64,000 nucleotides of DNA from Leifsonia sp. 466MF (lineage in GTDB: Bacteria; Actinomycetota; Actinomycetes; Actinomycetales; Microbacteriaceae). The stretch is taken from NCBI RefSeq assembly GCF_900100265.1, contig NZ_LT629696.1:2790001-2854000 (forward strand), in the 5' to 3' direction. A model generated the notes under the pieces. That model did no database searches. It was given only the letters and a program-made list of their open reading frames with translations, and had not been told where the DNA came from. Shown here one piece after another: positions 1 through 64,000 of this stretch (the stretch's first letter is position 1; each line of letters starts with the position of its first letter). The position numbers were made by a program, and so were the translations under genes.

Positions 1-1019
1 TTCATGCCGTAGATGCCGGCGATGAGCGACGGCGCGAACAGGATGGCCGCCCACGAGGAGATCTTCTTGACCTCTTCGCCCTGCCGGTTGCTGGAGTGCG
101 CCAACCGCGTCATCTCCTCGTTCTGCCGTTCGGAGACGAGGGTCGAGTTCACCGTCAGGATGTCGCGCAGCAGGTAGCGGAACCCGTCGACGCGCTCGTT
201 GACCTGCGTGAGGTGGTCGGCGACGTCGCGGAGCCGGCGTTCGAGCTCCTGCGTCACGCCGTACTTCACGGAGCCGCGCTCGAGCGCCAGCATGACCGCC
301 GAGAGGGGATGCGTCGCCCGCTGGAAGTCGATGACCTCCCGGGACAGCTCGTAGATGCGTCGGGAGACCAGGGCGTCCCCGCCGAACACCTGCGTCTCGA
401 TCTCGTCGATGTCGTTGGCGAGACCCGCGACGACCGGGCTGTACGCATCCACGACCGCGTCGATGATCGCATAGAGGATGGCCTGCGGCCCGAGTGCGAG
501 CAGCTCCGGCTCGCTCTCCATCCTCTGCCGGACGTGCGAGAGGTCCGGCGACTCGCTGTGGCGGACCGTGATGACGAAGTTGCGTCCGACGAAGAGGTGC
601 AGCTCGCCGAAGTCGACCTCCTCCGGCACGTCCAGGTAGTTCGCCGCCTTGAGCACCACGAACAGGACGGTGTCGTAGCGCTCCAGCTTGGGGCGCTGGT
701 GGGCGACGATGGCGTCCTCGATCGCCAGCGGGTGGAGGTTGAACTCCTCCGACAGCGACAGCAGCTCCTGCTCGCTCGGCCGGTAGAGGCCGATCCAGGC
801 GACCCCACCCGGGGTGCGATCGAGCGCCGCGTAGGTCTCGGCGAGAGACGTCGGGGAGGCGACGCGGACGCCGTCGGCGTAGATCGCGCTGTCCACCATG
901 CTGCGCCGACCCGAGGGCGTCTCGACCGGCGAGGTCGCGACGGCCGGAGAGGGAGGCTCGACCCGGCGGGTGCGCGTCACGAAGGGCATCGGGATGCCGC
1001 GTCGGTTCTGGTTGGCCAT
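1..1019 (-). CDS. corA: CorA-type magnesium/cobalt channel (3' end outside window)
   Basis: Divalent-cation channel of the cell membrane, CorA/MIT family. The start is the ATG at 1019-1017, and about 339 residues are visible before the window edge. They form the cytoplasmic funnel domain and the first transmembrane helix. The last readable codons give GIYGMN, the selectivity-loop signature of the family, so only the second helix and the C-terminal tail are missing. The first 40 residues are Arg/Pro-rich and look variable. The gene stands alone and points out of the window. The family is certain; Mg2+ as substrate is inferred from the family. Confidence 0.93.
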   Translation of the reverse strand, partial: MANQNRRGIPMPFVTRTRRVEPPSPAVATSPVETPSGRRSMVDSAIYADGVRVASPTSLAETYAALDRTPGGVAWIGLYRPSEQELLSLSEEFNLHPLAIEDAIVAHQRPKLERYDTVLFVVLKAANYLDVPEEVDFGELHLFVGRNFVITVRHSESPDLSHVRQRMESEPELLALGPQAILYAIIDAVVDAYSPVVAGLANDIDEIETQVFGGDALVSRRIYELSREVIDFQRATHPLSAVMLALERGSVKYGVTQELERRLRDVADHLTQVNERVDGFRYLLRDILTVNSTLVSERQNEEMTRLAHSSNRQGEEVKKISSWAAILFAPSLIAGIYGM

Positions 1020-1194
1020 AAGTCACCTCCGTGGTCCGGACGACGTCGAGTCGACACGAGTTCAGGACGGCCCGAGGGGCCACCTAACTGTACGCTCGCG
1101 AACCCTCCGGACGCTGGACACGGAGGTCGCCCGCGCCTGGGCGCACGCCATCCACCTCCCTTTCGCGCCGATCCGCCGATCTCGCGACGGATAC

Positions 1195-1237
1195 GCCTCC
1201 CTTTCGTGCGCGGGACAGGCCGAGAGAGAAGGGAGGC
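1195..1237 (-). terminator. Possible weak terminator in the corA-GT4 gap
   Basis: The 332-bp gap 1020-1351 has no credible gene. The only structure I see is a 9-bp inverted repeat, GCCTCCCTT at 1195-1203 and AAGGGAGGC at 1229-1237, with a 25-base loop. It lies downstream of the leftward glycosyltransferase gene. The long loop and missing U-tract make it a weak candidate. Confidence 0.3.
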
Positions 1238-1351
1238 GATCAGCACGCACTGCTCGGCGCGTCGCGAGGAACGGAGGACAGAGTGGGGCTCCGATGGCCG
1301 GCCGACCTCCGTTTCGGCGGGCGGACGGACGGCAGATCGAGCGCTCCGCCG

Positions 1352-2485
1352 TCACCGGACCGCCGTCGCGGTCACCGCGCTCAGGATCACGCGCTCGTAG
1401 TGGCGCGTCAGCTCGCCGCACACGACATCCCAGCTGCGTCCGAGCACGGCGCGGCGTCCGGCCTCCCCCATGCGGCGACGCAAGGCGCCGTCGCGGACGA
1501 GCATCGAGACGGCTGCGCGCAGGGCGCGGTCGTCCGACGGGCGGAATAGCAGTCCGTCCACGCCGTGCTCGACGAGGTCGATCGGGCCGCCCGCGCGCGG
1601 CGCGACCACCGGGAGCCCGGACGCGTGGGCCTCCTGAACCGTCTGGCCGAACGTCTCCTCGGATCCGGTGTGCGCGAAGACGTCGAAGGCGGCGTAGGCG
1701 GCGGCGAGATCCTCGCCGCCGAGCCGGCCGAGCCAGGTCACCGGGATGCCGCGGAGCTCGCGGGCGACGGCGTCGCGCGACGGGCCGTCCCCGACGATCG
1801 CGAGCGACACACTCCCGATCCCGCGGAGCGCGCGCAGCCGCTCCACCTGCTTCTCCGGGGCGATGCGGCCGACGTACCCGACGACGGTCTCGCCGTCCGG
1901 CGACAGGCGCTCCCGCAGAGCGGCCGCCGCCGACGTTCTCCTCTTATTGGGGTGGTACCGCACCAGGTCGACGCCGCGTCCCCAGCGGGCGACCCGCGTG
2001 ACGCCGGCCGTGCGGAGGTCGTACTCGCTCGCCGCCGACGGCGCCAGCGTCAGGTCGGCGCCCTCGTGGACCCAGCGGACGTACTTCCAGGCGATGGCCG
2101 AGGTGACGCCCAGCCCGTTGCGGCGCGCGAAGCCGGCGACGTCCGTCTGGTAGATCGCGACGGACGGCACACCCATCCGGTTGGCCGCCGCGATCGCCTG
2201 CGCCCCCAGGAAGAACGGCGAGGCGGCGTGCAGCACATCGGGGCCGAAGCCGGCAAGGATGCGCTGCACCTGCGGGCTCGGCAGCCCGACCGGGAACTGG
2301 CGGTACGCGACCGACGGCACCTGGTGGATGCGGAACCCGTTGTACTCCGCCGGCGCCCCCGCGTCCGGGCAGATCACGATCGCCTCGTGCCCCTCGGCCG
2401 CCAGATGGTCGAGCACCCGCAGCACACTCGTCGTGACCCCGTTGACTGTGGGGAGGAAGCTCTCGCTGACCACCGCGACCCGCAT
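1352..2485 (-). CDS. Glycosyltransferase family 4, probable GDP-mannose alpha-mannosyltransferase
   Basis: Retaining GT-B glycosyltransferase of 377 residues. The N-terminus carries the SESFLPTVNGVTTS motif typical of actinobacterial MgtA/PimB-like enzymes that transfer mannose from GDP-mannose to lipid acceptors. The C-terminal half has the EX7E donor-binding motif (EETFGQTVQE) followed by GLPVVAPRAGG. It acts on the cytoplasmic face of the membrane. It is divergent from a mannose-1-phosphate guanylyltransferase that makes GDP-mannose, which supports the donor. The ATG at 2485 has no Shine-Dalgarno but sits six bases after a TAGCGT -10 box, so the message is probably leaderless. The family is sure; the acceptor is unknown. 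Confidence 0.85.
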   Translation of the reverse strand: MRVAVVSESFLPTVNGVTTSVLRVLDHLAAEGHEAIVICPDAGAPAEYNGFRIHQVPSVAYRQFPVGLPSPQVQRILAGFGPDVLHAASPFFLGAQAIAAANRMGVPSVAIYQTDVAGFARRNGLGVTSAIAWKYVRWVHEGADLTLAPSAASEYDLRTAGVTRVARWGRGVDLVRYHPNKRRTSAAAALRERLSPDGETVVGYVGRIAPEKQVERLRALRGIGSVSLAIVGDGPSRDAVARELRGIPVTWLGRLGGEDLAAAYAAFDVFAHTGSEETFGQTVQEAHASGLPVVAPRAGGPIDLVEHGVDGLLFRPSDDRALRAAVSMLVRDGALRRRMGEAGRRAVLGRSWDVVCGELTRHYERVILSAVTATAVR

Positions 2486-2491
2486 GACGCC

Positions 2492-2497
2492 ACGCTA
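2492..2497 (-). promoter_or_regulatory. -10 box of leaderless GT4 transcript
   Basis: TAGCGT on the minus strand (2497-2492) is followed by exactly six bases and then the GT4 ATG. Transcription would therefore begin at or next to the start codon. There is no Shine-Dalgarno alternative. I see no convincing -35 box. Confidence 0.5.
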
Positions 2498-2547
2498 GGC
2501 GGCGCCGGTGTCGTCACCGTGAACAGCCGGTGTCCGGCGACGCTCGC

Positions 2548-2553
2548 TATCCT
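2548..2553 (+). promoter_or_regulatory. -10 box of leaderless manC transcript
   Basis: TATCCT lies six bases before the ATG at 2560, the same geometry as the divergent GT4 promoter. It selects the ATG at 2560 over the in-frame ATG at 2530, which would lie upstream of the inferred transcription start. Confidence 0.5.
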
Positions 2554-2559
2554 TTCGGC

Positions 2560-3699
2560 ATGACTCAGAAGCGCAGGATCACACAGGGCCCGCCCATCGA
2601 GCGCTTCTACAGCGTGATCCCGGCCGGCGGCATCGGCTCGCGGCTGTGGCCCCTGTCGCGGGCGGACGCCCCGAAGTTCCTGCACGACCTCACCGGCTCC
2701 GGCCAGACGCTTCTCCGCGATACCTGGGACCGCGTCGCCCCCCTGTCAGGCGAGCAGCGCATCATGGTCGTCACGGGCCGCGCCCACCGCGCCGCCGTCG
2801 AGCAGCAGCTGCCGTCGCTCACCGACCCGAACGTCGTGCTGGAGTCCGAGCCGCGCGATTCCACCGCGGCCATCGGCCTCGCCGCCGCCATCCTGGAGCG
2901 CCGCGAGCCCGGCGTGATCATCGGCTCGTTCGCCGCGGACCACGTGATCAACAACCTCCCGCTGTTCCAGTCGGCCGTGCGCGAGGCGGCCGCCTCTGCG
3001 CGCGCGGGCTACATCACGACCATCGGCATCCAGCCGACGGAGCCTGCCGTCGGGTTCGGCTACATCCACTACGGCGAGCGGCTCGAGATCGCCGGTGCCC
3101 CCAGCGCGCTGGCCGTCGACTCCTTCAAGGAGAAGCCGGACCTGCAGACCGCCGAGCGCTACCTGGCGAACGGCTCGTACCTGTGGAACGCGAGCATGTT
3201 CATCTCGCGGGCCGACAAGCTGCTGGAGGAGATCGGCCGCAACAAGCCGAAGCTGCTCGCCGGACTGCTCGAGCTGGCGGAGGCGTGGGACGACCCCGCG
3301 ACCCGCGGCCCCGCCGTCGACCGGATCTGGCCGGAGCTCGAGAAGATCGCTATCGACTACACGGTCGCGGAGCCCGCGGCCGCGGCCGGGCGGCTTGCCG
3401 TCATCCCCGGCTACTTCGACTGGGACGACGTCGGCGACTTCGCGTCGCTCGCGAAGCTCAACTCGGGCGGCCGCAAGTCGGACCTCGCCATCCTCGGCGA
3501 GAACGCCCGGGTGCTGTCCGACTCGTCGAGCGGCATCGTGGTGAGTCAGAGCAAGCGGGTGATCAGCCTCATCGGCGTCAAGGACATCGTCGTCGTCGAC
3601 ACCCCAGATGCGCTGCTCGTCACCACGAGCGAGAACGCGCAGCGGGTGAAGGCCGTGGTGGATGCGCTGAAGATCACCGGATCCACCGACGTCCTTTAG
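2560..3699 (+). CDS. manC: Mannose-1-phosphate guanylyltransferase
   Basis: Makes GDP-mannose from mannose 1-phosphate and GTP in the cytoplasm for mannolipid and glycoconjugate synthesis. The 379-residue protein has the nucleotidyltransferase signature AGGIGSRLWPLSR followed by PKFLHDL, the sugar-binding FKEKPD motif, and WNASMF in mid-protein. It is the short, monofunctional form without a C-terminal mannose-6-phosphate isomerase domain. The start at 2560 is chosen from the leaderless promoter. The divergent glycosyltransferase is the likely consumer of the product. Confidence 0.88.
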   Translation: MTQKRRITQGPPIERFYSVIPAGGIGSRLWPLSRADAPKFLHDLTGSGQTLLRDTWDRVAPLSGEQRIMVVTGRAHRAAVEQQLPSLTDPNVVLESEPRDSTAAIGLAAAILERREPGVIIGSFAADHVINNLPLFQSAVREAAASARAGYITTIGIQPTEPAVGFGYIHYGERLEIAGAPSALAVDSFKEKPDLQTAERYLANGSYLWNASMFISRADKLLEEIGRNKPKLLAGLLELAEAWDDPATRGPAVDRIWPELEKIAIDYTVAEPAAAAGRLAVIPGYFDWDDVGDFASLAKLNSGGRKSDLAILGENARVLSDSSSGIVVSQSKRVISLIGVKDIVVVDTPDALLVTTSENAQRVKAVVDALKITGSTDVL

Positions 3700-3731
3700 T
3701 CGGTCAGTCAGTCAGTCAGTCGACGACCGAC
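3699..3731. repeat. GTCA microsatellite inside a hairpin between convergent genes
   Basis: GTCA is repeated 4.75 times at 3703-3721. A 7-bp inverted repeat, GTCGGTC at 3699-3705 and GACCGAC at 3725-3731, encloses it. The stop of the small minus-strand gene (3718-3716) lies in the tract, and the manC stop abuts it. It may serve as a weak bidirectional terminator. Confidence 0.5.
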
Positions 3732-3940
3732 GGTCCGTTCTGCACCTCGTGCACCAGCCGCGAGACCTCCTCCTGCGGAAGCTGGATGCCCGCCTCGTCG
3801 AGCCGCTGTTTCAGCAGCCGCTCGCTGTCCTCGGAGCCCCGCAGCTGCATGTCCGCGCGGACCTGCTCGACGATGCCGGCGACCTTGCTCTCGTCCGTCG
3901 CGTCGGTGCTTCCCTGCATGATCGGTTCGTCCTGTGTCAT
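3716..3940 (-). CDS. Small acidic hypothetical protein
   Basis: A 74-residue soluble protein with no signal peptide or membrane segment. It is acidic and helix-favouring, with a central heptad-like stretch that suggests a short coiled coil. I do not recognise a family. Codon bias matches its neighbours, and start and stop are plausible between manC (convergent) and the sdh operon (divergent). It could be a small stress-type or scaffold protein; no function is assigned. Confidence 0.55.
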   Translation of the reverse strand: MTQDEPIMQGSTDATDESKVAGIVEQVRADMQLRGSEDSERLLKQRLDEAGIQLPQEEVSRLVHEVQNGPSVVD

Positions 3941-3983
3941 GGCGTGGACGGTACGCCCGGCCGATCCCGGCGTACAGGGCGGG

Positions 3984-4003
3984 TTATCTCGACATCGAGA
4001 TAA
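3984..4003. promoter_or_regulatory. Perfect 20-bp palindromic operator upstream of sdhC
   Basis: TTATCTCGACATCGAGATAA consists of two 9-bp arms around a 2-bp centre. It lies 98 bp upstream of the sdhC start and about 40 bp upstream of a TAGACT -10-like box (4043-4048). It is long and perfect enough to be a dimeric regulator site. I recall similar TCTYGAcATCRAGA palindromes near actinobacterial TCA-cycle genes, but the regulator is not identified here. Confidence 0.6.
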
Positions 4004-4101
4004 CTGAGGTCACCCTAAGAGGCGGCTGGACCCCACCCGGCATAGACTGGCGCTGCGCTCACCGCGCCGCATCAGCGATCAGCAACCAGGGAGGGTTGTC
4101 C

Positions 4102-4518
4102 GTGTCAGACCAAGCGACAGGGACCCTGCAGCCGGCCAAGACCCGGCCCGGCGGAACTCTGTACCGTGGCCGTGAGGGGATGTGGTCGTGGGTCCTCCAC
4201 CGCATCACCGGCGTCGCCATCTTCTTCTTCCTTCTCGTCCACATCCTGGACACGTCGCTCATCCGCGTGAGCCCCGAGGCCTACAACGCGGTGATCGGCA
4301 CCTACAAGAACCCGATCATGGGACTCGGCGAGATCGCCCTCGTCGCGGCCATCGTGTTCCACGCCTTCAACGGCATCCGCATCATCCTGATCGACTTCTG
4401 GAGCAAGGGCGTCAAGTACCAGAAGGTCATGTTCTGGATCGTCATCGCGCTGTGGGTGATCCTGATGGCCGGCTTCGTGCCCGTCCAGCTCGTCCACATC
4501 TTCTCGGAGGTGAACTGA
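4102..4518 (+). CDS. sdhC: Succinate dehydrogenase cytochrome b556 subunit
   Basis: Membrane anchor of complex II. The protein has 138 residues and three transmembrane helices. SWVLHRITG precedes helix 1, and HAFNGIRIILID carries the His/Gly/Arg/Asp pattern around a haem ligand and the quinone site. The GTG at 4102 is chosen because GGGAGGG (4089-4095) sits seven bases upstream. The TTG at 4096 is too close to that site, and an upstream ATG at 3934 would overlap the palindrome. sdhD begins one base after the stop. First gene of sdhCDAB. Confidence 0.92.
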   Translation: MSDQATGTLQPAKTRPGGTLYRGREGMWSWVLHRITGVAIFFFLLVHILDTSLIRVSPEAYNAVIGTYKNPIMGLGEIALVAAIVFHAFNGIRIILIDFWSKGVKYQKVMFWIVIALWVILMAGFVPVQLVHIFSEVN

Positions 4519-4519
4519 C

Positions 4520-4963
4520 GTGACGACCATCGAGGCGCCGCGCACCCCCGCAGCCCGATCCTCCCGCGGCAAGAACTGGGAGAAGTGGGGCTGGATCTAC
4601 ATGCGGTTCTCGGGCGTCCTGCTCGTGATCCTCATCTTCGGCCACCTGCTGATCAACCTCGTCCTCGGCGACGGCGTCAAGCAGATCGACTTCGCCTTCG
4701 TCGCCGGCAAGTACGCCACGCCGTTCTGGCAGGTCTGGGACCTCCTGATGCTGTGGCTCGCCCTGATCCACGGCGGCAACGGGATGCGGACGCTCATCAA
4801 CGACTACGCCTACAACCGGGTGGTCAACCGCATCCTCAAGTGGGCCGTCCTCGCCGCGGTCGTCGTGCTGATCGTGCTCGGAACGCTCGTGATCTTCACG
4901 TTCGACCCGTGCCCGGCCGGCGCCGCGGCCTCCGACCTGCCGTCCTTCTGCCCGGCACGCTGA
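4520..4963 (+). CDS. sdhD: Succinate dehydrogenase membrane anchor subunit
   Basis: Second membrane anchor of complex II, 147 residues with three transmembrane helices. The HGGNGMRTLINDY motif mirrors the SdhC haem/quinone motif (His-x3-Gly-x-Arg-x4-Asp). It starts at a GTG just after the sdhC stop, so the two are translationally coupled. The C-terminus is Cys/Pro-rich (DPCPAG through SFCPAR), which is unusual for the family and may be periplasmic. Confidence 0.92.
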   Translation: MTTIEAPRTPAARSSRGKNWEKWGWIYMRFSGVLLVILIFGHLLINLVLGDGVKQIDFAFVAGKYATPFWQVWDLLMLWLALIHGGNGMRTLINDYAYNRVVNRILKWAVLAAVVVLIVLGTLVIFTFDPCPAGAAASDLPSFCPAR

Positions 4964-4984
4964 TCCTTCGACAACGGAAGACCT

Positions 4985-6787
4985 GTGACAACAGAAGCTA
5001 CTGAATCCACCGTCATCGACGGCGTCCACTACCACGAGTTCGACATCGTCATCGTCGGAGCCGGAGGCGCCGGCATGCGCGCGGCGATCGAAGCGGGGCC
5101 TCACGCCCGCACCGCCGTCATCTCGAAGCTCTACCCGACGCGCTCCCACACGGGTGCGGCGCAGGGAGGCATGGCCGCCGCCCTCGCGAACGTCGAGGAG
5201 GACAGCTGGGAGTGGCACACCTTCGACACCGTCAAGGGCGGCGACTACCTCGTCGACCAGGACGCGGCGGAGATCCTCGCCAAGGAGGCCATCGACGCGG
5301 TCATCGACCTCGAGAACATGGGCCTGCCGTTCAACCGCACGCCCGAGGGCAAGATCGACCAGCGCCGCTTCGGCGGCCACACCCGCGATCACGGCAAGGC
5401 TCCGGTCCGCCGGGCGTGCTACGCCGCCGACCGCACCGGCCACATGATCCTGCAGACGCTGTTCCAGAACTGCGTCAAGCTCGGCATCAACTTCTTCAAC
5501 GAGTTCTACGTGCTCGACGTGATCATGAACGAGGTCGACGGCGTCCCCCAGCCGGCCGGCGTCGTCGCGTACGAGCTGTCGACCGGAGAGCTGCACGTCT
5601 TCCACTCGAAGGCGATCATCTTCGCCACCGGCGGCTTCGGCAAGATCTTCAAGACCACCTCCAACGCCCACACCCTCACCGGTGACGGCGTCGGCATCAT
5701 CTGGCGCAAGGGCCTGCCCCTGGAGGACATGGAGTTCTTCCAGTTCCACCCGACCGGCCTCGCCGGCCTCGGCATCCTCCTCACCGAGGGCGCCCGAGGC
5801 GAGGGCGCCATCCTCCGCAACGCCTCCGGCGAGCGGTTCATGGAGCGCTACGCCCCCACGATCAAAGACCTCGCGCCGCGCGACATCGTCGCCCGCTGCA
5901 TGGTGCAGGAGGTCGCGGAGGGACGCGGCGCCGGCCCGCACAAGGACTACGTGCTGCTCGACTGCACGCACCTGGGCGCCGAGGTGCTGGAGACGAAGCT
6001 CCCCGACATCACCGAGTTCGCGCGCACCTACCTCGGCGTCGACCCGGTGGTCGAGCCCGTCCCGGTGATGCCGACCGCGCACTACGCGATGGGCGGCATC
6101 CCGACGAACACGGCCGCCGAGGTGCTGCGCGACAACACCACCGTCGTCCCCGGCCTCTACGCCGCGGGCGAGTGCGCCTGCGTGTCTGTGCACGGTTCGA
6201 ACCGTCTCGGCACCAACTCGCTGCTCGACATCAACGTCTTCGGCAAGCGCGCCGGCAACAACGCGGTGGAGTACATCAAGACCGCCGAGGCCGTCCCGCT
6301 GCCGGAGGACCCGGCCGGAGCCGTCCGCCGCATGATCGACGAACTGCGCACCTCCACGGGCACCGAGCGCATCGCCGCCATCCGCAAGGAGCTGCAGGAC
6401 GAGATGGACCGGAACGCCCAGGTGTTCCGCACCGACGAGTCGCTCTCCCAGGTCACGCAGACCATTCACGAGCTCCGCGACCGGTACCGCAACGTGCAGG
6501 TGCAGGACAAGGGCAAGCGCTACAACACCGACCTGCTGGAGGCCGTCGAGCTCGGCTTCCTGCTCGACCTCGCCGAGGTCGTCGTCTACTCCGCGCGCAA
6601 CCGCAAGGAGTCGCGCGGAGGCCACATGCGCGACGACTTCCCGAAGCGCGACGACGAGAACTACATGAAGCACACGATGGCCTACCTCACCGGCGACCCG
6701 CACTCGTCGGACGCGGCAGACCACATCACGCTCGACTGGAAGCCCGTCGTCGTGACCCGCTACCAGCCGATGGAGAGGAAGTACTGA
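4985..6787 (+). CDS. sdhA: Succinate dehydrogenase flavoprotein subunit
   Basis: Oxidises succinate to fumarate at covalently bound FAD on the cytoplasmic side. The 600 residues include the Rossmann motif [18 protein letters not shown] near the N-terminus, the FAD-linking histidine in [10 protein letters not shown], the FQFHPTG and TEGARGEG active-site segments, and [13 protein letters not shown]. The GTG at 4985 follows GGAAGACCT. The stop overlaps the sdhB start as TGATG. Normal family length. Confidence 0.96.
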
Positions 6788-7548
6788 TGTCGAACGCCGT
6801 GCTCGAGACTCCCCCCGCCCCCGAGGCCCCGGTCGAGTCGTTCACCGTCACGCTCATCATCCGCCGCTTCGACCCGGATGTGGACACGGAGCCGCGCTGG
6901 CAGGACTTCGACGTCGAGCTGTACCCGACCGATCGCATCCTGGACGCCCTCCACAAGATCAAGTGGGAGCAGGACGGCTCGCTGACCTTCCGCCGCTCGT
7001 GCGCGCACGGCATCTGCGGATCGGACGCCATGCGCATCAACGGCCGCAACCGTCTCGCCTGCAAGACGCTGATCAAGGACCTCGACATCTCGAAGCCGAT
7101 CTACGTCGAGGCGATCAAGGGCCTGCCGCTCGAGAAGGACCTCATCGTCGACATGGAGCCCTTCTTCGAGTCGTACCGCGAGGTGCAGCCGTTCCTCGTC
7201 GCGAACTCGAAGCCGGAGAAGGGCAAGGAGCGCATCCAGTCGGTCGCCGACCGGGCCCGCTTCGACGACACCACCAAGTGCATCCTCTGCGCCGCGTGCA
7301 CGTCGTCCTGCCCGGTGTTCTGGACGGACGGCCAGTACTTCGGCCCGGCCGCGATCGTCAACGCGCACCGTTTCATCTTCGACTCGCGCGACGACAACTC
7401 CCAGGTGCGCCTCGACATCCTCAACGACAAGGAGGGCGTGTGGCGCTGCCGCACGACCTTCAACTGCACCGACGCCTGCCCGCGCGGCATCCAGGTCACG
7501 CAGGCGATCGCCGAGGTGAAGCAGGCGATCATGCGCGGCCGTCCGTAG
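6787..7548 (+). CDS. sdhB: Succinate dehydrogenase iron-sulfur subunit
   Basis: Carries electrons from FAD to quinone through three Fe-S clusters. The 253 residues contain the [2Fe-2S] ligands in CAHGICGSD with a later Cys in RLAC, the [4Fe-4S] motif CILCAACTSSCP, and the [3Fe-4S] ligands in CRTTFNCTDACP. The last codons read IMRGRP. The 56 bp at 7484-7539 are repeated exactly at 8794-8849, where the copy ends IMRGKA. This suggests the original 3' end was displaced by an insertion. Confidence 0.96.
   Translation: MSNAVLETPPAPEAPVESFTVTLIIRRFDPDVDTEPRWQDFDVELYPTDRILDALHKIKWEQDGSLTFRRSCAHGICGSDAMRINGRNRLACKTLIKDLDISKPIYVEAIKGLPLEKDLIVDMEPFFESYREVQPFLVANSKPEKGKERIQSVADRARFDDTTKCILCAACTSSCPVFWTDGQYFGPAAIVNAHRFIFDSRDDNSQVRLDILNDKEGVWRCRTTFNCTDACPRGIQVTQAIAEVKQAIMRGRP
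7484..7539 (+). repeat. 56-bp direct repeat, copy 1 (inside sdhB 3' end)
   Basis: Identical to 8794-8849. It encodes the SdhB segment GIQVTQAIAEVKQAIMRG. The two copies are 1310 bp apart and bound a segment with two small genes and a yihY relic. Confidence 0.95.
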
Positions 7549-7568
7549 ACCGCCACTCATCCCGACTC

Positions 7569-7600
7569 CGAGCCCCGAGCGCACCCGCGTCCGGGGCTCG
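7569..7600 (+). terminator. Terminator hairpin after sdhB
   Basis: A 9-bp stem, CGAGCCCCG at 7569-7577 and CGGGGCTCG at 7592-7600, with a 14-base loop, 21 bases after the sdhB stop. No U-tract, as usual in high-GC actinobacteria. Confidence 0.6.
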
Positions 7601-7685
7601 CGTCATATCCGGGGTGCTTTGCCGTCTATAAGTAATGACGACTGCCGAGGCCGGCCCTTGCCGCACCCTACCCGAATGGAAGACC

Positions 7686-8066
7686 ATGCCCGCTGCACAC
7701 GACTTCATCCTGCTGGGTGACCACGACGCTGGACGACGTCTGGTCGCGTCCGCCCTGGAGGCGCAGGGATTCTTGGTCTCAGCAACGCCGAGAGGCGGAC
7801 TGCTCGCGAAGCGCGGGAGCATCGGGATGACCTTGCTCTTGGGCGCGCTGGCCGGCAGCAAGTTTCAAGTGACGTTCCTCGTCGAGTTAATGGTGGACGC
7901 CGAGAGTCACCTGGTGGCACGCCTGAACCGCGACATGACGGCGGGGGCACTCAAGGGCGGCGCTGTCGGAGCGGCCAAGGTCAACAGGGCGTTCCAGGAA
8001 ACGGCGAACGCCATCCACTCGGCACTACAGCGCGCCGGCGTCCTCGCCGTCAGCGTCGCCCGTTAG
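7686..8066 (+). CDS. Hypothetical protein in the sdhB-yihY insertion
   Basis: A 126-residue protein I cannot place in a named family. It has a hydrophobic Gly-rich stretch in the middle (GMTLLLGALAG) and an amphipathic C-terminal helix. The ATG at 7686 is preferred because GGAAG precedes it by seven bases; an in-frame ATG at 7635 lacks a site. A TATAAG box at 7627-7632 may be its -10. The next gene follows by eight bases, so the two probably form an operon. Both lie between the 56-bp repeats and may have arrived together. Confidence 0.6.
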   Translation: MPAAHDFILLGDHDAGRRLVASALEAQGFLVSATPRGGLLAKRGSIGMTLLLGALAGSKFQVTFLVELMVDAESHLVARLNRDMTAGALKGGAVGAAKVNRAFQETANAIHSALQRAGVLAVSVAR

Positions 8067-8074
8067 GAGACACC

Positions 8075-8419
8075 ATGAGCACTGTCGATCAGCACCGACA
8101 GCACGTCCAGCAGCCGCCGCGGCCGGTTCATCCGCCATACCCGCCGTATATCTATGGCGCCGCACCGGCGGGGACGAACGTCCTGGCGGTCGTCTCGCTC
8201 GTCACGGCATTCGTGTTTCCGATCGCGGCCGTGATCTGCGGGCACATCGCTTTCGGCCAGATCAAACGCACCGGCGAGAACGGCCGCGGACTCGCGCTGG
8301 CCGGCGTGATCGTCGGCTACTGCTTCCTCGCGCTGGGCCTCCTCTTTGGTCTCCTGTACGCGGTGGTTATCGCTATCGGCATCGCTGCAAGCGTGGCCGA
8401 CCCCTCCTTGGCCACCTGA
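8075..8419 (+). CDS. DUF4190-domain membrane protein
   Basis: A 114-residue membrane protein. About 30 Pro/Tyr/His-rich N-terminal residues are followed by two transmembrane helices flanking the loop GHIAFGQIKRTGENGRG, the hallmark of DUF4190. The family is common in actinobacteria with no established function; many members are envelope or stress-associated. RBS GGAGA precedes the ATG. It follows the hypothetical gene in the repeat-bounded insertion. Confidence 0.75.
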   Translation: MSTVDQHRQHVQQPPRPVHPPYPPYIYGAAPAGTNVLAVVSLVTAFVFPIAAVICGHIAFGQIKRTGENGRGLALAGVIVGYCFLALGLLFGLLYAVVIAIGIAASVADPSLAT

Positions 8420-8473
8420 GCAGCCGGTAACCGCCCCTCTCCCGGCCTTAGACCCTCTCGCTAGTCTGGCGTC

Positions 8474-8792
8474 GTGGTCACTACTCCCCGTCCCTGGGTC
8501 GCACCCGACCCGGGATCCGCGGCAGGCTGGGCTTGTCTATCGCGAACGTATGGCTTCACGGCAATCCGCAGCTGTGCGACGCCTCGTCGCTCTGATCAAC
8601 CGCCCGTCCCGGGGCTCATCGGGACGGAGACCACGGCAGGCGTGATCAGGATTGAGCAGCTGGATGCGGCTTCCGCGTTGGGCTGGACCGGTGTCATCGC
8701 CGCAAATGGCCTGCTGGACTGCCATCGGCTGGCTGTACTACACATGGCAGGCGGTCCGCGCGGTTCGCGCTGAGCCGCGACACGACGAGCTA
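8474..8792 (+). pseudogene. Decayed, internally deleted copy of yihY
   Basis: The start region (TAGTCT, six bases, GTG at 8474) matches the promoter and start of the intact yihY at 8940-8952. After a large internal deletion, 8525-8790 aligns with about 9240-9505 of yihY: TGATCAACC, GGCTGGAC, GTGTCATCGCCG and GCATCGGCTGGCT-type blocks recur in order. Frame changes and substitutions (roughly a quarter of positions by eye) destroy the frame. It is joined directly to the second copy of the sdhB 3' end. Not functional. Confidence 0.8.
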
Positions 8793-8793
8793 G

Positions 8794-8858
8794 GCGGCAT
8801 CCAGGTCACGCAGGCGATCGCCGAGGTGAAGCAGGCGATCATGCGCGGCAAGGCCTGA
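8794..8858 (+). pseudogene. Detached sdhB 3' end (second copy of 56-bp repeat)
   Basis: 8794-8849 is identical to 7484-7539 and continues in the sdhB frame to a stop (ending IMRGKA, TGA at 8856). It is followed 18 bases later by a very strong terminator hairpin. This may be the original end of sdhB before the intervening DNA was inserted or duplicated. Confidence 0.85.
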
Positions 8859-8876
8859 TCGAGCCGCAAACACGTC

Positions 8877-8913
8877 CACGACGGCCCGCTCCGCATCGGA
8901 GCGGGCCGTCGTG
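8877..8913 (+). terminator. Strong terminator, probably the ancestral sdh terminator
   Basis: A perfect 17-bp stem (8877-8893 with 8897-8913) and the three-base loop CAT. It sits between the detached sdhB tail and the intact yihY gene, where a terminator of the sdh operon would be expected. Confidence 0.85.
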
Positions 8914-8939
8914 CATCTCCGAGCGGTACGCCCGCTCGC

Positions 8940-8945
8940 TATCCT
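8940..8945 (+). promoter_or_regulatory. -10 box of leaderless yihY transcript
   Basis: TATCCT is followed by six bases (GACGGC) and the GTG start at 8952. No Shine-Dalgarno is present. The decayed copy at 8462-8476 has the same layout. Confidence 0.5.
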
Positions 8946-8951
8946 GACGGC

Positions 8952-10178
8952 GTGGCCAAGAAGTCCCGAGGCGAGCCCTCCCCGCCGGACCCGGACCTCC
9001 AGCGCGCCGCGGGCAACGTTGAGCCGCACGTGGACGAGTCTCTGCGGGAGCGCCTGGTGGAGCGTGCCGACCCCCTGGTTCGCCGGTTCGAGCGTCCGGT
9101 GGCGCGCGTCTCGGTCTGGGCGAAGTGGGTCAAGGCTCTGCGGCCGTATCGCGTCTACATCAACTACTCGTATTCGGACGGCAACCTGCGCGCGGCTGGG
9201 ATGGGGTACCAGTCGCTCTTCGCGGTGTTCGCCGCGGTGTGGGTGGGATTCTCCGTCGCGAGCTACTGGCTCTCCGGCAACGAGGCGGTGTTCGACGCTC
9301 TCGTTGCCCTGATCAACCGGGCGGTGCCCGGCCTGATCGAAACCAGCGCCACGGTCGGGGTGATCCCCCAGGAGCAACTGCGCAACGCCTCTTCCTTCGG
9401 CTGGACGGGTGTCATCGCCGCCATCGGCCTGATCTGGACCGCGATCGGCTGGCTCTACTACACGCGGCAGGCGGTCCGGGCGGTGTTCCGCCTCAGCCGC
9501 GACACCACCAGCTATGTGCTCCAGAAGGTGCGCGACCTCGGACTCGCGCTCATCTTCGGCGTGCTGTTCGTGCTGTCGGCGCTGCTCACGATCGTCAGCA
9601 CGCAGGCGCTGACGCTCCTTCTGGATCTGACGGGCCTGTCGGACTCGTTCTGGACCAACGCTGCGACGCGTCTCTCGGGTCTCGTCGTGTCGGTCGCGCT
9701 CAACATCGTCACGCTGGGGGCGATGTTCCGCATCATGTCCCGAGTGGCGATCCCGTGGCGCAACCTGTTCTTCGGCGCGCTGCTGGGCGCGCTCGTGCTC
9801 GCCGGGCTGAGCGCCCTCGGTGGTCTGCTTCTCGGGGCCGCCTACAAGAACCCGCTCCTGGCGACCTTCGCCGTCTTCATCGGTCTCCTGCTGTGGTTCA
9901 ACCTCATCTCGCGCGTCATCCTGCTGTCGGCGTCGTGGATCGCCATCGGGATGGCCGACCGCGGCCTCTCGCCGCGCGCCGTCACGCCGGAGGAGGCGGC
10001 CGCGGAGCGCGCCGCGGCCGAGCACGAGGCGCGTGTGCTGGTCGCTCGATCGGAACTGGCGCAGGCACAGGACGATCTGGCGACGGCGAGGTGGTTCTCC
10101 CGGCTGCCCGCGCAGCGCCGCGTCGCCCGGGCGGAGCAGCGGCTGAACGACCTCCTCGACGGAGAACCGGTCGCCTGA
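8952..10178 (+). CDS. YihY/BrkB-family inner-membrane protein
   Basis: A 408-residue polytopic membrane protein of the YihY (UPF0761/BrkB) family. About 70 polar N-terminal residues precede six transmembrane segments between roughly residues 85 and 345. The tail is Ala/Glu/Arg-rich and probably a cytoplasmic coiled coil ([14 protein letters not shown] onward). The signature [15 protein letters not shown] is near the start of helix 1. The molecular function of the family is unsettled. It has its own leaderless promoter; a truncated diverged copy lies just upstream. Confidence 0.85.
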
Positions 10179-10199
10179 ACCGGTGTCGGCCGCCCCCGG

Positions 10200-10205
10200 T
10201 AGGCT
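10200..10205 (+). promoter_or_regulatory. -10 box of leaderless xth transcript
   Basis: TAGGCT is separated by six bases (GGAACC) from the ATG at 10212, the leaderless geometry seen at several genes here. Confidence 0.45.
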
Positions 10206-10211
10206 GGAACC

Positions 10212-11048
10212 ATGCCCTCGAGTCGCTTGCGCATCGCCACGATCAACGCCAACGGCATCCGCGCCGCCTTCCGCAAGGGCATGGGCGCCTGGCTCGACGG
10301 GCGCGACGTCGACATCCTCGCCATCCAGGAGGTCCGGGCCTCGTCCGAAGACCTTCAGGGGCTCCTCGGCGACGAGTGGGACATCGTCCACGACCCGGCC
10401 ACGGCCAAGGGCCGTGCGGGAGTGGCGATCGCGAGCAGGCACCGTGCATCCATCCACCGCGTGGAGCTCGGCCCGAGCGAGTTCGACAGCGCGGGCCGCT
10501 GGCTGGAGGCCGACTACGAGGTCGGCGGCACGGTGATCACCGTCGTCAGCGCGTACGTCCACTCGGGCGAGGCCGGCACGGAGAAGCAGACCGAGAAATA
10601 CCGCTTCCTCGACGCGATGGAGGCGCGGCTTCCCGAGTTGCAGAAGCACAACGAGCTCGCCGTGGTGATGGGCGACCTCAACGTCGGCCACCGCACGCTC
10701 GACATCCGCAACTGGAAGGGCAACGTCAAGCGCGCCGGCTTCCTGCCGGAGGAGCGGGAGTACTTCGACCGCATCCTCGGCGCCGAAGGCGACCCGGCCT
10801 ACAACGCCGGCGCCGGGCTCGGCTGGGTCGACGTCGTCCGCAAGCACGCGGGCGAGGTCGAGGGCCCGTACACATGGTGGTCGTGGCGAGGCAAGGCGTT
10901 CGACAACGACACCGGATGGCGCATCGACTACCAGCTGGCGACCCCCGCACTCGCGGAGCGGGTCACAGGCTGGTCGGTCGACCGTGCGGCCGCCTACGAC
11001 GAGCGATGGTCGGACCACACGCCTGTGGTCGTCGACTACGCGCTCTGA
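10212..11048 (+). CDS. xth: Exodeoxyribonuclease III
   Basis: AP endonuclease and 3'-5' exonuclease of the EEP superfamily, for base-excision repair in the cytoplasm. The 278 residues contain the ordered metal and catalytic motifs: INANGIRAA, the metal-binding Glu in IQEVRA, GDLNVGH, and the C-terminal RIDYQLATP and [10 protein letters not shown]. Length is normal. The start is supported by a leaderless promoter. trpS follows 44 bases downstream, possibly in the same transcript. Confidence 0.93.
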
Positions 11049-11092
11049 CGGCCCTAAGCCTCCGCATCCCTCCAGATTTCGAAAGCAGAACC

Positions 11093-12103
11093 ATGACAAC
11101 CCTCCCCCGCCTCTACTCCGGCATGCAGCCGTCGGCCGACTCGCTGCACCTCGGCAATTACATCGGCGCACTCCTGCAGTGGAAAGAGCTGCAGAGCACG
11201 CACGACGCGTTCTTCTCCGTCGTCGACCTGCACGCCATCACGGTGGCGCAGGATCCGGCGGAACTGCGTGAGAAGACGCGCCGCACGGCGGCGCAGTACA
11301 TCGCTGCCGGGATCGACCCGTCCGCCTCCACCCTCTACGTGCAGTCCCACGTGCCCGCGCACGCGCAGCTGGCCTGGGTGTTGAACACGATCACCGGCTT
11401 CGGCGAGGCGTCGCGGATGACGCAGTTCAAGGACAAGTCGCAGAAGCAGGGCGCCGACGCGACCTCGGTCGGACTCTTCGCGTACCCGGTGCTGATGGCT
11501 GCGGACATCCTGCTCTACGACACCGAGATCGTGCCCGTGGGCGACGACCAGCGCCAGCATGTCGAGCTGACGCGCGACCTGGCCGAGCGCTTCAACAGCC
11601 GCTTCGGCCAGACGTTCGTCGTGCCGCAGGCGATGATCCTGAAGGACAGCGCCCGCATCTACGACCTCCAGAACCCGGAGTCGAAGATGTCGAAGTCCGC
11701 CGAGTCGGGCGCCGGCATCATCTGGATGCTCGACGAACCGGATGTGACGCGCAAGAAGATCATGCGCGCGGTCACCGACACCGACGGCGTCGTGTCGTTC
11801 GACCGCGAGGGCAAGCCGGGCATCTCCAACCTGCTCTCGATCTTCTCGGCGCTCAGCGGCCGCTCGATCGAGGCCATCGAGCTGGAGTACGAGGGCAAGG
11901 GCTACGGCGACTTCAAGAAGGGCCTCGTCGAGGTGGTGGTCGAGGAGTTCGCTCCCATCCGCCAGTGCGCGCTCGACCTTCTCGCCGACCCCGCCGAGCT
12001 CGACCGCATTCTCGCGGTCAACGCCGAGCGCGCAAGCGAGGTCGCCGAGGGCACCCTCGAGAAGGCGTACGACCGCATCGGCTTCCTTCGGCGAGCCCGC
12101 TGA
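11093..12103 (+). CDS. trpS: Tryptophanyl-tRNA synthetase
   Basis: Class I synthetase that charges tRNA-Trp. The 336 residues carry the HIGH-equivalent [10 protein letters not shown] near residue 18 and the KMSKS loop ([13 protein letters not shown]) near residue 200. AVTDTDG and the TrpRS C-terminal helices are present. The long open frame continuing upstream of 11093 is chance high-GC sequence. The stop overlaps the next start as TGATG, so the acetyltransferase and phosphatase genes are probably co-transcribed. No T-box or attenuator is visible in the 44-base gap before it. Confidence 0.96.
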
Positions 12104-12696
12104 TGCCGGCGCCGGTCGTCCTGACGGGCGCGCGGGTGACGCTCTCGACGCCCGGGCACGCGGATGTCGACCGGATCGCCGAGGTCTGCGCCGACCCGGC
12201 CATCGCCCGCTGGACGACCGTGCCGTCGCCGTACACGCGCGAGAACGCCGTGGGATTCGTGACGAGTGTCGTCCCCGACGGCTGGGCGAGCGGCCGGGTC
12301 TGCACGTGGGCGGTCCGTGTCGATGACGTGCTGCTCGGCATGATCAGCATCGGCGATATCCGCGAGCACCAGGGCGAGATCGGCTACTGGATGGCGCCGG
12401 AGGCCCGCGGGAAGGGCATCATGTCCGAGGCCACAGCGCTGGTCGTCGACTACGGCTTCGCTCCGGCTCCGGGCGGACTCGCCCTGCGAAAGCTGGTGTG
12501 GCGTGCTCTCGCCGGGAACGCCGCGAGCGCCGCCGTCGCCCGCCGTGCCGGCTTCCGCTGGGACGGCATCGTGCCGGGCGGTGCCGAGCAGCGCGGCGAG
12601 CGGTTCGATGAGTGGCGTGGAACCCTCCTGCCGCAGGACGCCGGACGGCCTGCGGGCGACTGGCCCGATGTCTCGTTCGTCCAGGTTCCGGCGTGA
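12103..12696 (+). CDS. GNAT-family N-acetyltransferase (RimJ/RimL-like)
   Basis: A 197-residue acetyl-CoA-dependent transferase of the RimJ/RimL subgroup. The fold reads as an N-terminal strand-helix pair, then IGDI and EIGYWMAPEARGKGIMSEA (the acetyl-CoA-binding R/Q-x-x-G-x-G/A loop), then the AVARRAGFRWDG segment typical of the last helix and strand. The substrate may be an amino group of a protein, amino acid or drug and cannot be told from sequence. The ATG overlaps the trpS stop, and the gene ends overlapping the phosphatase start by four bases (GTGA). Confidence 0.85.
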   Translation: MPAPVVLTGARVTLSTPGHADVDRIAEVCADPAIARWTTVPSPYTRENAVGFVTSVVPDGWASGRVCTWAVRVDDVLLGMISIGDIREHQGEIGYWMAPEARGKGIMSEATALVVDYGFAPAPGGLALRKLVWRALAGNAASAAVARRAGFRWDGIVPGGAEQRGERFDEWRGTLLPQDAGRPAGDWPDVSFVQVPA

Positions 12697-13424
12697 GCGA
12701 CATCCGCGTCGTCCTGTTCGACCTCGACGACACCCTGTTCGCGCACCGGGCGGCCGTCGAGGCGGGCATCCTGCGGTTTGCCGAGACGCTCGGGCCGCCC
12801 TACGGCACGGCCGAGGCAGACGAGGTCGTGACTCTCTGGCACGATCTCGAGGAGGAGCACTACCACTCGTACCTCGCGGGTGACCTGGACTTCGAGGGGC
12901 AGCGGCAGGCGCGCGCCCGCGACTTCGCGGCCCGCCACGGCGTCGAGCTGGACGACGCCCAGGCGAGCGCCTGGTTCGCCGACTACTTCGAGCACTACGT
13001 GGCCGCCTGGTCGCTGCACGACGACGCCCTCCCTGCCCTGGATGCACTGGAAGCCGCCCTCCCCGGTGTCCGCTTCGGCCTCATCACGAACGGCGACCTG
13101 GCCTTCCAGGGCCGGAAGGTGGAGGCAGTCGGGCTCGACGCTCGCATGGAGCACCTGATCGCCTCCGGCGAGGTCGGCGTGGCCAAGCCCGACGCGGCGA
13201 TCTTCCACGCGGCGTGTGACGCCTTCAGCGTGCGACCGGATCAGGCCGCCTACGTGGGTGACCGGCTCCGCACGGACGCGATCGGGAGCGCACGGGCCGG
13301 CCTCACCGGGGTGTGGCTCAACCGGCGGAATGCCGTCCCCTCCCCCGAGGACGAACTCGACGCGGCCACCGCCGGCGTCCGGACCATCGCCTCGCTCGCC
13401 GAGCTCGCTCCGCTCCTGGCCTGA
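12693..13424 (+). CDS. HAD-superfamily hydrolase
   Basis: A 243-residue phosphatase-type HAD protein. Motif I is VLFDLDDTLF with the nucleophile and acid Asp pair, motif II is the Thr in LITNGD, motif III is the Lys in VAKPDAAIF, and motif IV is YVGDRLRTD. A helical cap lies between motifs I and II (subfamily IA, YjjG-like). It may remove phosphate from nucleotides or sugar phosphates. GTG start overlapping the GNAT stop; last gene of the trpS cluster. Confidence 0.88.
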   Translation: MSDIRVVLFDLDDTLFAHRAAVEAGILRFAETLGPPYGTAEADEVVTLWHDLEEEHYHSYLAGDLDFEGQRQARARDFAARHGVELDDAQASAWFADYFEHYVAAWSLHDDALPALDALEAALPGVRFGLITNGDLAFQGRKVEAVGLDARMEHLIASGEVGVAKPDAAIFHAACDAFSVRPDQAAYVGDRLRTDAIGSARAGLTGVWLNRRNAVPSPEDELDAATAGVRTIASLAELAPLLA

Positions 13425-13554
13425 TCGAGGAGCTACGTGCGATGAATGGCGGAGCGATCATCCGCGACTTCAGGTTTTCGACCCACACTGGTGACAGGGA
13501 TTCTTGAACACGTTCTCCGGCCTTGCCCCAAGGACACACGCTCGCAGGGGTGCT

Positions 13555-14286
13555 CTAGAGTTTTCCGAGCAGCGCCGTTGCCGCTGCAACGAGCCCTGCA
13601 CTGATGAGGTTCGCCGTGGTACCGTTCGCCAGGTCGGCGACCCACCTCACGGTTCGTCTCACCCACGGATCCTGTAGGTTCTGCTCCTCTACTGCTCTCG
13701 ACAGCGTCTCAGCAGCCTCTTCCAGGTGCTGCGCGAGTTCGCCTTCATGACGCAATGACTCACGATGCAAGCTGAGAGCGAGTTTGCTCACGTCCCGTTC
13801 AATGACGGTCCACTCGTATGTGATCTTCCCGTTGTTCACAAGGTCGCCGTCGCCGAGGTGGGTCGGGCCGTTGAAGGTGATTGACCTCGGCTCCTCGGGT
13901 TCGCGCGGAGACCAGCGTTCATAGGAATCGGGGGTCAGCGCCGCGGTCCGCGGCAGAGAGTTCCAGATGACACCGTCCGTGATGACTGTGAAGTTCGGCA
14001 CGGTCAGCCATCCATGCGCTACCGCATACTCGATTACACGAAGGATTTCAGCATGCGTCCAGCCGAACGAGAGCCAGAGCGCAGGCGGAAGCGTCATTGG
14101 ACGGTCCGGACCACCGCAATAGCCGCGCAGACTCCCGATCAGATAATCGGCCATCTCATCGAGCACATCTTCCGAAAGTACCGTTTGTGAGTAATGGAGA
14201 TACCGTCTTCTAGCCACCACGATGAGCGGCGTGGCAAGGGCGACGAGAATTACCACGAAGCCCCACGTAGACCATAGGTCGTTCAT
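13555..14286 (-). CDS. Membrane-anchored protein of unknown function
   Basis: A 243-residue protein with one N-terminal transmembrane helix (residues ~6-26) and a cytoplasmic body. The middle has a winged-helix-like stretch (SFGWTHAEILRVIEYAVAHGWL) and then a beta segment. The C-terminal third is a long polar helix (KLALSLHRESLRHEGELAQ onward) ending in an Ala/Gly-rich hydrophobic tail. I do not recognise the family. The ATG at 14286 gives the membrane segment; an upstream extension in frame looks non-coding. Codon use is less G/C-extreme than in its neighbours, which hints at acquisition. No partner genes are adjacent. Confidence 0.6.
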   Translation of the reverse strand: MNDLWSTWGFVVILVALATPLIVVARRRYLHYSQTVLSEDVLDEMADYLIGSLRGYCGGPDRPMTLPPALWLSFGWTHAEILRVIEYAVAHGWLTVPNFTVITDGVIWNSLPRTAALTPDSYERWSPREPEEPRSITFNGPTHLGDGDLVNNGKITYEWTVIERDVSKLALSLHRESLRHEGELAQHLEEAAETLSRAVEEQNLQDPWVRRTVRWVADLANGTTANLISAGLVAAATALLGKL

Positions 14287-14381
14287 CGTCCCCAATCCTT
14301 TCAGCTCCGAACAGAATAGGACCGGCCTCCGACGTGGCGCCGCTGGCCCGCAATGGACGTGCGTGCGCCAGGGGGCTGACG

Positions 14382-14419
14382 CGACACGCCGTCGGCGAGA
14401 GCGCCCGGACGGCGTGTCG
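14382..14419 (-). terminator. Second hairpin downstream of glpK
   Basis: A perfect 12-bp inverted repeat, CGACACGCCGTC at 14382-14393 and its complement at 14408-14419, with a 14-base loop. It lies 27 bp beyond the first glpK hairpin and may be a back-up terminator. Confidence 0.5.
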
Positions 14420-14445
14420 TGGCAACAAGCTCGGCGCCTGAACGG

Positions 14446-14481
14446 CGAAGCGCCGCCCGGCGGATGCCGGACGGCGCTTCG
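14446..14481 (-). terminator. Terminator after glpK
   Basis: A 10-bp stem, CGAAGCGCCG at 14446-14455 with CGGCGCTTCG at 14472-14481, extended by an inner CCGG/CCGG pair after one mismatch. It sits 13 bases after the glpK stop. Confidence 0.7.
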
Positions 14482-14494
14482 TGGAGTGGACGGC

Positions 14495-16015
14495 TCAAGC
14501 GTTGCGCACGTCGTCGTCGACCCAGTCGAAGGTCTTCGTGACGGCCTTCTTCCAGAGACGGATCTGACGGTCGCGCTCCTCCGCATCCATGTTCGGGGTC
14601 CAGCGGCTGTCCTCCTGCCAGTTCTTGCGCAGGTCGTCGAGGTCCGACCAGAACCCGACCGCGAGTCCGGCGGCGTACGCGGCACCGAGGGCGGTCGTCT
14701 CCGCGACGACCGGACGGATCACCGGGACGCCGAGGATGTCGGCCTGGAACTGCATGAGCAGGTTGTTGGCGATCATGCCGCCGTCGACCTTGAGCTCCGT
14801 GAGGTCGACGCCCGAGTCCGCGTTGACGGCGTCCAGCACCTCGCGGGTCTGGAAGGCCGTGGCCTCCAGCACCGCGCGGGCGATGTGGCCCTTGTTCACG
14901 TAACGGGTGAGTCCGACGAGCGCACCGCGCGCGTCCGCCCGCCAGTACGGGGCGAACAGGCCCGAGAACGCCGGCACGAAGTACGCGCCACCGTTGTCGT
15001 CGACCGTCTTGGCGAGCTCCTCGATCTCCGGCGCGCTCGAGATGATCCCGAGGTTGTCGCGCAGCCACTGCACCAGCGAGCCGGTGACAGCGATCGAACC
15101 TTCCAGCGCGTAGTGCGGCGCCGCGTCCCCGAGCTTGTAGCCGAGGGTCGTCAGCAGACCGTTCTTCGAGTGGACGATCTCCTCACCGGTGTTGAAGATG
15201 AGGAAGTTGCCGGTGCCGTACGTGTTCTTGGACTCGCCGGTGTCGAACGCAGCCTGGCCGAAGGTCGCGGCCTGCTGGTCGCCGAGGATGCCGGCGACGG
15301 GCACCTCGCGGAGGAGGCTGGACGCCTCGACCTGGCCGTAGACCTCGGACGAGCTCTTGATCGCGGGGAGCATCGACTTCGGCACCCCGAACACCTCGAG
15401 GATGTCGTCGCGCCAGCTCAGCGTCTCGAGGTCCATGAACAGCGTGCGGGAGGCGTTGGTCACGTCGGTGGCGTGCACACCGCCGTCCGGGCCACCGGTG
15501 AGGTTCCAGAGCACCCAGGTGTCGGTCGTGCCGAACAGCAGGTCGCCCGCCTCGGCGCGCTCGCGGGCGCCCTCGACGTTCTCCAGGATCCACACGATCT
15601 TGGTGCCGGAGAAGTAGGTCGCCAGCGGGAGGCCGACGATCTGCTTGAAGCGCTCCGTGCCGCCGTCGGCCGCCAGGCGGTCGACGATCGGCTGCGTGCG
15701 GGTGTCCTGCCAGACGATGGCGTTGTAGACCGGCTCGCCGGTGTTCTTGTCCCACACCACCGCGGTCTCGCGCTGGTTGGTGATGCCGACCGCCGCGATG
15801 TCGTGGCGGGTCAGGTCGGCCTTGGAGAGCGCCTGGCCGATGACCTCGCGGGTGTTGTTCCAGATCTCGACCGGGTTGTGCTCGACCCATCCGGCCTTCG
15901 GGAAGATCTGCTCGTGCTCCAGCTGTCCGGTCGAGACGATCGACCCGGACTTGTCGAAGATGATCGCCCGGGTGCTGGTCGTGCCCTGATCGATGGCGAC
16001 GACGTAGTCGGCCAT
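14495..16015 (-). CDS. glpK: Glycerol kinase
   Basis: Phosphorylates glycerol to sn-glycerol 3-phosphate, trapping substrate that enters through GlpF. The 506-residue FGGY kinase has [10 protein letters not shown] at the N-terminus (ATP phosphate binding), [10 protein letters not shown] (glycerol contacts), the GDQQAA and NTYGTGNF motifs, and [11 protein letters not shown] near the end. Normal length. It lies 72 bases after glpF, behind a hairpin that could lower read-through. AAAGGAGT precedes the ATG. Confidence 0.95.
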
Positions 16016-16051
16016 AGGTAACTCCTTTGTTCTTTGGGGGTGGAACGGAGA

Positions 16052-16082
16052 GGGGCCGGCGGGATCGCTCCCGGCCGGCCCC
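16052..16082 (-). terminator. Intercistronic hairpin between glpF and glpK
   Basis: GGGGCCGGC-GGGA (16052-16064) pairs with TCCC-GGCCGGCCCC (16069-16082) with one bulged base and a four-base loop. Such a stem between two operon genes may attenuate transcription or protect the upstream message. It is not followed by a U-tract. Confidence 0.5.
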
Positions 16083-16087
16083 CGATG

Positions 16088-16864
16088 TCACTTGATGAGC
16101 GGGAGGAGCACCAGCGCGAGCCATCCGGCGATCAGACCGCCGATGATCGGGCCGACGATGGGCACCCACGAGTAGGCCCAGTCGCTCGAGCCCTTGCCCT
16201 TGATCGGGAGGATCGCGTGAGCGATGCGAGGACCGAGGTCACGAGCAGGGTTGATGGCGTACCCGGTCGGACCACCGAGGCTCGCACCGATGCCGATCAC
16301 GAGGAGGGCGACGGGGAGAGCGCCGAGGGCGGCGAGGCCGGCCGCCTGGCCGGGCTGGTGGCCGAACGCGATCACCACGAAGACCAGCACGAACGTGCCG
16401 ATGATCTCGGTGACCAGGTTCCAGCCGTAGCTGCGGATGGCCGGGCCGGTCGAGAAGACGCCGAGCTTGTTCGCCGGGTCCGGCTCCTCGTCGAAGTGCC
16501 GCTTGTACGCCAGGAACGTCAGCACGGCGCCGATGATCGCGCCGATCAGCTGGGCCAGGATGTACAGCAGCACCGTGATGAAGTTGACCGGCACCAGGGT
16601 GTGCGCCGCCGCGGAGCCGAATGTCTTGGCGCCGTTGGCGACGAGTCCGAGGGTCACAGCCGGGTTGAGGTGCGCTCCCGAGTTGTAGGCCACGACCACA
16701 CCCGAGAACACCGCGATGCCCCAACCGAAGTTGACCATCAGGAACCCGCCGTTGAAGCCCTTGTTCTTGATGAGGGCGACGTTCGCCACGACACCGGTAC
16801 CGAGCAGGACCAGCATTGCTGTGCCCACCAGCTCGGACAGGAAATCTACACCGATATTGTCCAC
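16088..16864 (-). CDS. glpF: Glycerol facilitator (aquaglyceroporin)
   Basis: Channel of the MIP family for passive glycerol entry. The 258 residues form six transmembrane helices with the two NPA half-helix motifs HLNPAVTLG and YAINPARDLGPR. The Asp after the second NPA and the Tyr/Gly pair before it are typical of glycerol channels rather than pure water channels. The start is the GTG at 16864. A TGCAC-N4-GTGCA operator lies 119 bp upstream, so glpFK can be controlled independently of glpD. Confidence 0.92.
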   Translation of the reverse strand: MDNIGVDFLSELVGTAMLVLLGTGVVANVALIKNKGFNGGFLMVNFGWGIAVFSGVVVAYNSGAHLNPAVTLGLVANGAKTFGSAAAHTLVPVNFITVLLYILAQLIGAIIGAVLTFLAYKRHFDEEPDPANKLGVFSTGPAIRSYGWNLVTEIIGTFVLVFVVIAFGHQPGQAAGLAALGALPVALLVIGIGASLGGPTGYAINPARDLGPRIAHAILPIKGKGSSDWAYSWVPIVGPIIGGLIAGWLALVLLPLIK

Positions 16865-16982
16865 GTTGACCTTCCAGTTGTTCAGTTGACCCGCACCCTG
16901 TTGTGCGTTCTGGTGTGGCTCTTGTCAGGGTGGGCATTTGAACGCTATTGCGGTCACGCCCACCGTGACAAGAACCGTGTCA

Positions 16983-16996
16983 TGCACGTTCGTGCA
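16983..16996. promoter_or_regulatory. Operator TGCAC-N4-GTGCA upstream of glpFK
   Basis: TGCACGTTCGTGCA; with flanking bases the arms extend to ATGCAC/GTGCAT. It lies directly after the glpD coding sequence, whose stop codon begins at 16999 and ends at 16997, and 119 bp upstream of glpF. The same dyad recurs at 18818-18831 in the glpD-regulator gap, so both are likely sites for the SorC-type regulator. Confidence 0.6.
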
Positions 16997-18736
16997 TTAT
17001 CGAAGCGCCGCGGCTTCGCTCCCGTCCCCCGACTTCAACTGCACCCGGTGGGCGTCGGCGAGGTCCGCTACGAACGAATCTTCCTCCTCCGCGCGTCGAT
17101 TTGGCGACCATCCGAGCGCGTTTGCCGTGATTTCGGCGATCTCGTGCACCAGCTCGAGGTTCACCGCACCGGTGAACGCCAGGCTCGTCCGTCGCAGGAA
17201 CACGTCGTCGAGGTGCACGACGTGCTCGCTCCGGACGACATGGTCGATCTCCGCGCGGGAGTACGACGGGGCTGCGGCGAGCGGGGCGTCCTCCCCGTCC
17301 CAGCCGGCGATCGCATCGAGGACATAGGTGGCCTTGGTGCCGTAGCGGTGCAGCAGCGTCGCGGCGCGCTCGTCGCCGACATCCGCGCCGTAGCGGGCGA
17401 TCCAGTCGCGCTCCGCCTGCGGAGTGGTCGGGAAGCCGGCGCCGCCGCCGATCGGCAGTCCGAGGGTCTGGACGGTGCGGGTCGCGCCGAGCGCCTTCAG
17501 CGTCTCGTTGGCGAGGTGCTCGCTGAGCGCGCGGAACGTCGTCCACTTGCCGCCGACCAGGCTGAGCACCGTCGTGTCGCCGAGGCCTGCGACGGTGCCC
17601 GGCACGATCCGGTAGTCGCGCGACACGAAGCCGGGGGCCGTGTCGTCGTGGTGCGGCAGCGGGCGGACGCCCGAGAACGTGTAGACGATCTGCTCGCGGG
17701 TGACCGGGATGCGTGGGAAAACGTGCGAGACCAGTTCGATGAAGTAGTCGATCTCGTCCTCGGTGATGACCGCGCGCTCGGACATGTCGGCATCGATGTC
17801 GGTCGTACCGACCATGACCCGGCCCTTGAGCGGGTAGATGAGGACGATGCGGCCGTCGTTGTTCTCGAAGAACATCTCGCGGCCCTGGCAGGCCTCCAGC
17901 AGCGCGGGGTTGTCGAGCACGATGTGCGACCCCTTGGTGCCGCCCATGTAGCGCGTCTCCTGTCCGAGCGCCTCGTTCGTCAGGTCGGTCCACGGGCCGG
18001 AGGCGTTGACGACGACGTCCGCCGTGATGGTGAACTCCTCACCCGTCTCGCGGTCGCGCACCAGCACTCCGCCGTCGCGCGCGCCGATCGCTTCGACGTA
18101 GTTGACGGCGCGGGCGTGCGGACCGGCGGCGAGGCCGTCGGCCAGGACGTCGAGGGCGAGACGCTCCGGGTCGTGCACGGATGCGTCGAAGTACGTGGCC
18201 GTGTACTTGAGGTCCGGGTTGAGCGCCGGCAGGGTCTCCAGCGACTTCTTGCGGCCGTGGAACGTGTGCCGCGGCACCGAGCCGCCGTCGCGCGAGAAGG
18301 AGTCGTAGATCGTCAGGCCGGTCTTGATGAGGAACGCGCCGCGCTCCTTCGGCTTGCCCTGCTTGTGGGTGAGGAAGCGGAGCGGGGCCGCGAGGATGCC
18401 GGAGAAGGTGGAGAAGATCGGGATGGTGGTCTCGAGCGGCTTCACGTAGTGCGGCGCGATCTTCAGCAGGCCGTTGCGCTCCGTCACCGACTCCTTGACG
18501 AGGCGGAACTCCCCGTTCTCGAGGTAGCGGATGCCGCCGTGGATCATGTGGCTGGACGCCGCCGATGCGCCGGAGACGAAGTCGTTGCGCTCGACGAGGA
18601 TCACGTCGACGCCCTGCAGGGCGAGGTCGCGGAAGGTGCCGAGTCCGTTGATGCCGCCGCCGACGACGAGCACCTGTGCTCGGGGGCGTTCGCGGAGGCG
18701 CTGGACCTCGGTGCGTGTGGTCGACTTCGTCGTCAC
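16997..18736 (-). CDS. glpD: Aerobic glycerol-3-phosphate dehydrogenase
   Basis: FAD-dependent membrane-associated enzyme that oxidises glycerol 3-phosphate to dihydroxyacetone phosphate and passes electrons to quinone. The 579 residues have the Rossmann motif VLVVGGGINGLGTFRDLA (residues ~23-40), SHMIHGGIRYLE, and the GVRPLPHHDD and LVGGKWTTFR segments of the family. The C-terminal DAO cap domain is complete. It diverges from the SorC-family regulator, with an operator in the shared gap. Confidence 0.95.
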   Translation of the reverse strand: MTTKSTTRTEVQRLRERPRAQVLVVGGGINGLGTFRDLALQGVDVILVERNDFVSGASAASSHMIHGGIRYLENGEFRLVKESVTERNGLLKIAPHYVKPLETTIPIFSTFSGILAAPLRFLTHKQGKPKERGAFLIKTGLTIYDSFSRDGGSVPRHTFHGRKKSLETLPALNPDLKYTATYFDASVHDPERLALDVLADGLAAGPHARAVNYVEAIGARDGGVLVRDRETGEEFTITADVVVNASGPWTDLTNEALGQETRYMGGTKGSHIVLDNPALLEACQGREMFFENNDGRIVLIYPLKGRVMVGTTDIDADMSERAVITEDEIDYFIELVSHVFPRIPVTREQIVYTFSGVRPLPHHDDTAPGFVSRDYRIVPGTVAGLGDTTVLSLVGGKWTTFRALSEHLANETLKALGATRTVQTLGLPIGGGAGFPTTPQAERDWIARYGADVGDERAATLLHRYGTKATYVLDAIAGWDGEDAPLAAAPSYSRAEIDHVVRSEHVVHLDDVFLRRTSLAFTGAVNLELVHEIAEITANALGWSPNRRAEEEDSFVADLADAHRVQLKSGDGSEAAALR

Positions 18737-18817
18737 GGTCTTCTCCTGTATCGCTTCTCTTCTGGGGTGGTGCTGCAGCTATAGTTTTCGTGGCGGCACA
18801 ACTTCGATCAAGCTGGA

Positions 18818-18831
18818 TGCACATACGTGCA
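18818..18831. promoter_or_regulatory. Operator TGCAC-N4-GTGCA between glpD and its regulator
   Basis: TGCACATACGTGCA lies 52 bp upstream of the regulator ATG and 82 bp upstream of the glpD start. It matches the site before glpFK in both arms and the 4-bp spacer. This placement suits regulation of glpD and autoregulation. Confidence 0.6.
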
Positions 18832-18882
18832 CACACCCCGATCCGCTTGAAGAGAACGTGCCGGAGGAGAAAGAGGCCCCGA

Positions 18883-19908
18883 ATGCCCCAGCCCGACACC
18901 GAGCACCTGCCCGACAAGGTCCGCGACGCCCTCAAGGCGGGCCACCTGTACTACATGCAGGACCTCACGATGGAAGCGATCGCGCACGAGATGCACACCT
19001 CGCGCTCCAGCGTTTCCCGGCTGCTCAGCTACGCCCGCTCGTCCGGACTCGTCACCATCCAGATCGCCGAGCCGCACGAAGGTGCGAGCCGCATCCAGCA
19101 GGCGATCCACGACCGGTTCGGCATCGCGGCCCACATCGTCCCCATGCCGAGCGCCATCAGCGACGTCGACCGCCTGGAGCGCGTCGCCATCTCTGCTGCA
19201 CGAATTCTCGACAGGTTCATCGACTCCAACCAGACCGTGGGGGTCGCGTGGGGCTCGACCATGAGCGCCCTGAGCAGGCACCTCATCCCGAAGGAGCTGC
19301 ACAACGTCGAGTTCGTGCAGCTCAACGGCGCCGGCAACACCTACACGACCGGTGTGCTGTACGCGTCCGAGATCCTGCGCCGGTTCGGCGACACGTATTC
19401 GGGCACCATCCAGGAGTTCCCGGTGCCCGCCCTGTTCGACGACCCGCAGACCAAGACCGCCATGTGGCGCGAGCGCAGCACCCGGCGCATCCTCGACATC
19501 CAGGAGCGCATGGATGTCGCCCTCTTCGGTCTCGGATCCCCGTTCTCGGAGGTCCGCTCGCACGTCTATGCCGGCGGCTACCTCGACCAGGCCGACTACG
19601 CGTCGCTCGACGAGTCCGGTGTGGTCGGCGACGTCGCGACCGTCTTCTTCCGCGAGGACGGCAGCCACCACGGCATCCCGCTGAACGAACGGGCGAGCGG
19701 CCCGGACATCGACCTGATCAAGCGCGTGCCGCGCCGGGTCTGCATCGTCTCCGGCCCGTCCAAGGTGCACAGCCTCCGTGGCGCCCTCGCCGCCGGGCTC
19801 ATCACCGACCTGATCGTCGACGAGGGGACGGCACGGGCGCTCGTGCAGCTGACGCAGCCCGCGCAGGTGGAGCCGGCGGGCGAGCCGACCGCCGTCGCCG
19901 CCGCGTAA
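18883..19908 (+). CDS. SorC/DeoR-type sugar-binding transcriptional regulator of glycerol genes
   Basis: A 341-residue regulator. The N-terminal helix-turn-helix is at residues ~20-55 (LTMEAIAHEMHTSRSSVSRLL). The C-terminal NagB-like effector domain includes GVAWGSTMSAL and FGLGSP and ends near SGPSKVHSLRGAL. SorC-family proteins bind phosphorylated sugars, so glycerol 3-phosphate or a triose phosphate is a likely effector. The ATG at 18883 follows AAGAGG. It is divergent from glpD and shares the TGCAC-N4-GTGCA operator, so it probably controls glpD, glpFK and itself. Confidence 0.85.
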   Translation: MPQPDTEHLPDKVRDALKAGHLYYMQDLTMEAIAHEMHTSRSSVSRLLSYARSSGLVTIQIAEPHEGASRIQQAIHDRFGIAAHIVPMPSAISDVDRLERVAISAARILDRFIDSNQTVGVAWGSTMSALSRHLIPKELHNVEFVQLNGAGNTYTTGVLYASEILRRFGDTYSGTIQEFPVPALFDDPQTKTAMWRERSTRRILDIQERMDVALFGLGSPFSEVRSHVYAGGYLDQADYASLDESGVVGDVATVFFREDGSHHGIPLNERASGPDIDLIKRVPRRVCIVSGPSKVHSLRGALAAGLITDLIVDEGTARALVQLTQPAQVEPAGEPTAVAAA

Positions 19909-19980
19909 CGCGGCGTCGCACCGACCAGGGAATAGACGGCGCGACGGCGCGTTGATCTAGACTCGACAACGAAATACGTG

Positions 19981-20126
19981 CTCCGGGGTCGGTGAAAGTC
20001 CGAACCGGCGGTGACAGTCCGCGAGCGGGACGCCCAGGCGTCCTGCTGAGCCGGTGGAATTCCGGCACCGACGGTAATGCGTGCAGGCGAAAGCCCGCTC
20101 GCTCAGTCCGGATGGGAGGAAGCACG
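19981..20126 (+). ncRNA. FMN riboswitch (RFN element)
   Basis: The conserved RFN blocks appear in order: GGTCGGTGAAAGTCCG, ACCGGCGGTGACAGTCCGCGAGC, a variable hairpin, GGTGGAATTCCGGCACCGACGG-type sequence, a second variable arm, and AGTCCGGATGGGAGGA. It is placed 75 bases before ribD, where FMN binding would shut off the riboflavin operon by termination or by hiding the ribosome site. Confidence 0.95.
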
Positions 20127-20200
20127 GTGGGCAGCCCGCATGGGCTGGCGCCCACGCGACCCCGGCGACACGTCTCGACACGAGACAGGATGGCAACGGG

Positions 20201-21307
20201 ATGACGTGGGAAGCCCCCATGCGCACGGCTCTCGAGCTCGCCGCGAACGGTCCCGCCCGGGGCGTCAACCCCCGGGTCGGCTGCGTGATCCTCGACGCGG
20301 AGGGCCACGTGCTCGCCGAGGGCTGGCACCGCGGCGTCGGCACCGCGCACGCCGAGGTGGATGCGCTGAGCCAGCTGCCCGACGGCGGCGCCCGCGGGGC
20401 GACGGCCGTCGTCACGCTCGAGCCGTGCAACCACTGGGGCCACACCGGCCCGTGCTCCGAGGCACTCATCGAGGCGGGCGTGGCCCGCGTCGTCTACGGC
20501 ACCGACGACCCGGGTCACCACTCCAGCGGCGGCGCCCAGCGCCTCCGCGAGGCCGGCGTCGAGGTCATCGGCGGTGTGCTGCGCGACGAGATCGACTCCT
20601 TCCTGGGCGACTGGCTCACCGCCGCCCGCCTCGGCCGGCCGTACATCGTCGTCAAGTGGGCGAGCAGCCTCGACGGCCGCGCCGCTGCGGCCGACGGCAC
20701 CAGCAAGTGGATCACCGGCGCAGCGGCCCGGCAGCGCGTGCACGAGCAGCGGGAGGCGTCCGACGCCATCGTCGTCGGCACCGGGACGGTGCTCGCCGAC
20801 GACCCGAGCCTCACGGCGCGGGGCGACGCGGGAGAGCTGATGGGCGCCCAGCCGACGCCGGTCGTGGTGGGCACCCGCGCCATCCCGAAGGACGCGGCGG
20901 TGTTCCGCCACCCCAACCCGGTCATCTTCGAGGGAACGCACGACCTGGACGAGGTGGTCGCCGATCTGCACCAGCGCGGCTTCCGGCGCGTCTACGTCGA
21001 GGGCGGTCCGACACTGGCGAGCGCGTTCGTCGCCGCCGGCCTCGTCGACGAGTACGCGATCTATCTCGCGCCCACGCTCCTCGGCGGCCCGCGGGTGGCC
21101 CTCGGCGACCTCGGTGTCAAGACCATCGCCGACCAGCGCCGCCTGCGCGTGATCGACGTCGAGCGCCTCGGCGGCGACCTGCTCATCCGAGCCGTCCCCG
21201 TCCCCGACGGCGCACCCCGCACTGCCGCACCCATCGACGATCCCGTCGATGTGGCCGGCGCCGACATCTTCCCCACACCCCCGATCCCCACCGGCCAGGA
21301 GGGCTGA
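20201..21307 (+). CDS. ribD: Bifunctional riboflavin deaminase/reductase
   Basis: Deaminates and then reduces the pyrimidine intermediate of riboflavin synthesis. The N-terminal deaminase (residues ~1-145) has the zinc ligands in HAEVDAL and PCNHWGHTGPC. The C-terminal reductase (~150-345) has KWASSLDGR, IVVGTGTVLADDPSLT and VEGGPTLASAF. The 368-residue protein is a little long because of a Pro-rich tail. The ATG at 20201 follows the riboswitch; earlier in-frame codons lie inside the RFN element. ribE starts five bases after the stop. Confidence 0.93.
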   Translation: MTWEAPMRTALELAANGPARGVNPRVGCVILDAEGHVLAEGWHRGVGTAHAEVDALSQLPDGGARGATAVVTLEPCNHWGHTGPCSEALIEAGVARVVYGTDDPGHHSSGGAQRLREAGVEVIGGVLRDEIDSFLGDWLTAARLGRPYIVVKWASSLDGRAAAADGTSKWITGAAARQRVHEQREASDAIVVGTGTVLADDPSLTARGDAGELMGAQPTPVVVGTRAIPKDAAVFRHPNPVIFEGTHDLDEVVADLHQRGFRRVYVEGGPTLASAFVAAGLVDEYAIYLAPTLLGGPRVALGDLGVKTIADQRRLRVIDVERLGGDLLIRAVPVPDGAPRTAAPIDDPVDVAGADIFPTPPIPTGQEG

Positions 21308-21312
21308 CGATC

Positions 21313-21942
21313 ATGTTCACCGGAATCATCGAAGAGCTGGGCGAGATCACCGCCGTCGAGCACACCGAGGACGCCGCCCGCGTCACCGTGCGCGGCCCGC
21401 TGGCCGTCAGCGATGCCCGGCACGGCGACTCCATCTCGGTCAGCGGTGTCTGCCTGACCGTCATCGACAAGGACGCAGAGACGTTCACGGCGGATGTGAT
21501 GGCCGAGACCCTCGCGATCAGCACGCTGGACGGCGTCCAGCCCGGCCGCCGCGTCAACCTGGAGCGCGCGGCGAAGGTCGGCGACCGTCTGGGCGGCCAC
21601 ATCGTCCAGGGTCACATCGACGGCACGGCGACCGTGCTGGCGATCACCGACGGCAGCGCCTGGCGCGTCGTGCGGCTGAGCCTCGACCCCGAGCACGCGC
21701 CGCTGGTCGCGCGCAAGGGATCGATCGCGATCGACGGCGTCTCCCTCACGGTCAGCGCCGTGGGCGGCGGACGCGAGGACGGCTGGTTCGAGGTCTCGCT
21801 GATCCCCGAGACGCTGGCCGCGACGACCCTCGGCGACCGGGTCGTGGGCGACAGGGTCAACATCGAGACGGACATCCTGGCCCGTCATGTGGAGCGCATG
21901 CTCGCGCTCGAACCGGCACTGAGCGAACGGAGCGCATCATGA
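21313..21942 (+). CDS. ribE: Riboflavin synthase, alpha chain
   Basis: Dismutates two 6,7-dimethyl-8-ribityllumazine molecules to riboflavin. The 209 residues are two tandem lumazine-binding barrels, the first beginning MFTGIIEELG and the second after GGHIVQGHIDG. The SVSGVCLTV and SIAIDGVSLTV segments are the matching motifs of the two barrels. Its stop overlaps the ribBA start as ATGA. Normal length. Confidence 0.95.
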   Translation: MFTGIIEELGEITAVEHTEDAARVTVRGPLAVSDARHGDSISVSGVCLTVIDKDAETFTADVMAETLAISTLDGVQPGRRVNLERAAKVGDRLGGHIVQGHIDGTATVLAITDGSAWRVVRLSLDPEHAPLVARKGSIAIDGVSLTVSAVGGGREDGWFEVSLIPETLAATTLGDRVVGDRVNIETDILARHVERMLALEPALSERSAS

Positions 21943-23240
21943 GCCTGGCCACCATCCCCGAGGCCCTCGCGGAGCTGCGCGCCGGCCGACCCGTCATCGT
22001 CGTCGACAACGAGAGCCGCGAGAACGAGGGCGACGTCGTCCTCGCCGCCGAGCTGGCGAGCCAGGAGTGGATCGCCTGGACCGTGAAGAACTCCTCGGGG
22101 TTCATCTGCGCGCCGATGACGAACGAGATCGCGGACCGCCTCGAGCTGCCCGTGATGGTCGCCCACAACGAGGACGCCCGCGGTACCAACTACACGGTCA
22201 GCGTGGATGCGGCGGACCGCCTCTCCACCGGCATCAGCGCCGCCGACCGCGCGCACACCCTCCGCGTGCTCGCCGACCTGGACTCGACGCCATCGAGCCT
22301 GCACCGGCCGGGCCACATCCTGCCGCTCCGTGCGGTGGAGGGCGGCGTCCGCGAACGCGACGGACACACCGAGGCAGCGGTCGACCTGCTCAAGCTCGCC
22401 GGGATGACGCCGGTCGGCGCCATCGCCGAGATCGTCGCCGACGACGGCGAGATGATGCGCCTCCCCGGTCTCATCGAACTGGGCCGGCGCGAGGGCGTGC
22501 TCGTCGTCACGATCGAGTCGCTGATCGCCTACCTGCAGGAGTTCCACTGCGACCAGCCCCTGGAGACGGTGACGCCCATCCCCGAGACCTCCCGCGTGAT
22601 CTTCGAGGTCGAGACGACCGTGCCGACGACGCACGGGCCGTTCCGGATGCGCGCCTACCGCGACCGCATGACGGGCGCCGACCATGTCGCCATCGTGGCG
22701 GGCAACCCGCAGCGCGAGGGCACGCTCATCCGCGTCCACTCCGAGTGCCTGACCGGTGAGGCGTTCGGCTCGCTGAAGTGCGAGTGCGGTCCGCAGCTCG
22801 ACGCGGCGCTCGACACCATCCAGCGGGAGGGCGGCGTCGTCGTCTACCTGCGCGGACACGAAGGCCGCGGCATCGGCCTCATCAACAAGCTGCGCGCGTA
22901 CAAGCTGCAGGAGGAGGGGCTCGACACGCTCGACGCCAACCTCGCCCTCGGCCTTCCGATCGACGCCCGGGACTACGGGGCGGCCACGGCCATCCTGCAG
23001 GATCTCGGCATCGAGTCGGTGCGCCTGCTGACCAACAACCCGGAGAAGGTGCGCCAGCTGGAGGAGCACGGCATCGAGGTCGAGGAGCGCGTTCCGCTCG
23101 TCGTCGGCGTCGGCGCCTTCAACGAGGGGTATCTGGAGACCAAGCGCGACCGCATGGGTCACGCGATCGGGGACATCGATCCGGTGTCCACGACCACCGA
23201 GACGGCCGCGGGACTCGCGGCGGAGAGGACTGCACGATGA
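21939..23240 (+). CDS. ribBA: 3,4-dihydroxy-2-butanone-4-phosphate synthase / GTP cyclohydrolase II
   Basis: Bifunctional enzyme supplying both riboflavin precursors. The N-terminal DHBP synthase (residues ~1-205) has [29 protein letters not shown] and GHTEAAVDL. The C-terminal cyclohydrolase (~210-400) has the zinc-binding [18 protein letters not shown] and the EGRGIGL and LLTNNP motifs. 433 residues with an acidic, Thr-rich tail. Overlaps ribE and ribH by four bases each (ATGA), so the operon is translationally coupled. Confidence 0.95.
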
Positions 23241-23713
23241 GCGGAGCGGGAGCCCCGAACGCCGAGGAGCGGATCGACGGGAGCGGCCTGAACGTCGTCG
23301 TCGTCGCCGGCAGCTGGCACGAGACGATCAGCGAAGGCCTCATCGCCGGCGCGAAGCGGACCCTGGATGCGTCGGGCGCGACCCACACGCTCGTCCGGGT
23401 TCCCGGCAGCTTCGAGCTGCCCGTCGTCAGCAAGGCCGCGCTGGAGGCGGGGGCGGATGCGGTGGTCGCGCTCGGCGTGATCATCCGCGGCGGCACCCCG
23501 CACTTCGAGTACGTGTCGGCCGCCGCGACCGACGGCCTCACCCGGGTCGCCATCGACACCGGGAAGCCGGTCGGGTTCGGCGTGCTGACTCTCGATGACG
23601 AGGCCCAGGGCATCGACCGCGCCGGCTTCGAGGACTCCAAGGAGGACAAGGGCGCCGAGGCCGCTCACGCAGCTCTCGCGACGGCCATCGCCCTCCGCTC
23701 GCTGCGCGGCTGA
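23237..23713 (+). CDS. ribH: 6,7-dimethyl-8-ribityllumazine synthase
   Basis: Condenses the RibA/RibD and RibB products to lumazine, usually as a hollow capsid-like oligomer. The 158 residues have the ribityl-phosphate-binding GSFELP motif, the catalytic His in [10 protein letters not shown], and [12 protein letters not shown]. Last gene of the riboflavin operon; 37 bases separate it from the convergent VOC gene, with a short 6-bp stem at 23732-23745 that may terminate both. Confidence 0.95.
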
Positions 23714-23750
23714 TCACGCACGAGACGACGAAGCGCCTGGGCGCTCCGGT

Positions 23751-24188
23751 CTATGCCCGCCAGGGCATGTGCTGGAGCGCCCACGTGTTTCCGTCGGGGT
23801 CGGCGAACCAGGCGTAGAACACTCCGCCCATGTCCTGGACCGGCGACACATCGACGCCGCGCTCGACGAGCGCCGCACGGGCCGCCTCGATGTCGGCGAC
23901 GACCAGATGCAGTCCGCGCACGGAGCCGGGCTCCGACGGCGCCTGCCCGATCCCGCTCGTCATCGTGACCGAGCAGTAGGAACCCGGCGGCGTCAGCTGG
24001 ACGACGCGGACGCCCTCCGCCGGGCGCACATCCACATCCAGTGTGAAGCCGACGTGGTCGCGGTAGAACTCGAGGGAGCGGTCGATATCCGAGACCGGCA
24101 GCATCACCAGTTCGAGCATCATCGCGCCGGCGGGCACGGGCGGGGTGGGATTGGCGGTCGGATTGGCGGTCGGGTCGGCTGTAGTCAT
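23751..24188 (-). CDS. VOC-family (glyoxalase/bleomycin-resistance-like) protein
   Basis: A 145-residue protein with two beta-alpha-beta-beta-beta VOC modules: LPVSDIDRSLEFYRDHVGF at the first strand-helix and FADPDGNTWALQH at the last. The substrate is unknown; members include dioxygenases, isomerases and antibiotic-binding proteins. The N-terminus has an ANPT-type repeat (ATTGGCGGTCGG in the DNA), a likely slippage product. AGGAGGCATC precedes the ATG. It overlaps the reductase gene by four bases and ends the arsR operon. Confidence 0.82.
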   Translation of the reverse strand: MTTADPTANPTANPTPPVPAGAMMLELVMLPVSDIDRSLEFYRDHVGFTLDVDVRPAEGVRVVQLTPPGSYCSVTMTSGIGQAPSEPGSVRGLHLVVADIEAARAALVERGVDVSPVQDMGGVFYAWFADPDGNTWALQHMPWRA

Positions 24189-24823
24189 GATGCCTCCTGG
24201 TGGGTGTTCTGCGACGCGGGTCCGCGGCGCACCGGGTAGCGCAGGTGCAGCACACGCTCCCCCGGGATCACGATGTCCGGATCGTCGAGCACGAGCGGTC
24301 CGCCCGGGAACGAGCCGAAGTAGCGCTTGCCGCTGCCGAAGACGGCGGGCACCAGATCCATCGCGACGTAGTCGATGAGACCGAGCGCGAGGGCCTGGCC
24401 GCCGATGTCGCCGGCGGTGACGCCGACCTCGCCGTCGCCGGCGAGCTCCTGCGCGAGCGCCACCGCGCCGTCCACCGAGTCGACGAAATGGTACGACGCC
24501 TCGGGATGCCAGCCGTCCGGCTTCGGACGGTGGGATACGACCACCACGTGCTCGCTCGCGGGCGGGTGCCCCTCCCATCCGTTCGTGAGGTCGAAGAGCC
24601 GGCGGCCGATGACGAGCGCGCCCTGCCGCGACCACATCCCGCTCACGTAGTCGACCGAGGCGGCAGAGACCCGGAACGGGCCGCTGTGCACTTCGGGATG
24701 GTCCTCCACCTCGAGCGGATGGTCGCCGTTGAAGTACCAGTCGTGGAGCGGTCCGACGTCGTCGTGATCGTCGGCGATGAAGCCGTCGAGCGACGCCACC
24801 GCGTGGAGATAGGTCGTGCTCAT
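24185..24823 (-). CDS. Dihydrofolate-reductase-like (RibD C-terminal domain) protein
   Basis: A 212-residue single-domain reductase of the DHFR/RibD_C superfamily. The start YLHAVASLDGFIA is the usual first strand, GALVIGRRLFDLT follows, and the NADPH-binding turn is TAGDIGGQALALGLIDY. The physiological substrate is unknown for this family. It sits between the SRPBCC and VOC genes in an apparent four-gene unit led by an ArsR regulator. The stop overlaps the VOC start (TCATGA). Confidence 0.82.
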   Translation of the reverse strand: MSTTYLHAVASLDGFIADDHDDVGPLHDWYFNGDHPLEVEDHPEVHSGPFRVSAASVDYVSGMWSRQGALVIGRRLFDLTNGWEGHPPASEHVVVVSHRPKPDGWHPEASYHFVDSVDGAVALAQELAGDGEVGVTAGDIGGQALALGLIDYVAMDLVPAVFGSGKRYFGSFPGGPLVLDDPDIVIPGERVLHLRYPVRRGPASQNTHQEAS

Positions 24824-24850
24824 GTCGCGTCCCTTCTGCCGTTCCGCGGC

Positions 24851-25333
24851 TTACGCGCGGCGCCGGAGCAGCAGTTCGTCGAGCTTCTCGTATCCCTCGC
24901 GGACGCCGTACTCCATCCCGTTCTCGATCATGCTCTCGAGCGCTTCGCGCGAGCTCATGACCGACCGGGCGGACAGGCGGGAACGGCCGTCCGGCAGCTG
25001 CTCGAAGCGCATGCGCTCGAGCGCCACCTCGTCCGGCATCCCGACGTACTCGAACGTCTGGATGATCAGCTCGTTCTCGACGACGCTGTGGAACACGCCG
25101 CGGAACGCGTAGACGGATCCGTCCGTGTCGCGCTGCTCGTAGGCGTACGCGCCGCCGGTGCGGAAGTCCCACTCGGTGATGGTGGTGCTGAGGCTGCGCG
25201 GGCCGATCCACTCGGCGAAGGACTCGCGATCGGCGTGGGCGCGGAAGACGGCCTGTGCGGGAGCGTCGAACTCCCGGGTGAGGTCGGCGTATGACGTGCC
25301 CGGTACGGCTTCGATGACGACGGGGTTGCTCAT
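24851..25333 (-). CDS. SRPBCC (AHSA1-like) protein
   Basis: A 160-residue START/Bet v1-like domain of the Aha1 subgroup, with FDAPAQAVFRAHADRESFAEWIG near the start and FRTGGAYAYEQ in the middle. Such proteins bind hydrophobic ligands and are very often encoded just after an ArsR-type repressor, as here. It overlaps the arsR stop by four bases. Confidence 0.85.
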   Translation of the reverse strand: MSNPVVIEAVPGTSYADLTREFDAPAQAVFRAHADRESFAEWIGPRSLSTTITEWDFRTGGAYAYEQRDTDGSVYAFRGVFHSVVENELIIQTFEYVGMPDEVALERMRFEQLPDGRSRLSARSVMSSREALESMIENGMEYGVREGYEKLDELLLRRRA

Positions 25334-25686
25334 GATCTCTTCTCCCTGTTGGGGGTGCTGCTGGTCTGCTGATGGGTGAGGACGGCGTCGAGGCGGCGGT
25401 AACGCGACTCCGCCTCGAGGCGATAGCGGTCGATCCAGGAGGTGAGGCGCTCGAGCGCTGCGGCGTCGAGGTGGACGGGGCGACGCTGGGCCTCGCGCGT
25501 TCGCGAGACCAGGCCGGCCGCCTCGAGCACGGCGATGTGCCGCGACACCGCCTGCAGGGTGATATCGAACGGCTCCGCGAGCTCGTTCACCGTCGCCGGA
25601 CCCCGGCTGAGGCGGGCGACGATCGCCCGGCGCACCGGATCCGCCAGAGCGGCGAACGCCCGGTCGAGACCGTCCCCATCCTGCAT
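25330..25686 (-). CDS. ArsR-family winged-helix regulator
   Basis: A 118-residue DNA-binding repressor. The wHTH runs from ALADPVRRAIVARLSRG to LEAAGLVSRTREA, with recognition helix QAVSRHIAVLE. No clustered Cys for metal sensing is seen, so it belongs to the non-metal class paired with SRPBCC proteins. The ATG at 25686 is used; a TTG two codons upstream is possible. An AT-rich gap follows upstream, with TCAA-N8-TTGA at 25705-25720 as a candidate operator. Heads the operon arsR-SRPBCC-reductase-VOC. Confidence 0.85.
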   Translation of the reverse strand: MQDGDGLDRAFAALADPVRRAIVARLSRGPATVNELAEPFDITLQAVSRHIAVLEAAGLVSRTREAQRRPVHLDAAALERLTSWIDRYRLEAESRYRRLDAVLTHQQTSSTPNREKRS

Positions 25687-25782
25687 GATCAACCGTTTCG
25701 TTTATCAATGTTTCTGTTGAATAAGAGAGTAGAAGAATGCGCGCCCCGCGTCAAGAGCGGAGCGCGCAGCGATCGGATGCGA

Positions 25783-26211
25783 CTACGGCTTCCAGACCAT
25801 GAGCACGACCACCGCGAGAAGCAGCAGGCTCGCGACCCCCGACCCCGCGGCGATCTGCGGGTACCGGGACGCGGTGCCGTCCCGCAGCGCCTCGGCGGCG
25901 CGGCGCATGGCCGGCACGACGACGAACAGCGTCAGACCCAGGGCGACGACGTAGAGGATGATCGACCACAGGATCCACGGCGTCGTCACGCTGAGGTCGT
26001 ACTTCTTGTCCGCCAGACCCATGACGCCGAAGCCGAACAGTACGACCAGCAGGGAGAGCAGCGACAGCAGGTTGGTCGACTTCGCGAGCGTCTCGACCTG
26101 GCGGGCGTCGCCCGCGCGGACAGCGCGCATCGCCGTCATGGGAAGGATGGCCATCGGGCCGACGATGAACACGGCGGTCACGACGTGCAGCACAGCGAAC
26201 AGTGTTTCCAT
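25783..26211 (-). CDS. DUF2269-family membrane protein
   Basis: A 142-residue protein with four transmembrane helices, starting METLFAVLHVVTAVFIVGP, the typical DUF2269 opening with a conserved His in helix 1. The function of the family is not known. The ATG at 26211 is preferred; the longer frame upstream is Arg-rich and lacks a ribosome site. It stands alone between arsR and the divergent transporter gene. Confidence 0.75.
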   Translation of the reverse strand: METLFAVLHVVTAVFIVGPMAILPMTAMRAVRAGDARQVETLAKSTNLLSLLSLLVVLFGFGVMGLADKKYDLSVTTPWILWSIILYVVALGLTLFVVVPAMRRAAEALRDGTASRYPQIAAGSGVASLLLLAVVVLMVWKP

Positions 26212-26380
26212 GCCCTCAGCGTACCGAGCACACCGATTCGGCGGGCTCGCGTGAGGCCGCATAGGGTAGGAGGTGCGCCACAAGCGCTTTCCGACCTCCC
26301 GCCCACGCGCGCCTTCCGCCCGACCGACGCCGCGCACGCCATGCGGCCTCTCTCGCCTTCACCGGAAGCTCTCCACACGC

Positions 26381-27775
26381 ATGTCTACGACGGCCCCCGT
26401 CACCACCCCGGCGCCCGCGAACACCCGCGGACGCGTCATCCTCGCCAGCCTCATCGGCACGTCGATCGAGTTCTACGACTTCTACGTCTATGCGACCGCC
26501 GCCGTCCTGGTGTTCCCCTCCCTCTTCTTCACCAACCAGAACCCGACGACCGCCCTGCTGTCGTCGTTCGCCGTGTTCGGTGTCGCCTTCATCGCACGGC
26601 CGGTCGGCTCCATTCTCTTCGGCCACTTCGGCGACAGGATCGGCCGCAAGGGCACCCTCGTCGGCTCGCTACTCACCATGGGCATCGCCACGGTGCTCAT
26701 CGGGTGCCTGCCGACCGCGCAGGTGCCGGGCTGGGAGTTCTGGGCGCCGTTCCTCCTCGTCGTGATGCGGTTCTGCCAGGGCCTCGGCCTGGGCGGTGAG
26801 TGGAGCGGCGCCGCGCTGCTCGCCACCGAGAACGCCCCGGCCGGCAAGCGCGCCATCTACGGGACGTTCCCGCAGCTCGGCGCTCCCATCGGCTTCATCG
26901 TCGCGAACGTGCTGTTCCTCATCCTCAGCCTGACGATCTCCCCCGACGCCTTCGCCGCCTGGGGCTGGCGCATCCCGTTCCTGCTGAGCGCCGTGCTCGT
27001 CATCGTCGGCCTCTACGTCCGGCTGAAGCTCGTCGAGACCCCGGCGTTCCAGAAGGTCGTCGACACCGGCGAGGTCGCCAAGCTGCCGCTCGCCCGCGTC
27101 TTCCGCACCAGCTGGTGGCAGATCGTGCTCGGCACCTTCATCATGCTGGCCACGTACGTGCTCTTCTACCTGATGACGGCGTTCACGCTGACCTACGGCA
27201 CCACGGCCGCGTCCGCCCAGCAGGCGCAGGCCGCGGCGGAGAAGGCCGGAAAGCCCTTCGACCCGTCGACCTTCGTGCCCGGCCTCGGCTACAGCCGCAA
27301 CGACTTCCTCGTCATGCTCATCATCGGTGTCGTGTTCTTCGGCATCTTCACGCTGGTCGCCGGTCCGCTCGCCGAGCGCTTCGGCCGCCGCAAGACGCTG
27401 ATCTGGGTCACCCTGGGGATCATCGTGTTCGGTCTGCTGTTCGTCCCGCTGTTCGCGGGCGGCACGGTCGGCACGATGGCGCTCCTCATCATCGGCTTCA
27501 CGCTGATGGGACTCACCTTCGGGCCGATGGGCGCGGAGCTGCCGGAGCTGTTCCCGACGAACGTCCGCTACACCGGTTCGGCGATCTCCTACAACCTGTC
27601 CAGCGTGCTCGGCGCGGCCGTCGCACCGACCATCGCGGTGTGGCTGTGGACGCTCGCGGACGGCAGCACATTCTGGGTCGGCGTCTACCTGTCGCTCGCC
27701 GGTGTGCTGACGCTGATCGCCCTCCTGCTCTCGAAGGAGACGCGCGACATCGACTTCACCGACAACGTGAGCTGA
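26381..27775 (+). CDS. MHS-type major-facilitator transporter
   Basis: A 464-residue twelve-helix proton symporter of the metabolite:H+ symporter group (ShiA/ProP/KgtP relatives). It has TSIEFYDFYVY in helix 1, GHFGDRIGRKGTL in loop 2-3, RFCQGLGLGGEWSGA in helix 4, and a second loop motif LAERFGRRKT. A 35-residue soluble insert (Ala/Gln-rich) lies between helices 7 and 8. The substrate is probably an organic acid or betaine, unresolved. It is convergent with hipA, only seven bases separating the stops. Confidence 0.9.
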   Translation: MSTTAPVTTPAPANTRGRVILASLIGTSIEFYDFYVYATAAVLVFPSLFFTNQNPTTALLSSFAVFGVAFIARPVGSILFGHFGDRIGRKGTLVGSLLTMGIATVLIGCLPTAQVPGWEFWAPFLLVVMRFCQGLGLGGEWSGAALLATENAPAGKRAIYGTFPQLGAPIGFIVANVLFLILSLTISPDAFAAWGWRIPFLLSAVLVIVGLYVRLKLVETPAFQKVVDTGEVAKLPLARVFRTSWWQIVLGTFIMLATYVLFYLMTAFTLTYGTTAASAQQAQAAAEKAGKPFDPSTFVPGLGYSRNDFLVMLIIGVVFFGIFTLVAGPLAERFGRRKTLIWVTLGIIVFGLLFVPLFAGGTVGTMALLIIGFTLMGLTFGPMGAELPELFPTNVRYTGSAISYNLSSVLGAAVAPTIAVWLWTLADGSTFWVGVYLSLAGVLTLIALLLSKETRDIDFTDNVS

Positions 27776-27782
27776 CGCGCTC

Positions 27783-29039
27783 TCATCGGCTGGCCGCTGA
27801 GACAGCCCGTCCGGCGGGATCGCCGCGAAGGAGGTTGCGGGTGAATCCCGCGACGTCCTCGGCGACCCCCCGATGGGCGTGTGGGTGGGGCTCCAGCGTC
27901 TCGACAGCGTGCGCCACCCTGTCGAGAGCATCCAACACGATCGCGCGAGCGTCGATCGCTCCCCAACCCTTCACCTCGGAAATCAGGTCGTCCGCGGTGA
28001 TCGCAGCGTGGACGTATCGGTCGTTGACGGCGAGGGCCATCTCGCCATCGTTACTCTCATGCGCCTGCGGGACGATGTCATACGCCGGCGCCAACGTCAC
28101 CCGCCCATCCGGCCGATGGATCATGCTCACATTCTTGGCGTGTGCATCAAGGTTGCCGGTGGCGACGGAAAGGGCCACGTGGCGCGCTAGACGAGCGAGC
28201 GAGTCGGCGTCCCCGCGGGAGGAGAAGACCTGGGCGATCCGCCGCAAGGTCACCTTTCCCCCGAACCGTTGATACTTCTCATTGCCTTGCGCGCCCAGCG
28301 CCTGACTCATGTCCTCCTGATGCAACCGGCCGTCGGGCAGAGCGGGGTCACGGTCGTAGCGCTCGATGACGAGCGCGGGCTCCCCCGCGAAGTCGCTCAC
28401 GACGACCTCGTAGTCGAGGAGTCCGAGCGATCGAGCGATGCGTGACCCGTACTCCTCATTGAAGATCAGTGCAGGATGACCCTCGGGAACGGGCTTCAGA
28501 ATGTGGGTCGACGGATAGCCGTCTTCCACGCCGTTCCAGGTTCCCCCAACCCGGGCCAGGACGACCTTCGGCTGCACACCCACAAGGCTTGACTTGCCGC
28601 GGTGTGGGACGTTGCCCAGCGGCATCGCGCGCCGATTCCGCAGGACCTCAGCCACTCCCGAATCATCAAGCGGTCGAAGCCGAGGCGTTCGCGGCTCTCC
28701 TGGATCGTCGAGGTCCCAGAGCTGCACCGCCCCTGCGACGTCGCGACCGTATTCAGTAAGGAGCGAGAGATGCTGCCACGGCCTCAGCCCGGCCTCTGTC
28801 GCAAGCCACTCGCGTTGCTCGCCTTCCGGAAGGAGCTCGATGAAGTAGTTCTGCCGCCGCTTCCACCCGGCTGGTCGCGTCACCACATTCAGGGGGACGG
28901 ACTCGGACAGCACGGTCGAGCCGAGTCCGAACGCCTCGATCGCATCGCGCTCCGGCTCGAAATCGAACCGCCGATCGTCTCCCTTCACCGTGCCGAGCCT
29001 CATCCCGTACAACTCGACAGCCAGCAGGCGCTCGCTCAC
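27783..29039 (-). CDS. hipA: HipA-type serine/threonine kinase toxin
   Basis: Toxin of a type II toxin-antitoxin module; E. coli HipA phosphorylates glutamyl-tRNA synthetase. The 418 residues have the N-terminal HipA_N region (LPEGEQREWLA), the Gly-rich autophosphorylation loop area KSSLVGVQPKV, the catalytic GNLDAHAKNVS, and the metal-binding APAYDIVP. All key residues are present, so it is probably active. The start overlaps the hipB stop by four bases (ATGA). Confidence 0.93.
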   Translation of the reverse strand: MSERLLAVELYGMRLGTVKGDDRRFDFEPERDAIEAFGLGSTVLSESVPLNVVTRPAGWKRRQNYFIELLPEGEQREWLATEAGLRPWQHLSLLTEYGRDVAGAVQLWDLDDPGEPRTPRLRPLDDSGVAEVLRNRRAMPLGNVPHRGKSSLVGVQPKVVLARVGGTWNGVEDGYPSTHILKPVPEGHPALIFNEEYGSRIARSLGLLDYEVVVSDFAGEPALVIERYDRDPALPDGRLHQEDMSQALGAQGNEKYQRFGGKVTLRRIAQVFSSRGDADSLARLARHVALSVATGNLDAHAKNVSMIHRPDGRVTLAPAYDIVPQAHESNDGEMALAVNDRYVHAAITADDLISEVKGWGAIDARAIVLDALDRVAHAVETLEPHPHAHRGVAEDVAGFTRNLLRGDPAGRAVSAASR

Positions 29040-29275
29040 TGATCGGCGCCTTTCTCGTCGAGCTCGGCGAGGAGCGTGACGCCGAGAATGTCAGACGCCC
29101 GGAGCAAGCGCTGAATCGCGACCGTCGACTTGCCGTTCTCGAGTTCCCACACATACTTCTGGTCCGTGCCCAGCATCCGTGCCAGTTCGCGCTGAGAGAG
29201 GCCGCGCAGCAGCCTGGCCTGCTCGATTGCTCGGCCGAGGGATTCGGGTGAGTCGATCCGCGCTACCAGCGACAT
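29036..29275 (-). CDS. hipB: HipB-type antitoxin and repressor
   Basis: A 79-residue XRE-type helix-turn-helix protein (QARLLRGLSQRELARMLGT then KYVWELENGKS). It neutralises HipA and represses its own operon. GGAGGTCGCA precedes the ATG. Upstream, four copies of TGACGG-N8-CCGTCA lie at exact 27-bp intervals over and around the promoter, as expected for a HipB operator array. Confidence 0.93.
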   Translation of the reverse strand: MSLVARIDSPESLGRAIEQARLLRGLSQRELARMLGTDQKYVWELENGKSTVAIQRLLRASDILGVTLLAELDEKGADQ

Positions 29276-29286
29276 TGCGACCTCCG

Positions 29287-29387
29287 TGACGGTATTTTTC
29301 CCTTCAGCCTAGATGACGTCCAAATTCCCGTCAAGAGTCGTGACGGTAAAATCGCCGTCAATCAAGGTGAGGGTGATATTCCCGTCG
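29287..29387. promoter_or_regulatory. Four HipB operators spaced 27 bp apart
   Basis: 20-bp dyads of the form TGACGG-N8-CCGTCA at 29287-29306 (one arm CCTTCA), 29314-29333 (arm TGACGT), 29341-29360 (perfect) and 29368-29387 (TGAGGG/CCGTCG). Starts are exactly 27 bp apart. The 8-bp spacer equals that of the E. coli HipB site TATCC-N8-GGATA, but the arm sequence differs. Confidence 0.8.
29306..29334 (-). promoter_or_regulatory. hipBA promoter
   Basis: On the minus strand TTGACG (29334-29329) and TAGGCT (29311-29306) are 17 bases apart. The second operator covers the -35 box and the first abuts the -10 box, so HipB binding would block polymerase. Confidence 0.6.
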
Positions 29388-29432
29388 CCGCCAGCCGCGC
29401 GATCGAGTCACCGCTCGGCGGCTCTCGCCGTT

Positions 29433-30263
29433 TCAGTCGAGGAAGAGAGCGCGCAGGCGGCGGGTGGTCAGGATCAGGCCGAGCACGATCATGACCAGGA
29501 AGTACAGGACGTGCCAGAGCATCCCCCAGTCGACCATGCCCGTGGTGAGACCACGGACCAGCTCGACGCCGTGCCACAGTGGGAGCGCCTTGATGATCAC
29601 CTGGATCGGCTCGGGGTACACGGTGATCGGGTAGAAGGTCGCCGACAGCAGGAACATGGGCAGCAGGATGAAGTTGATCCAGTCCATCTGCTGGAACGTC
29701 TTCATGTAACTGGTGATGCCCATCCCGAAGCTCGCGAAGCCGAACGCGATGAGCAGCACCGCGGGCAGCGCGAGCAGCGCCCACCACGACAGGTTGAGTC
29801 CGAGCGCCTGCATCACCAGCATGAAGCCGAGCGCGTACAGCGCACCGCGCAGGAGGGCCAGCAGGATCTCGCCCAGCGCGACGTCGAGCGGCCCGAGCGA
29901 GGTGGCCAGCATCCCCTCGTACAGCTTCGCGAAGTGCATCTTGAAGAAGACGTTCCAGGTGGAGTCGTACACGGCGCCGTTCATCGCGGCGGTCGCGAGC
30001 AGCGCCGGAGCGATGAAGGCCGCGTACGGGACCGTCTGACCGGACGACGTCTGCACGTCGCCGACGAGCGCTCCGAAGCCGATCCCGAGCGAGAGCAGGT
30101 AGAAGATCGGCTCGAAGAAGCCCGACACGATCACCAGCCAGTTGGTGCTGCGCGTCGCCGACCAGCCGCGCTGCATCACGGAGCGGGCGTTGCCGGCGTA
30201 CAGCGCACGCATCGCCCGCGGGCGTGCGGTGGAGGCGGCGAGACGCTGGTCGGTCGCGGTCAC
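29433..30263 (-). CDS. ABC-2 type exporter permease
   Basis: A 276-residue membrane subunit with six transmembrane helices of the ABC-2 (NodJ/DrrB) type. GFFEPIFYLLSLGIGFG opens helix 1, and the central region has LLPMFLLSATFYPI. The GTG at 30263 overlaps the stop of the upstream permease as GTGA and follows GGAGGTTGA. It probably pairs with that permease and the ATPase to export a drug or lipid-linked molecule. Confidence 0.87.
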   Translation of the reverse strand: MTATDQRLAASTARPRAMRALYAGNARSVMQRGWSATRSTNWLVIVSGFFEPIFYLLSLGIGFGALVGDVQTSSGQTVPYAAFIAPALLATAAMNGAVYDSTWNVFFKMHFAKLYEGMLATSLGPLDVALGEILLALLRGALYALGFMLVMQALGLNLSWWALLALPAVLLIAFGFASFGMGITSYMKTFQQMDWINFILLPMFLLSATFYPITVYPEPIQVIIKALPLWHGVELVRGLTTGMVDWGMLWHVLYFLVMIVLGLILTTRRLRALFLD

Positions 30264-31141
30264 TTGTTCAACCTCCTCGCGGCGATGCGGCGGCTCCACA
30301 GCCAGAAGGCGACGAAGAGCGCAGCGAGGTACACGACGTGGACGACCGACAGCCAGAGCGGCTCGCTCATGCCGTAGGTGAACACGCGGCTCAACTCGGT
30401 GGAGTGCCAGAGCGGTGAGATCCACCCGATCCACTGGAGGAACCACGGCATGGAGGACAGCGGGAAGAACGTCCCGGAGAACAGGCTCATCGGCAGCAGC
30501 ACGAACCGCATCAGCATGGCGATCTGGCCGGTGTCCTGCTCTAGCGTCGCCACGTACGCCATGATCGGCGCACCGAAGGCGAGGCCTCCGAGGGTGCCGA
30601 CCAGGATGCTGACCCAGCCCCACGGGCTCGGGACCGCGCCGAACAGCACCATGAACGCGAAGTAGATGGCGCTCGTGCCCAGGATGCGGGCGACGACGGC
30701 GATGACGACGCCGTCGATGATCTGGCCGGGCGAGATCGGCGAGGCGTTGATGCCATAGAAGGTCGGGTTCCACTTGAACCCGAGCATGATCGGGTAGGTG
30801 AACTCCTCGCTCGCCACGGTGACCGCCGCCGTGCAGAGGAGCGCAGGGGCGACGAACGCGAGGTAGCTCACGCCGTCCACGGCGTTCGGGCCCATGTTGG
30901 CGCTGACCAGGGAGCCGAGCCCGAGGCCCATCGCGAGAAGATAGAGCAGCGGGTTGCCGAACCCGGTGACCAGCACGGTCTGCAGGTACGAGCGCATCAC
31001 CCGGAAGCGGTGCTCGGCCACGTACCAGGCGCCGAAGCGCCGTGGCCGTGCGGCAGCGGCGAGCGCCTCCCGCGCCTCGGCGCGAGTCTCGGGGCCGGGG
31101 TCGCCGGCCGCTCCGCCGGCGGGGCCGACTGCCACGCTCAT
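30260..31141 (-). CDS. ABC-2 type exporter permease
   Basis: A 293-residue permease related to its downstream neighbour. The Ala/Arg-rich cytoplasmic N-terminus (~45 residues) precedes six transmembrane helices; GFGNPLLYLLAMGLGLG and MRFVLLPMSLFSGTFFPLS match the paralogue. The start overlaps the ATPase stop by four bases. The two permeases likely form a heterodimer. Confidence 0.87.
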   Translation of the reverse strand: MSVAVGPAGGAAGDPGPETRAEAREALAAAARPRRFGAWYVAEHRFRVMRSYLQTVLVTGFGNPLLYLLAMGLGLGSLVSANMGPNAVDGVSYLAFVAPALLCTAAVTVASEEFTYPIMLGFKWNPTFYGINASPISPGQIIDGVVIAVVARILGTSAIYFAFMVLFGAVPSPWGWVSILVGTLGGLAFGAPIMAYVATLEQDTGQIAMLMRFVLLPMSLFSGTFFPLSSMPWFLQWIGWISPLWHSTELSRVFTYGMSEPLWLSVVHVVYLAALFVAFWLWSRRIAARRLNK

Positions 31142-32064
31142 TCGATCAGGCTCCGTCCGGTGAGCCGGAGGAAGACGTCCTCGAGGCTCGACCGCCGCAC
31201 CAGGCTCGTCAGCGGGTGCAGGCCGCGCTCGGCGATGCGGACCAGCTCGGCCTCGCCGTCGTCGCTGTAGACGAGGATGCGGTCGGGCAGCACCTCGATG
31301 CGGTCGCCGATGCCGTCCAGCCGCTCCGCGACCTCCGCATTGCGCTCCGAGCCGAAACGGACCTCGAGCACCTCGCGGGTCGAGTACTCGCGGATGAGGG
31401 CCGCCGGAGAACCCTCCGCCATGATGGTGCCCTTGTCGACCACGACCAGGCGGTCGCAGAGCTGCTCGGCCTCATCCATGTAGTGGGTCGTCAGCACCAG
31501 CGTCGTGCCCTGCTCCTTGAGGCGGAACAGGCGGTCCCAGAGGATGTGGCGCGCCTGCGGGTCGAGGCCGGTCGTCGGCTCGTCGAGAAGCAGGATGCGC
31601 GGGTCGTTGATGAGCGCGCGGGCGATGGTGAGTCGGCGCTTCATCCCGCCCGAGAGGTCGTCGACCTTCGCCTTGGCCTTGTCCTCGAGCTGGGCGAAGG
31701 CGAGGAGCTCGTCCGCCCGAGCGCGCACGCGGGAGGACGGCAGGCCGAAGTAGCGCCCGTAGACGATCAGGTTGTCGCGCACGCGGAGCTCGGTGTCGAG
31801 GTTGTCCGCCTGCGGCACGACGCCGAGCTGTGATCGGATCTCCGGCCCGTACGTGTCGGGATCGAGACCGAGGATGCTCAGCGAGCCGGCGGTGCGGGTG
31901 GAGACCGCGCCGATCATCCGCATCGTGGTGGACTTGCCCGCGCCGTTCGGCCCGAGGAGCCCGAACGACTCCCCCGGCTCCACCTCGAAGCTGATGCCGT
32001 CGACGGCCGGGAAGTCCTTGTACTTCTTGACCAGGTCTCGGGCGGCGATGACGGGCGTTGGCAT
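31138..32064 (-). CDS. ABC exporter ATP-binding subunit (DrrA/NodI-like)
   Basis: A 308-residue ATPase. Walker A is GPNGAGKST, the signature motif LSGGMKRR, Walker B ILLLDEPTTGLDP, and the switch His lies in LTTHYMDEAEQL. The C-terminal ~80 residues form the extra domain seen in DrrA-type exporters. First gene of the three-gene exporter operon, divergent from a small HTH gene whose operator sites lie in the 96-bp gap. Confidence 0.92.
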   Translation of the reverse strand: MPTPVIAARDLVKKYKDFPAVDGISFEVEPGESFGLLGPNGAGKSTTMRMIGAVSTRTAGSLSILGLDPDTYGPEIRSQLGVVPQADNLDTELRVRDNLIVYGRYFGLPSSRVRARADELLAFAQLEDKAKAKVDDLSGGMKRRLTIARALINDPRILLLDEPTTGLDPQARHILWDRLFRLKEQGTTLVLTTHYMDEAEQLCDRLVVVDKGTIMAEGSPAALIREYSTREVLEVRFGSERNAEVAERLDGIGDRIEVLPDRILVYSDDGEAELVRIAERGLHPLTSLVRRSSLEDVFLRLTGRSLIE

Positions 32065-32113
32065 AGTTCAGCACTGTAGCCGCGACCGCGGACATTCGGA
32101 GGGGGTGGCGAAA

Positions 32114-32157
32114 GTCAATCCAGGTTGACGTTGCACGTGGGGTCAACTATGGTTGAC
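32114..32157. promoter_or_regulatory. Two dyads GTCAAY-N4-GTTGAC over the small HTH promoter
   Basis: GTCAAT-CCAG-GTTGAC (32114-32129) overlaps the -35 box and GTCAAC-TATG-GTTGAC (32142-32157) overlaps the -10 box of the small HTH gene. Their starts are 28 bp apart. They probably bind the HTH protein itself and could also control the divergent exporter operon. Confidence 0.6.
32125..32153 (+). promoter_or_regulatory. Promoter of small HTH gene, leaderless
   Basis: TTGACG (32125-32130), 17 bases, TATGGT (32148-32153), then seven bases to the ATG at 32161. This is the best -35/-10 match in the window and points to a leaderless message. Confidence 0.65.
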
Positions 32158-32160
32158 GCC

Positions 32161-32376
32161 ATGGACTCCGGAACACTGCAGACCCTCGCCGGCGACGCCG
32201 ACTCCGACGACCCGATCGTCGCCCTCCGGGCTATCGCGAAGATGCACCGCGAGCTCGACCGCCTCGAAGCGGTCGCCGTGCGGCGCGCCCGGAACGCCAA
32301 CGCGACCTGGCAGCTGATCGCGCTCGCCCTCGGTGTCAGCAAACAGGCAGTTCACAAGAAGTACGGTCGGAGTTAG
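32161..32376 (+). CDS. Small helix-turn-helix regulator
   Basis: A 71-residue protein with an N-terminal amphipathic helix (ALRAIAKMHRELDRLEAVAV) and a C-terminal HTH (NATWQLIALALGVSKQAVHKKYG). Short HTH proteins of this form are widespread in actinobacteria and often sit beside transporters or Clp genes. The start at 32161 is fixed by the leaderless promoter; upstream in-frame codons lie inside the promoter. Likely an autorepressor and regulator of the flanking exporter genes. Confidence 0.75.
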   Translation: MDSGTLQTLAGDADSDDPIVALRAIAKMHRELDRLEAVAVRRARNANATWQLIALALGVSKQAVHKKYGRS

Positions 32377-32429
32377 CGCAAAGCAACGATCCCGACGCCC
32401 CTCCTCCTCCCCCGAACGGAGACACCGTC

Positions 32430-34421
32430 ATGTCCACCACGTCAGCCCCCGCCCGCCGCCGTCGCGGCTTCGGGCGGCCCACCGACGACGCCGGCCCCCG
32501 CGCGCGGTTCTCGCAGCTGCTCCCGTACCTGCTGGAGCACAAGCGCGTCCTCGCCTTCGTCATCGTGCTCAGCATCCTCGGCGCCGCGGCGAGCCTCGCG
32601 CAGCCGCTCCTGGTCAGCCAGGTCATCGAGGTGGTCGGGAAGCAGGAGCCGCTCGGCGGCCTGGTCTGGGGGCTCATCGCCCTCGTGGTGATCTCCGGGA
32701 TCATCTCGGGGTACCAGCACTATCTGCTGCAGCGCACCGGAGAAGGCGTCGTGCTGTCGTCTCGGCGCAAGCTCGTCGGGCGGCTGCTGCGGCTGCCGAT
32801 CAGCGAGTTCGACACCCGGCGCACGGGCGATCTGGTCTCCCGGGTTGGGTCGGACACCACGCTGCTGCGTGCCGTCCTGACGCAGGGCCTGGTCGAGGCG
32901 ATCGGCGGGGCGCTCACCTTCATCGGCGCCCTGATCGCGATGCTCATCATCGACCCGGTGCTGCTCGGGCTGACCGTGCTCGTCGTCGCGGTCTCGATCG
33001 TCGTCGTCGTGCTGCTCTCCGGCCGCATCCGCGTCGCGAGCCAGAAGGCGCAGAACAAGGTCGGCGACCTGGCCGCCGCGGTCGAGCGCGCGATCAGCTC
33101 GGTGCGGACCATCCGGGCCTCCAACGCCACCGAGCGCGAGATCGCGACGGTGGACGAGGACGCTACCGGAGCCTGGCGGATGGGCATCCGGGTCGCGAAG
33201 ATCTCGGCACTCGTCGTCCCCGTCGCCGGCATCGCGATGCAGGTGTCGTTCCTGGTCGTGCTCGGCGTCGGCGGGTTCCGCGTCGCCAGCGGAGCCATCA
33301 CGGTCGCGAACCTGGTCGCGTTCATCCTGTTCCTCTTCATGATGATCCTGCCGCTCGGACAGGCGTTCGGCGCCATCGCGGCGGTCAACTCGGCGCTCGG
33401 GGCGCTGGGCCGCATCCAGGAGATCCTCGACCTGCCGACCGAGGACCAGCACGACCGCGAGATCGCTCCGCTGGCCCTGACCGTCGGCGCCGCGAACGAG
33501 GCGCTTGCCCCGGAGGCGCCCGCGATCGAGTTCGTGGATGTGCGGTTCGCGTACCCGGAGGGCACCGCGCCGGAGGATACGGCGGATGGGTCCCGCCCGG
33601 CCAGCGGCGGCGGCCGGCAGCAGACGCCCGAGCAGCCGACACCGGAGCGACTCGCGTTCGAAGCGCTGACCGGAGCGGACGTCGTCGCCGAGGCGGAGGC
33701 CGCGGCCGGAGCCGGCTCGGACGAGGGGACGCATCGGCACGGCGGAGTGCTGCAGGGCGTCAGCTTCCGCGTCCCGCGCGGCAAGCGGACGGCCCTGGTC
33801 GGGCCGTCCGGTGCGGGCAAGTCGACCATCCTCGCGCTGGTCGAGCGGTTCTACGACCCGCAGGCGGGCGAGGTGCGCTTCGGCGGGATGGACGTGCGCA
33901 CCCTCGACCGCGTCTCCCTGCGCTCCCAGATCGGCTATGTCGAGCAGGATGCGCCCGTGCTGGCCGGCTCGCTGCGCGACAACCTGACGCTGGCGGCGCC
34001 GGACGCGACCGACCAGGAGTGCATCGACGTCCTGCACGCCGTCAACCTGACCGAGGTTCTGGAGCGCAGCGAGCTCGGCCTCGGCGCACCTGTCGGCGAG
34101 GACGGCATCATGCTCTCCGGCGGCGAGCGGCAGCGTCTCGCGATCGCCCGTGCTCTGCTGGCCGCTCCGCCCGTCCTGCTTCTCGACGAGTCGACGTCGA
34201 GCCTCGACGGGCGCAACGAGCAGCTCATGAGGGAGGCGATCGACGCCGTGGCGGAGGACCGCACGCTTCTTGTGATCGCGCACCGGCTGTCCACCGTGGT
34301 CGACTCCGACCAGATCGTGGTGCTCGACCACGGTCGCGTCATCGGCAGCGGCACGCACTCCGAGCTCGTCGAGACCACGCCGCTCTACCGCGACCTCGCC
34401 AAGCACCAACTCCTCGTCTGA
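32430..34421 (+). CDS. ABC multidrug/lipid exporter (fused membrane and ATPase domains)
   Basis: A 663-residue half-transporter that works as a dimer. Six transmembrane helices (residues ~35-330) are followed by a nucleotide-binding domain with Walker A GPSGAGKST, signature LSGGERQRLA, Walker B PVLLLDEST and switch IAHRLST. An unusual ~65-residue Gly/Glu/Thr-rich insert (about residues 390-440) splits the first NBD strand (FAYPEG) from VLQGVSF and is probably disordered. GAACGGAGA precedes the ATG. It follows the small HTH gene by 53 bases. Confidence 0.9.
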   Translation: MSTTSAPARRRRGFGRPTDDAGPRARFSQLLPYLLEHKRVLAFVIVLSILGAAASLAQPLLVSQVIEVVGKQEPLGGLVWGLIALVVISGIISGYQHYLLQRTGEGVVLSSRRKLVGRLLRLPISEFDTRRTGDLVSRVGSDTTLLRAVLTQGLVEAIGGALTFIGALIAMLIIDPVLLGLTVLVVAVSIVVVVLLSGRIRVASQKAQNKVGDLAAAVERAISSVRTIRASNATEREIATVDEDATGAWRMGIRVAKISALVVPVAGIAMQVSFLVVLGVGGFRVASGAITVANLVAFILFLFMMILPLGQAFGAIAAVNSALGALGRIQEILDLPTEDQHDREIAPLALTVGAANEALAPEAPAIEFVDVRFAYPEGTAPEDTADGSRPASGGGRQQTPEQPTPERLAFEALTGADVVAEAEAAAGAGSDEGTHRHGGVLQGVSFRVPRGKRTALVGPSGAGKSTILALVERFYDPQAGEVRFGGMDVRTLDRVSLRSQIGYVEQDAPVLAGSLRDNLTLAAPDATDQECIDVLHAVNLTEVLERSELGLGAPVGEDGIMLSGGERQRLAIARALLAAPPVLLLDESTSSLDGRNEQLMREAIDAVAEDRTLLVIAHRLSTVVDSDQIVVLDHGRVIGSGTHSELVETTPLYRDLAKHQLLV

Positions 34422-34438
34422 CCCCCTGCCCCCACCGT

Positions 34439-34511
34439 CAAGCCAACAGCTCCTGAGTTTTTCCGCCCAGATCGACCGAAAAGGGCGAAAAACTCAGGAG
34501 CTGTTGGCTTG
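34439..34511. terminator. 25-bp perfect inverted repeat, bidirectional terminator
   Basis: A perfect 25-bp palindromic pair (34439-34463 and 34487-34511) with a 23-base loop lies between the convergent exporter and pckG genes. The arms contain GAGTTTTTC, giving a U-tract on either strand. Its length and perfection are more than termination needs, so a dispersed palindromic element is also possible. Confidence 0.75.
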
Positions 34512-34518
34512 GGGGCGG

Positions 34519-36351
34519 TCAGGCGCGGAGGTGGTAGCGGAGCGAGGCGAGCTCGGCGCGGAGGGCGGCCGGGACACGGGAGCCGAAGCGGGCGAAGAAC
34601 TCGTCCGTCAGATCGCACTCGGCGAGCCAGCTCTGCGGATCGACCTCGAAGAGGGCCTCCACGTCCTGCTCCGGGAGATCGAGTCCCTCCAGGTCCAGCT
34701 CCTCCACCACCGGCAACTGCCCGATCGGTGTCGTGACGCTTCCCGCACTCCCCTCCACACGCCGGGCGATCCACTCGATCACCCGGGCGTTCTCGCTGAA
34801 GCCCGGCCACAGGAAGCGCCCGTCGTCCCCCGTGCGGAACCAGTTCACCTGGAACACGGCCGGCGCGTGCTCGCCGAGCCGCTCCCCCATCTCCAGCCAG
34901 TGCGCCCAGTGGTCGGCCATGTTGTAGCCGCAGAACGGCAGCATCGCGAACGGGTCGCGCCGCAGCTCGCCGACCGTCCCCTCGGCCGCGGCGGTGCGCT
35001 CCGACGAGATCGTCGCCCCGATGAACACGCCGTGACGCCAGTCGCGCGCCTGCGCTACGAGCGGGACGTTCGTCGCACGCCGTCCGCCGAACAGGATCGC
35101 GTCGATCGGCACCCCGTCGAAGGCATCCCAGTCGTCGGCGATGGACGGGCACTGCGCGGCGCTCACGGTGAAGCGGGAGTTCGGATGCGCGGCCGGGCGA
35201 CCGCTGTCGGGCGTCCAGTCCTTCCCCTCCCAGTCGATCAGGTGGGCAGGCGGCTCGTCGGTCAGCCCCTCCCACCAGACGTCGCCGTCGTCGCGCAGTG
35301 CCACGTTGGTGAAGATCGTGTTGCCCCACAGCGTCCCGACCGCCGTGCGGTTCGTGCTCTCGCCGGTGCCCGGCGCGACGCCGAAGAAGCCCGCCTCCGG
35401 GTTGATCGCGCGCAGCCGGCCGTCCGGACCCGGGCGCAGCCAGGCGATGTCGTCGCCGATCGTCTCGACCGTCCAGCCCGGGATGCTCGGCTGCAGCATC
35501 GCCAGGTTCGTCTTGCCGCACGCCGACGGGAACGCCGCGGCGAAGTGGAAGACGCGGCCCTCGGGCGACGTCACCTTGATGATGAGCATGTGCTCGGCCA
35601 GCCAGCCCTCGTCGCGCGCCATCACCGACGCGATCCGCAGGGCGAAGCACTTCTTCGCGAGGATGGCGTTGCCGCCGTATCCCGAGCCGTAGGACCACAC
35701 CTCCCGGGTCTCCGGGAACTGAACGATGTACTTGGTCGTGTTGCACGGCCACGGCACATCGTCGCGACGGGTCCCCTCGGCGTCGACGAGCGGGAAGCCG
35801 ACGCTGTGCACGGTCGGAACCCACGGCTGCCCGGCCGAGATCAGACCGAGCACGGTCTCGGTGACGCGGGTCATCATCCCGAGGCTCACGGCCACATACG
35901 CCGAGTCCGTGAGCTGGATGCCGACCTGCGAGATCGGGCCGCCGACCGGTCCCATCGAGAACGGGACGACGTACATCGTCCGCCCGCGCATGCTGCCCGC
36001 GAACACCTCGCGGAGCTCGGCGCGCATCACGTCGGGCTCCCGCCAGTTGTTCGTCGGGCCGGCGTCTGTCTCGTCCGCCGAGCAGATGAACGTGCGGTCT
36101 TCGACCCGGGCGACGTCGCCGGGGTCGGTGCGCGCGAGGAAGCTGTTCGGCCGCCATTCGGGGTTCAGCCGGATGAGCTTGCCCTCCGCGACGAGCTGCT
36201 TGGTCAGCCGGTCGGTCTCGGCGAGGGAGCCGTCGCACCAGACGACCTCGTCGGGCTGCGTGAGGGCGGCGATGTCGTCGACCCAGGCGCGCACGGCGTC
36301 CATCCCGTCGGACGGGGCCGTGTCGGTGAGGGTCAGCTCGGCGATGCTCAT
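34519..36351 (-). CDS. pckG: Phosphoenolpyruvate carboxykinase (GTP)
   Basis: Converts oxaloacetate and GTP to PEP, CO2 and GDP for gluconeogenesis. The 610 residues have the GTP-form hallmarks: [16 protein letters not shown], the P-loop-like FPSACGKTN, the Mn-binding [10 protein letters not shown] and a TIGDDIAWL segment. Normal length. It is divergent from a RamB/ScfR-like regulator of acetate and propionate metabolism, which is a sensible controller for gluconeogenesis. Confidence 0.95.
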
Positions 36352-36441
36352 GACGGAGTCCTTTTCGTCGTAAGAAGTGGAGTCACCTCGAGCATCCGCG
36401 AGGTTCCGGGCGTTGTGACCGCGAATTCCCCTGTAAGAATC

Positions 36442-36454
36442 GCGAATCTTTCGC
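36442..36454. promoter_or_regulatory. Dyad GCGAA-N3-TTCGC in the pckG-regulator gap
   Basis: GCGAATCTTTCGC is a 5+3+5 inverted repeat directly before the -10 of the regulator gene, with another GCGAAT at 36421-36426. It is a candidate autoregulatory site shared with pckG. Confidence 0.45.
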
Positions 36455-36460
36455 TATCGT
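36455..36460 (+). promoter_or_regulatory. -10 box of leaderless regulator transcript
   Basis: TATCGT, then six bases (GAAGCG), then the ATG at 36467. No ribosome site is present. Confidence 0.45.
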
Positions 36461-36466
36461 GAAGCG

Positions 36467-37921
36467 ATGAGCACTCCCGTGGACACGGGCGACATCGACG
36501 TCGCCACGCTCGGCCACCGCATCCGGCACTTCCGCACCCGGCGCGGCATGACCCTCGACGACCTGGGCGCGGCGGCCGGTGTCGCCGCCAGCCAGCTGTC
36601 GCTGATCGAGAACGGCAAGCGCGAGCCCCGCATCTCGCTTCTGAGCTCGCTCGCGGCCGCGCTCGGCGTCCAGCCGGCCGACCTGCTGTCGGCCGAGCCG
36701 CCGGACGAGCGCGCCGCCCTCGAGATCGAACTCGCCCGGGCGCAGCGCGGGCCGCTGTACGCCTCCCTCGGGCTGCCGACGGTCAAGCCGACCAAGGGCA
36801 CCCCCACCGAGACGCTCCGGGCCATCGTCGGCCTGCACCGCGAGCTGAGCCGGCGGGCGAGCGAGGCGATCGCGACGCCCGAGGAGGCCCGTCGGGCGAA
36901 CACCGAACTGCGCGAGCGGATGCGCGCCCAGCACAACTACATGCCCGAGATCGAGGAGCTCGCGGAGCAGCGGGTCCGGGCGTCGGGCCATGTCCGCGGA
37001 GCCCTGACGCACCGCGAGGTCAGCGTCATGGCCGAGCAGCTGGGCTTCGAGCTCATCTACGTCAACGATCTCCCCCGGTCGGCGCGGTCGATCACCGACC
37101 TCGAGAACGGGCGGATCTACCTGCCGCCCGCGTCCATCCCCGGTGGCCACGGCCTCCGCTCGATGGCACTCCAGGCGATGGCGCACCGGCTGCTCGGGCA
37201 CACCCGCCCCGCGTCGTACGCGGACTTCCTCCGGCAGCGGCTGGAGATCAACTACTTCGCGGCCTGCTGCCTCATGCCGCGCGAAGCCGCCGTCGCATTC
37301 CTGCAACAGGCGAAGAAGGACAAGGACCTCGCCGTCGAGGACTTCCGCGACGCCTTCGGTGTCACGCATGAGGCGGCCGCGCTCCGGCTGACGAACCTGG
37401 CGACAAGCCACCTCGACATGACGATGCACTTCCTCCGCGTCGGCGACGACGGAGCGCTGTACAAGGGCTACGAGAACGACGGGCTCCCGCTGCCGACAGA
37501 TGTGACGGGATCCATCGAGGGCCAGGTCGTCTGCCGGAAGTGGGGAGCGCGGACGGCGTTCACCCACACCAACCGGACCACGGAGCTGTACCAGTACACC
37601 GACACCCCGGCCGGCACCTACTGGTGCGCGACGCAGACCGGGACGACCGCGGAGGGCGGCTTCTCGATCAGCGTCGGCGTGCCGTTCGATGAGGCGAAGT
37701 GGTTCCGCGGCCGCGAGACGACCGTGCGCGCCGAATCGCGCTGCCCTGACGAGTCGTGCTGCAAGCGTCCGCCCGCGACGCTGTCAGGACGGTGGGCGGG
37801 CAAGGCGTGGCCGAGCGCGCGGCTGCACGCGCACATCCTGTCGCCGCTGCCGTCCGGGTCGTTCCCGGGCGTCGACGACTCCGACGTGTACGCGTTCCTG
37901 GAGGCGCACTCGGGCGCGTGA
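36467..37921 (+). CDS. RamB/ScfR-like short-chain fatty acyl regulator
   Basis: A 484-residue transcription factor. The XRE-type HTH is at residues ~15-70 (LGHRIRHFRTRRGMTLDDLG to LIENGKREP). A central IrrE/DUF955-like domain includes MALQAMAHRLLGH and NYFAACCLMP. The Cys-rich C-terminal DUF2083 region has CPDESCCKRPP. This three-part architecture is that of RamB and PrpR, which control glyoxylate, acetate and methylcitrate genes and bind acyl-CoA-type ligands. Divergent from pckG; convergent with an acyl-catabolism operon that it may also regulate. Confidence 0.88.
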   Translation: MSTPVDTGDIDVATLGHRIRHFRTRRGMTLDDLGAAAGVAASQLSLIENGKREPRISLLSSLAAALGVQPADLLSAEPPDERAALEIELARAQRGPLYASLGLPTVKPTKGTPTETLRAIVGLHRELSRRASEAIATPEEARRANTELRERMRAQHNYMPEIEELAEQRVRASGHVRGALTHREVSVMAEQLGFELIYVNDLPRSARSITDLENGRIYLPPASIPGGHGLRSMALQAMAHRLLGHTRPASYADFLRQRLEINYFAACCLMPREAAVAFLQQAKKDKDLAVEDFRDAFGVTHEAAALRLTNLATSHLDMTMHFLRVGDDGALYKGYENDGLPLPTDVTGSIEGQVVCRKWGARTAFTHTNRTTELYQYTDTPAGTYWCATQTGTTAEGGFSISVGVPFDEAKWFRGRETTVRAESRCPDESCCKRPPATLSGRWAGKAWPSARLHAHILSPLPSGSFPGVDDSDVYAFLEAHSGA

Positions 37922-37941
37922 CCCGCGTGCCTATTGCGCGA

Positions 37942-37996
37942 GATTTGCGCCAAATCGTGGGATTGGGCCGCCCTTTCCCGCGATTTGGCGCAAATC
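37942..37996. terminator. Inverted-repeat terminator between convergent genes
   Basis: A 16-bp perfect stem (37942-37957 with 37981-37996) extends inward by one wobble and four further pairs, to 21 bp with a 13-base loop. It lies between the regulator stop and the SDR stop. Confidence 0.7.
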
Positions 37997-38013
37997 GCGG
38001 GGCGGACCTCGGA

Positions 38014-38775
38014 CTACTTCGGCTGCATCCGGATCGCGCCGTCGAGGCGGATCGTCTCCCCGTTGAGCATCGGGTTCTCGACGATCGCGCGCACCAGCGC
38101 GGCATACTCCGCCGGCCGGCCGAGTCGCGAGGGATGCGGCACCTGCGCGGCCAATGAGTCCTGCGCCGCCTGCGGCAACCCCGCCATCATCGGGGTCTCG
38201 AAGATCCCCGGCGCGATCGTCATGACGCGGATGAGACTGCGCGCGAACTCCCGCGCCAACGGCAGCGTCATGGCCGCGACCCCGCCCTTCGACGCGGAAT
38301 AGGCCGGCTGGCCGATCTGGCCGTCGAATGCGGCCACCGACGCCGTGTTGACGATCACGCCGCGCTCCTCGCCGACCGGCTCGGTCTGCGCGATCGCCGC
38401 AGCCGCGAGGCGCACGACGTTGAACGTGCCGATCAGGTTCACGCGGATCACGCGCTCGAAGTGCTCGAGCGGGATGACGCCGTCGCGACCCAGCACCTTC
38501 TCGGCAGTGGCGATGCCGGCGCAGTTGACGACGACGCGCAGCGGGGCGAGCCCTGATGCGGTGTCCACCGCCGCCTGCACCTGTGCCTCGTCGGTGACAT
38601 CCGCGGCGATGAACCGTGCGCCGGGGCCGAGGGCGATCGCAGCCTTCTCGCCCTCCGAGCTGGGGAGGTCGAGGATGACGACACGGGCGCCCGCCTCGGT
38701 GAGTGCGCGCGCGGTGGCGTTTCCGAGTCCGCTGGCTCCGCCGGTGACGATGGCCGAGCATCCGTCGAGCTGCAT
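38014..38775 (-). CDS. Short-chain dehydrogenase, 3-hydroxyacyl-CoA dehydrogenase type II-like
   Basis: A 253-residue NAD-dependent [11 protein letters not shown] is the nucleotide-binding loop, NCAGI follows, and the Ser-Tyr-Lys site is seen as NTASVAAF and YSASKGG. The DLPSSEGE segment after strand 2 and the [22 protein letters not shown] segment resemble HSD17B10-type 3-hydroxyacyl-CoA dehydrogenases. Next to a thiolase, it would supply the 3-ketoacyl-CoA. Last gene of the operon. Confidence 0.85.
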
Positions 38776-38820
38776 GGTTCTCCTTCGTGTCGTTCTGTGC
38801 GCCGTTGCGTCGATGCGCGG

Positions 38821-40011
38821 TCAGCGCAGGACTTCGATGAGGGTCGCGTTGGCGGTGCCGCCGCCCTCGCACATGGTCTGCAGGCCGTAGCGCCCGCCGC
38901 GCGACTCGACCTCGTTGAGCAGCGTCGCCAGCAGGCGCGTGCCGGACGAGCCGAGCGCATGCCCGAGCGCGATCGCCCCACCGTGCGGGTTGAGCCGCGA
39001 CGGGTCCGCGTCGAACTCCTCCCGCCAGAGCAGCGGGATGGGCGCGAACGCTTCGTTGACCTCGTACGCGTCGATCTCGTCCATCCGCACCCCGCTGCGG
39101 TCGAGCAGCTTGCGGGTGGCGGGAAGGATGCCGGTCAGCATCAGCAACGGGTCGCTCCCGGCGACGGCGAACGAGTGGAAGCGGGCGCGCGGACGCAGGC
39201 CCAGCCGCTTGGCCGCATCCGCGCTCATGATCAGGGCGGCGGAGGCGCCGTCGGTCAGGGGCGACGAGTTGCCCGCGGTGATGCGCCATTCGAGCTGCGG
39301 GAAGCGCTCCGCCAGGCGGTCGGTGCGGAACACCGGCTGCAGCTGCGCCAGCTTCTCGACGGTCGTCCCCGGACGGATGGTCTCGTCCGCGACGACGCTG
39401 CCGGAGTCGGGCGTCGGGACTCCGAAAAGCTCCCCCTCGAACGCGCCGCTCGCCGCGGCCCAGGCGGCGCGGCCGTGCGAGTCCGCGGCGTAGTCGTCGA
39501 GCTGCGCACGACTGAAACCCCAACGGTCGGCGATCAGTTCCGCGGCGACGCCCTGGTTCACCAGTCCGTCCGGGTACCGCGTCTTCAGCAGTTCGCCGCC
39601 GAGGGATGCGCCCTGCACGTTCGACCCCATCGGCGCGCGGCTCATGGACTCGACACCGCAGGCGATCACCACGTCGTACGCCCCCGACATCACGCCCTGC
39701 GCCGCGAACGCCGCGGCCTGCTGGCTGGAGCCGCACTGCCGGTCGATCGTCACGGCCGGCACGCTCTCCGGGAACCCCGCGCTCAGCACCGCCGTCCGGG
39801 TGATGTTGCCGGCCTGCTCGCCCGACTGGGTGACGCATCCACCGATCACGTCGTCGACGATGGCGGGATCGATGCCGGTGCGTCCCACCAGTTCGAGCAG
39901 CACGCCGGCCAGGAGGTCGGCCGGATGGATGTCAGACAGCTCGCCGTCCGGCTTGCCGCGCCCGGAGGGGGTGCGGACGACGTCGACGATGACCGCTTCG
40001 GACAGCGCCAT
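38821..40011 (-). CDS. Thiolase (acetyl-CoA acyltransferase)
   Basis: A 396-residue enzyme that cleaves 3-ketoacyl-CoA with CoA. The nucleophilic Cys is in DRQCGSSQQA, the NEAFA motif follows, the catalytic His is in GGAIALGHALGSSG, and the second Cys is in CEGGGTANATLIE. The CEGGG form is that of FadA-type degradative thiolases. It starts one base after the aldehyde dehydrogenase stop and precedes the SDR by 45 bases. Confidence 0.92.
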   Translation of the reverse strand: MALSEAVIVDVVRTPSGRGKPDGELSDIHPADLLAGVLLELVGRTGIDPAIVDDVIGGCVTQSGEQAGNITRTAVLSAGFPESVPAVTIDRQCGSSQQAAAFAAQGVMSGAYDVVIACGVESMSRAPMGSNVQGASLGGELLKTRYPDGLVNQGVAAELIADRWGFSRAQLDDYAADSHGRAAWAAASGAFEGELFGVPTPDSGSVVADETIRPGTTVEKLAQLQPVFRTDRLAERFPQLEWRITAGNSSPLTDGASAALIMSADAAKRLGLRPRARFHSFAVAGSDPLLMLTGILPATRKLLDRSGVRMDEIDAYEVNEAFAPIPLLWREEFDADPSRLNPHGGAIALGHALGSSGTRLLATLLNEVESRGGRYGLQTMCEGGGTANATLIEVLR

Positions 40012-40012
40012 G

Positions 40013-41476
40013 TCAGGCTCCGAACGGGTTCGGAGTGAGCGTGTACTTCGTGTTCAGGTACTCATGGATGCCCTCGAAGCCGCCCTCGCGTCCCAGCCCG
40101 GACTGCTTCACACCGCCGAACGGGGCCGCAGCGTTGGAGACGACGCCGACGTTGAGGCCCATCATCCCGGTCTCGAGGCGTTCGATCATCCGCTGGCCGC
40201 GGGCCAGGTCCTTGGTGAAGACGTAGGAGACGAGCCCGTACTCGGTGTCGTTCGCGAGCCGCACCGCCTCGTCCTCGTCGGAGAAGCGGATGATGGACAG
40301 CACCGGCCCGAAGATCTCCTGGCGGAGGATCTCGCTGCCCGGACGCACATCGGTCACGACCGTCGGCTCGAAGAAGGTGCCCGTCCCGCCGACGCGCGAG
40401 CCACCGGTGAGCACGGACGCGCCACGGCTGACCGCATCCTGGAGCAGCTCCGACGCCTTGTCGATCGCATCCTCGTTGATGAGCGGGCCGATGGTGACGC
40501 CGTCGTCGGTCCCGCGGCCGACCTTCAGCCCGTTCACGCGCTCGGTCACGCGTCGGGCGAACTCGTCGGCGACGTCCTCGTGCACGATGAACCGGTTGGC
40601 CGCCGTACAGGCCTCGCCGATGTTTCGGAACTTGGCCAACATCGCGCCGTCGACCGCCTTGTCGAGGTCGGCGTCGTCGAATACGACGAACGGCGCGTTG
40701 CCGCCGAGCTCCATGGACGTACGGAGCACGTTCTCGGACGCCTGCTGCAGCAGTTTCCGGCCGACCTCCGTCGAGCCGGTGAACGACAGCTTCCGCAGCC
40801 GCGGGTCCGCGATGATCGGAGCCGACACCTTGCCGGAGGTCGTCGTCGTGACGACGTTGAGCACGCCGCCGGGGAGCCCCGCATCCTCCAGCAGTTTGGC
40901 GAAGTAGAGCGTGGTCAGCGGTGTGAGCTCCGCCGGCTTGATGACGACCGTGCAGCCCGCGGCGAGCGCCGGAGCGATCTTCCGCGTCGCCATCGCGAGG
41001 GGGAAGTTCCACGGCGTGATCAGGAAGCAGGGGCCGACGGGATGCTGCGAGACGATCATCCGCCCGGTGCCTTCCGGGTTGCTCCCGTAGCGGCCGGAAA
41101 TGCGGACGGCCTCCTCGGAGAACCACCGGAGGAACTCGCCGCCGTAGGTGACCTCGCCGCTCGCCTCGGCGAGGGGCTTGCCCATCTCGAGCGTCATCAG
41201 CAGCGCGAACTCGTCGCGCCGTTCCTGCAGCAGGTCGAAGGCGCGGCGGAGGATCTCGCCGCGAGTCCGGGCCGGCGTCGCGGCCCAGGCATCGGCTGCG
41301 GCGACGGCGGCGTCGAGCGCACGGATGCCGTCCTCCGGCGACGCGTCGGCGATGTCCATGAGCTTGTCGCCCGTCGCCGGGTCGTACACCGGGAAGGTAC
41401 CCGCCGAACCGGTCGTCCACTCCCCTCCGATGTAGAGTCCGTCCGGCACACGCTCCAGCAGAGCCTTCTCATCCAT
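40013..41476 (-). CDS. NAD(P)-dependent succinate-semialdehyde dehydrogenase-type ALDH
   Basis: A 487-residue aldehyde dehydrogenase of the GabD subgroup. The catalytic Glu is in [17 protein letters not shown] and the Cys in [12 protein letters not shown]. The EIFGPVLSI and [21 protein letters not shown] motifs are complete. The latter is typical of succinate-semialdehyde dehydrogenases. It overlaps the Lrp-type regulator stop by one base. With the thiolase and SDR it forms a catabolic operon; the actual aldehyde is not proven. Confidence 0.9.
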
Positions 41477-42015
41477 CAGCCGCGTTCCTCCTCGTTCTTC
41501 GCGTCGTTCTGCGCATCGTTCTGGGTGTCGTCGTTCTTCGTGTCGTCGTCGGGGGCCACCGCCGCCTGGACGAGCGGCACCGCCCGGTGGTCGATCTTGG
41601 TGGCGAGGGCGATGACCGTCGACGTCCGCATGATGCCCGGATCGCTGACGATGCGGTCGATCACCCGCTGCAGATCTGAGTTGGAGCGGGCGACGGCGCG
41701 GATCATCAGGTCACCGGCACCCGTGATGGTGTGCACTTCGAGCACTTCGGGGATGGCCTGCAGGTGCTCGACGACGGTGACATCCCGGTCGCCCTGGGCG
41801 ATCTCCGCGGTCACGAAAGCGGTCACCGGGTACCCGAGCCGGTCGGTGTCGATCGTCGGCGCGAAGTCGCGCACGACCCCGGACCGCTGGAGCCGATCCA
41901 GCCGCGCCTGCACGGTCCCCCGCGCCACCCCGAGACGCCGCGAGGCCTCGAACACGCCGAGCCGCGGCTCCTCGGTGAGCAGCGCGATCAGATCGGCGTC
42001 GAGCTTGTCGATCAT
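41476..42015 (-). CDS. Lrp/AsnC-family regulator
   Basis: A 179-residue regulator with an N-terminal HTH (LDADLIALLTEEPRLGVFEASRRLGV to QARLDRLQ) and the C-terminal RAM ligand domain (VLEVHTITGAGDLMIRAVA). The last ~25 residues are a low-complexity Asp/Asn/Lys tail made by repeats of GTCGTTCT/TTCTTCGTGTC in the DNA, not part of the family. It heads the operon ALDH-thiolase-SDR and probably regulates it in response to a metabolite. Confidence 0.9.
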   Translation of the reverse strand: MIDKLDADLIALLTEEPRLGVFEASRRLGVARGTVQARLDRLQRSGVVRDFAPTIDTDRLGYPVTAFVTAEIAQGDRDVTVVEHLQAIPEVLEVHTITGAGDLMIRAVARSNSDLQRVIDRIVSDPGIMRTSTVIALATKIDHRAVPLVQAAVAPDDDTKNDDTQNDAQNDAKNEEERG

Positions 42016-42062
42016 GCGGCCTCCTTCGGTCCTCGCACATCGTACGACGCAGGGTACGCGCC

Positions 42063-42126
42063 TACGGCACGCTGACCGAAGCTCCCAGGAAGGGCAGAGC
42101 AGCCTGCTTGAAGCCGCGGGCGCTCA
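42063..42126. repeat. Left 64-bp direct repeat bounding the Rhs island
   Basis: Identical to 56283-56346, with one mismatch and seven more matches after it. It is a detached copy of the 3' end of the alpha/beta hydrolase gene (encoding ARGFKQAALPFLGASVSVP and a stop). It marks the left edge of the 14.2-kb island. Confidence 0.95.
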
Positions 42127-42699
42127 ACGTGGTGGAGTCTGTGGTCCGAGGATCTCGGAAATAGCTGCAGCAGCCTCCTGAGCCCAGGCATACTCGGCGA
42201 CGAGGAAGTCGCTCGAGGGATGGCTCACCCGGATCGGGAGCGTGACCTTTGCTCCCACGACTTCGCAGGAGAGGTACCAAGCGGTGTAAGCGCCGGGACC
42301 GGCCACGCCCGCCCGGATGGATCGGAACTCTGCGGGATGAACAATCGTGAGCCCCTGGTCGCCTCGATGCCCGTGAACGATGGACAGACCTTCGCTCGAC
42401 ACAGCGACGACGAAGTGGGGGCTCACCCGCGGGGGTGTGCTCTCGCCACGGAGCTTCGCGATCTTCTTGACCGCATATATGGTGTCCAGCCCCCAGACGG
42501 CATTGAACGTCTGCGCCGCTCCCACCAGATCTCGGACATTCGACGTTCGTGCCGGCTCACCGTCGCGCCAGGTGCGTCGGGTGACAAGGGCGTGGGCGAC
42601 AGCCGCTGAGAGCACGCCGAGCAGTACGACTGCAACAGCGATGAGGGCGACCCCGTTGTGCTCGACCATCGGATTCATCACCGCGCTTCCGCTTTTCAC
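42124..42699 (-). CDS. Membrane protein, candidate Rhs immunity protein (local family B, copy 1)
   Basis: A 191-residue protein with an N-terminal transmembrane helix (VALIAVAVVLLGVLSAAVAHAL) followed by a beta-rich domain that reads like a bacterial PH domain (VAVSSEGLSIVHG then EFRSIRAG and TLPIRVSHPSSDF). It is a clear paralogue of the protein at 46857-47384: SPHFV-AVSSEGL-VHG-RGD-G-T-VH-EFRSI is shared. No tip gene precedes it now, so it is an orphan. The GTG at 42699 overlaps the previous stop; the ATG at 42678 is an alternative start. Its stop lies in the left direct repeat. Confidence 0.7.
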   Translation of the reverse strand: MKSGSAVMNPMVEHNGVALIAVAVVLLGVLSAAVAHALVTRRTWRDGEPARTSNVRDLVGAAQTFNAVWGLDTIYAVKKIAKLRGESTPPRVSPHFVVAVSSEGLSIVHGHRGDQGLTIVHPAEFRSIRAGVAGPGAYTAWYLSCEVVGAKVTLPIRVSHPSSDFLVAEYAWAQEAAAAISEILGPQTPPR

Positions 42700-43481
42700 G
42701 ATCGAATCCGGCGCGGGCGAATGGGCGGGGCGGGCGGGGGCACATCCCTGCTCACGCCCCGCACGCGTTCCAGGGCGGCCACGAGGTCACCGACGTTCTT
42801 GGATCGTCCCTCTTCCGTTCGCCAGCTATGGACCTGGAAGGGCAGAAGGATCTCATCTTCGCCGCTCCTGACGGTGAGGACGAGAACCTGCCTGCCGCCG
42901 ATGGTGGTCAGCTCGGAGCCCATCCAGATGCCGACGATCTCCGATGCGGCCAGATCGAGGATGACGCCGGGCCACAAGTAACCGGGCAGGATGCGAATGC
43001 CTTCGGGCGACACGTCCACTCGGGCAGTCGAGCTCGTAAGTGGGTCCGGGTCTTCGACGCCGAGGAGCATGGCGCTTACGAAGAGCCACTGGTCCCAATC
43101 GGTCCGGATGGACAAGCGCAAATGCGGTGCTCCGCTTTCTCGCTGGCTGACGACGAGGTTCTTCCAGTCTGACTCGGGGTCAGACCCGGCCCCGAGCGAC
43201 CGTCGGCGTTCAGCCAGCGAGACCTGACGCGCGACCGCGTCCTCGTAGCTCAGCCTGGAGATCATGAAGTAGCCGGGTTCGTTCGTCCACATCACCTGCA
43301 GCCACGCGGGTACGGCCAAGAATCCCGCACAGACCACAAACGCGAGCCAGGGTACAGCGAAGATGCCCGGCAACATGAGGTTCACCAGAACCAAGATGAC
43401 GGGAACCGACAACGCCCACGCAGCCAGCTTGGCCGCGAAGAAAAATCGCTTCCGTGCCTGCCAGTCCCAGTCATCAAACAT
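42696..43481 (-). CDS. Membrane protein, candidate Rhs immunity protein (local family A, copy 3)
   Basis: A 261-residue protein: short N-terminus FDDWDWQARKRFFF, two transmembrane helices (~15-60), then a PH-like beta domain (DVSPEGIRILPGYLWPGVILDL, IVGIWMGSELTTIGGRQVLVL, EILLPFQVHSW). Paralogous to 44943-45704 and 47875-48627, which also start with W-x-W-(D/T)-x-R-(K/R). It follows an Rhs-core scrap that has lost its tip, so it looks like an orphan kept after tip loss. The Pro/Arg-rich end overlaps the next gene by four bases. Confidence 0.7.
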   Translation of the reverse strand: MFDDWDWQARKRFFFAAKLAAWALSVPVILVLVNLMLPGIFAVPWLAFVVCAGFLAVPAWLQVMWTNEPGYFMISRLSYEDAVARQVSLAERRRSLGAGSDPESDWKNLVVSQRESGAPHLRLSIRTDWDQWLFVSAMLLGVEDPDPLTSSTARVDVSPEGIRILPGYLWPGVILDLAASEIVGIWMGSELTTIGGRQVLVLTVRSGEDEILLPFQVHSWRTEEGRSKNVGDLVAALERVRGVSRDVPPPAPPIRPRRIRS

Positions 43482-43529
43482 CGGTTTTCGCCACTTCCCG
43501 CTGAACCTTGGACTGGATGGTCAGAGATG

Positions 43530-43655
43530 TCACGCACCCACCGCGTCCCGGATCAGCGTCGTCGTGCCGCTCACCTCTGTGGTCTGCCCCGCCGGGTTGT
43601 AGCCGAACCTGGCGGGGTTCCGCCCCACCGATTGCGAGACCCGGTTACCCGCGGG
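43530..43655 (-). pseudogene. Rhs-core remnant without tip (cassette 6)
   Basis: The minus strand reads AGNRVSQSVG and ARFGYNPAGQTTEVSG and then jumps to TTTLIRDAVGA before a stop. These match two parts of the Rhs core about 50 codons apart, so an internal deletion joined them. No toxin domain remains. The next gene is a family A immunity paralogue. Confidence 0.75.
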
Positions 43656-43735
43656 CATCGAATCGAGACTCGAGGGTTGTGTCCACGTGCGATCCAGGCC
43701 CGGAGGCTCTACGCGGTGTCCGCCTTCGAGTTCGA

Positions 43736-44392
43736 TCAACGTGGACAACCAAGCTTCGTCTGTACCTTGCGGACGACCTCTCCAGTTTGGGCCTCGTTCA
43801 TGAGCGACCAAGAGTTTCGCGACTTTCCCCCGCCGAAAACGAAGTGTAGTTCTCCGATGGTGCCCCCGATATTCAATCCGACCTTCATTGAAGGCTTGGC
43901 CGCAATCGGTGTCGCCTGGTGCTCGCTCAGCGAAATGGAGGTAATTGATGTCTTTGGAAGCAGGAAGGCTCGTCGAGGCCGCGCAGAACCTACCCACCCT
44001 TGAATGGAATCGGAAACTACAACGATCGACACGCTTGGCCGCCCGAGTCGTCGTCTGGACACAAGGTTGGGGTCGCTGACAAGACTGCGAAACCGATACA
44101 GCTGATTACCCGGCTGGTCGTTGACGTTTTCGATCACAGCCTCCGGGAACATCCTCGTCAGAGCCTCTGTCCTCGCCGCACGCGACCGCCCGATCAGGGA
44201 CACCCCCGCGAGACAGCCACCGGCTACCACTGCGAAGCAACTGGGGAGCGCGAGAAGAACGGTCGGGGCGTCAACTCCCGCCACCGAGGCCTTGTAGAAA
44301 ACTCCGACGACGTCAACACCTACAAGGAGCATGCCAATCGTGACGGGAACCGCCACCCTGATGGAGCGTTTCTTCACCCTACGTACTTTCAT
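43736..44392 (-). CDS. Membrane protein, candidate immunity protein for tip 5 (local family C)
   Basis: A 218-residue protein with a basic N-terminus (MKVRRVKKRSIRV), two transmembrane helices (residues ~12-68), and a beta-rich C-terminal half ([43 protein letters not shown]) that again resembles a PH-like domain. No close paralogue in the window. It begins 13 bases after the tip-5 stop. Lower GC than flanking core genes. Immunity is inferred from position and topology only. Confidence 0.65.
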   Translation of the reverse strand: MKVRRVKKRSIRVAVPVTIGMLLVGVDVVGVFYKASVAGVDAPTVLLALPSCFAVVAGGCLAGVSLIGRSRAARTEALTRMFPEAVIENVNDQPGNQLYRFRSLVSDPNLVSRRRLGRPSVSIVVVSDSIQGWVGSARPRRAFLLPKTSITSISLSEHQATPIAAKPSMKVGLNIGGTIGELHFVFGGGKSRNSWSLMNEAQTGEVVRKVQTKLGCPR

Positions 44393-44405
44393 GAGAATGA
44401 GGAGG

Positions 44406-44940
44406 CTATCCTTCGAGCTGGTCTCTCAAACCCGCGAAGAACCCCACCAGGTCACCTTTGATGCCAAGGATTGCAAGGCCTTTGTCCAAGACCCGCGACG
44501 CGTCTAGAAGAGCTTCGATTGCCGCCCTGAACGCACTTGCGCTGATGCCTAGAACTGAGCCAATAGCGCCCAGCACGCAGCCAAATAGCGATTCTGTGGT
44601 CTGCCCGGCCGGGTTGTAGCCGAATCGGGTCGCGGTTCCGCCCACCGACTGCGAGACCCGGTTGCCAGCACGTCCCACAGATGCTGCCAAACTCGCTCGT
44701 TTACTCGTCATGCGGTCGGGACCACGTTCATTGCACCAGCTGGGCCCGAAGGCAGAAGCACACGGTCCAGGGACGAGTAGAACGTTCGAAAGACTACGGT
44801 CGTGCTTCGACACACCGGTCACCCCACTCATGGCGAGTCCCAGAGCGTTACCTGATCCGACGGTTGGTCCGACATTTCATACGCATAGATCCCCCTCGAC
44901 TTCTTCAGCGACACCGGGTTCGCCGACCTGTCAGTGCAAA
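44406..44940 (-). pseudogene. Degraded Rhs core with tip 5 (family II)
   Basis: Pieces of Rhs core are readable: VSLKKSRGIYAYEMSD near 44870-44935 (compare VSVKKSTVTYAYDSLD in the full gene) and AGNRVSQSVGGTATRFGYNPAGQTT at 44590-44672. The core runs straight into a ~62-residue hydrophobic tip, SLFGCVLGAIGSVLG to LVGFFAGLRDQLEG, which shares the GC-x-L and LD-x3-A patterns of tips 2 and 4. It lacks the VGPNSQN linker. A silent, truncated cassette. Confidence 0.7.
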
Positions 44941-44942
44941 CC

Positions 44943-45704
44943 TCAGCCCCACTGCCGTCGATGCTTCTCGGTGAGAGCAACCAGCTTCGCTACCTGCGTC
45001 GAACCACTGGTACGGTCCTTTGCGCGCTTGACCTCAAACGGCAGAAGCACCTCGTCGTTCTCCGCGCCGACTACGAGAACGAGAACGTTTGAGGAAGCGA
45101 TCGTTGGAATCGAACTTCCGTTCCACACTCCCACGATCCGCGAATAGGGAATCTGTAGGAGAATTCCTGGCCGCCAACGTCCCGCCGCGAGAACCACTCC
45201 TTCTGGATTCAACTCGAGGTAGGCGGGAACGCTGGTCCGCGGAAACCGCATACTCGGGAAAAGCAAGCCGCTCGCGACATAGAGATAGTCGTCCCAGACC
45301 ACCCGGGCCGATAATCTGACCCAATTTTCCAATTCAGCGCGGTCAAGATCGGAGTCAGAAGCCGAAGTATGCAAGTCGACGGGCAATAGCGGGACACCGA
45401 AGTTGTTGCCCGAATTGTTCCGCTGGGAAATTTGCGCCTGGGTCTCCTTACTGAAACGTAGCCGGCGAATGCCGTTCGACATGAACAGGTACCCCGGGTC
45501 GAACACCCAATTGTAGTGAATCCACGCGGGCGGCCCGATAAAGAGAAAAATCAGCGCAAAAAAAAGACCAGGGCTCATGGAAAATATCGGCCCAAATAAC
45601 AACACACTCATCGCTACCGAAACGAGCGCGTATGCCGCCCAACAGGCAATTGCGAACAGACGAATTCTCTTTCGTCGCGCGTCCCAGTTCCATCTCTCAG
45701 ACAT
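44943..45704 (-). CDS. Membrane protein, candidate immunity protein for tip 4 (local family A, copy 1)
   Basis: A 253-residue protein starting MSERWNWDARRKRIR, with two transmembrane helices (~15-62) followed by the motif DPGYLFMSNGIRRL, then a PH-like beta domain (YLELNPEGVVLAAGRWRPG, IVGVWNGSSIPTI, EVLLPFEVKR). Closest paralogue is 47875-48627, with GYLFMSN-IRRL, GRWRPG and LLPFE shared. Its ATG overlaps the tip-4 stop by eight bases, the same overlap as in cassette 2. AT-richer than the chromosome around it. Confidence 0.72.
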   Translation of the reverse strand: MSERWNWDARRKRIRLFAIACWAAYALVSVAMSVLLFGPIFSMSPGLFFALIFLFIGPPAWIHYNWVFDPGYLFMSNGIRRLRFSKETQAQISQRNNSGNNFGVPLLPVDLHTSASDSDLDRAELENWVRLSARVVWDDYLYVASGLLFPSMRFPRTSVPAYLELNPEGVVLAAGRWRPGILLQIPYSRIVGVWNGSSIPTIASSNVLVLVVGAENDEVLLPFEVKRAKDRTSGSTQVAKLVALTEKHRRQWG

Positions 45705-46826
45705 CGGCGACCCATCCAGAAATGGTAAGCAGAAGGCCAGTGAGATCGAAATTGACTCCGATGCCAGCGGCCACACGCTCGAACGCGCGTACGGTATCCA
45801 ACCGATCCCTCCGAGTGAGACCCGTGATCATCTCCTTCACGGATTGAAGGCTCTTGCCAATAGCTGCGGCAACGATGCTCAGAAGACACCCACCGATCCC
45901 AATAGCCTTGAACGCTCCCTTCGCAGCATCGGCGAGACTTGAGATGCAGCCAGCAATCGCTCCTACGGCCCCCGCTATTTTTCCAATCAAGAATGCGAGC
46001 GGGGTGAAGCTTGGCCCCTACACCGGTCAATAGCAGCACCCACCCCGCGATATCGAAGATCGTGGCTATGACGGACGCGATCGCTCCAATCGCGCTCACT
46101 ACAGCAATTGCGTCTTCTAGAAAGTGCCGATCCTGGATGTCGTTCTGCGAGTTGGGTCCGACCGCCTTCGACTTGCTGTAGCCGATGGGCTTGCCGCCCT
46201 TGTCGAAGACGGGGACCGGTGGCGGCGGGTTGGCGGGGACCGGGCGTTTGGTCGACGGGAGCAGCGGCGGGTGCCACGGCTGGGTTCCGGGTCGCTTGAA
46301 GATGTCCGAGATCGGCGCGAAGCCGAGCAGGTCGGTCAGCGTGGCCGGGTTGTTCTCGACGTAGGCGTAACGGTTCAGCGACTGAGGTCGCACTAGCAGA
46401 CCCCGCCATGGGTCCTGGCTTGTCCAGGAGGCCGCGGACGGGTCGTAGGCGCGCGCGTAGTAGTGGTTCAGGCCCTGGGTGGGGTCCGTGGTTTCACCGG
46501 TGAAGTTCTCCGGGGCCGACCAGCCGCTGGTCTCGAACTGCTGGGAACCCCAGTCGTCGTAGGACGACAATTGAGTGATCGACGCACCGGTCGCACCCGC
46601 GACGGTGGAACCCAACCGGTCCAGCAGATCCCACGTCGCCTCCCCGTTCGCGGTGACATGCTCGGCCAACGCACCCACCGCGTCCCGGATCAGCGTCGTC
46701 GTGCCGGCACCAGTCGTGGTCGACTGCACGGGATCCAGGCCGTCGAAGCTCGTACGCGTGGTGGAGGTGCCGTACCGAGTCTGCTCCGTCGCCGTGGTGC
46801 GGCGACCCAGACCGTCATAGCGCGAT
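45697..46826 (-). pseudogene. Silent Rhs cassette 4: core fragment, linker and frameshifted tip (family II)
   Basis: From 46826 the minus strand encodes ~140 residues of Rhs core (YDGLGRRTTATEQTRYG to YYARAYDPSAASWTSQDPWRG), a different linker ending KAVGPNSQNDIQDRH, and a hydrophobic tip. The tip is interrupted: the frame of DIAGWVLLLTGVG continues correctly only one base later (FTPLAFLIGKIAGAVGAIAG to LTISGWVADV). One extra C in the CCCC run at 46015-46018 would explain it. No start codon or promoter is apparent, so the cassette is silent as it stands. Confidence 0.8.
46401..46825 (-). repeat. Rhs-core direct repeat, silent copy
   Basis: Aligns without gaps to 50009-50433 in the full Rhs gene (offset 3608), about 97 percent identical by eye. 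A second block, 46125-46170, matches 49735-49781 around the GPNSQN linker. Recombination between copies would fuse tip 4 to the expressed Rhs protein. Confidence 0.9.
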
Positions 46827-46856
46827 GCCATCCTGAGTGCGGTTGCCGTCGGTAGC

Positions 46857-47384
46857 TCAGTCCGCACTTTCAGGCCCTAATTGCGTCGCGATCAGACCAG
46901 CAATCGTTTCCGCCCATTTGAAATTGGCGTTGAGAAAGTCGCTGGATGGGTCACTCACTCGGACGGGAAGGGTGATCGTCTGGTCTCGGATCACGCACTT
47001 GATAAACCAGGCAGTGAACACGGAGGGACCCAAGGTGCCGGTTTCGATCGACCTGAATTCCTCCGCGTGCACGGCCGTCACCCCTCGGTCTCCGCGCGCT
47101 CCGTGGACCAACCAGAGACCCTCGCTCGACACCGCCAACACAAAATGCGGGCTCACTTTTGGTCTCACAGCCTCGTCCCGCAACCGCGAGATCTTGGTCA
47201 CGGCACGCTTCGTGTCAAAGCCCCAAACCACGTTGTAGGTCTGAACCTCGCCGAGTAGCTGGCGTACGTTCGCTCTGCGAAGAGCAGCACCCTCTTTCCA
47301 CTGACGCCGAGTGCCGACAGCGTGTGCAACAGAGAAGGCCACTACAAGTGCCGGCACAATCAGTGCCACCAAGATCGGTTCCAC
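46857..47384 (-). CDS. Membrane protein, candidate immunity protein for tip 3 (local family B, copy 2)
   Basis: A 175-residue protein with one N-terminal transmembrane helix (ILVALIVPALVVAFSVAHAV) and a PH-like domain (LAVSSEGLWLVHGARGDRG, EEFRSIETG, TLPVRVSDPSSDFL). Paralogue of 42124-42699. The GTG at 47384 leaves a 20-base gap after tip 3; an ATG at 47447 in the same frame would overlap the tip. Immunity is inferred from position, size and topology. Confidence 0.7.
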   Translation of the reverse strand: MEPILVALIVPALVVAFSVAHAVGTRRQWKEGAALRRANVRQLLGEVQTYNVVWGFDTKRAVTKISRLRDEAVRPKVSPHFVLAVSSEGLWLVHGARGDRGVTAVHAEEFRSIETGTLGPSVFTAWFIKCVIRDQTITLPVRVSDPSSDFLNANFKWAETIAGLIATQLGPESAD

Positions 47385-47404
47385 GGTTAAGGCCCTACCT
47401 TTCC

Positions 47405-47884
47405 CTACCGCAAGGGCACGAGGCCATCGGCACTCTTCCATGCCCCTAGGCCGCCTATGGCTGCTCCTGCGGCATCGATAGCTGCACGAACGATGGGCGT
47501 CAGGATTTTTCTGAGGCCCAGGGTTACCGCAGATGCGCCAGCAGGCACCAAAGCGAGGATCACGTTGACAATGCAGTCGACGTTGACCCCAGACGCAAGA
47601 CACCCCAGAACCGCTCCCGCGATTCCCAGAACTGCAGACGCAATGGCGCCGATTATCGCGCCCACTGGACCTGCAAACAGTGCCGCGAAACCAAGTGCAC
47701 CGCTGATAACCCCCAAGATATTGCCCCAAGTCTGGAGTTGCTTTCGAAGTTCTTTTGCCTCTGGAGCGTGGCGTGCCTGCTCGTCGTTCTGGCTGTTGGG
47801 CCCGACCGGCTTCTGCTTCTCGGGAGACGGTTGGATGCGCGGAGGTTGCGGTGCGACGGGCGGTTTGTCGAATCTCACTGCCAC
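47405..47884 (-). CDS. Orphan Rhs tip 3 with linker (family I)
   Basis: About 158 residues. It begins with the Pro-rich Rhs linker (FDKPPVAPQPPRIQPSP), then PVGPNSQNDEQARH, then a Gly/Ala-rich hydrophobic domain (GALGFAALFAGPVGAIIGAI to GGLGAWKSADGLVPLR) with a Cys pair around NVD. It parallels the tip of the full Rhs protein (GPVG, CX8C, CI-N-I). No Rhs core and no good ribosome site precede it; GTG codons at 47884 or 47878 overlap the previous gene. It is probably a silent donor tip. Confidence 0.7.
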   Translation of the reverse strand: MAVRFDKPPVAPQPPRIQPSPEKQKPVGPNSQNDEQARHAPEAKELRKQLQTWGNILGVISGALGFAALFAGPVGAIIGAIASAVLGIAGAVLGCLASGVNVDCIVNVILALVPAGASAVTLGLRKILTPIVRAAIDAAGAAIGGLGAWKSADGLVPLR

Positions 47885-48627
47885 CTGCGCTGGTTCACAA
47901 TGTGGACGAGATCCTTGACGGCATCCCTGTTCCTTGGCTGTCCCTTCCCGCGCATGATTTCGAACGGCAACAGAACCCGATCCTGGCCAGTATCGACAAC
48001 GAGGACGAGCACACGTCCAGAGTCGATCGTCGCGATCTTCCTGCCGTCCCACACCCCGACGATGCTCGATATCGGAAGCTCGAACACAGTGCCCGGCCGC
48101 CAGCGACCGGCCGAAAGCGTCACAGCGTCCGCACTGATATCGAGACGTGCAGCCTGGGTCGTGTGCGGCAGTGGTCTCCCCGGCCAAAGGATGCTGCTGG
48201 ACACGAGTAGGTACTCCTCCCACACCACTCGGGCCGAAGTGACGTTCTGCTGACGCGACTCGTGATTGGGCGCCGACGGCACCTCGGCAGCGGTCCGCAA
48301 GTCGTTCGGCAAGGAGGGAACACCGTAAGGGTTTCCGCGATTGCTGTTCCGCGAAATCTGAGACTCAACCAGGTCGCTGGCGTACAAACGGCGAATTCTG
48401 TTCGACATGAAGAGGTAGCCCGGGAAATGAATCCACGCAATGTGGATCCAGGCCGGGGGAACGACGAAGGCCGCGATCACCACGAAAAACAAAAAGGGGT
48501 GGGCCGGGAGGAGCGGCCAACGCAACAGAGCGGCCGCCATGCCGACAACAACGAAGACGGACCAGGTCACTACTGCAATGATCCGAACTCTCTGGCGCCT
48601 TTGCGTCCACGTCCAACGATCAGGCAT
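47875..48627 (-). CDS. Membrane protein, candidate immunity protein for tip 2 (local family A, copy 2)
   Basis: A 250-residue protein starting MPDRWTWTQRRQRVR, two transmembrane helices, then FPGYLFMSNRIRRLY and a PH-like beta domain (DISADAVTLSAGRWRPG, IVGVWDGRKIATI, RVLLPFEIMRG). Close paralogue of 44943-45704. The ATG at 48627 overlaps the tip-2 stop by eight bases. The conserved GYLFMSN-IRRL after the membrane pair is a useful family signature. Confidence 0.72.
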   Translation of the reverse strand: MPDRWTWTQRRQRVRIIAVVTWSVFVVVGMAAALLRWPLLPAHPFLFFVVIAAFVVPPAWIHIAWIHFPGYLFMSNRIRRLYASDLVESQISRNSNRGNPYGVPSLPNDLRTAAEVPSAPNHESRQQNVTSARVVWEEYLLVSSSILWPGRPLPHTTQAARLDISADAVTLSAGRWRPGTVFELPISSIVGVWDGRKIATIDSGRVLVLVVDTGQDRVLLPFEIMRGKGQPRNRDAVKDLVHIVNQRRWQ

Positions 48628-48889
48628 TCGAAACCAAGCCTCCCAGGGTGAGAAGGAGCCCTGCCAGATCGAAGTTGACTCCCACACCGGCGACTACTCG
48701 TTCGAAGGCTCGAACCGCATCCAAGGTTTCCCGCCGCGTCAATCCTTGGATGAAGTCCTTCGCCAGAGACAGCCTTACCCCAATCGCTGCAGCGATCGCG
48801 CCAAGTGCGCACCCAGCAATACTGAAGCCATTGAAAGTGCTGAAGGCCGCATCGGCAGGGCTGGCAGCGCCACACGTCTGCAACCCCAC
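48620..48889 (-). pseudogene. Truncated Rhs tip 2 (family II)
   Basis: 89 codons reading GFSIAGCALGAIAAAIGV to LTRRETLDAVRAFERVVAGVG and NFDLAGLLLTLGGLVSNA. This is homologous to the second half of tip 4 (LTRR-LD-VRAFERV-AG-GVNFDL-GLLLT is shared). Linker and Rhs core are missing. The frame opens immediately after the previous immunity stop with a GTG and no ribosome site. A 5'-truncated donor fragment. Confidence 0.72.
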
Positions 48890-49357
48890 TTAGATGGCGC
48901 CGACGATTGCGGCAACAATGAACGCAAGCGACGCGCCTATCGAGATCAGGCAGATAGCAATCACGAATGCCAGGCCGTTGCCTTTCCGCCCAACCACCTC
49001 ACCGCCGTTCAACGTCAGGGCACGGTGCCATCCCGTCATCACTGAACCGCGGACCTGCGCGATGTGCAGGCGCTCCTGAATCTGACGCAAGTGGTCCAGC
49101 TGACGCTCAGTCGGGAGAGGCGTGGTCCAGTTGCCATAGACGGACAGTACGTAGGGCTCTTCGGCTCCGAGAAGGGTGATCACAAGCGAGCCCAGCACCG
49201 TGAACCTGCAAGTGACGCGGGATGCCGGAGATCGGAATACAAGGCCGCGATCGTTTCGCAGCTCGAGCATCCCCGCTTCGAGAGTCAGGATGCAGGATTC
49301 CCACCGTGCGCCGTTCAGCTTGCTCTTGTTCCAGAGGATTATCGAGGCGAAGTCCAT
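48890..49357 (-). CDS. Candidate immunity protein for the expressed Rhs tip (local family D)
   Basis: A 155-residue protein with the reverse topology of its neighbours: an N-terminal PH-like beta domain (ILWNKSKLNGARWESCILTLEAG, then MLELRNDRGLVFRS), a linker helix, and two C-terminal transmembrane segments (GLAFVIAICLISIGASLAFIVAAIVGAI). Its ATG overlaps the rhs stop by one base (TGATG), so it is made together with the toxin. That coupling is the best positional evidence for immunity in the island. Confidence 0.75.
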   Translation of the reverse strand: MDFASIILWNKSKLNGARWESCILTLEAGMLELRNDRGLVFRSPASRVTCRFTVLGSLVITLLGAEEPYVLSVYGNWTTPLPTERQLDHLRQIQERLHIAQVRGSVMTGWHRALTLNGGEVVGRKGNGLAFVIAICLISIGASLAFIVAAIVGAI

Positions 49358-52300
49358 CAGTGCTTACATCTCCCGGGCTCGATGGTGCAACCCATTCCCG
49401 TTATCAGGTTGAATAGGTCGGTCGAATTGCCAAGCGCGCTCATCCCGCCGTCGAAGGCTTGAAGCAATATTGGAACCAACTGCCCCAACGCCTTCTTGAC
49501 CGCGACAGCGACACCGAGACCAAATCCCGCGCCCGCCACAGCAGCGCCAATGATGTTGAGTATGCACGACGCATTGATGGTCGGCGTGCACGCCAAGAAG
49601 GCGGAAACTGCGCCTGCAATTGCGCCGACAACCTTCGCAATTAGGCCGACTGGACCGGGCGCGTATCCAAGGATGCCCGCAACAAACCCGACGATCCCAA
49701 GGACGTTGGAGACAACCGCTTTCCAATCTACGTCATGCCGATCCTGGATGTTGTTCTGCGAGTTGGGCCCGACCGCCTTCGGCTTCTCCACCTTTGGGGT
49801 CTCGCGGGGGTACTGCGGTGCGACGGGTGGTTTGGAGCGGTCTGCGACGTTGGTGTGCGCCTGCACGGGGGTCGCACCACAACCCACGGGGAGGGCGTCG
49901 GATTTCGGGTTGACGCGTGCGCAGAGGTTGCCGTCGATGTCGAGATTGCTGGTCGGGTTGTTCCAGGCGTACCCGTATCGGTGCTGCGACCGCGGCTCAT
50001 CCGTGGTTCCCCGCCACGGGTCCTGGCTTGTCCAGGCGGCGGCCGACGGGTCGTAGGCGCGCGCGTAGTAGTGGTTCAGGCCCTGGGTGGGGTCGGTGGT
50101 TTCACCGGTGAAGTTCTCCGGGGCGGACCAGCCGGTGGTTTCGAACTGCTGGGAACCCCAGTCGTCGTAGGACGACAATTGAGTGATCGAGGCACCGGTC
50201 GCACCGGCGACGGTGGAACCCAGCCGGTCCAGCAGATCCCACGTCGCCTCCCCGTTCGCGGTGACATGCTCGGCCAACGCACCCACCGCGTCCCGGATCA
50301 GCGTCGTCGTGCCGGCACCAGTCGTGGTCGACTGCACGGGATCCAGGCCGTCGAAGCTCGTACGCGTGGTGGAGGTGCCGTACCGAGTCTGCTCCGTCGC
50401 CGTGGTGCGGCGACCCAGACCGTCGTAGCCGTACGAGGTGGTCCGGCCCTCCCGGCTCACCTGCGTGGTCTGGCCGGCCGGGTTGTAGCCGAATCGGGTC
50501 GCGGTTCCGCCCACCGACTGCGAGACACGGTTGCCGGCGCCGTCGTAGGAGTACGACGCGATCCCCGCCGCGACGCCCCGACCGCGGCCGGCCGTCTCGG
50601 ATTGGGTCAGTTGGTTGGCGTCATTGAACGTCGCCTGCTGACGGAAATCGCCATCCTTCGCGCCCGAGCGCGACCACCCGGTGCGATTCCCAGCCGGATC
50701 GTACGCGTACGTGTTCTTCTCACCCGACGACGACCTGGACGCAGTCAGCCGGTCCAACGAGTCATACGCATAGGTCACCGTCGACTTCTTCACCGAGACC
50801 GGCTTCACCGGCACGTCGGAGCCGGCCTCCGCCAACTGGTTCGGCGCCGACTGGATCGACCGCGATGCCGCGACAACGTTGCCGTTTCCGTCGTAGGTGT
50901 ACCCGTACGAGAGCGAGCCGCCGTCAGCCACCGGATGTGCGGGAGCGGGCACCGCCCGACCGTTCAGGTAGGCGTCGGTGCTCTCACAGAGCGGGGCCGA
51001 GCTCGTCGACCGGGCGCGCGCACCGAGGTAGCCCGCGACGCCCGTGCACTTCGTTGCGGATGCATCACCCTTCGCATAGGGCGCGGCGGTCGGAGTCGGC
51101 GACGGCGTGGACGGTTTTGCCGGCTGCGGTGTCGTGTGGGTGATCCCGGTCACCCGGTCGGCGGCGTCATAGGCGTACCGACTGGTCACGCCCGTCGAGC
51201 GTGTCTGCTCCGTCAGAAGCCCTGCCGCATCCCACCGGTAGGACAGGGAGCCCCACGGCGACGATTGCGACGTCGCGTTGCCCGCCTGGTCGTAGGTGTA
51301 CGCGAGCTTCTGGCCCGTGGGCAGCGTCACCTGAGTGGTCTGACCTGCCTTGTCGTAAGCGGTCGACAGCCTGCCGCCCTGCTGGTCCACCTGCGTCGTC
51401 GTGCGCCCGTCCTCGTCGTAGACGAAGCCGGTGACGCCACCCGGGTCCTTCACCGCGATGAGATTCTGCTCGGCGTCGTATTCGAAGGTCGCTACGGCGC
51501 CGGCCGCGTCCTGCCGTGTCACGCTTCCGCGACGGTCGTAGCTGTACGCCGTCGTCGCGCCGGTCCCGGCGACGACCGACGCCGTCCGGCCCGCCGCGGT
51601 GTAGGTGGTCCTGGTCGTGTTGCCGACGGCGTTGCGCTCACTCGTGACCCGGCCGGCGGCATCCACCGTGTACGTGGTGGCATGACCGTTCGGATCGGTG
51701 ACTCGGGCCAGATTGCCGTCGGGGTCATACGCGTAGCCGGTTGTGACGTTCGCGGTCGGAGTGGTCTTCCCGCCCTTCGAGTAGGCCTCGACCACCGCGG
51801 TCAGTTGGCCCTTGGGGTCGTAGCTGTAGCGCGTCGTGCTGCCATTCGGCGTCGACACCGAGGTCTGCTGGCCGGCGGCATCGTAGCCGTATGAGGTGAC
51901 GGCGCCGGTCGGGTCGGTCACCGATATCTGCCTGCCGTCTGCATCGAACGCGAACCGCGTCGTGTGACCGTTGGGATCGGTCACCGACGTCGGCTGCCCG
52001 GCGGCGTCGTAGTCGTAGGTCGTGACGTTGCCTGCAGGGTCGGTCGTGGACGCGACCTGGCCCGTCGGCGTGTAGGCGGTGCTCGAGATCCGGCCCAGCG
52101 GATCGGTGGTCGTGGTCAGGTTTCCCGCCGGGTCGTACGCGAAAGAGGTGGTCTCGCCGAGGGGCGACGTGGATGCGGTGACGCGACCGGCCGCGTCGTA
52201 AGCGAAGACCGTGGCATGACCATTGCGGTTCGTCACCGACGTGAGGTTGCCATCCACGTCATACCCGTAGTCCGTGTGCTTGCCCAAGCCGTCCGTGATC

Positions 52301-55300
52301 CGGGTGACCCGATCCAGCACGTCGTACGTGTAACGGGTCCGGACGCCGTCCGGATCGACCTGCTGAACCATTCGGCCGACAGCGTCGTAGCCGTAGCGCG
52401 TTGTCGCGCCGGTCGCGTCCTTCTGCTCGGTGAGGTTGCCCATGGCGTCGTACCGGTAGGTGGTCGTCGCGCCGCTCGGTGACGTGACCGACGTCACGTT
52501 CCCTACGCCGTCGTATGCCCGGGTCCAGGTCCCGCCGTTGGCATCGGTCGTCGTGGTCACCCGGTCCTGGCCGTCTGTCGCGTACGTCGTTGCGGCCCCG
52601 AGGGGATCCTTCTGGCCCAGCAGAGAGTCCTCGGAATCGTATGAATAGGCGATCGACCCTCCGCCCGGGCTGGTCGACGACGTGAGATGGAAGAGCGCGT
52701 CCCACGCGAACGTGCTCTTCGCTCCGAGGGGATCGGTGACCGCGGCGACGTGATCGTTCGGCTCGTAGCTGTAGGCGGTCACGCCGCCTGCGGCGTCGCT
52801 TACCTGCGTCAGCCGGTCGCCGCTGTCCCACCCGTAGGCGGTCGCCTGGCCGTTCGGGTCCGTCACGGAGGTGATGCGGCCGGCACCGTCGTACGCGTAG
52901 CGGGTGATGGCTCCGGTTGGGTCGGTGACCGTCGTGACGTTGCCCGACGCGTCGTGGCCGTAGGTCGTCGCGGCGCCCGACGGCTGCGTGACGGAGACGA
53001 GGTTGCCGCTCGCGTCGTACCGGTTCGTGACGGTGGTTCCATCGGGCTGATGGATCGCCGTGAGGCGACCGGCCCCGTCGTATTCGTATGCCCACGTCCG
53101 GGCGGCACCCTTCGCGCCGCCGGGGTCCGTCTTCGTCGCGACACGACCCGAGGGTGTGTAGGTGTACGTGGTCACTCGGCCGTTGGGGGCGGTCTCGGTC
53201 AGGATGTTGCCGGAACCGTCGTACGTGTACGTCGTGGTGTGCGCGTTCTCGTCCGTCGAACGCGTGACGTTGTTCTGGCCGTCGAAGCGGAACGATGCCG
53301 TCGAGCCGTCAGGATGCTTCACCTTCGTCACCCGGAACGAAGCGTCGAAGGAGTAGACGCTGACCCGTCCGAGGGTGTCGGTATAGGTCGTCTGGCCCGG
53401 GGTGGAGTAGTCGAGCGTCCGGAGCTTCCCCGCTGCATCCCACTGTTTGGTGATCCTGCCGGCGGAGTCGTACTCGTTCTTCAGATACTGCGTGCCTGTC
53501 GCATCGATCGCCGTCACCAGCTGATGCGTGGCGTCGTAGCCGAAGCGATGCGTCCGCCCGTCCGGGAGAGTCACGGTGGTGAGGTCACCCGCCGCGTCGT
53601 ACGACAGCGACCACCGGTCTCCGCCGGGTCGGACGAAGGCCGCCACGCGACCGACGGCATCCGATTCGACCTGAATCACCTGGCCTCCGGGGACGGTGAT
53701 CGAGCTCAGCGGCGCGAACTGGTGCACCTCGGGATTCGCAGGGCCATAGCTCAGCGCGGTGGTGTTCCCGCTCGCGTCCGTGTGAGAGATCAACTCGCCG
53801 ATGCCCTCGATGTCGCCGGCATCGAAAACCCACGACTCGCCGGAGACATCCTTCAGCTGCAGGTGTCCGCCGGGTTGTTCGGAAAGTGTCTGATGCAACC
53901 CCGGTTCCGCGGAGTAGCCTCCGTGGCCGTCCGGCGCGAAGACGAAGCTCGCTCCGTCGCCCCGGACCACCATCACGCTGCCGTCGCTGAACCGTTGGGC
54001 TCGCGCGCCCAGACCGAACGACCATCCCGCCCCGACGCGGGAGAGCCGGCCGTCCTGCGAGTTGTAGAAGAGAGTCAGTTCGGTGGTGGATCCGCCGAGC
54101 CCGGGCAAGGAGAAGAGCTTCTCCTGCTCCACGAGATTGCCGGTGGAGAAGGAGAACGGTTCGCCGCCGTAGGTGAGGTAGTTCTGCAGTCCGAGCATGC
54201 GCCAGCGGGCGATCTCCGCGGCCGTCGGCGGCGCGGGCCAGCCGCCGGTGACGGGGTCGGTGCAGTCGAAGCCCTGCGTCTCGAGCCATTTACCCAAGCC
54301 GGTGAGCACTCCGCTTGCGATGTAGGAGAAGCCGGCATCCGCCATCGCGCGGTCGAGGTTGTTGTCGAGGAACAGGGCTTCGAGATGCGTGAACGCCCCG
54401 GGCACGCCGTCGAACTCGCTGCCGGGGAAGTTGCCGTTGTTCCCCATGTTCTTCGCCGGTCGCGTCGTATAGGTGGGCAGGTTCCCGACAAGCGAGTTCG
54501 ACAGCGCGTCGTCAGGAGCCCTTCCGCGCGAGTAGACCTGAGAGCCGCCCAGCGCGGGATCGGCGCCACCCCACGATTCGCCGTCGAGAGTGTTGAAGCC
54601 GATGCCCAACGTCGCAACCGGGCTCGACGCCGTGATCATGCCGGCTCGCGTCTCCCGGCTGATGAACGGGACGGACGGATCTTCACGGGTGATCACGACC
54701 GAGGCGCGGCAGTCCTGCCGCAGAAGCGCTGCCACCTGCTGGGCCAGCCGGATGTTGTATCCGAGCTCTGAGACGGGCGGCGCCGGCGTCGTCACATGGC
54801 CCTCATCATTGTCCGGGTCGAGAACGACGACCGGGCCCGGCGGCGGGACGAACTTGATGCCGATGACGACGAACTGCGAGAGGTGCGTGGACTCCCCTCG
54901 CACCACACCCTTCTTCTCGTCGTAGTACGACGGCAGGGCCGCCCAGGGCTCGCCCGCCTTCTCACGGGTGTAGATCTTCAAGCTCGACGGGTCGACGCCC
55001 TGCGCCTCGATCGCATCCGTGTCCGGTGCGATGGAGAGCGCGACTCCGGGGACGATGTCGGAGACGATCGGGCCTTTCTTCCCACCGCCACGAGTGTGAA
55101 CGCGCTTGGCCGGGAAAGCGGTGTGGGGTTCACCCGCCGCGTCGGTCGCGCTGATCTGAACCGGCTCGGAGACCGGGATTCCGCCTCCTGGCTGCTCCGC
55201 CCGCGCGGACACGAGGGCGTCTCGTGCGGCCGCGCCGACGGAGACGGACAGTTCTCCGGGCAGATCGTTGCCGGAGAACGTGGCCGAGACACCCGCGTCC

Positions 55301-55548
55301 TTTGCGGAGATCGTCACTTCTGCGTCCGGTCGGACGGTGCCCTCGGTCTCGGGCGCCGGCGGCTGCGTCGCGGCCGCGATACGGACCGCGGATTCCGTCG
55401 CCGCAGCGCGGACCTCGGCGAGCGTCGCGGCGGCGGTACGCCGCGCCGTCTCCCAAGGCGACGCCTCTGCGGGGGTCGCCGTGCCGCTGACGGTCAGCGC
55501 GGTGATCGCCGTCGCGGCCACGAGGCCGCGCAGGATGGTTGCGCGCAT
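49357..55548 (-). CDS. Secreted Rhs/YD-repeat polymorphic toxin with pore-like tip
   Basis: A 2063-residue protein. Residues 1-30 are a Sec signal peptide. A beta domain (~60-235) ends in STHLSQFVVIG. Residues ~238-435 resemble an Amidase_3 fold (VVLDPDND, ELGYNIRLAQQVAALL, LEALFLDNN) with catalytic residues altered. A DUF6531-like module follows (EPFSFSTGNLVEQEKLF, ~457 on), then YD repeats from ~655 to ~1715 (repeated GYD-A-G-R-T and DPxG units) and the Rhs core YYARAYDPSAAAWTSQDPWRG near 1825. The VGPNSQNNIQDRH linker is near 1928. The tip (~1940-2063) is Gly/Ala-rich and hydrophobic with a Cys pair, consistent with membrane insertion. Overlaps the surface gene and the immunity gene by one base each. 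Confidence 0.88.
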   Translation of the reverse strand: MRATILRGLVAATAITALTVSGTATPAEASPWETARRTAAATLAEVRAAATESAVRIAAATQPPAPETEGTVRPDAEVTISAKDAGVSATFSGNDLPGELSVSVGAAARDALVSARAEQPGGGIPVSEPVQISATDAAGEPHTAFPAKRVHTRGGGKKGPIVSDIVPGVALSIAPDTDAIEAQGVDPSSLKIYTREKAGEPWAALPSYYDEKKGVVRGESTHLSQFVVIGIKFVPPPGPVVVLDPDNDEGHVTTPAPPVSELGYNIRLAQQVAALLRQDCRASVVITREDPSVPFISRETRAGMITASSPVATLGIGFNTLDGESWGGADPALGGSQVYSRGRAPDDALSNSLVGNLPTYTTRPAKNMGNNGNFPGSEFDGVPGAFTHLEALFLDNNLDRAMADAGFSYIASGVLTGLGKWLETQGFDCTDPVTGGWPAPPTAAEIARWRMLGLQNYLTYGGEPFSFSTGNLVEQEKLFSLPGLGGSTTELTLFYNSQDGRLSRVGAGWSFGLGARAQRFSDGSVMVVRGDGASFVFAPDGHGGYSAEPGLHQTLSEQPGGHLQLKDVSGESWVFDAGDIEGIGELISHTDASGNTTALSYGPANPEVHQFAPLSSITVPGGQVIQVESDAVGRVAAFVRPGGDRWSLSYDAAGDLTTVTLPDGRTHRFGYDATHQLVTAIDATGTQYLKNEYDSAGRITKQWDAAGKLRTLDYSTPGQTTYTDTLGRVSVYSFDASFRVTKVKHPDGSTASFRFDGQNNVTRSTDENAHTTTYTYDGSGNILTETAPNGRVTTYTYTPSGRVATKTDPGGAKGAARTWAYEYDGAGRLTAIHQPDGTTVTNRYDASGNLVSVTQPSGAATTYGHDASGNVTTVTDPTGAITRYAYDGAGRITSVTDPNGQATAYGWDSGDRLTQVSDAAGGVTAYSYEPNDHVAAVTDPLGAKSTFAWDALFHLTSSTSPGGGSIAYSYDSEDSLLGQKDPLGAATTYATDGQDRVTTTTDANGGTWTRAYDGVGNVTSVTSPSGATTTYRYDAMGNLTEQKDATGATTRYGYDAVGRMVQQVDPDGVRTRYTYDVLDRVTRITDGLGKHTDYGYDVDGNLTSVTNRNGHATVFAYDAAGRVTASTSPLGETTSFAYDPAGNLTTTTDPLGRISSTAYTPTGQVASTTDPAGNVTTYDYDAAGQPTSVTDPNGHTTRFAFDADGRQISVTDPTGAVTSYGYDAAGQQTSVSTPNGSTTRYSYDPKGQLTAVVEAYSKGGKTTPTANVTTGYAYDPDGNLARVTDPNGHATTYTVDAAGRVTSERNAVGNTTRTTYTAAGRTASVVAGTGATTAYSYDRRGSVTRQDAAGAVATFEYDAEQNLIAVKDPGGVTGFVYDEDGRTTTQVDQQGGRLSTAYDKAGQTTQVTLPTGQKLAYTYDQAGNATSQSSPWGSLSYRWDAAGLLTEQTRSTGVTSRYAYDAADRVTGITHTTPQPAKPSTPSPTPTAAPYAKGDASATKCTGVAGYLGARARSTSSAPLCESTDAYLNGRAVPAPAHPVADGGSLSYGYTYDGNGNVVAASRSIQSAPNQLAEAGSDVPVKPVSVKKSTVTYAYDSLDRLTASRSSSGEKNTYAYDPAGNRTGWSRSGAKDGDFRQQATFNDANQLTQSETAGRGRGVAAGIASYSYDGAGNRVSQSVGGTATRFGYNPAGQTTQVSREGRTTSYGYDGLGRRTTATEQTRYGTSTTRTSFDGLDPVQSTTTGAGTTTLIRDAVGALAEHVTANGEATWDLLDRLGSTVAGATGASITQLSSYDDWGSQQFETTGWSAPENFTGETTDPTQGLNHYYARAYDPSAAAWTSQDPWRGTTDEPRSQHRYGYAWNNPTSNLDIDGNLCARVNPKSDALPVGCGATPVQAHTNVADRSKPPVAPQYPRETPKVEKPKAVGPNSQNNIQDRHDVDWKAVVSNVLGIVGFVAGILGYAPGPVGLIAKVVGAIAGAVSAFLACTPTINASCILNIIGAAVAGAGFGLGVAVAVKKALGQLVPILLQAFDGGMSALGNSTDLFNLITGMGCTIEPGRCKH
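50009..50433 (-). repeat. Rhs-core direct repeat, expressed copy
   Basis: Partner of 46401-46825. It encodes the Rhs segment from YDGLGRR to SQDPWRG, directly before the variable linker and tip of the full-length gene. Confidence 0.9.
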
Positions 55549-56228
55549 CAGACGACCGCGTCCGTGCGAACGGCGGCGGCGAACAGGTGACGCTTGCGCG
55601 CCAGAACCAGCCCCGTGGCGATCAGCCCGGCGGCAAGTGCGGCGATCAGCCAGATCGCGATGGTCGCCCCCGTGCTGGCCAGACCGTCTCTTCCGATCAC
55701 ACAGGCGGCCAGCTCGATCGCGTCGGACACACCGTCGGCGTCGTAGTCCTCATGCCCGGTCGCGCACGCGGTCGTACCGCAGATGACGACCGACGCCCAG
55801 CGCGGAACTCCGTTGCCGTTGAGGTCGGCGTTGCCCGTGTAGCACGTTGAAGACCCGCACACGATCTGGCGGGCGAAGTCCGGGATGCCATCGCCGACGG
55901 AGTCCTTCGTCGGGGATGCGCACGCGGTCGTGCCGCACGCCATGACCTCGACCCAGTCGGGGACGCCGTCATCGTCGCGGTCCTCACGACCGGATGCGCA
56001 GGTGGCGGATCCGCAGACGGCCCGTTCCACGGTGTCCGGGACGGTGTCGCGATCGGCGTCGCAGGCGGAGACGTCCGCCGTGGCGGGACATGGCGCCGCC
56101 GCGGATGTGATTGCCGTGGCCGCGAGCGGCGCAGCAGCCAGCGTCAGCCCGGCGCAGAGCAGCGCCGTGGCGAGGACGGAGAGAAGCAGCCGGGAAGCTG
56201 CGGAGGGGAGATGAGAAATGCGCCGCAC
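55548..56228 (-). CDS. LAxTG-anchored surface protein with Ca-loop/Cys repeats
   Basis: A 226-residue exported protein. The signal peptide is residues 1-~44. About five ~33-residue repeats follow, each with a calcium-loop-like segment (DxDxDGVPD, as in REDRDDDGVPDWVE) and a CG-x3-C pair (CGTTACA). The C-terminus is a sorting signal: LASTG, a hydrophobic helix, and RKRH, matching class E sortase substrates (LAxTG). GTG start at 56228; the stop overlaps the rhs start (TGATG). It may tether or display the Rhs protein on the wall. Confidence 0.8.
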   Translation of the reverse strand: MRRISHLPSAASRLLLSVLATALLCAGLTLAAAPLAATAITSAAAPCPATADVSACDADRDTVPDTVERAVCGSATCASGREDRDDDGVPDWVEVMACGTTACASPTKDSVGDGIPDFARQIVCGSSTCYTGNADLNGNGVPRWASVVICGTTACATGHEDYDADGVSDAIELAACVIGRDGLASTGATIAIWLIAALAAGLIATGLVLARKRHLFAAAVRTDAVV

Positions 56229-56248
56229 ACTAAGTACGACGCACCTCG

Positions 56249-56267
56249 TTCGCGTTCATGACGCGAA
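56249..56267. promoter_or_regulatory. Perfect 19-bp dyad upstream of the island operon
   Basis: TTCGCGT-N5-ACGCGAA, 21 bp upstream of the surface-protein start and 16 bp inside the right direct repeat. A candidate operator for the island operon, or a hairpin ending the hydrolase transcript. Confidence 0.5.
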
Positions 56268-56281
56268 TATCAGATAGAAGA

Positions 56282-57010
56282 TTACGGCACGCTGACCGAA
56301 GCTCCCAGGAAGGGCAGAGCAGCCTGCTTGAAGCCGCGGGCGCTCAGCGTGGTGACGTGGTTGCGACGCGGCAGCACGACGAGCTCGGCGCTCAACAGAC
56401 GCGCGGCCTCGTCGGCACCGTCCGCCACCGGATCCGCATCGCCGACGACGAGCATCGTGGGCACGGAGCTCGCCAGCGGGAGCGGATGCGCGGCCATGCC
56501 GGCGGCACAGGCCGCGAGCGCCTCGCGATCGACGCCCGGAGCCTGGCGCAGCGATGCGAGCAGTGGCGCCAGCGGGCTGGCGGGGTCGAGGGCGGAGGCG
56601 TCGTCACGGAGGGCGGACTGCACCGCCGAGACGCCCCAGTGACCGAACTGCTCGACCGTGCCGACGCCGCCGATCACGAGCCGGCGGACGCGATCGGGCG
56701 CGAGTGCGGCGAGCGCGAGCGACACCCAGCTGCCCATCGAGTAGCCCATCACATCCACGCGTTCGACATCCTGCTCGTCGAGGACGGCCAGGAGGTCGCG
56801 GGCGAGGATGTCGGGCGAGTACGCGTCGGCGTCGTGCGGCGCCTCGCTGGCGCCGTGACCGCGGAGGTCCGGGACGATCGCGCCGCGACCCGCCTCGGCG
56901 AGCGCACGGATCCAGCCGGTCGCGTCCCAGGTGAGCGAGCCGGTCGACGCGAAGCCGTGGACCAGCAGCACGGGGTCGTCGCCCGGGTGCCTGTCGACGT
57001 GGATGCGCAT
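56282..57010 (-). CDS. Alpha/beta hydrolase, possible detached E2 acyltransferase-like domain
   Basis: A 242-residue alpha/beta-hydrolase-fold protein. The oxyanion segment is LLVHGFAS, the nucleophile Ser is in MGYSMGS, the acid is near VVGDADPVA, and the His is in PRRNHVTTL. It starts six bases after a free lipoyl-domain gene and follows E1 subunits. AcoC-type E2 proteins of acetoin dehydrogenase consist of a lipoyl domain plus exactly this fold, so the gene may be the second half of a split E2. Its last 64 bp are duplicated at 42063-42126, where the Rhs island ends. Confidence 0.82.
   Translation of the reverse strand: MRIHVDRHPGDDPVLLVHGFASTGSLTWDATGWIRALAEAGRGAIVPDLRGHGASEAPHDADAYSPDILARDLLAVLDEQDVERVDVMGYSMGSWVSLALAALAPDRVRRLVIGGVGTVEQFGHWGVSAVQSALRDDASALDPASPLAPLLASLRQAPGVDREALAACAAGMAAHPLPLASSVPTMLVVGDADPVADGADEAARLLSAELVVLPRRNHVTTLSARGFKQAALPFLGASVSVP
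56283..56346. repeat. Right 64-bp direct repeat bounding the Rhs island
   Basis: The 3' end of the hydrolase gene, identical to 42063-42126. The intact gene lies to the right, so this copy is the functional 3' end. Confidence 0.95.
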
Positions 57011-57016
57011 CCCGGG

Positions 57017-57340
57017 TCAGTCCTCCGGCAGCGAGAGGCGAACGCGGCGGCGCGGGGCCTCCTCCGTCGGGACGGTGCCGACGATGCCGGCCTGGTCGTC
57101 CTCGACGGTGAACGTCACGAGAGGGGCGCCCACCTCGAGCGCCTCGCCCTCGGCGACGTGGAAGCGCGCGACCACGCCGGACTGCGGGGACGGCAGCTCG
57201 ACGGCCGATTTGGTCGTCTCGACCTCGACGAGGGGCGCGTTGCGCTCGACGTGGTCGCCCTCGGCGACCAGCCACTCCAGCACGGTCGCCTCCTGCAGGC
57301 CCTCACCCAGGTCGGGGAGGTCGAAGGTTCGTTCAGCCAC
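57017..57340 (-). CDS. Free-standing lipoyl-domain protein (E2 fragment)
   Basis: A 107-residue protein that is one lipoyl domain ([19 protein letters not shown] to GAPLVTF) with lipoyl-Lys44 in VETTKSAVE, plus a basic tail [11 protein letters not shown]. The peripheral-subunit-binding and CAT domains of ordinary 2-oxoacid dehydrogenase E2 proteins are absent, and no frameshift is needed to explain this. The start is the GTG at 57340, overlapping the E1-beta stop by eight bases. It would carry acyl groups from E1 to the downstream hydrolase-fold protein. Confidence 0.85.
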
Positions 57341-58325
57341 GGCGGTACTCCAGGGTCTTCTGGACGGCGTCCAGGATGCGGTCGATGGACGGCAGGTACT
57401 CATCCTCCAGCACCGGCGACGGATAGGGGACGTCCCACCCGGTGACGCGCTGGACGGGCGCCTTCAGGTCGTCGAAGCAGCGCTCGGTGATGAGGGTGCT
57501 CACCTCGGCGCCGAGCCCGGCGGTGAGCGGCGCCTCGTGCACGACGACGGCTCGGCGGGTCCGTGCGACGGAGGCGGCGAGCCCGTCGGCGTCGATCGGC
57601 TTGAGCCAGCGTAGGTCGACGACCTCGATCTCCACGCCGTCCTCGGCGCCGAGCTCCGCTGCCTGCAGGCAGCGGGCGACCATCGCGCCCCAGGCGACGA
57701 GGGTGACGTGCTTGCCGGGCCGGACCACGCGAGAGGTCCCGACGGGCAGGCGCTCCTCCGGCTCGTCCAGCGAGACCGGCTCCTTGTGCCAGTAGCGCGA
57801 CTTCGGTTCGAGGAAGATGACCGGGTCCGGGTCGTCGATCGACTGCCGCAGCAGCGTGTAGGCCTCAGCCGGCGTCGAGGGCGCCACGACCTTCAGGCCG
57901 GGGACGTGCGCGAACAGCGCCTCCAGACTTTCGCCGTGGTGCTCGGGCGCGCGGATGCCGCCGAAGCTCGGCAGTCTCAGCGTGATCGGCATCCCGAACG
58001 CGCCGCGGCTGCGGTAGTGCATACGCGCCACCTGGTTCACGATCTGGTCGACGGCGGGATAGGAGAAGCCGTCGAACTGGATCTCCGGCACCGGCCGCCA
58101 TCCGGCCATCGCGAGCCCGACCGCCATGCCCATGATCCCGGACTCGGCGAGCGTGGTGTCGAAGACGCGGTCGCCGCCGTACTTGGCCTTCAGGCCGTCC
58201 GTGACCCGGAAGACGCCGCCGAGGGTTCCGACGTCCTCACCGAAGACGAGGGTGCGGTCGTCGGCGGCGAGCGCGTCGTCGAGAGCGCGGTTCAGGGCGC
58301 GCTGCATCGTGCTGAGCTCAGCCAA
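57333..58325 (-). CDS. 2-oxoacid/acetoin dehydrogenase E1 beta subunit
   Basis: A 330-residue transketolase-type E1 beta subunit: [38 protein letters not shown] (with the catalytic Glu), [19 protein letters not shown], and the C-terminal [11 protein letters not shown]. The TTG at 58325 is favoured because GGGAGGAG lies seven bases upstream and the N-terminus then reads [12 protein letters not shown]; the ATG at 58307 is the alternative. It pairs with the E1 alpha gene upstream. Confidence 0.92.
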
Positions 58326-59349
58326 GGCGAGACTCCTCCCAGGCTCGGCGCTGCCCGAGGAGGGCGGCGGGCGGGTCGGAGAAGACGAAGTCGAACATCT
58401 CCTCGGCGGGGCGTCCGCCGAGGGCGGCGACGTCGTCGCGCACCCGGTCGGCGAGGGCGCCGGCGGTGTCGGCGACCTCGGCGAAGAACTCGTCTCCGAC
58501 GGTCCCGGTCTGGCGCAGTTGCTGCTCACAGAGGGCGAGCGGGTCGCGCGCGAGCCAGCTCTGCTCCTCGTCGAGGGTGCGGTAACGACCGGGGTCGTCG
58601 GACGTGGAGTGCGGGCCCATGCGGTAGGTCATCGCCTCGATGATGGTCGGTCCACCGCCGGTACGGGCGCGCTCGAGGGCCTCGGTGGTCGCGTCGTAGA
58701 CGGCGAGGACGTCGTTTCCGTCGATGCGCACGCCCGGCATCCCGTATCCGGCCCCGCGCGCAGCGACGGACCCGCCGGCGACCTGCTGCTCGGTGGGCAC
58801 GGAGATGGCCCAGCCGTTGTTCTGGCAGAAGAACACGACGGGGAGCTGCGAGACGGCCGCGGTGTTCATGGCCTCGTGGATGTCGCCCTGCGAGCTGGCG
58901 CCGTCGCCGAAGTAGGCGATCGCCACTCCCCCGGTGCGGTCGAGCTTCGCGCCGAGCCCCCAGCCGACGGCGTGGGTGACGGCGCCGCCGACCACGGCGT
59001 TGATCGGGGCGAGCCGTGCGGTAGCCGCATCCCAGAGTCCGCCGTGCCAGGCGCCCTGGTGCGATGCCAGGTACGCCACCGGGTCGACGCCCATGGCGAC
59101 CGCGACGCCGAGCTCACGGTAGGTCGGGAAGGCGAAGTCGCGGGTGAGGTCGAGTGCGGCGGCGCTGCCCACCTGGGCGGCCTCCTGACCGCGCATCGGG
59201 GCGTAGCCGGGGATGATGCCCTGGCGCTGCATCGCGACCCCGTCGAGGTCGAGGCGCCGGACGGTCGCCATCGTCCGGTACAGCCGCCGGAGCAGCGCTG
59301 CGTCGTCGGGGCGCGCCGCGGCGGCGCGCTCGGTGGTGGTCATGGTCAT
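58318..59349 (-). CDS. 2-oxoacid/acetoin dehydrogenase E1 alpha subunit
   Basis: A 343-residue thiamine-diphosphate subunit. The ThDP motif is GDGASSQGDIHEAMNTAAV ending in CQNNGWAIS; the MRGQEAAQVG and HSTSDDPGRYR loop motifs are present. The ATG at 59349 is used, with a second ATG two codons later. First gene of the operon E1alpha-E1beta-lipoyl-hydrolase. Substrate could be acetoin, pyruvate or a branched-chain oxoacid; the E2 arrangement favours acetoin. No E3 gene is visible. Confidence 0.92.
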   Translation of the reverse strand: MTMTTTERAAAARPDDAALLRRLYRTMATVRRLDLDGVAMQRQGIIPGYAPMRGQEAAQVGSAAALDLTRDFAFPTYRELGVAVAMGVDPVAYLASHQGAWHGGLWDAATARLAPINAVVGGAVTHAVGWGLGAKLDRTGGVAIAYFGDGASSQGDIHEAMNTAAVSQLPVVFFCQNNGWAISVPTEQQVAGGSVAARGAGYGMPGVRIDGNDVLAVYDATTEALERARTGGGPTIIEAMTYRMGPHSTSDDPGRYRTLDEEQSWLARDPLALCEQQLRQTGTVGDEFFAEVADTAGALADRVRDDVAALGGRPAEEMFDFVFSDPPAALLGQRRAWEESRLG

Positions 59350-59416
59350 GACGCCACTTTCGCGCACCGCCCACGATCGAGCAACACGCACAGTGCGAGC
59401 TGGTCAGACTGTCCGA

Positions 59417-61618
59417 TCAGGACGAGACTTCGGCCCTCTCACTATGCATCTTGCTACGCGAGAGCTTCGACGGCCACCAGATGGCGCGGCCGATGTCGTA
59501 CGACACGGCCGGGACCAGCAGGGAGCGCACCACCACCGTGTCGAGGAGCACACCGAACGCGACGATGAACGCGATCTGCACGAGGAACAGGATCGGGATG
59601 ACGGCGAGCGCCGCGAACGTCGCAGCCAGCACGATCCCGGCCGACGTGATGACGCTGCCCGTCAGCCCCAGACCGCGCAGGATGCCGGGCCGCGTTCCGA
59701 TGCGCAGCGACTCCTCCCGCACCCGGGTCATCAGGAAGATGTTGTAATCCACACCCAACGCCACCAAGAAGACGAACCCGAACAACGGCACCGCCGCATC
59801 CGCCCCCGGGAAGCCGAAGACATGGTTGAAGACGAGCGCCGAGACGCCCAGCGCCGCCGCGTACGACAGCACGACGCTGCCGATGAGGATCACCGGCGCG
59901 ACGATCGACCGGAGCAGCAGCATCAGAATGAGCAGGATCACCGCGAGCACGATCGGGATGATCCTGATCAGGTCGCTCTGCGCCGTCTCGTTGGTGTCGA
60001 GCGCGATGGCGGTGACACCGCCCACGAGCACCGAGCCGTCGGTCGACAGCGATTCGCGGAGTCCCTTCACGACCTTCTCGGCTTGAGCGGAGTCGGGCTC
60101 GGAGGCGAGGGTCGCCTGGATCAGCACGTGGCCGCCCTTCACGACGGGGTCGGCCGGAGCGCCGGGCTGGGGCCGGCCTCCTCCGGTGTAGAAGGCGGCC
60201 GAGGCGATGCCGTCCGTCTTCTCGGTCGCGGTGAGCACGGCCTCCGCTTCGCTCTCCGGCGCGACGATGAGCACCGGCGAACCGGAACCCGCGTCGAAGT
60301 GCTTGGCGACCACGGCCTGGCCGTCGACGGCATCGGACTGCGACAGGATGACGTCGGTCTGCTGGACGCCGTTCGCCTTCAGCTGCGTGAGCCCCAGGGC
60401 GCACGCGACGAGCAGGACGAACGACACGATCCACGTGACGCGCGGGCGCCGGGCGATGAGGCCGCCGACGCGTCGCCAGACGCCGCGAACCCCTTCGAGG
60501 CCGGTCAGTGTGGTGCCGTCGGCGTGCTTGTGCTCGTGCCCGCCGACGACCGGCCGGAACGGCCAGAACGACGCCCGCCCGAACACGGCGAGCAGGGCGG
60601 GGAGGAAGGTCAGCGCCGAGAACAGGGAGAAGACGATGCCGATCGCCGCGATCGGTCCGAGGCTCTTGTTCGAGTTCAGGTCGGAGAAGAGCAGGCACAG
60701 CAGAGCCAGGATCACGGTCGCACCGGAGGCGACGATCGGCTCGAACGACGCCTTCCACGCGCGCAGGATGGCCACCCACCGCGACTCCTCGACCTCGAGC
60801 GCCTCCCGGTAGCGTGAGACGAGAAGCAGCGAGTAGTCGGTCGCAGCGCCGATGACGAGGATCGACAGGATGCCCTGGCTCTGGCCGGACAGCTTGATCC
60901 ATCCCCAGAGGGCGAACAGGTAGACGATGAGGATCGCCGCGCACAGGGCGAAGACCGAGGTCAGCAGCACCAGGAACGGCAGGAGCAAAGCTCGGTAGAC
61001 GAGCAGGAGGATCACGAAGACGGCCGCTACGGCGACCAGCAGCAGGATGCCGTCGATGCCCCCGAAGGCGTTCACCAGATCCGCGGTGAGGCCGGCCGGA
61101 CCGGTGACCCATGCCTGGGCGCCCTCGGGCACGGCGTCGTCTGCCACCGTGCGGAGGTCGGCGACCACGGTCTTCAGCTCGTCGGAGTCGGAGATCGGGA
61201 CGATGTACTCGACAGCGCGCCCGTCTTCGGACGGGATGGGGCCGGCGACGCTCGTGGTCTGCCCCTCGGGTGCCGGCTCCACTCCGTCGACTCCGCCCAG
61301 CTTCGTGCCGAGGTCGGCGTAGGTGGTGCCCAGCTCGCTCTTCGGGATGCTCTCGTCGGCCTCGACGACGACGATCGCCGGGATGGAGCCGGAGTCCGTG
61401 AAGCGCTTCTGCCAGTCCTGCACCTCGGTCGACTCGGCGCTGGCCGGGAGGAACGCCGCCTGGTCGTTGCTGGAGACACCGGACAGCTTGCCGAAGGTGG
61501 GACCGCCGATACCGGCGAGTACGAGCCAGATGAGCACCAGCACGGTCGGCACGACGATGCGCAACCACCGCGCCGGCACCCGGGCCGGTGCGGTCCGCTC
61601 GGGGGCTTCCTTCGACAC
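59417..61618 (-). CDS. MMPL-family RND transporter
   Basis: A 733-residue, twelve-helix exporter with two MMPL halves. Helix 1 (IVVPTVLVLIWLVLAGIGG) precedes a periplasmic loop (~50-190). The GAATDYSLLLVSRYRE segment in the first half and VALGVDYNIFLMTRVREE in the second hold the proton-relay Asp-Tyr pairs. Members export lipids or drugs. GTG start at 61618 after AGGAGG. A TTRCTAG-N5-CTAGYAA dyad lies 12 bp upstream, so a TetR- or MarR-type repressor encoded elsewhere is likely. Confidence 0.9.
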   Translation of the reverse strand: MSKEAPERTAPARVPARWLRIVVPTVLVLIWLVLAGIGGPTFGKLSGVSSNDQAAFLPASAESTEVQDWQKRFTDSGSIPAIVVVEADESIPKSELGTTYADLGTKLGGVDGVEPAPEGQTTSVAGPIPSEDGRAVEYIVPISDSDELKTVVADLRTVADDAVPEGAQAWVTGPAGLTADLVNAFGGIDGILLLVAVAAVFVILLLVYRALLLPFLVLLTSVFALCAAILIVYLFALWGWIKLSGQSQGILSILVIGAATDYSLLLVSRYREALEVEESRWVAILRAWKASFEPIVASGATVILALLCLLFSDLNSNKSLGPIAAIGIVFSLFSALTFLPALLAVFGRASFWPFRPVVGGHEHKHADGTTLTGLEGVRGVWRRVGGLIARRPRVTWIVSFVLLVACALGLTQLKANGVQQTDVILSQSDAVDGQAVVAKHFDAGSGSPVLIVAPESEAEAVLTATEKTDGIASAAFYTGGGRPQPGAPADPVVKGGHVLIQATLASEPDSAQAEKVVKGLRESLSTDGSVLVGGVTAIALDTNETAQSDLIRIIPIVLAVILLILMLLLRSIVAPVILIGSVVLSYAAALGVSALVFNHVFGFPGADAAVPLFGFVFLVALGVDYNIFLMTRVREESLRIGTRPGILRGLGLTGSVITSAGIVLAATFAALAVIPILFLVQIAFIVAFGVLLDTVVVRSLLVPAVSYDIGRAIWWPSKLSRSKMHSERAEVSS

Positions 61619-61630
61619 TTCGCCTCCTGA

Positions 61631-61649
61631 TTACTAGATGAGCTAGCAA
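61631..61649. promoter_or_regulatory. Operator-like dyad upstream of the MMPL gene
   Basis: TTACTAG-N5-CTAGCAA, with one asymmetric pair, between the MMPL start and the nicotinamidase stop. Size and position suit a TetR or MarR dimer. No such regulator gene lies next to it. Confidence 0.5.
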
Positions 61650-61698
61650 TCACCTTATCGTGGATGCGGCCGAGCGTCCACGCGGAGGCCCGCGGGCG

Positions 61699-62274
61699 TC
61701 AGTCCACCAGTTCCGCCCCTGCGTGCGCCAGCTCCGCGAGCGCCGCCTGCGAGGACGTCTCCGCCACTCCGGCGACCAGCGAGGTCAGCACGCGCACGTG
61801 CTGGCCGTGGGCGAGCGCATCCAGAGCCGACGCCCGAACGCAGTAGTCGGTCGCGATCCCCGTCACGTCGATGGTGTGGATGCCGCGCTCCTCGAGGATC
61901 TCGTGCACGGTCGCGCCGGTCTCCGTACGGCCCTCGAAGAGCGAGTACGCCGGCACGCCCTGGCCCTTGCGGACGTGCAACGTCACGCGCGAGGTGTCGA
62001 ACGCCGGGTGATACTCGGCACCGGGAGTGCCCGCGACGCAGTGCCGCGGCCAGCTCTCCGCGAAATCCGGCTCGTCGTCGGTCGCGAAATGGCCGCCGTT
62101 GTCGTTGTCGGCGTCGTGCCAGTCGCGGCTGGCCACGATCACCTCGTACTCGTCGGCGTGTTCCTGAAGGAAGGCGGTGACGCCCGCCGCGACCGCGGCC
62201 CCTCCGTCGACGCCGAGCGCGCCTCCCTCGGTGAAGTCGTTCTGCACGTCCACGATGAAGAGCGCCTTGCCCAT
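61699..62274 (-). CDS. pncA: Nicotinamidase/isochorismatase-family hydrolase
   Basis: A 191-residue cysteine hydrolase, likely nicotinamidase of NAD salvage. The triad is visible: Asp in FIVDVQNDF, Lys in HVRKGQ, Cys in TGIATDYCVRAS. The metal site is DWHDADNDNGGHF (Asp/His/His) with FAESWPRHC. The ATG at 62274 is preferred because GGGAGGAC lies just upstream; the frame upstream overlaps dacB. Confidence 0.88.
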   Translation of the reverse strand: MGKALFIVDVQNDFTEGGALGVDGGAAVAAGVTAFLQEHADEYEVIVASRDWHDADNDNGGHFATDDEPDFAESWPRHCVAGTPGAEYHPAFDTSRVTLHVRKGQGVPAYSLFEGRTETGATVHEILEERGIHTIDVTGIATDYCVRASALDALAHGQHVRVLTSLVAGVAETSSQAALAELAHAGAELVD

Positions 62275-62314
62275 TCCCGTCCTCCCGGTGATGGTCGTCG
62301 CTGCGCCGGCCGGC

Positions 62315-63922
62315 TCAGCCGTTGGAGAGGTTGTCACCGCACTTGTAGAAGCCGGTGACGAGCGTGTCGATCGCCTGTTTCGCGTTGTCGCTCACCGGTC
62401 CGAGCGCGAACACGGCGAAGGTCAGGGGTGTGCCGTCGGCCGCATTGATGATGCCCGAGAGGGTGTACCCGTTGTCGATCCAGCCGGTCTTGGCGAACAC
62501 CGCGCCGCGCGCGACGGAGTTGGCTCCGGTGAACCGGTTGTAGCCGGGGCCGAGCGTTCCCGACTGGCCGGCCACGGGCAGTCCGTCGTAGACGACGCCG
62601 AGGCCGTTCTGGCGGTTGAGCACCTTGATGAACAACTGCGTCAGGTACGACGGCGGAACGGCGTTGTCGCCGCTGAGGCCGGAGCCGTCGGCGATGTGGA
62701 TCCCGGAGGCGTCGATCCCGTAGCCCTTCAGCCCGGCGAGCACGCCCGCGTTCAGAGCGTCGAAAGTGTTGCCCGCGCCGTTCTTGATGGCGACGAGGCG
62801 GGCGAGCTCCTCCATGATCGTGTTGTCGGAGACCCGCATCGCCTGATCGATCAGTGTCGTGACGGGCTGCGACTGGACGACGCCCAGCTGGCGAGCACCG
62901 GCCGGCGCGACCCCCTGGCTCACGCCGACGTTGGTGCCGAGGTACTGCTGGAAGTACTGCACGGCACGACCCACCGGATCGGTGCTGCGCGGCGACTCGA
63001 CGGCGGTCGGGTCGTCACGGTCGCCGTCGACCATGAGCGCCGTCATGTACGGGGTCGAACCCTCGACGACGCGCTCCTCGCGCTCGTCCCAGCTCGGCTG
63101 CCAGAAGGGAGCTCCGAAGAGGGTCGCGTCCACCACGATCGAGGTGATCTGCTGGCCGCCCATAGCCTGCTTCACCTGATTGGCGAGGTCCTGGATCTTC
63201 GGCGCTCCGGTGTAGAAGGACGCCTGGCCGTCGGGCAGCCGGGAGAGGGTCACGTCCCCGCCGCCGACGATGACGACCTGGCCGGGCGTGCTGCCCGCAA
63301 CCACGGTCGTGGAGACCCGGTAGTCCGGTCCCAGAGTCGCGAGGGCGGCGGCCGAGGTGAGCGTCTTGAGAACCGAGGCGGTCGGACCGGGCTTCACGCC
63401 GTTGCGGTCGAACAGGGTCTGACCCGTCTTGGCGTTGACGACCTGCGCCTCGAGGTTGCCGAGGCGGCCGTCGGCCGCGAGACCGGCGACCGAACACGTG
63501 CGGATGCGCGTCGCGGCGGCCTGGTTCGCCGGAACGGGACGCGCCGGGTCGACGGTCGGGGTGGGTGTGGGGGTGGCGGTCGCCGTACGAGTCGGCGAGG
63601 GGGTCGCGCTGCTGACGGGTCCCGCCGCGGCCGCCGGCGAGCCGACGGTGGCCCCGAGCGCAACACTGCCGCCTCCGAGCAGCAGGAAGACGACGGCGGC
63701 CGCTGCGGCCATCCACGTCTTCGGGTGCTTCCGGATCGTCGCGAGCACCCCGGCCGCAACACCCGACAGGCCTGCGGCTTTCGCGGGCCGCGCGGCGGCG
63801 CGACGGCCGGAACCTGTGGTCGCGGGCGGCTCCGAGCCGGCTGAGGAGTCGGCGAGCGGAGTGGGAGTGGTCGGGAGGTTCGACGGGTCGGGTCCGGTGA
63901 CCGGCTGATCCGATTCGTGCAT
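62315..63922 (-). CDS. dacB: D-alanyl-D-alanine carboxypeptidase/endopeptidase (PBP4 type)
   Basis: A 535-residue S13-family peptidoglycan hydrolase. A 66-residue polar cytoplasmic tail precedes one transmembrane anchor (~68-95) and a Pro/Thr-rich spacer (~100-130). The catalytic domain has SVLK (the SxxK Ser), SDN in RVSDNTIMEE, and KTG in FAKTGWID. It acts on the outer face of the membrane. The ATG at 63922 is supported by a TAACAT box six bases upstream. The long cytoplasmic tail is unusual for PBP4 and could be a regulatory site. Confidence 0.9.
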   Translation of the reverse strand: MHESDQPVTGPDPSNLPTTPTPLADSSAGSEPPATTGSGRRAAARPAKAAGLSGVAAGVLATIRKHPKTWMAAAAAVVFLLLGGGSVALGATVGSPAAAAGPVSSATPSPTRTATATPTPTPTVDPARPVPANQAAATRIRTCSVAGLAADGRLGNLEAQVVNAKTGQTLFDRNGVKPGPTASVLKTLTSAAALATLGPDYRVSTTVVAGSTPGQVVIVGGGDVTLSRLPDGQASFYTGAPKIQDLANQVKQAMGGQQITSIVVDATLFGAPFWQPSWDEREERVVEGSTPYMTALMVDGDRDDPTAVESPRSTDPVGRAVQYFQQYLGTNVGVSQGVAPAGARQLGVVQSQPVTTLIDQAMRVSDNTIMEELARLVAIKNGAGNTFDALNAGVLAGLKGYGIDASGIHIADGSGLSGDNAVPPSYLTQLFIKVLNRQNGLGVVYDGLPVAGQSGTLGPGYNRFTGANSVARGAVFAKTGWIDNGYTLSGIINAADGTPLTFAVFALGPVSDNAKQAIDTLVTGFYKCGDNLSNG

Positions 63923-63928
63923 CCGGGT

Positions 63929-63934
63929 ATGTTA
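63929..63934 (-). promoter_or_regulatory. -10 box of leaderless dacB transcript
   Basis: TAACAT on the minus strand (63934-63929), six bases (ACCCGG), then the ATG at 63922. The remaining bases to 64000 show no gene. Confidence 0.45.
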
Positions 63935-64000
63935 CCTGGGCTTTCTGAATGCTGCTACGCTCCCTCGGCCGGCGAACACGACGACTCCCTCAGAACAAAA

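What the first reader, a model, noticed from the sequence alone, without database searches (positions are those of the whole stretch)
42063..56346. Rhs toxin island with an array of silent tip/immunity cassettes
One full Rhs gene is followed on the same strand by five further tip remnants (48620-48889, 47405-47884, 45697-46826, 44406-44940, 43530-43655), each followed by a small membrane-protein gene. This is the layout of a polymorphic toxin with orphan C-terminal modules, known for Rhs/CDI systems in general. Here every preserved tip is a Gly-rich hydrophobic domain and every partner a membrane protein, rather than the usual nuclease mixture. The combination with a sortase-anchored protein in an actinobacterium may be undescribed.
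Basis: partly seen in the sequence, partly recalled or inferred. Interest (0 to 1): 0.88.

Follow-up and report, generated by a model that had tools for sequence, protein, structure and literature searches.

The report
Rhs toxin gene trailing old immunities
A bacterium of the genus Leifsonia carries one large surface toxin gene followed by the mostly broken remains of earlier toxin tips, each with an intact small membrane protein that probably protects against it; the layout is known from other bacteria, but the protective proteins may be a new structural class.

Summary
The layout is real and far beyond chance. A 14.2-kb island, bounded by a 72-bp repeat and absent at this site in 23 of 25 Leifsonia genomes holding the neighbouring gene, carries one intact Rhs gene and, behind it, five tip or core remnants and seven open membrane-protein genes. 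Only remnant C is a whole tip domain, without delivery part; B and E are truncated, D is frame-broken, F has no tip. So I read it as immunity genes stacked by successive tip displacement, not as a store of usable silent toxins. At the same site in another Leifsonia genome, our decayed tip E (75%) and its partner (61%) form the live end of a full Rhs gene. Hydrophobic tips are the Leifsonia trend (12 of 14 loci). Toxicity and immunity are inferred. New here: a partner modelled as a transmembrane hairpin plus PH-superfold domain, an amidase-like N-terminal Rhs domain without zinc histidines, and an adjacent LAxTG protein. The array is a known kind (Rhs/CDI orphans, V. cholerae T6SS arrays, S. 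aureus TspA/TsaI). Verdict: new variant of a known kind.

The parts
56283..56354 (.). direct repeat, hydrolase-side copy (3' end of the neighbouring hydrolase gene)
   Evidence: 99% to 42063-42134; single copy in relatives without the island
42063..42134 (.). direct repeat, AsnC-side copy; island end
55548..56228 (-). LAxTG (LASTG) protein, 226 aa
   Evidence: below cut-off in NCBIfam; upstream of Rhs in 10 of 10 flanks searched
49357..55548 (-). full Rhs gene, 2063 aa, signal-like N-terminus (by eye), DUF6531, 31 RHS repeats
54184..54876 (-). Rhs residues ~225-455: Amidase_3-like domain without zinc histidines at the aligned positions
49360..49785 (-). tip A (live): VGPNSQN border, then hydrophobic helices
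48890..49357 (-). imm A, 155 aa, one C-terminal hydrophobic segment; start overlaps the Rhs stop
   Evidence: 54% homolog in L. virtsii, L034
48620..48889 (-). remnant B: C-terminal piece of a tip related to tip D
47875..48627 (-). imm B, TM hairpin + PH-like, family of D and F1
47405..47867 (-). tip C: whole domain with border motif, no delivery part
46857..47441 (-). imm C, TM + probable PH-like (start uncertain)
45697..46881 (-). remnant D: Rhs core 3' end (93% DNA identity) + tip D, frame break near 45990
44943..45704 (-). imm D, TM hairpin + PH superfold (model)
44406..44948 (-). remnant E: core scraps + about the last 60 residues of tip E
43736..44392 (-). imm E, 218 aa
   Evidence: 61% over 207 aa to the partner of the live tip in G009
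43530..43655 (-). remnant F: Rhs core scraps, no tip
42696..43481 (-). imm F1, family of B and D
42124..42699 (-). imm F2, 54% to imm C

Best explanation
A secreted, cell-wall-associated Rhs polymorphic toxin locus, used against related bacteria. The live Rhs gene carries a membrane-active tip (A) with its immunity gene. New [core 3' end - tip - immunity] modules have repeatedly entered at the 3' end of the Rhs gene; each entry pushed the previous module downstream. Displaced tips lose their delivery part and decay; the immunity genes are kept, giving the cell protection against neighbours that still use the older tips. The partners act in the membrane: a transmembrane anchor plus, in most, a PH-superfold domain that binds or blocks the inserted tip. 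The whole block was gained at, or lost from, the 3' end of the hydrolase gene as an island bounded by a 72-bp repeat. SHOWN by sequence: anatomy, decay state, sharing of modules between species, empty sites. SHOWN by a model of moderate confidence: PH fold of imm D. INFERRED: toxicity, membrane permeabilisation, immunity, pairing, surface delivery and order of arrival.
Against: No functional data. The tip A model is poor (pLDDT 53). GxxxG exceeds shuffles (p<0.05) in 3 of 19 tips only, not in tip A. Pairing is by position: the CL147 tip most like tip A in the genus loci (40%) is followed by two other partner types, and the L. virtsii imm-A homolog stands behind a tip-C end. Imm A shows no profile link to the PH families. 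Distant relatives of imm C/F2 exist with no toxin recognised nearby (5 of 6 weak-hit loci read), so PH-TM proteins may have another primary role. No codon-level test of selection on the partners was made. No integrase among the 10 island ORFs scanned. Arrival order is read from position and decay only; B, second in the row, is more truncated than C.
Confidence: 0.72

Rival explanations
1. Reservoir: the displaced modules are silent toxin cassettes kept for recombination into the live gene (as shown for Salmonella LT2).
For: D keeps 481 bp of core at 93% identity, close to the 522 bp at 95% reported for Salmonella (PMC3967940, passages); tip C is whole and its border region is 75% identical to that of tip A over 89 columns; G261 and G018 carry partial cores with open frames running into other tips.
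Against: D is frame-broken, E and B truncated, F empty; C has only a short stretch of moderate homology, so at most one of five could be re-used as it stands.
Confidence: 0.15
2. Plain decay: the island is a degenerating toxin locus and the partners are drifting relics.
For: Most displaced tips are broken; array GC is 0.61 against 0.70-0.72 in the flanks.
Against: 7 of 7 partner frames open; close homologs elsewhere (imm D 92%; imm F1 92%; imm B 76%).
Confidence: 0.08
3. The hydrophobic tips are not toxins but membrane anchors or entry domains of a surface protein, and the partners are assembly factors.
For: Tips have no family match above cut-off; in other genera hydrophobic stretches precede an HNH nuclease or, weakly, a deaminase-like domain (L141, L136); relatives of the partners exist without a recognised toxin.
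Against: Tip A ends soon after the hydrophobic stretch with an overlapping partner gene; tips vary between genomes while the core is conserved, the mark of polymorphic toxins.
Confidence: 0.1

Closest known systems
Rhs/CDI orphan toxin-immunity modules ('silent cassettes'; Salmonella LT2 rhs, E. coli EC93/EC869, D. dadantii)
   Same: Full gene followed by tip fragments with core scraps, each with an immunity gene (PMC3150448, PMC3967940, passages).
   Different: There the tested orphan toxins are functional; here 4 of 5 displaced tips are broken and the tips are hydrophobic. The carrier has a signal-like N-terminus (by eye); T6SS genes were not searched for here.
V. cholerae T6SS immunity gene arrays by sequential effector displacement (PMC5361080, passages)
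   Same: A new module displaces the effector, old immunity genes stay behind in a row.
   Different: Different delivery system; here recognisable tip and core scraps lie between the immunity genes.
S. aureus TspA/TsaI and EsxX/ExiCD (PMC9484751 passages; PMC12744356 abstract and section 12)
   Same: Membrane-depolarising tips, rows or islands of membrane immunity proteins; for TspA a toxin fragment within the row.
   Different: T7SS toxins, not Rhs; TsaI is DUF443 with five predicted TMs, not TM + PH.
S. suis WapA Rhs toxins with SrtB (PMC12704120, passages)
   Same: Gram-positive Rhs, old pairs pushed downstream, sortase link, N-terminal cell-wall fragment.
   Different: There sortase and SecF-like genes sit upstream; here a sortase substrate (LAxTG) does, and the one sortase gene found is elsewhere in the genome.
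Tse5 (PMC10684867, PMC9637101: listing and abstract starts) and CDI ionophore tips (PMC11630599 passages)
   Same: Rhs or CdiA delivering a membrane-active tip; CDI ionophores with hydrophobic immunity proteins.
   Different: No sequence relation was tested; the CDI immunity proteins are two-helix hairpins.
PH-domain proteins of leaderless bacteriocin clusters (PMC11580447, passages)
   Same: Membrane-linked PH domains beside bacteriocin peptides, with a reported role in immunity and transport.
   Different: No Pfam PH or bPH match here; paired with Rhs tips, not small peptides.

Membership tests
Rhs polymorphic toxin | RHS/YD repeats plus Rhs-associated core domain | tested here: met
   RHS_repeat E 1.2e-182; TIGR03696 47.9 bits, cut-off 32.5
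Rhs polymorphic toxin | conserved core, variable C-terminal tip between strains | tested here: met
   cores 59-74% identical to the window's in 12 aligned loci with different tips
Rhs polymorphic toxin | tip toxic, neutralised by its cognate partner | not testable with these tools
   needs expression
Orphan Rhs-CT/immunity array | downstream tip fragments with core homology and an immunity gene | tested here: met
   D, E, F have core homology; partners follow
Orphan Rhs-CT/immunity array | orphan tips found on full-length genes elsewhere | tested here: met
   tip E in G009, 75% over 61 aa; not shown for B, C or D
Orphan Rhs-CT/immunity array | orphan tips intact and re-usable | tested here: not met
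   1 of 5 whole
Pore-forming/ionophore tip | several hydrophobic helices, no enzyme domain | tested here: met
   tip A: 4 segments; no Pfam match for tip A
Pore-forming/ionophore tip | glycine-zipper enrichment | tested here: inconclusive
   GxxxG p<0.05 in 3 of 19 tips, tip A p 0.14; small-xxx-small p<0.05 in 3 of 19, tip A p 0.004
Pore-forming/ionophore tip | dissipates membrane potential | not testable with these tools
   none
PH-superfold membrane immunity protein | TM segment(s) plus PH fold in imm B/D/F1 | tested here: met
PH-superfold membrane immunity protein | same in imm C/F2 and imm E | tested here: inconclusive
   C/F2 to B/D and E to C/F2 beat 30 of 30 shuffles; E to B/D reached by 1 of 30; no models
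PH-superfold membrane immunity protein | same in imm A | tested here: inconclusive
   no profile link: 18 and 8 of 30 shuffles reach the score
PH-superfold membrane immunity protein | protects against the cognate tip | not testable with these tools
   needs expression
Amidase_3 | homology of the Rhs N-terminal domain | tested here: met
   profile hit to 4rn7 E 3.3e-7; Pfam 13 of 17 members at E<=1, best 1.4e-7, window's own 0.0014 below cut-off
Amidase_3 | zinc-binding histidines (which residues: recalled) | tested here: not met
   in the alignment to 4rn7 the first falls in a gap, the second meets F; no H there in any of 17 rows
Integrative element | flanking direct repeat with empty sites in relatives | tested here: met
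   but G009 has only partial copies
Integrative element | own integrase | tested here: not met
   no integrase family among the 10 island ORFs scanned with Pfam

The most novel reading that the evidence does not exclude
Leifsonia runs an Rhs weapon system specialised in membrane-active tips, tethered to the wall by a catalytically dead amidase-like domain together with an LAxTG partner, and answered by a previously unnamed immunity class: transmembrane-anchored PH-superfold proteins, kept in rows as a heritable record of past tips.
Probability: 0.4. Interest if true: 0.7.

Novelty: new variant of a known kind. Interest (0 to 1): 0.5.

Why it matters
It extends displaced-module immunity arrays to an actinobacterial genus in which most tips are hydrophobic, and offers a candidate immunity fold (TM + PH) that my paper searches did not turn up for polymorphic toxins. 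If the PH part blocks membrane-inserted toxins, it would join polymorphic toxin immunity with the PH proteins of leaderless bacteriocin clusters, and make testable how a membrane protein stops a pore. The same site, empty in 23 of 25 relatives and carrying a different live tip in one, is a natural series for timing module turnover.

Tried and rejected
Silent-cassette reservoir as the main reading: not preferred because 4 of 5 displaced tips are broken or gone. Glycine zipper: GxxxG above shuffles in only 3 of 19 tips, so I claim hydrophobic and Gly-rich, not zipper. Imm A as a PH protein: no support. General att-type repeats at Rhs islands: in the 10 loci flank-compared (about 10 kb upstream, 14-15 kb downstream, best 8 matches printed) I saw no repeat like the window's; G009's second locus has a 104-bp repeat that is an internal piece of the upstream permease gene, and G001 has a 939-bp, 73% match between flanks that I did not follow. 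Promoter/terminator scan: nothing above shuffles. Pfam, NCBIfam and PADLOC gave no family above a curated cut-off for tips or partners; the Gly-rich tip-C frame gave weak matches, best pdsO E 1.1e-4 (22 bits, cut-off 152) and LeoBC E 0.0012, which I take as composition. The TM count depends on threshold: at KD 1.6 L040 drops to 0, at 1.4 it has 3. The Fisher value 0.012 (13 of 16 Leifsonia tips against 10 of 25 others) ignores shared ancestry; it counts orphan tips and leaves out three Leifsonia loci with distant cores (L047, L102, L152), L045 (cut by the contig end) and L139 (same as L079). The 25 come from 16 of the 24 non-Leifsonia genomes with a core hit (L079 is from one of those 16), plus L083. 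Paper searches: PH domain + immunity protein + polymorphic toxin + membrane returned 0; Leifsonia + Rhs returned 2 papers, of which I saw listing and abstract starts only.
Full report
WHAT IS THERE. On the minus strand an LAxTG protein (55548-56228) is followed by a 2063-aa Rhs gene (49357-55548) and then by five tip or core remnants and seven small membrane-protein genes down to 42124. At E<=0.001 RHS repeats occur at only two other places in the genome.

NOT CHANCE. Remnant D carries 481 bp at 93% identity to the 3' core of the live Rhs gene; E has 74 bp at 96%; F has 86 columns at 85% and a 38-bp perfect match; C has 89 columns at 75% around the border motif. Tips A, C and D share the border VGPNSQN. 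Partner start codons overlap or closely follow the preceding tip stop: A 1 nt overlap, B and D 8 nt overlap, E 13 nt behind. Starts of B and D were chosen to fit homologs; the start of C is uncertain.

STATE OF THE TIPS. C is whole as a domain but has no delivery part. B is a C-terminal piece, 59% identical over 80 residues to the end of D. D is broken near 45,990. E lacks most of its tip. F has none. All seven partners are open, and where homologs were found the lengths agree: imm B 250 aa against P0002 251, imm F1 261 against P0004 261 (92% identical over 247), imm E 218 against 225 in G009. This imbalance is why I prefer an immunity array to a toxin reservoir; no test of selection on codons was made.

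MODULES MOVE. At the same chromosomal site in G009, between the same hydrolase, AsnC-type regulator and aldehyde dehydrogenase genes, a full Rhs gene ends in a tip 75% identical to our remnant E over 61 residues, followed by a partner 61% identical to imm E over 207. L. virtsii holds a tip-C end (68% over 31 residues) and an imm-A homolog (54% over 130) behind its live tip; an imm-C-like N-terminus between them is seen by eye only. G022 has an imm-B/D relative with a tip-border and an imm-C scrap near a contig start; no Rhs core was found in the 14 kb read there. A second G009 locus holds a tip-C end (71% over 38). Relatives of tip A: 2 proteins among 1259 candidates, 73% and 42% identical. 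Partner family B/D/F1 is narrow: 2 of 398 family genomes, and 7 proteins in the large protein search, in which only the 7998 candidates sharing most words were scored.

AGAINST STRICT PAIRS. The CL147 tip that resembles tip A (40%) is followed by two other partner types, not by an imm-A relative, and the L. virtsii imm-A homolog stands behind a tip-C end. Pairing is thus by position only.

THE ISLAND. 25 of 28 genus genomes have the AsnC gene; in 23 of 25 the hydrolase gene lies next to it with one copy of the repeat. Only the window genome and G009 carry an Rhs island there. The window's two repeat copies differ at 1 of 72 positions; the close relative G020 (aldehyde dehydrogenase 99%) is empty with one copy. 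G009 has two partial matches, to repeat positions 25-72 on the hydrolase side and 5-40 on the AsnC side, so its island did not arise in quite the same way or has eroded. No integrase family was found among the 10 island ORFs scanned. Whether G020 never had the island or lost it cannot be told.

TIP CLASS. Of 14 Leifsonia-type Rhs loci (one, L044, with a broken core frame), 12 have tips with two or more hydrophobic segments at KD 1.4; L036 has one and L039 none. With orphan tips the count is 13 of 16. In other Microbacteriaceae 10 of 25 do; these come from 16 of the 24 non-Leifsonia genomes with a core hit, plus L083. Of 10 of those 25 tips scanned, one matches HNH nucleases and one, weakly, a deaminase; of 10 of the 16 Leifsonia tips scanned, one gave a weak match to a family of unknown function. 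Rhs core ends of this type occur in 30 of 398 family genomes and 17 of 85 genera. G261 has one full Rhs and three partial cores with open frames in a row, so arrays are not special to Leifsonia.

DELIVERY. Rhs residues 225-455 form a domain conserved across 17 loci (relatives 46-83% identical to the window's) that matches N-acetylmuramoyl-L-alanine amidases (4rn7 E 3.3e-7; Pfam Amidase_3 in 13 of 17 members at E<=1, the window's own at 0.0014 and below the cut-off). Aligned to 4rn7, the first zinc histidine falls in a gap and the second meets phenylalanine, with no histidine there in any of the 17 rows; the first glutamate is kept, the second aligns in one of the two alignments printed (which residues bind zinc is recalled). 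I read it as a wall-binding pseudo-amidase (inference). The LAxTG protein was found upstream in 10 of 10 flanks searched. Of 22 locus rows (18 distinct loci after dropping four duplicates) all hold an LAxTG match, but in L079 the frame read was not clearly that protein, leaving 17 of 18; NCBIfam anchor models stayed below cut-off for the window's copy. One sortase gene was found in the genome, outside the window. That LAxTG is the class E sortase signal is recalled, not from a call.

COMPARISON. Orphan Rhs and CDI modules, including the words 'silent cassettes', are long known (PMC3150448, PMC3967940; passages). Sequential displacement leaving immunity arrays is the published model for V. cholerae (PMC5361080; passages). 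Rows of membrane immunity genes beside a membrane-depolarising toxin are known in S. aureus (PMC9484751 passages; PMC12744356 abstract and section 12). CDI ionophore tips form a large family (PMC11630599 passages). S. suis WapA joins Rhs, sortase and displaced pairs (PMC12704120 passages). [quoted passage not shown] Zhang et al. 2012 list a pore-forming tip with RHS carriers and describe arrays of toxin cassettes (PMC3482391 passages). What I did not find in print, is a TM-PH immunity class for polymorphic toxins or a Leifsonia Rhs system; the library holds open-licence papers only, and for these searches I saw listings and abstract starts.

VERDICT. A real and well-formed example of a known kind with a new combination of parts. 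Interest 0.5.

Noticed in passing
window 54184-54876: Rhs N-terminal domain is Amidase_3-like but has no histidine at the aligned zinc positions in the 17 loci aligned: a likely pseudo-amidase, perhaps a wall-binding module.
   Followed up: yes
window 55548-56228: An LAxTG protein with short DxDxDG-like repeats (by eye) sits directly upstream of Rhs in the 10 Leifsonia flanks searched.
   Followed up: partly
L036 13495-13598 and L087 3901-4004 (G009): A 104-bp internal piece of the upstream permease gene recurs (89%) behind a second Rhs gene, next to a tip-C end.
   Followed up: partly
L094 365-1290 and the downstream flank in L044 (G001): A 939-bp, 73% identical direct match between the two flanks of the Rhs locus; not explained.
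   Followed up: no
L162, L164: PH-type and AGYTL-type membrane parts occur together in chromosomal loci with no toxin gene recognised within 1.5 kb.
   Followed up: partly
L136 (G261): One full Rhs plus three partial cores with open frames in about 10 kb; one tip deaminase-like (weak), two without hydrophobic segments.
   Followed up: partly
G000:C1:846707 and 3330955: Two further large open frames with weak RHS repeats elsewhere in the genome.
   Followed up: no
L047 and L102 (G022): A second, distant Rhs core type (about 28% identity) in the same genus; the tip in L047 is hydrophobic too.
   Followed up: no
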